From the IMG/VR virus record IMGVR_UViG_3300009537_001771, positions 1 through 25,211 of that record: a DNA stretch of 25,211 nt; one strand, written 5' to 3'. The DNA is from a virus. Positions 1-25,211 of the stretch are shown piece after piece. A model generated the notes under the pieces. It did no database searches. It was not told the DNA's origin and worked only from the letters and a program-made list of their open reading frames with translations. Position numbers and translations under genes: made by a program. The first letter of the stretch is position 1, and each line of letters starts with the position of its first letter.

Positions 1-110
1 ACTTTAGTAATCGCTTCTAACCTTGTTTTACCTGTTGCATAATATCCGCCTATTTTTGATGGGCTATGCAATAGGGCTACATAGGTATTGAATAATTTGT
101 ATGTGATCAT
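1..110 (-). CDS. Partial leftward gene, N-terminus only, unknown function
   Basis: On the minus strand an open frame starts with ATG at 110-108 and stays open to the left edge (36 complete codons). The visible product begins MITYKLFNTYVALLHSPS and continues with KIGGYYATGK and TRLEAITK. I do not recognise the family. The start lies 4 nt after the stop codon of the small membrane ORF at 115-198, which suggests the two are co-transcribed leftwards, divergent from the late phage genes. No Shine-Dalgarno run precedes it; the upstream bases are A/T-rich as at other starts here. The short visible stretch means it could be a chance frame. The divergent layout, and early or replication genes being commonly divergent from late genes in phages, favour a real gene. 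Confidence 0.45.
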   Translation of the reverse strand, partial: MITYKLFNTYVALLHSPSKIGGYYATGKTRLEAITK

Positions 111-114
111 ATTT

Positions 115-198
115 TTAATTAGTTACTAATAAATAAAGCACTGTAAAAACAAATAAGAGAACTGCTAACGAAATGCCTGTAAGATATTCTTTTAACAT
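115..198 (-). CDS. 27-aa single-pass membrane peptide
   Basis: A small minus-strand ORF with ATG at 198-196 and TAA at 117-115. It encodes 27 residues: a short polar start (MLKEYLTG) followed by a continuous hydrophobic stretch (ISLAVLLFVFTVLYLLV) ending TN. That is a textbook single transmembrane helix. It sits 4 nt upstream of the partial leftward gene at 1-110. Small single-helix peptides are common in phages (holin-like, superinfection exclusion or lysis accessory), but nothing in the sequence chooses among these. With so few codons it may be fortuitous; the hydrophobic run and tandem spacing are the only support. Confidence 0.4.
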   Translation of the reverse strand: MLKEYLTGISLAVLLFVFTVLYLLVTN

Positions 199-639
199 TT
201 TATTTTATTGCATCCACTTGTGAATAGAATATCGACCTTTACCACTAACACTTGACACGGACTCTTAAAATATGCGGTTTAGTGATATATAATAAGGGTA
301 TCATATCTATATGTTATAAGTCAAGCGAATTGTAATATATTATACCTCTACAACACAAATGCGGGGACATTGTCAAATAAAAGGGCTATTGGGCACGATT
401 TCTAGCCATAAAAAACCGCACTGTTGGCGCATAGACACATAAGATATTATTTATTATTTTTTTTTTTTTATTATTTAGAACTTTGCACTATAGAAAAGCA
501 CTTACAGACTTCTGTCTGTTTTTGTGGTGTAATATTATTGACAGGTATTTTCTTTCTGTTTGTTTTCCCGTGGCTCAACCCCCCGACCATTGACATCTTT
601 CCCATTTTATTACCAAATCCGCGCGCTTAATATAACCCT

Positions 640-667
640 GTATGGACTATGTATCCATAGTCCATAC
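640..667. repeat. Perfect 12-bp inverted repeat with 4-nt loop
   Basis: GTATGGACTATG (640-651) and its exact reverse complement CATAGTCCATAC (656-667) flank the loop TATC. On the + strand it is followed by CTTTT and a T-rich tract, so it could act as an intrinsic terminator or attenuator for rightward transcripts. A perfect palindrome upstream of the promoter at 714-742 could equally be an operator. No gene ends just upstream on the + strand, which weakens the terminator reading. Confidence 0.5.
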
Positions 668-713
668 CTTTTGAGTTTGTTTTCTATTATAAATAGAATG
701 TTAATAAATCTTA

Positions 714-742
714 TTGCTATTCAATAACAACTAATGTATAAT
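714..742 (+). promoter_or_regulatory. Candidate sigma70-type promoter for the late/packaging operon
   Basis: TTGCTA (714-719) and TATAAT (737-742) are separated by 17 bp, the optimal spacing. The -10 is a perfect consensus and the -35 matches TTGACA at the key TTG. Transcription would begin near 749, giving a leader of about 140 nt before the small terminase start at 888. The leader contains the GTACCCC duplication and a pyrimidine-rich stretch. This contrasts with the leaderless-type promoters at 4366, 13707 and 22234. Confidence 0.45.
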
Positions 743-887
743 GTATAAGGTACCCCTACCCGTACCCCAAAGTAGTACGTCAATTGTATGTATATGTATA
801 TGGATTTTTTATTCTTTTTCTTTCACACCCCCACACAAAAATTTTTAAAAATTTTCAACTTACCACGCTTGACAAATAACTAATAAT

Positions 888-1349
888 ATGGCAAAACGAA
901 CTATTAAACCATTACCTCCAACCGATGCTCCTTTAGAGCCAGTTTTCCACCCTGCCCCCAAAAAGTTTAAAAATAGAATGACTTTAAAGCAAAAACGCAT
1001 TATTGTTGCTTATGCCAAGACCGGTTCTAATAAAAAAGCTGCTGAACTAGCCAAGGCTTCCGCTGCTTATGTGGGTGTTGTTGTTAATAGTCCTAGGGGG
1101 CGGATTGAATTACAACCTGTTATTGATGCGATTGCTTCTCACCGCAACGCTGTTTTGTTAGATTTAAGGCGTAGAGAGTCATCATTTTTTCAAGAAGACT
1201 ATAAAACAATGTTATCTGCACTAGACATCACCACTAAAAATCATCAGCTTCTTTCTGGTGGTGCTACTGAAAATGTTGCTGTGGCAGATGTGACAGAAAA
1301 ATATAATGAGCTTATTAACGCGGTTAAAAATGGTAAAGAAATAGAATGA
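888..1349 (+). CDS. Terminase small subunit (TerS-like)
   Basis: A 153-aa protein predicted to bind the packaging site and present phage DNA to the large terminase. After a basic, proline-rich start, residues about 30-70 hold MTLKQKRIIVAYAKTGSNKK and a following Ala-rich helix, the typical TerS helix-turn-helix pattern (x-L-x-x-K-Q-x-x-F/I ... A ... A-A). The C-terminal half is helical and charged, compatible with an oligomerisation region. Its stop overlaps the start of the large terminase (ATGA), the classical TerS-TerL arrangement, so position supports the call as strongly as sequence. The ATG at 888 is preceded by AATAACTAATAAT, with no Shine-Dalgarno. The exact TerS family is not certain. 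Confidence 0.75.
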   Translation: MAKRTIKPLPPTDAPLEPVFHPAPKKFKNRMTLKQKRIIVAYAKTGSNKKAAELAKASAAYVGVVVNSPRGRIELQPVIDAIASHRNAVLLDLRRRESSFFQEDYKTMLSALDITTKNHQLLSGGATENVAVADVTEKYNELINAVKNGKEIE

Positions 1350-2785
1350 CATCATCTGAACGCAAAGTATGTATGGGCTTACTTGAACTATTTACAGTAG
1401 AAGGTGTACCTTTTAGTGAACTGATTACCGAGGGTCAATTACAAATTTTTTATGAACTAGTTTTTCGTAAAAATACTCGTGTGCAGATACTTACCCCTAC
1501 CCAGTACGGAAAATCATTTGTTGTGGCTATTGCCTGTATAGTTATTTCTTGTATTCAGAAAGAAGTGGTTGCGGTTGTTGCTCCGACCAACGACAAGGCG
1601 CGCATAATTATGCGTTATTATATTGATCACTTAGGAGATTCGCCTATTTTTTCACAACAACTAGAGAAAAATACGCGCCTTGAACGCTTACGAATGGAAG
1701 AATCCAAAGATCGTATCATTCTCCGTAATGGTGGGGGGATATTTATTGTATCGGTACAAGCGGGTAACTCTAAAAAAGGTATTGAAAGCGCGATGGGTGC
1801 TGGTGCACGCATTGTTATTGAGGATGAAAGCTGTTTGATACCTGATCCCATTGAGGCAACTGTATTTCGTATGATTGCTGGTAAAGGACCACAAGCTTTT
1901 TATTGTAAGATAGGCAATCCTTTTTATAGAAATCATTTCTTTAAGTCATGGAATGATCCGTTGTATAAAAAAATAGCTATTGATTATAAGCAGGCGATGG
2001 AGGAAGGGCGTTTTACAACAGATTTTATTGAGGAAGCACGTCTTAAACCTTATTTTGATGTGTTGTTTGCTTGCAAATTTCCTGACGCTGATAGTGTGGA
2101 TACTTCTGGTTACTCATTACTTATACCTGAAAAGATAGTAAGGGATAGGATCCGCGATAAGGTAGATCTTTTCGGAACCCTCTATCTTGGCTGTGATGTG
2201 GCCGGGGAAGGTTCTAATAAGTCGGTGGTGGTTTTGCGTGGTCGCAATGGGGCGAAAGTGTTATATGCTGAAGATAATCACGATACGATGGCTTTTGCGG
2301 GTGTAATTGCGCGTTTTGCCATACAACACAAACCTAAAAAGATATATGTTGATAAAGTTGGTATTGGCAAGCCTGTTTATGACCGCTTGCGTGAATTTCC
2401 TGAAATATCTGGTGTGATTGGGGTTATTTCTGGTGAAAAACCTGAAGATGTTGATAATTTTTTTAACAAACGCGCTGAAATGTTCTGGCGGTTACATGAT
2501 TGGTTGCCTAAGGCTGAACTAGAGGGGGATAAGTGGGTTGATTTATCTGATATTAGGTATAAAATACAATCAGATAAGAAAATAAAAATAAAAAGTAAGG
2601 ATGAAATGTTGCGGGATGGGGTGCAAAGCCCTGATATTGCTGATGCTTTATCCATGACATTTTATGATCGCGAAACAATGTTTGGCAGACAGGTAGAACA
2701 AACTGAAAGCAAATTATTCCGGGAAGCGATGAAGAGAAAAAAACAATTACAAGGGGGTGGTAAGCGTAAACTTTTATTTATATAA
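1346..2785 (+). CDS. terL: Terminase large subunit (packaging ATPase/nuclease)
   Basis: A 479-aa motor that translocates DNA into the prohead and cuts the concatemer. The N-terminal ATPase has a variant Walker A, TPTQYGKS (residues 50-57), an adenine/coupling-region stretch VAVVAPTNDKA (76-85), and Walker B RIVIEDE (155-161) ending in the catalytic Glu. The C-terminal RNase H-like nuclease shows its acidic residues in LGCDVAGEGSNKS (D284), IYVDKVGIGKPVYDRL (D336) and SPDIADALSM (D430/D433). Length is normal for the family. It starts within the TerS stop (ATGA) and its TAA shares a base with the chaperonin ATG (TAATG), so translation of all three is probably coupled. The Walker A lacks the first Gly of the textbook motif, which is common among terminases. 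Confidence 0.93.
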   Translation: MTSSERKVCMGLLELFTVEGVPFSELITEGQLQIFYELVFRKNTRVQILTPTQYGKSFVVAIACIVISCIQKEVVAVVAPTNDKARIIMRYYIDHLGDSPIFSQQLEKNTRLERLRMEESKDRIILRNGGGIFIVSVQAGNSKKGIESAMGAGARIVIEDESCLIPDPIEATVFRMIAGKGPQAFYCKIGNPFYRNHFFKSWNDPLYKKIAIDYKQAMEEGRFTTDFIEEARLKPYFDVLFACKFPDADSVDTSGYSLLIPEKIVRDRIRDKVDLFGTLYLGCDVAGEGSNKSVVVLRGRNGAKVLYAEDNHDTMAFAGVIARFAIQHKPKKIYVDKVGIGKPVYDRLREFPEISGVIGVISGEKPEDVDNFFNKRAEMFWRLHDWLPKAELEGDKWVDLSDIRYKIQSDKKIKIKSKDEMLRDGVQSPDIADALSMTFYDRETMFGRQVEQTESKLFREAMKRKKQLQGGGKRKLLFI

Positions 2786-4311
2786 TGAACAAAAAATATA
2801 ATTTAGGAAAAGAAAATCGTGAGACTATCAAATTAGTGGCTAATCAGATAGGGGGGATTATTGGTAAAACACTCGGACCGGGAGGGCGTAATTATTTGTT
2901 AAATAGTGGCATTACTAATGATGGGAAAACTATTGTTCGTAGTATTAGGTTCAAAGACGAATGTCAGGATTTAGTATCCTTAATTGTTTGTGATATTGCC
3001 GATATGGCGGATAAGGATGGGGGTGACGGCACGTCTACCGCTTTGGTGGTCGGCACTACTTTGGTGGCAGATCTTATTGATAAGGTGGAGGATCTTGATG
3101 TGCCTATAAATAGTAGTAGTTCTATGTCTGTTATAGCGATGGTAAAAAAACTTAAAGAGGAAAAAGAAATTATTCTTGATTTGCTTGAAAAGGAAGCGGT
3201 TAAAGTAGAAACCCTTGAACAGCTTGAAGATGTAGCTATTACAGCGATGGAAGATGATGTGATTGCAAAGAGGGTTGCGCGCGCCGTTTGGGAGGTGGGT
3301 CCTGATGGATTTGTAACTATGGAAGAGGGATTTGGGGGTGATGTGGAAATAGAAAATGTGCCCGGTATAAAATATGCTGTCGGGGTGGTTGCTCCTTTTC
3401 AATACACTACTAGTAAAAATGAGGCTATTTTTACTGATTCACCTATATTGGTGGCTAATCATTTTTTTACGTCGTTGTCTGAATTAAACCCCCTGCTTAA
3501 AGAATTTAATACAATGAAAAGATTTTCATCTTTTATAATCGTAGCCAAAGGTTTTGAACCACCATTTATTCGTTCGGTGCATGATTTAGCAGTGGTTTCT
3601 AATTTTAAAATATTGCTTTTAAAAACTTCTATTACGGATGATGAACTGGAAGATGTGGCATCTTTTGTGGATGCTAAGGTTATTAATACTAGTCCCCGCA
3701 TTGGGAATAAAACAGAGGATATTAAATTCCATGATTTAGGTAATAGTAAAAAAATTATAGCAGGGGAAAAGGAAACAGTTTTTATCGGTGGTCGGGGGTT
3801 AGAAAGTGCTGTGATGACCACTGCTGGTTCCGTGGTCAGGGTTACTGATCGCGTGCGGTCGTTAAAAGAATTAATGGGTGACAAAAAGGATGAAAAGCTA
3901 GAAGGGAGGATCGCGCGTTTGTCTGGGGGGATAGCTATTATTCGCTTTGATGCTAAAACACAGACGGAAAAGTATTATCTTAAACTTAAAATTGAGGATA
4001 CTAAAAATTCATGTAGGGGAGCGCTTAAATACGGGATGGTTCCTGGGGGCGGGGTAACACTTAGTAAGATAGCTGATAGTTTGGGGCAGGATGCCTTGAT
4101 GTATAAGGCGCTTAAAGAGCCTTATCTAATAATTCAACGTAATTATGGGGGGCAATTAGATATTGGGGAGGGGGTAGTTGATTCATTAAATGTGGCGCGG
4201 TCATCTATTAGTAACCCCATATCTGTTGCTAGTAAACTTATTACACAGGAGGGGATAATTGCCGATGAGGAGATGTCCATGATTGAGGAATTTAAAAACA
4301 AATTATTTTAA
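2785..4311 (+). CDS. Phage-encoded GroEL-type chaperonin (group I HSP60), divergent
   Basis: A 508-aa ATP-driven folding-chamber subunit; E. coli GroEL has 548. The equatorial ATP site is intact: LGPGGRN (30-36), TNDGKT with D46 (equivalent of D52), GGDGTSTA with D81 (D87), GGIAIIRF (381-388), IEDTKN with D405 (D398), and PGGGVTL (420-426). The C-terminal equatorial helices align (VVDSLNVARSSISNP). The apical domain is diverged: the almost invariant APGFGDRRK segment is replaced by TSITDDELED (281-290), and the C-terminal Gly-Met tail is missing. No GroES gene is visible in the window. The gene is wedged into the packaging/head operon directly after TerL, so it probably folds capsid or other virion proteins. 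Phages EL and OBP encode GroEL relatives, and EL's works without a co-chaperonin. The intact ATP residues argue for an active ATPase. Confidence 0.92.
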   Translation: MNKKYNLGKENRETIKLVANQIGGIIGKTLGPGGRNYLLNSGITNDGKTIVRSIRFKDECQDLVSLIVCDIADMADKDGGDGTSTALVVGTTLVADLIDKVEDLDVPINSSSSMSVIAMVKKLKEEKEIILDLLEKEAVKVETLEQLEDVAITAMEDDVIAKRVARAVWEVGPDGFVTMEEGFGGDVEIENVPGIKYAVGVVAPFQYTTSKNEAIFTDSPILVANHFFTSLSELNPLLKEFNTMKRFSSFIIVAKGFEPPFIRSVHDLAVVSNFKILLLKTSITDDELEDVASFVDAKVINTSPRIGNKTEDIKFHDLGNSKKIIAGEKETVFIGGRGLESAVMTTAGSVVRVTDRVRSLKELMGDKKDEKLEGRIARLSGGIAIIRFDAKTQTEKYYLKLKIEDTKNSCRGALKYGMVPGGGVTLSKIADSLGQDALMYKALKEPYLIIQRNYGGQLDIGEGVVDSLNVARSSISNPISVASKLITQEGIIADEEMSMIEEFKNKLF

Positions 4312-4314
4312 TAC

Positions 4315-4355
4315 TTATCCACAGATTGCATTGACATTATAAACTATGGTATAAT
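4315..4355 (+). promoter_or_regulatory. Extended -10 promoter with upstream DnaA-box-like element, leaderless start
   Basis: TTATCCACA (4315-4323), inside the 11-mer ACTTATCCACA, begins 3 nt after the chaperonin stop. An extended -10 TGGTATAAT (4347-4355) follows. TTGACA at 4331-4336 is only 13 bp from the -10, too close for a standard -35, so the TG extension probably compensates. The next ATG is at 4366, 10 nt after the -10, so the transcript would have at most a few bases of leader. The same 11-mer sits 34 bp upstream of the -10 in front of the portal gene. Confidence 0.6.
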
Positions 4356-4365
4356 ACACACAGAA

Positions 4366-4686
4366 ATGATAAGAAACAAAATAATTAATATTTTTATCTG
4401 GCTCATTGAAAAGGATTTGTCTACAATTCCTAGACAGGTGTTATCTGAAGAACAGGCTACGGGATTGCTTGCGCAACTATGGACTAATCCGGCTTTTCAA
4501 AAATATGTTGCCGATAGGGATGCTAGATTAGTTTATACGATGGCGGGTCCCGCTGGTAATGATCCCGAACCTAGGGACAAGCACATGATGAAATTTGGAC
4601 AACGGGTTGAAATTTTGCTTTTGGCGGCAAAAGCTAAAGCGTGTGCAATGAAAATTAATAAAGAGATTGAAGAAAGGAAAGTTTAA
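4366..4686 (+). CDS. Hypothetical 106-aa protein at the head of the capsid block
   Basis: I do not recognise this family. Residues 1-20 are rather hydrophobic (NIFIWLIEKDL). The middle has NPAFQKYVADRDARLVYT, and the C-terminal part reads MKFGQRVEILLLAAKAKACA followed by a charged helix, so the protein is mostly alpha-helical. It is not a GroES: the beta-barrel pattern and mobile loop are absent. It lies 54 nt after the chaperonin and 87 nt before the scaffold-like gene. The ATG is fixed by the extended -10 promoter ending 10 nt upstream. Placement between packaging and capsid genes suggests a head-assembly accessory role, by position only. Confidence 0.75.
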   Translation: MIRNKIINIFIWLIEKDLSTIPRQVLSEEQATGLLAQLWTNPAFQKYVADRDARLVYTMAGPAGNDPEPRDKHMMKFGQRVEILLLAAKAKACAMKINKEIEERKV

Positions 4687-4690
4687 CTTT

Positions 4691-4728
4691 GACACAGATG
4701 TAGGTCATCGACCACCTGCATCTCTGTC
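4691..4728 (+). other. Long imperfect hairpin in the intergenic region
   Basis: GACACAGATGTAGGT (4691-4705) can pair with ACCTGCATCTCTGTC (4714-4728): 15 positions with one C-C mismatch and one G-U wobble, closing an 8-nt loop. It starts 4 nt after the stop of the 106-aa gene. No U-tract follows, so it does not look like an intrinsic terminator. A shorter AGATG/CATCT pair follows at 4753-4767. Possible roles are transcript processing, 3' end protection or attenuation between the 106-aa gene and the head genes. Confidence 0.45.
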
Positions 4729-4773
4729 AGCGCTAAACTGCCATTATTTAGCAGATGTCATTCATCTTAAAAA

Positions 4774-5349
4774 ATGTTAATAACTAGTCACACTTCAACT
4801 ATGAACGAAAATGAAGAATTAAACGCAGGCGAGGGAGCGGAAGACCTCGAACTGGAAAAAAATCCAGGCGACGATCCTTTTGATTTAATAGAGGATGAAC
4901 AATTGCGGGCGGATGCTAAAAAGTTCCGTGCGATAGCTAATAGGAAGGTAAAAGTAGCGGTTGTTGAAAAACCACCGGTTGTGGTTGAAAAATCACCAAT
5001 TAAGACTGATGATTTTGTAAAAAAATCAGACCTTGCTCTTATGGCTGTTAATGGGGCTAAAGAATTGGTTTCTAATGAAGTCAAAGAACACTGGGATGAC
5101 CTTATGGAAATTCCGTTAAGTGGCTATGATAATTTGGATGCTAAATCTATTGCTAATAATATGGCTGAGAGATTAGTTATATTTAATGCGCGTAATCCGG
5201 TTGGTGAAAAGAAAGAAGATGTGTCTTATTTGACTACTACAAAGACAACAGGCACAGGATCAGGACCTTCTGTTGATAAGACAAAGACTGTTAAAAATCC
5301 CCCTAATTTTAATTTACCAACTAAACCTGATGATTGGTACAAATCTTAA
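4774..5349 (+). CDS. Scaffold-like acidic head-assembly protein
   Basis: A 191-aa very acidic, low-complexity protein directly upstream of the head genes, which is the usual place and character of a capsid scaffolding protein. The N-terminal 50 residues are rich in Glu/Asp (NENEELNAGEGAEDLELEKN), followed by a basic helix (ADAKKFRAIANRKVKVAVVE), a Pro/Val linker, and an amphipathic region around 90-140. The C-terminus is Thr/Lys-rich and ends PTKPDDWYKS. Two starts are possible: ATG 4774 or ATG 4801 (MNENEEL...). The second gives a cleaner acidic N-terminus and drops nine unremarkable residues, so it is a serious alternative. No sequence motif proves the scaffold role. Confidence 0.7.
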   Translation: MLITSHTSTMNENEELNAGEGAEDLELEKNPGDDPFDLIEDEQLRADAKKFRAIANRKVKVAVVEKPPVVVEKSPIKTDDFVKKSDLALMAVNGAKELVSNEVKEHWDDLMEIPLSGYDNLDAKSIANNMAERLVIFNARNPVGEKKEDVSYLTTTKTTGTGSGPSVDKTKTVKNPPNFNLPTKPDDWYKS

Positions 5350-5391
5350 ATCTTAAAGGTTGTTGTTATTATTCAAATAACTATAACCAAA

Positions 5392-5820
5392 ATGGCTTTT
5401 ATACCTGTAAATTACGATGACGGTAGAACAGTTTTGTTGAAGGCTAAGGCTAGTATTGCTTTTGTAAAAGGCAATGCCCTTGTGGACGATGGTGCTGGTT
5501 TTATAACCAATGCTTCATCATCGACGGCTGTTGATATTCGTTATATTGCAGCTGAAACAATTACAAGTGCCGCTGTGGATGGAACAACAATGTTAAATTG
5601 CTGGCCTGTTCGCGGTATTCGTTTTGTGGCTGATTGTGACGCCGCAGCAGCTCAAACAGACGTTGGAACTGAGGCGGATTTAGCAGCAGCAGGACAAGTA
5701 AATCCTGATGCATCAACCCACGATCTATTCTTCATTGAATCAATCGATTTGTCTGGTGGTGCGGTAGGAGTATCTACTAGAGTGTTTGGTCACTTCCTAG
5801 CTGGCGTACCTAATTCATAA
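5392..5820 (+). CDS. Small head protein, decoration/stabilisation-like
   Basis: A 142-aa Ala/Thr/Asp-rich, mainly beta protein with no charged extensions, immediately before the major capsid gene. The N-terminus MAFIPVNYDDGRTVLLKAKA leads into a compact domain (FVKGNALVDDGAGFI; IRYIAAETI; VRGIRFVADC) that resembles small capsid decoration or DUF2190-like proteins in size, composition and the 'fresh/aged value' style of strands. It lies 42 nt after the scaffold-like gene and 25 nt before the capsid gene. A weak TTGTTG-16-TATAAC promoter-like pair ends 4 nt before its ATG. Function is inferred from position and composition. Confidence 0.72.
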   Translation: MAFIPVNYDDGRTVLLKAKASIAFVKGNALVDDGAGFITNASSSTAVDIRYIAAETITSAAVDGTTMLNCWPVRGIRFVADCDAAAAQTDVGTEADLAAAGQVNPDASTHDLFFIESIDLSGGAVGVSTRVFGHFLAGVPNS

Positions 5821-5845
5821 CATTATTAATTAATTATTACTTAAC

Positions 5846-6829
5846 ATGGCATTAACAACCCTAGATTACGCAACCCTCACAGGTAAACTGAATGAGTGGT
5901 ACAACGAATCAGCAGTAGAAAAAGTGCAATCATGGATTGGCAAGGAACTTTTTGATGTTTCTGAAACTAATTGGCAAACATACAATTACCTTGTCTTGAA
6001 TGGATTGGCTAAATTCGACAGGGTGGCAGAAGGCGCACAGCTTCCTATTGCAACATCAGTAGAAGGTGATAGTGTTTCTGCTACACAAAGACGATATGGT
6101 GGAAGGATTGGCATTACTAAGGACATGAGAATGTTTGAAAGATATGACCAAATGAAAGAACTTGTAAGTTCAGCAGTAGATTTTGCTTTTGATAGAATTG
6201 ATCAATCACAAGCAGATCTTCTTACTAATGGATTTGCAGGAACATCATATACGGATATTTACGGAACGACACAATCAAATGTGTCTCCGGACGGTGTTGT
6301 GTTTTTCTCCGCTTCACACACAAATAATCAAAACGGAACAGTTTCCAGAAATCTTATTAGAAATGCAGTAGGAACAGCAAATCCAGCGCTTGCACGCGAT
6401 GCTATTGTTACTACTCGTAAGGATGGAATGACACACAAGGATCCTAACGGGGCAAACAGACCTATTAACCTCAATACGTTGATAGTTTCTGCATCTAATG
6501 AGGACTTGGCAGAAAGAACAGTTTATTCATCAGGAGTTCAAGGAACACCTAATGTTGATCTTAACCCATTGAAAGGTAAGGTTTCTAACATTAAAGTGTG
6601 GTCACGACTTGATACAAGAGGTGATGGAACTGACACCTCGGCTTATTGGTTTATGGCAGATTCTCGAAATGTTACAAAGACATTGAAATCTCCATTTGCA
6701 CAGAAGCCTATGATGGGAGGAGCTACTCAGGTTCACGATTCATTAAACTGGGAGTATCCAATTGATAGTTACTACACTATGTTTGTTGGACAACCATATA
6801 ATGTTTTCGGATCTACAGGAGCAAATTAA
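5846..6829 (+). CDS. Major capsid protein, HK97-fold type
   Basis: A 327-aa protein expected to form the icosahedral shell. An N-terminal helical stretch (residues 1-45) is followed by the long beta/P-domain pattern with AEGAQLPIA (61-69), the conserved helix region around RIGITKDMRMFERYDQMKEL, and a spine-like helix SSAVDFAFDRIDQSQADLL. The A-domain part includes NTLIVSASNEDLAER, and the C-terminus ends in short beta strands (YYTMFVGQPYNVFG). Length fits. It follows the scaffold-like and small head genes, as usual for podoviruses. Codon use here is richer in A-ending codons (gga, aca, aga) than in the neighbouring genes, as expected of a highly expressed structural gene. Start ATG 5846 follows TTATTACTTAAC with no Shine-Dalgarno. 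Confidence 0.88.
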   Translation: MALTTLDYATLTGKLNEWYNESAVEKVQSWIGKELFDVSETNWQTYNYLVLNGLAKFDRVAEGAQLPIATSVEGDSVSATQRRYGGRIGITKDMRMFERYDQMKELVSSAVDFAFDRIDQSQADLLTNGFAGTSYTDIYGTTQSNVSPDGVVFFSASHTNNQNGTVSRNLIRNAVGTANPALARDAIVTTRKDGMTHKDPNGANRPINLNTLIVSASNEDLAERTVYSSGVQGTPNVDLNPLKGKVSNIKVWSRLDTRGDGTDTSAYWFMADSRNVTKTLKSPFAQKPMMGGATQVHDSLNWEYPIDSYYTMFVGQPYNVFGSTGAN

Positions 6830-6867
6830 TAAAGATGGTTTCTATTATTAGCTAATTTAACCTAAAA

Positions 6868-7155
6868 ATGTCTATAAACTATACAAATTTGGTGGCACAA
6901 GGAAGAGCTAAAGGAATTGAGCAACCTTGGTCACCAGAGGAACTTGAGGCACTTTTAACGCTTGAACGGGAATGTCATATTTCACGTTCACTAGCTGCTG
7001 ATTATATCAGGAATGGTATTTCAACTGTTGAGGATTTTGAAAAAGCTCAAAAAGCAAAATTCACTCCTAAAACAATTGATGAGGCGGCTGCAGAAGCGGA
7101 TAAAACCCTTAAAGAAAGTGGAAAGGCTGCCATAGGTAAAAAGAAAACAAAATGA
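6868..7155 (+). CDS. Hypothetical 95-aa protein downstream of capsid
   Basis: A small helical protein of unknown family. It reads QPWSPEELEALLTLERECHI in the N-terminal half, then ADYIRNGISTVEDFEKAQKA, and ends in a lysine-rich tail (AIGKKKTK). The helix-loop-helix pattern and the Lys tail suggest nucleic-acid or protein contact. It lies 38 nt after the capsid stop, and its TGA overlaps the ATG of the next gene (ATGA), so it is translated with the secreted protein that follows. The position after capsid is where head-completion proteins are often found, but nothing specific is visible. Confidence 0.75.
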   Translation: MSINYTNLVAQGRAKGIEQPWSPEELEALLTLERECHISRSLAADYIRNGISTVEDFEKAQKAKFTPKTIDEAAAEADKTLKESGKAAIGKKKTK

Positions 7156-7736
7156 ACTACATAAAACAAAATCATCTTTCGCTTCTTATTGTCTTGTGGC
7201 TTGTGATGTCTGCTGTTTTTTCTGCATCTGCTCCGCTAAAAGATGTTCCTAATCTTGGTGCGGCGAACAGAGAATCAACAACGATTACTAATCCATTCAT
7301 CTTTACACAAGGCGCAACTCTTCAGGGAACAACAACAATTGTTCGTTCGCCCGACGGGTTTGTTGCTTGGAGCGGTTATGTTGTGGCAACAGGAACAGCG
7401 AAGGCAGTATTTACAAATACCGGTGCGCCGATGATGTGTGATGCTGATTCTGGATTCATTCGACCGAAAGGCACAACTTTTGCGCCTTCGATTGTTTTGG
7501 CACTAGGAACAAGTACATCTGCTACAGGACATTCTGTAAACTTAATTGCTTCAACAACCGTTGCGACAACAACAACGTCCGTTATTCCTTTTACTTACGC
7601 ACTACCGTTTGTTCTTGGAAACAACGAATCAATAGTTGGGGGTATTTCTGATTACAGCGCGGCGATAGCCTCGTCTACATTCTTTAGTAATTGGAGTATA
7701 GAGTTCGGAGTCCACTGTTGGACAATGGGTTCGTAA
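7152..7736 (+). CDS. Secreted beta-rich protein with signal peptide
   Basis: A 194-aa protein with a clear Sec-type signal: a short polar start (MNYIKQNH), hydrophobic core LSLLIVLWLVMSAVF (9-23), and small residues SASA (24-27) suited to signal peptidase. A Pro at 28 disfavours cleavage right after A27, so the site may lie one or two residues earlier. The mature part is Thr/Ser-rich and beta-like (ATLQGTTTIVRSPDG; ASTTVATTTTSVIPF) with two Cys (in MMCDAD and VHCWTM) that could form a disulfide outside the membrane. A signal peptide is odd in a virion gene block. It may be a host-surface or exclusion protein, or a protein added to virions outside the cytoplasm. No known family recognised. Confidence 0.78.
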   Translation: MNYIKQNHLSLLIVLWLVMSAVFSASAPLKDVPNLGAANRESTTITNPFIFTQGATLQGTTTIVRSPDGFVAWSGYVVATGTAKAVFTNTGAPMMCDADSGFIRPKGTTFAPSIVLALGTSTSATGHSVNLIASTTVATTTTSVIPFTYALPFVLGNNESIVGGISDYSAAIASSTFFSNWSIEFGVHCWTMGS

Positions 7737-7747
7737 TTCAATTCTAA

Positions 7748-7771
7748 CTCAGGGCCTTTATAGGCTTTGGG
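7748..7771 (+). other. Intergenic RNA hairpin
   Basis: CTCAGGGCCT (7748-7757) can pair as RNA with AGGCTTTGGG (7762-7771) around a UUAU loop: ten pairs, three of them G-U. It lies between the stop at 7736 and the ATG at 7806. No U-tract follows, so a terminator is unlikely; partial attenuation or RNA stability is possible. Confidence 0.3.
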
Positions 7772-7805
7772 CTTAGGACTGAATAATTAAAAATTAATCA
7801 ATAAT

Positions 7806-8210
7806 ATGAAAAAATATATAATCATAGCAATAGTAATAATTATTGTGAGTGTTTTTGCTGTTTTAAATAAAAATATTACAATATTGGGTGGTGCTGGTAC
7901 GGTGACTACAACAGCTTCTTCCACGGCTTATACAATAACTACAACTGCGGTAAGGGTGTTGGCTACCTCAACTAAAAGATCTGCGGTGACTATTACACCG
8001 ATAAATTGTACCGCGTCATCGGTAATTTCTCTAAACTTAAAAGAACCTGATCAGGCGCCAACAGCGTTTACTGGTTTTGGGATATTAAGTTCTACAACTC
8101 AATCTTTCGGAGATAGGAACGATCCACCGACACCACAGAACTCTGTTAGGGCTATTAATAGTAGCGGTACATGCACAGTTCTGGTTACTGAATTTATACA
8201 AAATTTTTAA
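7806..8210 (+). CDS. Membrane-anchored or secreted beta-sandwich-like protein
   Basis: A 134-aa protein starting with a two-Lys N-terminus and a long hydrophobic helix (YIIIAIVIIIVSVFAVL, residues 4-20), then LNKN. No obvious signal peptidase site follows, so it may stay anchored. The rest is Thr/Ser-rich with the pattern AVRVLATSTKRSAVTITPIN (51-70) and later VRAINSSGTCTVLVTEF. This resembles the small beta-sandwich of phage proteins whose strands read 'vlas...R..l.i.N'. Two Cys (in NCTASS and GTCTV) could pair. It follows another exported protein (7152-7736), forming an exported pair inside the structural cluster. Function unknown. Confidence 0.75.
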   Translation: MKKYIIIAIVIIIVSVFAVLNKNITILGGAGTVTTTASSTAYTITTTAVRVLATSTKRSAVTITPINCTASSVISLNLKEPDQAPTAFTGFGILSSTTQSFGDRNDPPTPQNSVRAINSSGTCTVLVTEFIQNF

Positions 8211-8220
8211 CTAAAATATA

Positions 8221-9903
8221 ATGCCTCCATTTTTAACTACAAAAAATAGGCAGATATTAGTCAATCAGGATGCAGTAAGAATTGAAGAAACGTATTTGAT
8301 TGCTGATATATCTGCCGCTTCCCCGACACTTACGGTGGCAAATATAAACCGTTTTGCGATTAATCAGAATCTGATAATTAATCCTTATGGTGAAACAGCA
8401 GAGCGGGTAAAAACACACGCATCTTCAGCTCCTTCAGGCACCACAGTTACCTTGTCGGCAAACACAGCTTTTGCTCACTATGCGGGGGAGAAAGTTTATC
8501 TTGTTACTTATAACCAGATAGAACTTTCGAGGGCATTAACAATAACTGGAGCAAAGACGGCACTCTCTACATCCTTAGGCAACGGGTTGGTTGATATGGA
8601 GGCGGATAATAAAATATTAAAATTTGTAGAAAGAGAATATAATTCTGGATATTACTTCGGACGTTATATAAACGGCATAGGGGCAACTTTTACTATTTCT
8701 GGGGACACCCTCACATCAACGGCGCACGGCCTTGTGAACGGGGATACTTTAAAACTTATTGCCGCCACGACGATGCCTACAGGCCTTTCAAGTACGGTGG
8801 TTTATTATGTTGTTTCGGCAGCTACCAATACGTTTAAGGTTTCTTTGACCAATGGTGGTACAGCAATTACCGCATCTGATAGTGGTACAGGCACACTTAC
8901 ATGGTATAAAAGTTCTTTGTTTTCCGATCCTTTAATTGTGTCAGGATGGACACGGGATTCTGTTGGTTTCATGATTGATAGGTCTCTTCGGGATCTAGAA
9001 ATTGAATTATCTGATAAGGTTACTAGGGAGGATTGTTACGAGTGGCTTAATTCTGGCATTAAAGAATCTCAGGGAAAATTGAAAAGATGGCCAGAGCATT
9101 ATTCTTATAATGCTGTTCTTGGGCAAGTTTCTCGTGGAAATAATATTGTGGCGATGCCTACTGATGCTTATGACAGAGAAACAAACAAATCATTAATAGC
9201 GGTTAGAATTGGTGATAATAGCAAGCTTTCTTATTTAGACCCTGTTAGTTTTGATCAACAAATGGAGGGGGTTAAGGTGACACAGGTTACTACTCAAGCT
9301 ACTAGCGGACAGACTACTTTAGAAATAAACAATTCTTATGATTTTGAAGATAGTGGTTCTGTAAATGTTTATATTGCGGGTGTTAAATATAATATTATTT
9401 ATACGGGGGTGACCAGATCCGCCACTGCGGGTATATTAACGGGAATAGCGTCTTCTGGCACGGGGTCAATTACCGTCACGATTCCTGCCGATACTTATGT
9501 GTGGCAAGGAGAAATGGAGGGAGTTCCATCAACTTTTACAGTTCGTAATAGTAATATTGAATTTTACCCACTAGCTGATGGCAATAATGATAATGCTAAT
9601 TTATATTCTGATTATTCTAAGGTAGCGGTAATGGTTGATAGTGATGGCGATGTAATTGATTATCAGCGATATGATATGCTACAGGATTATTTAACATGGC
9701 GAATGAAAATGAAGGATAGAAACAAGGGGGAATTAGATAGAAATGATGGGTATTATTTAGGATATAAAGAGAAACTAAATGATGCTATAAGGACACTTGC
9801 TCAAAATAATAAGTTTCCAATGCGACCAAGGGTTAATAATATGTCTAAACGACCGAGGAATCGCTGGATGAGCCTCCAAGATATTCATATAAATGATCAA
9901 TAA
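8221..9903 (+). CDS. Head-to-tail adaptor with beta-domain insertions
   Basis: A 560-aa protein predicted to join portal to tail nozzle. The adaptor-like helical core is split: residues 245-292 hold SVGFMIDRSLRDLEIELSDK and DCYEWLNSGIKESQGKLKRW, and residues 480-530 hold DYQRYDMLQDYLTWRMKMKD plus a final helix. This is typical of P22 gp4/T7 gp11-type adaptors, which are usually 160-250 residues. The extra length comes from beta-rich segments at about 22-105, 152-230 and 350-428; the middle one (FTISGDTLTSTAHGL ... TFKVSLTNGGTAI) is a common phage beta-module. The C-terminus is basic (RPRVNNMSKRPRNRW). It sits directly before the nozzle-like gene (2 nt gap), supporting the tail-assembly reading. 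The call rests on the pattern of helices and context. Confidence 0.7.
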   Translation: MPPFLTTKNRQILVNQDAVRIEETYLIADISAASPTLTVANINRFAINQNLIINPYGETAERVKTHASSAPSGTTVTLSANTAFAHYAGEKVYLVTYNQIELSRALTITGAKTALSTSLGNGLVDMEADNKILKFVEREYNSGYYFGRYINGIGATFTISGDTLTSTAHGLVNGDTLKLIAATTMPTGLSSTVVYYVVSAATNTFKVSLTNGGTAITASDSGTGTLTWYKSSLFSDPLIVSGWTRDSVGFMIDRSLRDLEIELSDKVTREDCYEWLNSGIKESQGKLKRWPEHYSYNAVLGQVSRGNNIVAMPTDAYDRETNKSLIAVRIGDNSKLSYLDPVSFDQQMEGVKVTQVTTQATSGQTTLEINNSYDFEDSGSVNVYIAGVKYNIIYTGVTRSATAGILTGIASSGTGSITVTIPADTYVWQGEMEGVPSTFTVRNSNIEFYPLADGNNDNANLYSDYSKVAVMVDSDGDVIDYQRYDMLQDYLTWRMKMKDRNKGELDRNDGYYLGYKEKLNDAIRTLAQNNKFPMRPRVNNMSKRPRNRWMSLQDIHINDQ

Positions 9904-9905
9904 TA

Positions 9906-11396
9906 ATGGCAAACATAAAACAAACAGATTTTTCTTCAGGCATGATAGATGTGAATGTATCTTTGGCTCCCAAAAATACAGTGGGTTTGTTGTTAAATGC
10001 TGATACAGATACAGAAATAGGCAGTGTTGTTTCAAGGTTCGGAACAGCAACTATAGGCGCACAACTGGTTGCTGGGAAAAATATTTTGGGACTTCAACAG
10101 CATATTGATGTTGATACTCCTTCTAATAATAAATTGTTTGCAACTGTTAATGCGGCGGGAGATGCCACTTCCGTTGTTTATGACGTGGTGGCAGGGACTA
10201 CTTCGGTTACAGGACTTACTGCATCTAAAAAGATGCGTTTTTTAACATATAATGGGGCAACACTAGCTTTAAATGGGGCAGATGTAGAAAGATCATATAC
10301 TTCGGCTGGCTGGATTACAACAGGTGGAGCTTTTGATTTGGCCAATATCCCATCTGCTAATAAAGTTAATTTATGTGTAGAATTTTTAGATCGCGTTTAT
10401 GTGGCTGGAGATTTTGCCGCACTTACTAGACTTTATTATTCTGGGGTTTCTAATGGGTCTACTGTGTCGTGGACTGTTGGTAATGGATATGTAGATATTG
10501 AACCAGAAGATGGGGGTGGCCCCATCACCGCCCTTAGTAAGGTGCCTGGATATATTTTAGTTTTCAAAGAAAGATCAATACATAGGTGGAATTTTTCATC
10601 TGCTTTTCCAGAATCTTTAATTCAAATAGGTACACCATCTCAAGAATCGGTAATTATGGGTGGGGGGTTATGTGCTTTTTACTCTAACTCAAATGAAGGG
10701 GCTAAGGGATTTTATATTACTAACGGAGGGCGTCCTGAATCCATATCACAAGATAATAATAGACCTATAAAAAAATGGGTGGATGCCATACAAACAGCTA
10801 ATGAGACGGAAATTGCGGGGTGGGCAACAGACAGGTATTTTTGCTGGTCGGTAGGGGATCTTGTTGTTGATGGTGAAACTTATACTAATGTTGTTTTAAA
10901 ATATAATAGATTATTGAATCAGTGGGTAATTCGCACTTATCCGCAAAGGTTTAAAGTTTTTGCTAATTATTTGGTATCTGGTGTCAATACTATTGTTGGG
11001 GGTGGTAATGATGGGACAGTATACAGAATGGATAAACCTGGAACTTTTGTAGACGCTTCAGCGGCTACAACTAAAAATTTCTCGTGGAAAATTAGACAAC
11101 ATCATAATAATTTTGAAGATAATCACATTAAAACATTAAGTGAGAATGTTGTGGTCAAGGGTAAGAATTTAGGTTCTGTAAGAGTTGTTGCTTATGTAGA
11201 TGAAAAATTAGAACCGATAGAAATAAATGGTAAAAATTCTCAATCTAAAAATCTTGCCCTTTTTGGTATTGGTAAAAATATTAAAGGAACAACTTTGTCT
11301 TTGGAGGTTTCCGGTGAATCTAGTGGCGCGTCGAGTATTATTCGTGAGATAGAGATGGAAAATATAACTATTGATAAATCCTATGGCACTTTATAA
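9906..11396 (+). CDS. Tail nozzle/hub protein (P22 gp10 / T7 gp12-like)
   Basis: A 496-aa beta-rich protein expected to form the short tail tube below the adaptor. It begins TDFSSGMID, similar to the 'F.gG.' openings of nozzle proteins, and has repeated propeller-like blades: KLFATVNAAGDATSVVYDVV, MRFLTYNGATLALNG, VNLCVEFLDRVYVAGD, and the hallmark-like stretch GYILVFKERSIHRW (residues 215-228). Later blades include GFYITNGGRPESIS and WVIRTYPQRFKVFANYLVSG. A C-terminal beta region follows. It starts 2 nt after the adaptor stop and its end overlaps the adhesin start by 14 nt. Gene order adaptor-nozzle-spike is canonical for short-tailed phages. Confidence 0.75.
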   Translation: MANIKQTDFSSGMIDVNVSLAPKNTVGLLLNADTDTEIGSVVSRFGTATIGAQLVAGKNILGLQQHIDVDTPSNNKLFATVNAAGDATSVVYDVVAGTTSVTGLTASKKMRFLTYNGATLALNGADVERSYTSAGWITTGGAFDLANIPSANKVNLCVEFLDRVYVAGDFAALTRLYYSGVSNGSTVSWTVGNGYVDIEPEDGGGPITALSKVPGYILVFKERSIHRWNFSSAFPESLIQIGTPSQESVIMGGGLCAFYSNSNEGAKGFYITNGGRPESISQDNNRPIKKWVDAIQTANETEIAGWATDRYFCWSVGDLVVDGETYTNVVLKYNRLLNQWVIRTYPQRFKVFANYLVSGVNTIVGGGNDGTVYRMDKPGTFVDASAATTKNFSWKIRQHHNNFEDNHIKTLSENVVVKGKNLGSVRVVAYVDEKLEPIEINGKNSQSKNLALFGIGKNIKGTTLSLEVSGESSGASSIIREIEMENITIDKSYGTL

Positions 11397-13668
11397 TATA
11401 AACGACCTTTTTAAAAGTAACATTCCGGAAGCAATTGAATTGCCTAATTTAGGTTCCAGTGCACTAGATAATATTAGTGCTGACGAAATTGGGACGGGAG
11501 AAATAGGCAATCAGCTGGGTAATGTTGGAAGGTCACAAGCACTCATCACCATTAAACCAGGTGGAAATATTCAAAAGGCAATAGATAAATTACATATTTT
11601 GGGTGGGGGTAAGGTTCTTATTTTAAATGGTACTCATGTTGTTGATTATGATATACAATTATATTCATCTATTACTTTAGAGGGTGAAAATTCAGAAACA
11701 GCAATCATAGATTTTATTGGATCATCTAAACAAGTAAAGGCGGTAGGGACAGGTGCATATAATGTTGGCACAGTTTCGGTGACAAATAATGGGACGACAG
11801 TTACCGGTTCAGGAACGTCATGGTTGTCTAATGTGGTTGCGGGTCAGAATATTTTATTGGGTGGGGTATGGTATCCAGTAGCTGTAGTTAGTAGTGATAC
11901 AGTTATTATTATAGGATTGCCTTATGCGGACGTGTCTTTGAGTGGCGCTAGTTATACCATCGCCACTTTTGTTCAAGATGTTTTGTTAAAGAACTTAGTG
12001 ATAAGAAATTCTGCTATCTCTGCTATTAAGTTTCAATATGTTAATGAGACGGTTATAGATAATGTGAACATTCAGACTAGTTTGGTGGGTATAGACGTAG
12101 ATACTTGTTCTCAATTAGAGGTGGTAAATGTTGATAGTGTCGCTAATTACACAGGTTATAGTTTTACAAATACTCATCTATTGAGTTTTCACAGTAATGG
12201 CAGTATTGATGCTCTTGCAAGTCATGGAATTGTTTTAAACAATGTTACCAATTCTTCTTTTATTGCTAATTTTATTTTAAATTCCGCAGGTGATGGTTTA
12301 AATGCCACATCTGTTTCTAACCTAGGTTTTACCAATCTTATCTGTGTGGAAAATGGCGGACAGGGTGTGGAATTTGTTTCAGGTAACGACAATGTGATTA
12401 TAAATGGTTTGAGGATTGATGGTAATGCTTCCGATGGAATAAAATTAACAGCCACCTCAGACAACATTTTCATATCTAATGGTTTTATAAAAAATAATGG
12501 TGGCTATGGTTTAAATATAGCAGCTTCTTCTTGTGACAATACTGTGATCACAGGTAATAATTTTACAACTAATACTAGTGGTGCGGTTAATAATGGTGGA
12601 ACGGGGACTCTTTTAAGGGGTAATATAGGGGTGACGGACAACTCTAAATCTGCCCTTACAACAACGACCATTTTCGGTGGTGCTGGTGATGACGGTGACG
12701 TCACAATTTCCGCTGGGACCACTACTCTGACAAGGGATATGTATTACAGTAGTTTAACTATTGATAGTGGTGCTGTTTTGGCGCCTGCACATTATAAAAT
12801 TTTTGTAAGAGAAACGTTAACTAATAATGGAACGATAAGAATAAATGGTAATAATGGTGGTAATGGTACAAATGGAACAAATAATAACAATGTATCTGGA
12901 CAAGGTGGTGCAGCTGGCGCTGTTGTAGCAAGTGGTACGTTAGCCTCTGTGGCTGGTAGTGTCGGTGGTACTCGTGATCTTACTCCAAGTACTGCTGGAG
13001 TCAGTGGAAGTACAATCAACGCCAATCCATCGGAGGGTTCAAACGGGTCTGCTGGTGGGAATGGGGGTGCATCAGGGTCTTCAGGTGGACTCGGAGCTGG
13101 TGGTACAGGAACAGGTGGAGCTGCTGGAGTTGCTACAGCACCAATATACAATAGACTAAAGATCATATTCAATGCGGTCAATTTTCTTGAATTTGCTCCC
13201 GCCGTAAGTCCCGTAAGAATACTAGGTTCAGCGGGGTCAGGTAGTGGAGCTTCAGGAGGTACAGGAGGACGTGTTGGCGGTGAAAACTGGGGACATGGAG
13301 GAGGAGGTGGTGGGAGTGGTTCGACGGGTGGAACAATCTTTATTTTGTGTAACACTTGGGCTGGAAACGGCACAATCGAAGCAATTGGTGGTAACGGTGG
13401 TAACGGTGGTAACGGTGGAGTGGCTGGTGGAGGGGCATCAAACTCTGGTGGTGGCGGCGGCGGAGGAGGAGGAGGGGGGGGAAATGGTGGTTTGTTTGTC
13501 ATTGCGTATACAACAAAAACCTGGACTGGAACTGTAACTTTAACTGGTGGTAGTGCTGGCACAGGCGGTACAGGGGGGGCAGGAACTGGCACAGGCGGTA
13601 CGGGTGTTACTGGTTCAAATGGAACAGCAGGAGGGACGGGTACAACAATTGAAATAGTATTAGTCTAA
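11383..13668 (+). CDS. Tail spike/adhesin: beta-helix plus glycine-rich tip
   Basis: A 761-aa receptor-binding candidate. After an N-terminal attachment segment (1-45), residues about 50-410 have the right-handed beta-helix pattern of pectate-lyase-like spikes: IQKAIDKLHILGGGKVLILN, then rungs with 'VIDNVNI', 'GIVLNNVTNSSFI', 'NVIINGLRIDGNASDGI'. A beta insertion (GTVSVTNNGTTVTGSGTSW) interrupts early rungs. From about 486 to the end the sequence is dominated by Gly with Asn/Ala/Ser/Thr (GGNGGNGGNGG; a Gly11-type run near 695), broken by three hydrophobic strands (IYNRLKIIFNAVNFLEF; GTIFILCNTW; GGLFVIAYTTKTW). This resembles the polyglycine-II sandwich adhesin of phage S16 gp38. I chose ATG 11383 over the TTG 12 nt upstream. 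It overlaps the nozzle gene by 14 nt. Confidence 0.8.
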   Translation: MALYNINDLFKSNIPEAIELPNLGSSALDNISADEIGTGEIGNQLGNVGRSQALITIKPGGNIQKAIDKLHILGGGKVLILNGTHVVDYDIQLYSSITLEGENSETAIIDFIGSSKQVKAVGTGAYNVGTVSVTNNGTTVTGSGTSWLSNVVAGQNILLGGVWYPVAVVSSDTVIIIGLPYADVSLSGASYTIATFVQDVLLKNLVIRNSAISAIKFQYVNETVIDNVNIQTSLVGIDVDTCSQLEVVNVDSVANYTGYSFTNTHLLSFHSNGSIDALASHGIVLNNVTNSSFIANFILNSAGDGLNATSVSNLGFTNLICVENGGQGVEFVSGNDNVIINGLRIDGNASDGIKLTATSDNIFISNGFIKNNGGYGLNIAASSCDNTVITGNNFTTNTSGAVNNGGTGTLLRGNIGVTDNSKSALTTTTIFGGAGDDGDVTISAGTTTLTRDMYYSSLTIDSGAVLAPAHYKIFVRETLTNNGTIRINGNNGGNGTNGTNNNNVSGQGGAAGAVVASGTLASVAGSVGGTRDLTPSTAGVSGSTINANPSEGSNGSAGGNGGASGSSGGLGAGGTGTGGAAGVATAPIYNRLKIIFNAVNFLEFAPAVSPVRILGSAGSGSGASGGTGGRVGGENWGHGGGGGGSGSTGGTIFILCNTWAGNGTIEAIGGNGGNGGNGGVAGGGASNSGGGGGGGGGGGGNGGLFVIAYTTKTWTGTVTLTGGSAGTGGTGGAGTGTGGTGVTGSNGTAGGTGTTIEIVLV
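13387..13481 (+). repeat. Short tandem repeats and a G8 tract inside the adhesin tip
   Basis: Around 13387-13420 the unit GGTAACGGT is repeated in near-perfect 9-bp tandem, and at 13474-13481 there is an uninterrupted run of eight G within a GGA/GGG glycine array. These lie in frame in the glycine-rich tip. Such tracts are prone to slippage; in-frame 9-bp changes would alter tip length, and a G8 slip would frameshift the last about 60 residues. Confidence 0.6.
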
Positions 13669-13687
13669 TTTTATCAATAAGTTAAAA

Positions 13688-13698
13688 TATGGTATAAT
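13688..13698 (+). promoter_or_regulatory. Extended -10 promoter for the microprotein/ejection block
   Basis: TATGGTATAAT (13688-13698) is identical over 11 bp to the extended -10 in front of the gene at 4366. It lies 8 nt before ATG 13707, giving a leaderless or nearly leaderless mRNA. The DnaA-box-like 11-mer of the other two promoters is absent here; the sequence upstream is TTATCAATAAG (13671-13681). Confidence 0.6.
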
Positions 13699-13706
13699 AT
13701 AACAAC

Positions 13707-13823
13707 ATGAACTTCACGCTCACAACAAAAAAAGGCACAGAGATAGTTATAGAAGCTGGTACAACCATTGTTATTGAAATAGATGGCGTCAATTACGAAA
13801 TTATAATTAACAAAATAAAATGA
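13707..13823 (+). CDS. 38-aa microprotein, unknown function
   Basis: A short ORF with ATG 13707 and TGA 13821-13823. It encodes 38 residues beginning MNFTLTTKKGTEIVIEAG, followed by TTIVIEIDGVNYE and IIINKIK: alternating beta-strand character with no hydrophobic helix or signal. Three facts support reality: its start is 8 nt after an extended -10 that matches the one at 4366, its stop overlaps the next start as ATGA, and it fills the only gap between the adhesin and the next structural gene. The strand-turn-strand pattern could be a small beta-hairpin virion or assembly protein, or its translation may simply drive coupled translation of the next gene. No family recognised. Confidence 0.65.
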   Translation: MNFTLTTKKGTEIVIEAGTTIVIEIDGVNYEIIINKIK

Positions 13824-15343
13824 ATCCTACACAAGAACAATTAAATGCTAGATTAAATCCAACAGCAGTTAATTTAAGTATTCCAAGTGAAGGCTCGGTT
13901 TTCCGTTCTGATGGTCCAACGTCTGATGTTATTTTTATGATCAAGAATGGACAACTTCAACAAGTAAGTTTGACCTCATTAGGATTTGAAGCAGAAAAAG
14001 CGGCTGGCCGACTTACAATGACTCAATATGGTTGGGATGGACCGGCTACACACCAGCAAAATGGATTAATGAAGGTTGGTCTGAGTCAATTAAAACAACA
14101 ATATGGTATTGATTTTAATTCAATACCCACAAAACCAGAGGGGCAGATAGCCGACTTGGCGGGGCTTGTTCGTGATGGAAAACTTCAACAGGGTACAATA
14201 ACCGATTTCAATCAAGTTAAGACTGCATTGGCGGGTACTCCCAGCGCAGGGAGTGTTGTAACTGTCAACAACACCCCAAACACTCTCTCTACCACATTAG
14301 GACAGGCAGCAAAGGGGACACAATTGCCACCTCCCAGTGTAAATCTTCAACCCGGAGCAACAGGTGAAGATGTAAAAAAACTTCAAGATTATCTGGTTTC
14401 AAAAGGCCTAATGACGCAAGCGGAAGTTGATACAGGTTACGGGACTTATGGACCAAAGACTACAGCTGCGGTAGCAAAACTTCAGCAACAGTTGGGGGTT
14501 GATAATTCTTCAGGGGTTGGTTATTTTGGACCTAAAACAATGGCGGCAATTTCTGGTTCCACGTCTACGTCGGGAACATCGGTGTCCGGTGGGGGCAGTG
14601 CTTCGTCAGCACAAGACAAGGCCGTGCAAGATATATTAAATAATACTAACATATCAGCAGATCAAAAAGCTTTACTTCAAAAGTTTTTTGAAACAATTTC
14701 TACAAACGATGTGGCTACAGCTAATAAAATTATTGCAGGTTTTAATGCGGCAACTGAATATAGCTCCCCCTATTTCAAGGCTCAAACACTTATTGCCACC
14801 GATGCTCTTTCACGGGCTATTGGTGCAAGCGAGGGGGATCTGGCTTTTAATGAAAAAAAACTAAGGGATACACTTAATGACTTACAAGCAACCACTTCCG
14901 CATCAAAAGATCAATTAAGTTTCCAGCACTCTCAAGAGTTAAAAAAATTAGCCGATTCATATAAAGTAGATTTAGAAAACACACAACAAAATCTAGCATC
15001 TCTAGGTAAAACATCCTCTTCTGTTCGTACACAATCCGAGCAGTTATTAAGTGAACAAAATCAAGGATTGGTAGAAAGTTCTACTCGTCAATTTTCTTAT
15101 CAAACCGGTAATTTGGACAGGTCTTTGGCGGGCACCACGCGTGATGTTAGTCAGTCCCTAGCGTATCTTCAAGACAAAGCGACACAAGACAGGATAGCGA
15201 ATCTACGCAAAACTGAAGAACAGGTCGGGTCATCAGTTTTATCAAGTCTTGGTTACACAGGACTACTGGGTAATGTGGGTGGGGATATACCAAGGAGACA
15301 GGTAACTGATAGTTTATCCTTCGCAAACTCCTTCGTTTTTTAG
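13820..15343 (+). CDS. Peptidoglycan-binding structural/ejection protein
   Basis: A 507-aa protein with a PG_binding_1-type domain at about residues 174-246: LQPGATGEDVKKLQDYLVSK, then a second half-repeat ending GVGYFGPKTMAAI, the usual signature of this fold. The segment before it has an internal short motif (KNGQLQQVSL and RDGKLQQGTI). The region after about 265 is a long helical/coiled-coil stretch (QDILNNTNISADQKALLQKF ... SASKDQLSFQHSQELKKLAD). It ends with VTDSLSFANSFVF. Sited after the spike and before the giant protein, it is a candidate internal (ejected) virion protein that touches the cell wall. An alternative is an external tail-tip protein binding peptidoglycan. The start overlaps the microprotein stop (ATGA). 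Confidence 0.75.
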   Translation: MNPTQEQLNARLNPTAVNLSIPSEGSVFRSDGPTSDVIFMIKNGQLQQVSLTSLGFEAEKAAGRLTMTQYGWDGPATHQQNGLMKVGLSQLKQQYGIDFNSIPTKPEGQIADLAGLVRDGKLQQGTITDFNQVKTALAGTPSAGSVVTVNNTPNTLSTTLGQAAKGTQLPPPSVNLQPGATGEDVKKLQDYLVSKGLMTQAEVDTGYGTYGPKTTAAVAKLQQQLGVDNSSGVGYFGPKTMAAISGSTSTSGTSVSGGGSASSAQDKAVQDILNNTNISADQKALLQKFFETISTNDVATANKIIAGFNAATEYSSPYFKAQTLIATDALSRAIGASEGDLAFNEKKLRDTLNDLQATTSASKDQLSFQHSQELKKLADSYKVDLENTQQNLASLGKTSSSVRTQSEQLLSEQNQGLVESSTRQFSYQTGNLDRSLAGTTRDVSQSLAYLQDKATQDRIANLRKTEEQVGSSVLSSLGYTGLLGNVGGDIPRRQVTDSLSFANSFVF

Positions 15344-15349
15344 AAAAAC

Positions 15350-16048
15350 ATGAGTGAATATCAAAAACAAAAAGTAAAAGTGAAATGTCTAAATTGTTTA
15401 AAAACAAGAGTTATTTCTTTAGGACAGCTACAGAGAAAGACATTAAAGAATGATTTACGTTGTAGAGGTTGTCTTAAAATGGGGATAAAAATGTCTACAC
15501 AGGCTAAGATAAAGATGTCTATCAGTAAAAAGAAACTAGTTTTGAGTGGTTGGCTTCCAGATTATGCTAAAAAATATAAGGGTGGGCATAGTTCTCTACC
15601 AAAGATTTGTAACTTCTGTTTAAAAGAATTTTACAGCCCATACAGTACCACCAAATCATGTTCAAAAGAATGTTCTAATAGAAAAAGAGTGTCTGATGGC
15701 ACACATCATTTTTGGAAGGGCGGTGTTACTCCACTAAATTTTGTTATTCGTTCAATGGTTGAATATGAAAGATGGAAACAGGAAGTGATAGGCAAGCACG
15801 GTTTTGTTTGTGAAGAATGTCACGTTGCTAGTATTTATGGACATTTTATATTAATGCACGTTGATCACATAGTTCCATTATCTTTTATTATAAAGAAATA
15901 CCAAATAAAAAATAAGGAAGATGCAAGGAATTGTGTAGAGTTGTGGGATATTAATAATGGAAGAATTTTATGTAAACCATGTCATGAAAAAACAGATACT
16001 TATATGTCAAAGGCAAATAATTATGAACAATTAACAAAAACAATATGA
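15350..16048 (+). CDS. Free-standing HNH (homing-type) endonuclease
   Basis: A 232-aa nuclease. The C-terminal HNH module has CEEC (154-157), LMHVDHIVPL with H170 and catalytic H173, ELWDINNGRILC with Asn202/203, and CKPCH with C208/C211 and H212. Two further CxxC pairs lie at 13/16 and 38/41, and another ribbon at C87/C90 with C104/C108, so the protein should bind several zinc ions. The stretch STQAKIKMSISKKK resembles a NUMOD3-type DNA-binding motif. It is wedged between two putative ejection-protein genes (6 nt from the first; ATGA overlap with the next), the usual behaviour of selfish HNH genes. Its codon use is plainer and less GGG-rich than its neighbours, in line with separate origin. 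Confidence 0.9.
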   Translation: MSEYQKQKVKVKCLNCLKTRVISLGQLQRKTLKNDLRCRGCLKMGIKMSTQAKIKMSISKKKLVLSGWLPDYAKKYKGGHSSLPKICNFCLKEFYSPYSTTKSCSKECSNRKRVSDGTHHFWKGGVTPLNFVIRSMVEYERWKQEVIGKHGFVCEECHVASIYGHFILMHVDHIVPLSFIIKKYQIKNKEDARNCVELWDINNGRILCKPCHEKTDTYMSKANNYEQLTKTI

Positions 16049-16809
16049 GTGTATATCAATATGTAAATAATCGGGGGGTTCTCACAACCATAGAAGCGCC
16101 ATCAGCACAGGAGGCTTTAAAAGCTCCTGATATTGGTAAAAATAGCGGGGTTATGGCAGTTGGGGGTGGCGCTCAACCATCTTCTGCGGGCGCTCCCACA
16201 ACACCAATTAAAGAACCGACAAATTCTTCAGGCGGGGGTGATCTTTTAACTTTTAAAGATTCTCTTAATAAAGTAGTTCAGCTTGCAAAAGAAAAGCGAA
16301 ATGCTTTATCTCTTGATTTTATGAAACCTTTTCAGGGCACTGTTGCGGCATCTGATTTTAATTCTATTTTAGGCAATCTTAATCAAGCGAGTGATACATT
16401 TACTAAAGATACCTTAAAATTAGCCACAGAATCTGTAACACCTAAATATAAAACAGATCAAGTTGGTTCTGATTTATATCAATATCAAGTAGATCCCGTT
16501 ACCGGTCAAATAATCGGCGAGCCTGTTAAGATATTGAGTGGGAAAAGTGGTTCAGGAACAAACGGTAGCACAAACAAAATTACCCTTACAGAAGCACAAA
16601 ATAGGGGGCTTCCTCTAGATGTTGTTGGATTATCTGAAGAAGAAATTGCGCAGTCTTTTACTAAAAACACACCACCTGCATGGTTTGTTGGAAAAGTAAA
16701 TAGTGAAAGAAATCAAACAGTTTTGCCCAGTGAAATTCAAACATTGTGGGATAAGTATAGAGCAGATTATAAAAGTAGTTTTGAAGAGGGGGGAGGTAGA
16801 CCTAGATAA
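16045..16809 (+). CDS. Hypothetical 254-aa protein, putative internal virion protein
   Basis: No family recognised. The N-terminus MSVYQYVNNRGVLTTIEAPS and the following SAQEALKAPD look like a small beta-alpha module. Then a Gly/Ser/Thr/Pro linker (about 40-70), a helical section (DSLNKVVQLAKEKRNALSLD ... FNSILGNLNQASDTFTKDTL), a beta section with YQYQVDPVTGQIIGEPVKIL, a Gly/Ser linker, and a C-terminal helix ending DYKSSFEEGGGRPR. Multi-module proteins with linkers are typical of internal virion proteins, and its place between the peptidoglycan-binding protein and the 1789-aa protein supports that. The start overlaps the HNH stop (ATGA), and before any HNH insertion it would have followed the peptidoglycan-binding gene directly. 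Confidence 0.72.
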   Translation: MSVYQYVNNRGVLTTIEAPSAQEALKAPDIGKNSGVMAVGGGAQPSSAGAPTTPIKEPTNSSGGGDLLTFKDSLNKVVQLAKEKRNALSLDFMKPFQGTVAASDFNSILGNLNQASDTFTKDTLKLATESVTPKYKTDQVGSDLYQYQVDPVTGQIIGEPVKILSGKSGSGTNGSTNKITLTEAQNRGLPLDVVGLSEEEIAQSFTKNTPPAWFVGKVNSERNQTVLPSEIQTLWDKYRADYKSSFEEGGGRPR

Positions 16810-16815
16810 AAAATT

Positions 16816-19800
16816 ATGGGAGTACTTGATTTTATTTCAAATCCGATAAAATCTACAAGCATTTTAGATTTTATTTCACAACCTATTGAGAAAAAACCTC
16901 AAGTACAATTAACGAACCCATTTACTCCCACAGCACATAGTACACCGCAAACAACGACTCCGGGTATCGGAGATGCAATTGTGGGTGGGGTGAGTAAGTT
17001 TTTAACTCCTAAACCCCTAGCGGGACACTCTGCCCCTTTTAACTTTTCTGCCAGTGCGGCGACAGTAGCATCAACTCCTCCACGTACAGTGCGGTCACAA
17101 GATTTTAAAGATGTTGGAAACCTTCCGCTTACCTTGTCTGGCTATGCTGGTGCAGGTGGGATTGTTAGTTTGGCAGAAGTAATATTGAAAAAACCCATAG
17201 CGATTAATGCGCCATTTCCCCACATGGATGAAAATAATAAACCAATAGAGGAACCGTTGCGGGGGGCGCAAGCAAGTTATTTTAACCAAATAGAAAAAGG
17301 AATACCGGAATCACAAGCGTTTGCTAATGCTGCCATACAGACAGTATGGGATATGGCGATTATTGCTCCGACAGTCAAAAATTTTGCTAAATTAGCTGCA
17401 CTCAAGACCATCCCAGAGAAATTAATGACAGATGAAAGTATTATCAGTGCTACAAGACAACAAATGAGAGATTTTTCACAGGGAGTAATTAAGGGTGAAT
17501 CACCATTGCCAATAGAAATACAAAAGGCTTTTCAGGCGGCATCCACTGAAGTGAAGAAAAATATGTTATTAGGTTCTGGTATTGATATTGTTAAGGCTAA
17601 GCCATCACTTTTAGGTAAGATGCTAGGAGTTACTGAAGCGGAAATCAACACTATTTTAGGTGGCTCTGGTACGGGCACGGTAGTCAGACCCGGCTCAGCC
17701 GGCGCACTTCCGGGTCAACGTGATATTCCGGGGCAAGCTCCCGCTTTTGGTCTTTCCACAAGGAGGGTTGAAGGTGTGGGTTATACTGATAATACTATTA
17801 CTAAAATAGCACTATCAAAAAATGCTGATGAGATTGCTGGATTTTTAAGTTCCAACGTTGATTTGCCGGTAGATAAAATTCCTCTTGTTTCAAGGATACT
17901 TGCTGGTTTAAATGATCCCGAAAAAATAAAAACAGTTATTAGTAATGTTCTCCCCTCCCCGGAACAAATTTTGGGGCAAAAACAGGTTGAATTAGAATTA
18001 TTAAAAGACCAGATCGAAAGTAATCCATTAAATGAAAATACAAGAAATGACAGGTTATTATTTGATTCTAAAGAGAAAGATATTATTGAGTTGGGAGATG
18101 CAAAGGGAAAACGTGCACGATTTATAGAAACCAGAATGGCGGAAGCGGGTTACTCTAACCCTCAAAAATTTGTTGATGATTATCAAGCGTTACAAGAACA
18201 GAGAGCACAATTGAAGGCACTACAAGCTGAGGTGAAGGTGTTGAAGGCGGAAGGAAAGGGAGTATTTCTATCAGACGGAACATGGATTGGAAAAAATATG
18301 GGGAATTCTCCCGAGGCAATAGATAGAATAAATAAATTAGCAAGACCACAAGTAAATAGTGCTGAATCTGGAAGACAACAAATACTAAAAGAAAACACAC
18401 AATCAATACAAGAAAAAGGTGGACAAGTTCTTGCTCCAGAAAAATCAAAAGAGTTGACAACTTTTATGTCGAAGACTGGAGGTTTTCTTACTGAGAGTGA
18501 TGTTCCTAAAATGTATAAAGAATACGGCAACATTTCTATTGCTGTAAAAGATGTCAATGGACAGCGTGCAAGAATGAGTATTGAAGATTTTCAAAAACTC
18601 TCACAGAATAAAGCCTTTTCAGACAGAATCAGGGCCGTGTTTGTTGGCGGACATTCTTATGAGTTAAACAGAAAACCAGACTTTGATCCACAGTTTATGG
18701 AGGCGCTGAATCCCAAGAAGTTACTTGAGAATAAATCAACCACCGATGGATTTGCTAAGTTGGGTACACTTGAAGATATTGGGGGGGTTAAACTTACTGC
18801 TGATACTACAATATCTAAATCCCAGCAAGCCCTGTTCGTACAAGCTATTACTGATGGTAGAGTTAGAACTCTTTTAAAAGAGAATGGTATAAAAGAAGTA
18901 AATATACAACCTCCATATAAGTTTGGATTATCTGAGCAAGGTCATATTGTTAAAGGAAAACAAATCATAAACATAAGTGCTGACGCTACTGATCCTCAAC
19001 ACACAATACTTCACGAAATAGGGCATGAGAAACTTGATAATCTACCAGTAGATAAACAGAATGTACTTCTTGATCGTGCAAAGAATACTACAGACCCAGA
19101 GATGCAGGGTTATAAAAGTTTGGGTGTATGGGAAGAAATTGTTGCTGATAGTTTGTATAACAATCCTGATTTTGCACCAGAGTATTACGGTGGTCAAAAA
19201 GTGATAAGTACTCCCAAAAAATACTCCGCAGAAGGCATCCCACTATCTACAAAAGCACAAGAGGCGAGGATTGCTAATCGTCCCCCCGTAGAACCACCAA
19301 GAACTACCTTACCCGAACTTCCGCCAGAAGGTGAAACACCTAAATTTGTAGCAGAGCCACAACCAGAAGTGCCCACTAGTGCTCTGGGATTCCTAAAAAG
19401 AAATCTTAACCCACTTAAATTTATAAATGAAAATACTGCGGAAATATTTCGTGACTGGAACTCGGGACGTATTACTGGTAGAGAATTGGCTAATGAGACA
19501 GCACGGACAATTAAAATTGAGGGTGATGGCATGGATTTGATACATAAATATCAAGCGGGGGAAAATGTCCCTCAAAAGGAGCAGATACAGAAAATATTTG
19601 ATGACTTGAGAGATGAAGCTATTTCTCGTGGAATAGAAGTACCATATAGAAAAAATTATATACCCCAAGTATACAAGGGGGGGCCAAGGGATATTCAAAA
19701 AGCTATACTGGATTATTTAAGTGAACATGGGGTACATGATGAAATGGCAATGGATTATGTTAATGGAGTCAAACCTTTGCCAGATGAAGTTGCTTCAAGG

Positions 19801-22185
19801 TTAAAACTTTCTACTTCTTTTGAAAAAGAAAGAGTTTTTGCCAATTATAGGACAGCTCAAGAATATGGGTTAAAACCAAAATATGACAAAATATCAGACC
19901 TTGCCGCTCACTATCGAGGAGAATTGGAAAAGGCTATTACTAATAGAAAGTTAATTGATGATTTAAAAGCGGATGGATCTATTCTTCCAGATAAATATGC
20001 TCCTAAAGAATGGCAGGTTTTAAATACCCAATTTACAGGAAATGCAGGAACTTACCGTGCCCCAGCAAATGTAGCAAAGGTGGTTAATGATATTTTTTCA
20101 GATCCTAATCTTGGGGGTTTATTATCAATGGGGGCTAAAACACTTGCGACAGCTTCCAAGATGATGCAAGAAATAGTACTATCAGCAGGATTACCCAATA
20201 CCACCATTAACTTTTTTGCTATCGGTCAATTAATAAAAGAAATAACGGCAGGGAATTTTAAAGCTGTTAATGCTTTTATTCGAGCTAACTTAAATAGCGC
20301 CACAGCAAAATATTTTACAGCACACGAACAAACGATAATGGATATGGCTAAAGAAAACATAGATATTACTAACAGAATAGGCACTTTCGGGCAACAGTCT
20401 ATGTTGGATTTGTTAAAAGATAAAGAATTTAAAAAACTTATAGGACATGGATTAGATATAGCTTTCGGTAAAAAAACCTTTGAATCTTTTATGCCGATGA
20501 TGCAGATACAACTATTTGAAGATATTGTAAAGGCTACAGGTAATAAAAAATTAGCAGGACAAGTTGTGAGAGCTAACTTTGGTCTAAATACTGATAGCTT
20601 TGCACGAGGAGAATTAACACAAGATGTTTTGTCTGCTGTATTTTTTGCCCCACGCTTTCGTGAATCAATCATAAGATCATTATTTAATACAGGGAAATCT
20701 GGATGGGAAGTTTTGAGGTATATAGGCACTGCGGGAGGAAAAAAGATTGACCCGGGATTATCTAGGAATATCAGATTATTGGTTGGAATGATTTTAACTT
20801 ATGGTATTTATAATGTAATTAACAAACAACAAACGGGGCATTACATGTGGGATAATCCTACGGGTAGAAATTTTGCTCTCGGTATTCCTCGTGATAATGG
20901 CGAGATAATATATGTAGAATTTATGCCTAGTTATCTAGCTTTTGCTCGTAATATGGCAACGGGCGCGATTGCCACAGGAAAGGGTGATTTTTCGATGGCA
21001 ACACAAAAATTTGGCACAGTTTTTTCCATGCCGGTAAAACTTATATCAGAATTAGTTTCAAAGAGTGATTATTTTGGCAATCCTATTTATGAAGAAACAG
21101 ACACCGGGCTAGAAAAGATTCATAAAATGGCTGCTTATGCGGGACTAAGTGTAAACCACCCATATATCAAAGAGGCGGTTTCTTATCTTCCCGACAGTGC
21201 TGAAAAATTTATTACTGGAAAGAATAAAGACCCCAAACCGCTATACCAATCATTGGTAGTGGCATTGGAATTACCTTTAAAGTTTTCCACCAAAGACAAA
21301 GAATCTACTTCCGCTTTTCATGACGCATTAGACGCAAAAACCAAGGAAAATGCCACGATTAAGAAAAAGTATGTTGATTTATATGAAAAGAATAAAAAGC
21401 TAGATGCTGCGGGGAAATCAGCTGAAGCAGATGCTAACTACAAAGCACTAACCAAAGAAGAGAAAGTGATTTATAAAGAAATTGTTAGTAATGAAAAATC
21501 AAGAGCCACAGTTAAAAGGGAAGGGGAGTTGTATGATTTAGTAGTAAGTGCAAAAAAATTAGATGCTGAGGGAAAGTCAAATGAAGCTGATGCTTTATAT
21601 AATAATTTATCCAAAGAAGATAAACGTATTTATAAGTTGGTGGTCAATAGAATAAAAACACCCCAACTCCCGACGGATGATGTAAAACAACCGGGTATTA
21701 TAAAGAAAACCATTAATGCTTTGTTTGGAGTGAAAGTGGCAGAAGCATCTTACGCGGGGGAACAACCTACAAAAAATTATTCAGTAAGAAATAATGAAAT
21801 TTCAGACATAGACCTTGAGGAAGCTCGTGCTGTTTTGTTTGGTGAAATATCTAACCGATCATCGGACAAACAAAAACTAGAAGCGCAGACCATTTTAAAT
21901 ACGGCCATTAACCGAATGGAGGTTTTTGCAAAAAGGGGCGCACCTAAAACATTAACGGAAGTATTACAAATGGATAATCAATATCAGGCATATCAAAGCA
22001 AGCAATACGAAAAATATAAATCAGGCAAGTTAGAAAAGATTGATATGCAAAAAATAGAGGCCATTGAGGCGATTATTAATAAGGTTAAAGATGGAACATT
22101 TCAAAATAACATAGGGGACTATGTTTACTATGCCCATAAGCCGGACGGAAGGATTTTTGCAAGGGCAGGTAGGTTATTTAAATAA
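16816..22185 (+). CDS. Giant polyvalent internal virion protein: HExxH region and SleB-like hydrolase
   Basis: 1789 aa, probably ejected with DNA to breach the cell envelope. Visible order: tandem LDFIS[NQ]PI motifs at about 4-25; helical parts to 220; charged coiled-coil around 385-480; a metallopeptidase-like motif HEIGHEK (H733, E734, H737) with a downstream Glu in WEEIVAD (about 772); Pro-rich linker about 815-855; a long helical region about 870-1500 containing FFAPRFRESIIRSLF (about 1276) and a hydrophobic helix LLVGMILTYGIYNVI, similar to large polyvalent-protein (LPD38-type) regions; two helical repeats at 1522-1557 and 1572-1610; and a C-terminal SleB/Hydrolase_2-like domain (about 1660-1789) with FGEISNR (E1677) and AQTILNTAINRM. 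T7 gp16 is the functional parallel. Which activities are live is not certain. Confidence 0.82.
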   Translation: MGVLDFISNPIKSTSILDFISQPIEKKPQVQLTNPFTPTAHSTPQTTTPGIGDAIVGGVSKFLTPKPLAGHSAPFNFSASAATVASTPPRTVRSQDFKDVGNLPLTLSGYAGAGGIVSLAEVILKKPIAINAPFPHMDENNKPIEEPLRGAQASYFNQIEKGIPESQAFANAAIQTVWDMAIIAPTVKNFAKLAALKTIPEKLMTDESIISATRQQMRDFSQGVIKGESPLPIEIQKAFQAASTEVKKNMLLGSGIDIVKAKPSLLGKMLGVTEAEINTILGGSGTGTVVRPGSAGALPGQRDIPGQAPAFGLSTRRVEGVGYTDNTITKIALSKNADEIAGFLSSNVDLPVDKIPLVSRILAGLNDPEKIKTVISNVLPSPEQILGQKQVELELLKDQIESNPLNENTRNDRLLFDSKEKDIIELGDAKGKRARFIETRMAEAGYSNPQKFVDDYQALQEQRAQLKALQAEVKVLKAEGKGVFLSDGTWIGKNMGNSPEAIDRINKLARPQVNSAESGRQQILKENTQSIQEKGGQVLAPEKSKELTTFMSKTGGFLTESDVPKMYKEYGNISIAVKDVNGQRARMSIEDFQKLSQNKAFSDRIRAVFVGGHSYELNRKPDFDPQFMEALNPKKLLENKSTTDGFAKLGTLEDIGGVKLTADTTISKSQQALFVQAITDGRVRTLLKENGIKEVNIQPPYKFGLSEQGHIVKGKQIINISADATDPQHTILHEIGHEKLDNLPVDKQNVLLDRAKNTTDPEMQGYKSLGVWEEIVADSLYNNPDFAPEYYGGQKVISTPKKYSAEGIPLSTKAQEARIANRPPVEPPRTTLPELPPEGETPKFVAEPQPEVPTSALGFLKRNLNPLKFINENTAEIFRDWNSGRITGRELANETARTIKIEGDGMDLIHKYQAGENVPQKEQIQKIFDDLRDEAISRGIEVPYRKNYIPQVYKGGPRDIQKAILDYLSEHGVHDEMAMDYVNGVKPLPDEVASRLKLSTSFEKERVFANYRTAQEYGLKPKYDKISDLAAHYRGELEKAITNRKLIDDLKADGSILPDKYAPKEWQVLNTQFTGNAGTYRAPANVAKVVNDIFSDPNLGGLLSMGAKTLATASKMMQEIVLSAGLPNTTINFFAIGQLIKEITAGNFKAVNAFIRANLNSATAKYFTAHEQTIMDMAKENIDITNRIGTFGQQSMLDLLKDKEFKKLIGHGLDIAFGKKTFESFMPMMQIQLFEDIVKATGNKKLAGQVVRANFGLNTDSFARGELTQDVLSAVFFAPRFRESIIRSLFNTGKSGWEVLRYIGTAGGKKIDPGLSRNIRLLVGMILTYGIYNVINKQQTGHYMWDNPTGRNFALGIPRDNGEIIYVEFMPSYLAFARNMATGAIATGKGDFSMATQKFGTVFSMPVKLISELVSKSDYFGNPIYEETDTGLEKIHKMAAYAGLSVNHPYIKEAVSYLPDSAEKFITGKNKDPKPLYQSLVVALELPLKFSTKDKESTSAFHDALDAKTKENATIKKKYVDLYEKNKKLDAAGKSAEADANYKALTKEEKVIYKEIVSNEKSRATVKREGELYDLVVSAKKLDAEGKSNEADALYNNLSKEDKRIYKLVVNRIKTPQLPTDDVKQPGIIKKTINALFGVKVAEASYAGEQPTKNYSVRNNEISDIDLEEARAVLFGEISNRSSDKQKLEAQTILNTAINRMEVFAKRGAPKTLTEVLQMDNQYQAYQSKQYEKYKSGKLEKIDMQKIEAIEAIINKVKDGTFQNNIGDYVYYAHKPDGRIFARAGRLFK
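21379..21645 (+). repeat. Two-copy helical repeat within the giant protein
   Basis: Residues 1522-1557 and 1572-1610 repeat the pattern LY-x(5-8)-KLDA[AE]GKS-x-EAD followed by L[TS]KE[ED]K-x-IYK-x-[VI]V. The copies are similar in protein but differ in DNA, so the duplication is old. They look like a helix-turn-helix spacer next to the SleB-like domain. Confidence 0.75.
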
Positions 22186-22186
22186 C

Positions 22187-22226
22187 TTATCCACATCTTT
22201 AATAAGTATAAAAATAATGTTATAAT
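22187..22226 (+). promoter_or_regulatory. Portal promoter: DnaA-box-like element plus extended -10, leaderless start
   Basis: TTATCCACA (22187-22195), again as ACTTATCCACA, starts 1 nt after the stop of the giant gene. An extended -10 TGTTATAAT (22218-22226) follows, with ATG 22234 only 7 nt later. The 34-bp distance between the box and the TATAAT nearly equals the 35 bp at 4315-4355, which argues for a shared regulatory design and not chance. Confidence 0.6.
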
Positions 22227-22233
22227 ACAAAAT

Positions 22234-24264
22234 ATGAACCCAAACGAAACCAAAATGTCCCCAGTGTTTGTACCAACTCCGGAACAACTAAAAAGTCGTG
22301 AAAGGGTGTATAAACACATTGAAACAATGAGAGAGTTAAAAGATGAGGCAAAGCCCCACTTTCAAACAGGACCAAACGGGCCACGATCTTTTAATACCTA
22401 TATAGATGATAGTGAGATGATTCTTAATGGTTATACTGTTGCTAGGGGGGAAAACGGCAAGGAGGAATGGCAATCTAACCTAACAGATAACATTACTCTT
22501 GCTAAGATGAGGGCAATTGCGGCGGGGGTAGGGCTTAAAACCCCGGAAATGATCTTTACTTCAGTGAATAAAAATGGGATGAGATCTGCTGCGCGTGCAG
22601 ACATCTTTAAAAATATTGTCAAGGAATCATATAATAATGAAAATCCCGTATTGAGTACCTTTTTAGAGTTGTGGCACATGATGGCTCACGGGGTTACTTT
22701 TGAATATGAAGGATATAAAACTGGGGGCGCAATGCAAGAAGTAATAGAGTCTTTTGATTCTATTACTGGGAAGGTAAACACAAAAAAAATATATCGTAAA
22801 ATGAACGGGAAACCTTTTTCTGTTTTAATAAATCCTCAAGAGTTTTTTTGGTGGACGTTTAATGTAAGAGATGTGCAAGACCAGCCGCGTCTAGCGTGGG
22901 TACAACATTTTACTAAAAGAGAACTAGAAATGGAGTTTTCCCGATACCCAAACTATAAATATATAAAAGATAAGGCTGAAGCTGGACGAATCTCCAAATT
23001 AACAGATTCTACTTATTTTTCTAACTGGAAAGACCGTGTTCAAGATGATGATGACTATGAAGTAATTAGATATTATTCAAAAGCGGACGAGGGACAAGAT
23101 GGTGGGTATGGATATGAAATATGGATAAACGGTGTGCCACTACTTCAGGCGCCTCTTTTATGGGGGGATAAGGAAAAGAAATATCCTTTTGTAAAACAAA
23201 TTTCTAACCCATTTGCCAACACCAATTTTTTTGTCGGCATGTCTTTCCCCGGAATATTAGAATCATATCAAGATGGTAAAAACACTGTTCTAAATACCTT
23301 AATAGATAAACTTTACCGCGCAGTAGATCCGCTTAAACTAGTTGGGCTTCAAAACAGAGATTTGTTTGATATTGAAACAGAGGTTGTATCACAAGATAAT
23401 ACTATTTATGTGCCAGATATTAATGCTGTAAAATTCCTAGAACATCCAAGTATTAATGCTGGTGAATTACAAATGCTTGCTATTTTAGATCGTGGCATAG
23501 AATCCGAATCAATTGATAAATCCCAGCAAGGAATAAGTGGCAACACACAAAAAACAGCTACCCAAGTACAAACAGAAGATGCTCGTGCTAGAGAAATTAA
23601 GGGTTCACTTTTTATGTTTTTGGAAGATTTGTGGTTACAGAAAATAAGACTACGCGCCGAGGTTATTCTTTCTCATTTTTTGAAAGATAAGGCGGCGCAA
23701 GAAAGCATTAAAGACAAAATCATTACAATAAAAGATTATTCTTTTGGAGATGGATCTAGGGGGATACTTGATATTTACATTGCAAAAAACAAACAAGATC
23801 GTCTGTCACAGCAAGAAATTGAGGCCAGGGAACAGGCAATGGAGGAACAAAATATTGCCTATAAACTTATTTCTATAGATGTGGATTATCTTAACGATTG
23901 GGAATATGATTTTAAAATTGTTCCGAAAGCATTTGAAAAAGAAGATTTGGAGTTACAAGGACAAGAATTAATGAAAGAAATACAACAGGTAACAACATTA
24001 TTTCCAGAATTTTTTATTGCCAATAAAGACAAGTATCTCAAAGAAGTGCTAGAATCATACGGAAAACATCCTGACGAATATGCGCCACCTGCGGAGTTGC
24101 CACAGGATAATTCAAAGGATGTTAAATTGTCTGAAAGCCTATCTTACAAAGATGCTCCGGAAGATATTAAAAGACAGATAGAAGAACAGGCTGGATTAAA
24201 ACCATCTACATTACCACCACCCGCACCAGAAAAACCGAAAACTAATATTTTGGGACTAAAATGA
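22234..24264 (+). CDS. Portal protein, P22-like podovirus type
   Basis: A 676-aa ring-forming protein through which DNA is packaged and ejected. The N-terminal helical region includes RSFNTYIDDSEMILNGY and EWQSNLTDNITLAKMRAIAA; the middle has INPQEFFWWTFNVRDVQDQP and VIRYYSKADEG, a wing-like beta section (YGYEIWINGVPLLQAPLLWG), then the stem/clip region with GKNTVLNTLIDKLYRAVDPL. The segment KTATQVQTEDARAREIKGSL followed by FMFLEDLWLQKIRLRAEVIL is characteristic of podoviral portals. The C-terminus is helical, Pro-rich and Gln/Glu-rich. The leaderless-type promoter fixes ATG 22234 over the internal ATG at 22255. A portal so far from the terminase is unusual: it normally lies just after TerL. 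Confidence 0.85.
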   Translation: MNPNETKMSPVFVPTPEQLKSRERVYKHIETMRELKDEAKPHFQTGPNGPRSFNTYIDDSEMILNGYTVARGENGKEEWQSNLTDNITLAKMRAIAAGVGLKTPEMIFTSVNKNGMRSAARADIFKNIVKESYNNENPVLSTFLELWHMMAHGVTFEYEGYKTGGAMQEVIESFDSITGKVNTKKIYRKMNGKPFSVLINPQEFFWWTFNVRDVQDQPRLAWVQHFTKRELEMEFSRYPNYKYIKDKAEAGRISKLTDSTYFSNWKDRVQDDDDYEVIRYYSKADEGQDGGYGYEIWINGVPLLQAPLLWGDKEKKYPFVKQISNPFANTNFFVGMSFPGILESYQDGKNTVLNTLIDKLYRAVDPLKLVGLQNRDLFDIETEVVSQDNTIYVPDINAVKFLEHPSINAGELQMLAILDRGIESESIDKSQQGISGNTQKTATQVQTEDARAREIKGSLFMFLEDLWLQKIRLRAEVILSHFLKDKAAQESIKDKIITIKDYSFGDGSRGILDIYIAKNKQDRLSQQEIEAREQAMEEQNIAYKLISIDVDYLNDWEYDFKIVPKAFEKEDLELQGQELMKEIQQVTTLFPEFFIANKDKYLKEVLESYGKHPDEYAPPAELPQDNSKDVKLSESLSYKDAPEDIKRQIEEQAGLKPSTLPPPAPEKPKTNILGLK

Positions 24265-25211
24265 ATGATTTAATACAAATTACAAAAGAATTAGCAGATT
24301 TTTTAGGAAAAAAATTAGACAATATTGCCGATAATAATACTGTGGGCATAGAAATAAAAGAATTGGCGGTTTTGTTAAACACCAAACTTGAAGCATTGGT
24401 TGTAAATAATGATATTCCTGATAATTTGATTGCGATCAAAACAGAATTAAAACGCATTGCTGATGGACCAACCAAAATTGAAATAGTACCCACACCAGAT
24501 AATGAGTTAGCTAGAACTTTTTGGGAAATGTTGAGGGGGCCTAAAGGAGAAATGCCATCGGAAGAAAAGATTATTGAAACTGTTATGCCGTTAGTGGCTA
24601 AAATTACTCGTGGAGAAGATGGACACACCCCAACAAAAGACGAAATCGAGAAATTAATTAAACCGCTGTTACCAAAGGAAAATGAACTAAAAAAGATAAT
24701 CAAACCATTAATTCCTGATCCTATTAAGGGAGATGTGCCAACCAATACAGAACTAAAAAAGATAATCAAACCATTAATTCCTGATCCAATACCGGGATCT
24801 CCTGATAATGGAGAAGATATTATTGACAAAGTAAATAAAGATAAAAGTAAAAAAGTAATTAAAAAAGAGAAGGTGGAGGGTTTGGCAGATATTGAGAGTA
24901 TGGCTAAAACGGCAGAAGTAAATTCTCGTTTAAGATTGAGAGCTGCGGGAGAAGGTTTTAATTTACAAGTTGATGGACAAAATAAGGGATTTGTCCAAAA
25001 TATTAACCTCATTAGTGGAACCAATGTAAGTATAGCCGATTCTCTTGTTAGTGGATTACATAATATTACTTTTAATGCTTCTGATGGCTCAGCTTCCCCT
25101 CTAACCACAAAAGGCGACCTGTATACACATTCAACCGTAGATGCCCGTCTACCAGTCGGCTCAAATGGTCAAGTGCTTTCCTCTGACTCCACTCAAACCA
25201 CAGGTCTTAAA
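24261..25211 (+). CDS. Tail fibre, 5' part (runs off the right edge)
   Basis: An open frame from ATG 24261 (ATGA overlap with the portal stop) stays open through the last base, 317 codons. The N-terminal 80 residues are helical (NDLIQITKELADFLGKKLDN); residues about 125-180 contain charged-Pro repeats of the form ELKKIIKPLIPDP; then a coiled section (VNKDKSKKVIKKEKVEGLAD) and a beta segment (GFNLQVDGQNKGFVQNINLI). The end, PLTTKGDLYTHSTVDARLPV and NGQVLSSDSTQTTGLK, is the widespread phage fibre linker normally followed by a receptor-binding part, which lies outside the window. With a separate beta-helix spike at 11383, the phage may carry two receptor-binding proteins. Confidence 0.82.
   Translation, partial: MNDLIQITKELADFLGKKLDNIADNNTVGIEIKELAVLLNTKLEALVVNNDIPDNLIAIKTELKRIADGPTKIEIVPTPDNELARTFWEMLRGPKGEMPSEEKIIETVMPLVAKITRGEDGHTPTKDEIEKLIKPLLPKENELKKIIKPLIPDPIKGDVPTNTELKKIIKPLIPDPIPGSPDNGEDIIDKVNKDKSKKVIKKEKVEGLADIESMAKTAEVNSRLRLRAAGEGFNLQVDGQNKGFVQNINLISGTNVSIADSLVSGLHNITFNASDGSASPLTTKGDLYTHSTVDARLPVGSNGQVLSSDSTQTTGLK
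24684..24787 (+). repeat. Exact 38-bp direct repeat in the fibre gene
   Basis: Positions 24684-24721 and 24750-24787 are identical over 38 bp and 66 bp apart in register, in frame. They encode ELKKIIKPLIPDP twice. A weaker third copy (DEIEKLIKPLLPK) precedes them. DNA-level identity indicates a recent duplication, lengthening a charged, Pro-kinked spacer in the fibre shaft. Confidence 0.85.

Follow-up and report, generated by a model that had tools for sequence, protein, structure and literature searches.

A divergent GroEL-like chaperonin encoded between terminase and head genes of a virus, at a position held by GroES in close relatives

The window analysed here is the entire linear virus record IMGVR_UViG_3300009537_001771, a 25-kb fragment of 25,211 bases. 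On its + strand, a probable terminase small subunit gene (888–1349), assigned by position with a weak profile match (PHROG 51, E=0.05), is followed by the gene for the terminase large subunit (TerL; 1346–2785; PHROG 2, E=3e-29) and by that for a 508-aa divergent group I, GroEL-like chaperonin (2785–4311), recognised by sequence and fold. The same strand then encodes p4366 (4366–4686), a small protein conserved among relatives and located immediately 3' of the chaperonin/co-chaperonin position, here called the slot; p4774 (4774–5349), an acidic protein whose position and composition make it a candidate scaffold; a candidate head decoration protein (5392–5820; PHROG 766, weak at E=0.046); and the 327-aa major capsid protein (MCP; 5846–6829; PF25209, E=7e-11). 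An SU10-type portal protein is encoded further along the + strand (22234–24264; PF23899, E=8e-12).

Several other features were seen in the window. No tRNA genes were found in its 25,211 bases. A perfect 12-bp inverted repeat with a T-rich tail (640–667), terminator-like or regulatory, sits in a 0.9-kb AT-rich stretch 5' of the terminase genes. A small ORF amid the tail-region genes (15350–16048) has an HNH-like look and may encode a homing endonuclease; a Pfam search with it gave no match. ATST repeats abound in proteins encoded in the window (7152–7736) and in two other records (L090, 731–4651; L103, 125–2065), and some of these proteins also have GLNITGGCFAxNGTC-like motifs. They resemble Patescibacteria surface proteins, which may hint at the host. 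A host search by two scans of genome contigs with capsid and GroEL alignments gave zero matches.

The identity of ORF 2785–4311 was assessed by profile searches and structure prediction. It matched PHROG 5725 ('chaperonin groEL') with E=2e-58, Pfam Cpn60_TCP1 (PF00118) with E=4e-18, above the cut-off, and GroELs of the PDB with E=1e-42 over residues 3–433. Matches to the NCBIfam GroEL models were equally clear in E-value (5e-60) yet fell far under the curated cut-offs, as one would expect of a family member that has diverged strongly. Sequence comparison placed the homology with GroEL and not with CCT or the thermosome. An AlphaFold2 monomer model, for which the input was ten sequences (the window's and nine relatives), had a pLDDT of 83 and a pTM of 0.77 and predicted an equatorial/intermediate/apical fold, for which the best PDB fold matches were group I chaperonins only (TM up to 0.80). 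These results establish the product of ORF 2785–4311 as a true group I chaperonin, albeit one that has diverged very far.

At residue level, the chaperonin combines a conserved ATP site with altered apical and equatorial surfaces. By alignment, D46, D81 and D405 (codons at 2920–2922, 3025–3027 and 3997–3999, + strand) correspond to D52, D87 and D398 of E. coli GroEL, and equivalents of these three are present in 20/20 members of the lineage; window D466 aligns with E. coli D495. At the substrate/GroES surface, helices are predicted at the positions of GroEL helix H (residues 231–244; 3475–3516, +) and helix I (residues 259–272; 3559–3600, +). The GroES/substrate positions 234, 237, 259, 263 and 264 are N, L, I, H and D in the window, such that in helix H L234 is replaced by N with L237 unchanged, and in helix I V263/V264 are replaced by H/D. 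Across the lineage 2–4 of these five GroES sites are hydrophobic, versus 4–5 in GroELs with a partner GroES, a reading that is approximate since the apical residues were aligned at ~25% identity. The APGFGDRRK segment and the Gly-Met tail are typical of group I chaperonins without being universal. In the window the former is replaced by LKTSITDDE, in a stretch ~4 residues shorter (3619–3648, +), and the latter by a predicted C-terminal helix (residues 499–507; 4279–4305, +). The apical domain is of ordinary length (191 aa versus 186 in E. coli); a large insert is absent, which rules out a built-in lid of the group II (thermosome/CCT) style. The chaperonin gene adjoins TerL directly: TerL ends in TAA at 2783–2785 and the chaperonin begins with ATG at 2785–2787, giving a TAATG (2783–2787, +) in which stop and start have one base in common. 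Comparable overlaps between TerL and the slot gene occur in L019 and L042, where the latter encodes GroEL, and in L087, where it encodes GroES. It is possible that the overlap couples translation of TerL and the chaperonin. A sequence-only reading of this DNA had listed the three ATP-site aspartates, the loss of APGFGDRRK and of the Gly-Met tail, and the start inside the TerL stop codon, all of which are borne out; its description of the chaperonin as 'fused' is not, as TerL and the chaperonin are two separate ORFs.

A further change lies in the equatorial domain, where ~25 residues are deleted (site at 4141–4182, +), with E461, S463 and V464 absent. The interval equivalent to E. coli 455–495 spans 14 residues in the window versus 39 in E. 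coli, and the preceding interval (414–455), which contains the E434 region, is shortened to 29 residues versus 40. In GroEL, E434, E461, S463 and V464, all of which fall in the stretches missing here, make contacts between the rings. The 455–495 interval is 14–15 residues long in 20/20 lineage members and 39 in the GroELs of E. coli and of five further bacteria; in eight phage GroELs accompanied by a GroES gene it is 33–52. Partial shortening in the crAss-like phages cr108 (17 residues) and phi14:2 (27) indicates that shortening of this segment is not confined to the slot lineage. Values of dN/dS between GroELs were saturated and so were left aside. In two records the GroEL frame is broken, by a frameshift in L042 (6318–7794) and across several frames in L206 (2575–4139); either decay or sequencing error could account for each.

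GroES was not found in the 25.2-kb window record by Pfam or family-profile searches. The same was true of the records carrying slot-lineage GroELs (Pfam for all, the family profile for most), and conversely no GroEL was found in the records of GroES-carrying relatives. These absence calls cover linear records of about 4–44 kb, most of which are incomplete, so GroES could still be encoded at a distance. The GroES HMM detected GroES beside GroEL in the unrelated phages L211, L213, L215 and L217, so the negative result is not due to insensitivity. The GroES-like slot proteins themselves scored 28.9–62.4 bits against a leave-one-out profile, with best shuffles at ≤11.3 bits, and most exceed the Pfam Cpn10 cut-off. 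The weakest, from L024, has a predicted fold that matches Cpn10 and T4 gp31 (1g31), in a model with a low-confidence stretch at 20–40. Docking of GroES into canonical GroEL is through its mobile loop, and the slot proteins have a GI(I/V)(V/L)-like motif at the position of this loop, which would fit use of host GroEL. Where the relatives examined have a chaperonin component at the slot or beside TerL, it is GroEL or GroES, never both.

Relatives were retrieved via TerL, capsid, tail-module and GroEL-profile queries; the window GroEL alone, used as a single-protein query against viral contigs, brought up none. The gene order common to them is TerL-[slot]-p4366-p4774-decoration-capsid. GroEL occupies the slot in the window, L019, L021/L022, L042, L046, L079, L080, L197–L200 and others, and a GroES-like protein in L020, L023, L024/L025, L083/L084/L088, L087, L150, L151 and L155; in L013 and L090, GroES is likewise directly 3' of TerL, but p4366 is located elsewhere. 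Relatives with 80–83% identical capsid proteins can differ in the half of the chaperonin encoded at this one position, an example being L020, with a capsid 80–81% identical and GroES at the place of the window's GroEL. When capsids were clustered (<95% identity between clusters), 40 clusters comprised 10 with GroEL, 9 with GroES (including two TerL-adjacent cases), 21 with neither and none with both. Most of the 21 phages with neither have a portal gene between TerL and p4366. The 13-member capsid clade around the window (support 100/99) contains eight GroEL and five GroES carriers. Unrelated TerL types precede the slot in the window, L019, L021, L020, L080 and L023, and since they stand before one chaperonin–capsid block, modular exchange of TerL seems likely. 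In some records the TerL gene is itself interrupted in frame by intein-like elements: that of L024 (367–3762) contains two LAGLIDADG stretches and Hint domains, L025 has a near-identical ORF (1196–4591), and that of L012 (6246–8612) has a single Hint element.

Phylogenies of the chaperonin and capsid proteins gave conflicting histories. GroELs encoded at the slot formed one clade (100/99) in the chaperonin tree, apart from the EL/AR9 branch and from the six bacterial GroELs sampled. L012, L015, L016 and L017, whose GroEL is upstream of TerL, join this clade (94/90), the GroEL of MW202497 joins the lineage weakly (85/96), and the chaperonins of a TM7 phage and of Mx1 form long unplaced branches. 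MT835992.1 (L003), labelled 'Bacteriophage sp.' and among the strongest apparent phage hits, was ruled out as a phage: its contig, with gyrA, gyrB and gltB, is a piece of a bacterial chromosome, and its GroEL was entered as a bacterial GroEL only. With groups picked after viewing the trees, the GroEL data reject the window, L019 and L021 as a clade (p-AU 0.0002), while the capsid data reject both L019, L021 and L046 as a clade (p 1e-77) and a single clade of all GroEL carriers (p 1e-6). On the capsid tree the GroEL/GroES label changes at least 6 times. There L020, a GroES carrier, groups (99/97) with three GroEL carriers, namely the window, L019 and L021, and falls as their sister; nesting of L020 inside the GroEL carriers is unsupported, as a sister placement fits equally (p-AU 0.40). 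The discordance between capsid and chaperonin trees, the label changes and the unrelated TerLs indicate that the slot is conserved and its content exchanged. The conflict between trees also weakens a strict pairing of one chaperonin with one capsid. As for the wider claims of the sequence-only reading, the absence of GroES holds within the 25.2-kb linear fragment, the slot clade agrees with the proposal that this protein belongs to a branch of its own among viral group I chaperonins, and placement in the head operon is conserved in relatives, some of which have GroES there.

Taken together, these data suggest, with a probability of roughly 0.5, that the window specifies a group I chaperonin that belongs to the phage, is driven by ATP, is probably single-ring and lid-independent, and serves head proteins. 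Such a chaperonin would be made from the packaging/head operon together with the packaging proteins. It would probably assemble as a single heptameric ring, because the ring–ring contact segment of its equatorial domain is deleted, although the segment alone does not decide ring number, since the AR9 chaperonin is a single ring yet keeps it. Apical helices H and I would bind non-native head proteins, most likely the MCP, and ATP turnover would release the client with no need for a GroES lid. In close relatives, phage GroES at the equivalent map position would follow the T4 gp31 strategy and act on host GroEL, and the window GroEL would fill the role of that GroES. The head-assembly role is suggested by the slot position together with the GroES alternative, as with T4 gp31.

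Two other explanations retain some weight, although we consider each of them unlikely. One is that this is an ordinary-type GroEL that borrows the host GroES as its lid, the phage supplying a barrel because the host's is limiting or unsuitable. The predicted three-domain fold with helices H and I is compatible with this. Should the host be one of the CPR bacteria, these are reported to have kept both GroEL and GroES (PMC12641178), and T4 provides a precedent for a phage that swaps one component and takes the partner from the host (PMC3012670). Against it, the docking hydrophobics are unconserved, with H/D at V263/V264 and 2–4 of five kept in the lineage, whereas phage GroELs with their own GroES keep 4–5. 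The other supposes that the client is not the capsid protein but TerL, the portal, a tail protein or an endolysin, with the adjacency to TerL setting only the timing of expression. The endolysin gp188 is bound by the EL chaperonin, and an endolysin also served as test substrate for that of AR9 (PMC7185714, PMC9598537); the departure of the chaperonin tree from the capsid tree also favours such a client. However, the unrelated TerL types that precede the slot speak against TerL as a fixed client, the p4366-p4774-decoration-MCP block is constant downstream, and GroEL is replaced by GroES, whose best-known phage client is a capsid protein (PMC3012670).

Much less probable is that the protein joins or poisons host GroEL rings, as a mixed-ring partner or decoy, and does not fold phage proteins. 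Its GroEL homology would allow this, and a protein without the inter-ring segment might cap a host ring or perturb it; but at ~25% identity to bacterial GroEL co-assembly is unlikely, and retention of ATP-site residues even in very diverged members suggests a working ATPase of their own. Least credible, and largely refuted, is an ordinary host groEL acquired recently and without special role. Vibrio phages 2.275.O and 207E48.1 do have chaperonins that group with E. coli GroEL, whereas the slot lineage branches off deeply and by itself (100/99, in a tree without Patescibacteria GroEL), with deletions common to its members and a conserved map position.

A broader version of the preferred single-ring, lid-independent chaperonin reading is that the slot switches between lid and barrel, that the barrel is obligately single-ring and lid-independent through loss of the segment, and that the two are interchangeable for the same capsid; we hold this tentatively, as somewhat less probable than the narrower proposal. 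If it is true, lid and barrel would be interchangeable ways to customise the folding of one capsid. Cells use the two parts of this machine together; these viruses seem to satisfy a single folding requirement with one part or the other. The matched pairs at one position offer a test of whether a capsid needs a lid, a barrel or cage volume, and the ~500-residue chaperonins that lack the inter-ring contact segment offer a clean test of single-ring function. The inter-ring deletion, the unconserved docking residues and the GroES-carrying relatives did not figure in the sequence-only reading, and they matter more than the features it listed. In a partial literature search we found no report of GroEL/GroES alternation at one locus, nor of the 455–495 inter-ring deletion.

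Marine and soil datasets commonly contain viral chaperonins (PMC5332604, PMC8390657). Phages encode GroES only, both halves or, more rarely, GroEL only, according to a passage in PMC7185714 that cites Marine et al. 2017. The closest functional comparison is with EL gp146, OBP gp246 and AR9 gp228, which, like the window protein, are divergent and GroEL-like with no adjacent GroES gene known. The EL chaperonin, to which GroES does not bind, comes apart into single rings (PMC7185714), and those of OBP and AR9 are single rings without a co-chaperonin (PMC9598537). All three are reported to be active without one (PMC7185714, PMC9598537, PMC5934643), a property with which the lack of a GroES gene in the window and in the records of its GroEL lineage is consistent. 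By contrast with the window, where TerL is adjacent, TerL and capsid genes are not annotated beside EL/OBP/AR9-type chaperonins in the stretches viewed; the jumbo-phage proteins sampled (EL, phiKp32, AR9, BpSp and LPJP1, without OBP) fall on another branch; the equatorial segment that the window has lost is present in EL and AR9; and the chaperonins of these two were tested on endolysins, not capsids.

Small phages provide further parallels. Caudoviricetes sp. ctf1B273 (MW202497, 42.9 kb circular) encodes GroEL between TerL and portal, and GroES was not detected in this circular genome. It differs from the window in keeping a 43-residue inter-ring segment and the PGFG motif, and in having other genes between TerL and groEL, which adjoin in the window. 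TM7 phage DolZOral124_53_65 (MG269973, 38.8 kb circular), with a Patescibacteria host, encodes a very divergent Cpn60 (MG269973.1, L004; 15183–16625), and no GroES was detected in the 38.8 kb, making it a second small GroEL-only phage; its Cpn60 lies outside the TerL region, unlike that of the window. Cellulophaga phi40:1, DAC19, Flavobacterium immuto and MW202828 also have a phage-encoded GroEL, but GroES is encoded with it, and their GroELs retain the inter-ring segment as well as most of the docking residues.

For head assembly, the likeness is to T4 gp31 and RB49 CocO, through which a phage modifies the chaperonin system (PMC3012670), gp31 being needed for the capsid protein of T4 to fold (PMC3012670). 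At the chaperonin position, the window's relatives have a GroES-like gene, and the predicted fold of the L024 protein matches gp31 itself (1g31). In T4 the phage contributes the lid and GroEL comes from the host, whereas the window supplies the barrel and its record is without GroES, so that the window GroEL is perhaps best read, by analogy, as the mirror image of the T4 gp31 strategy.
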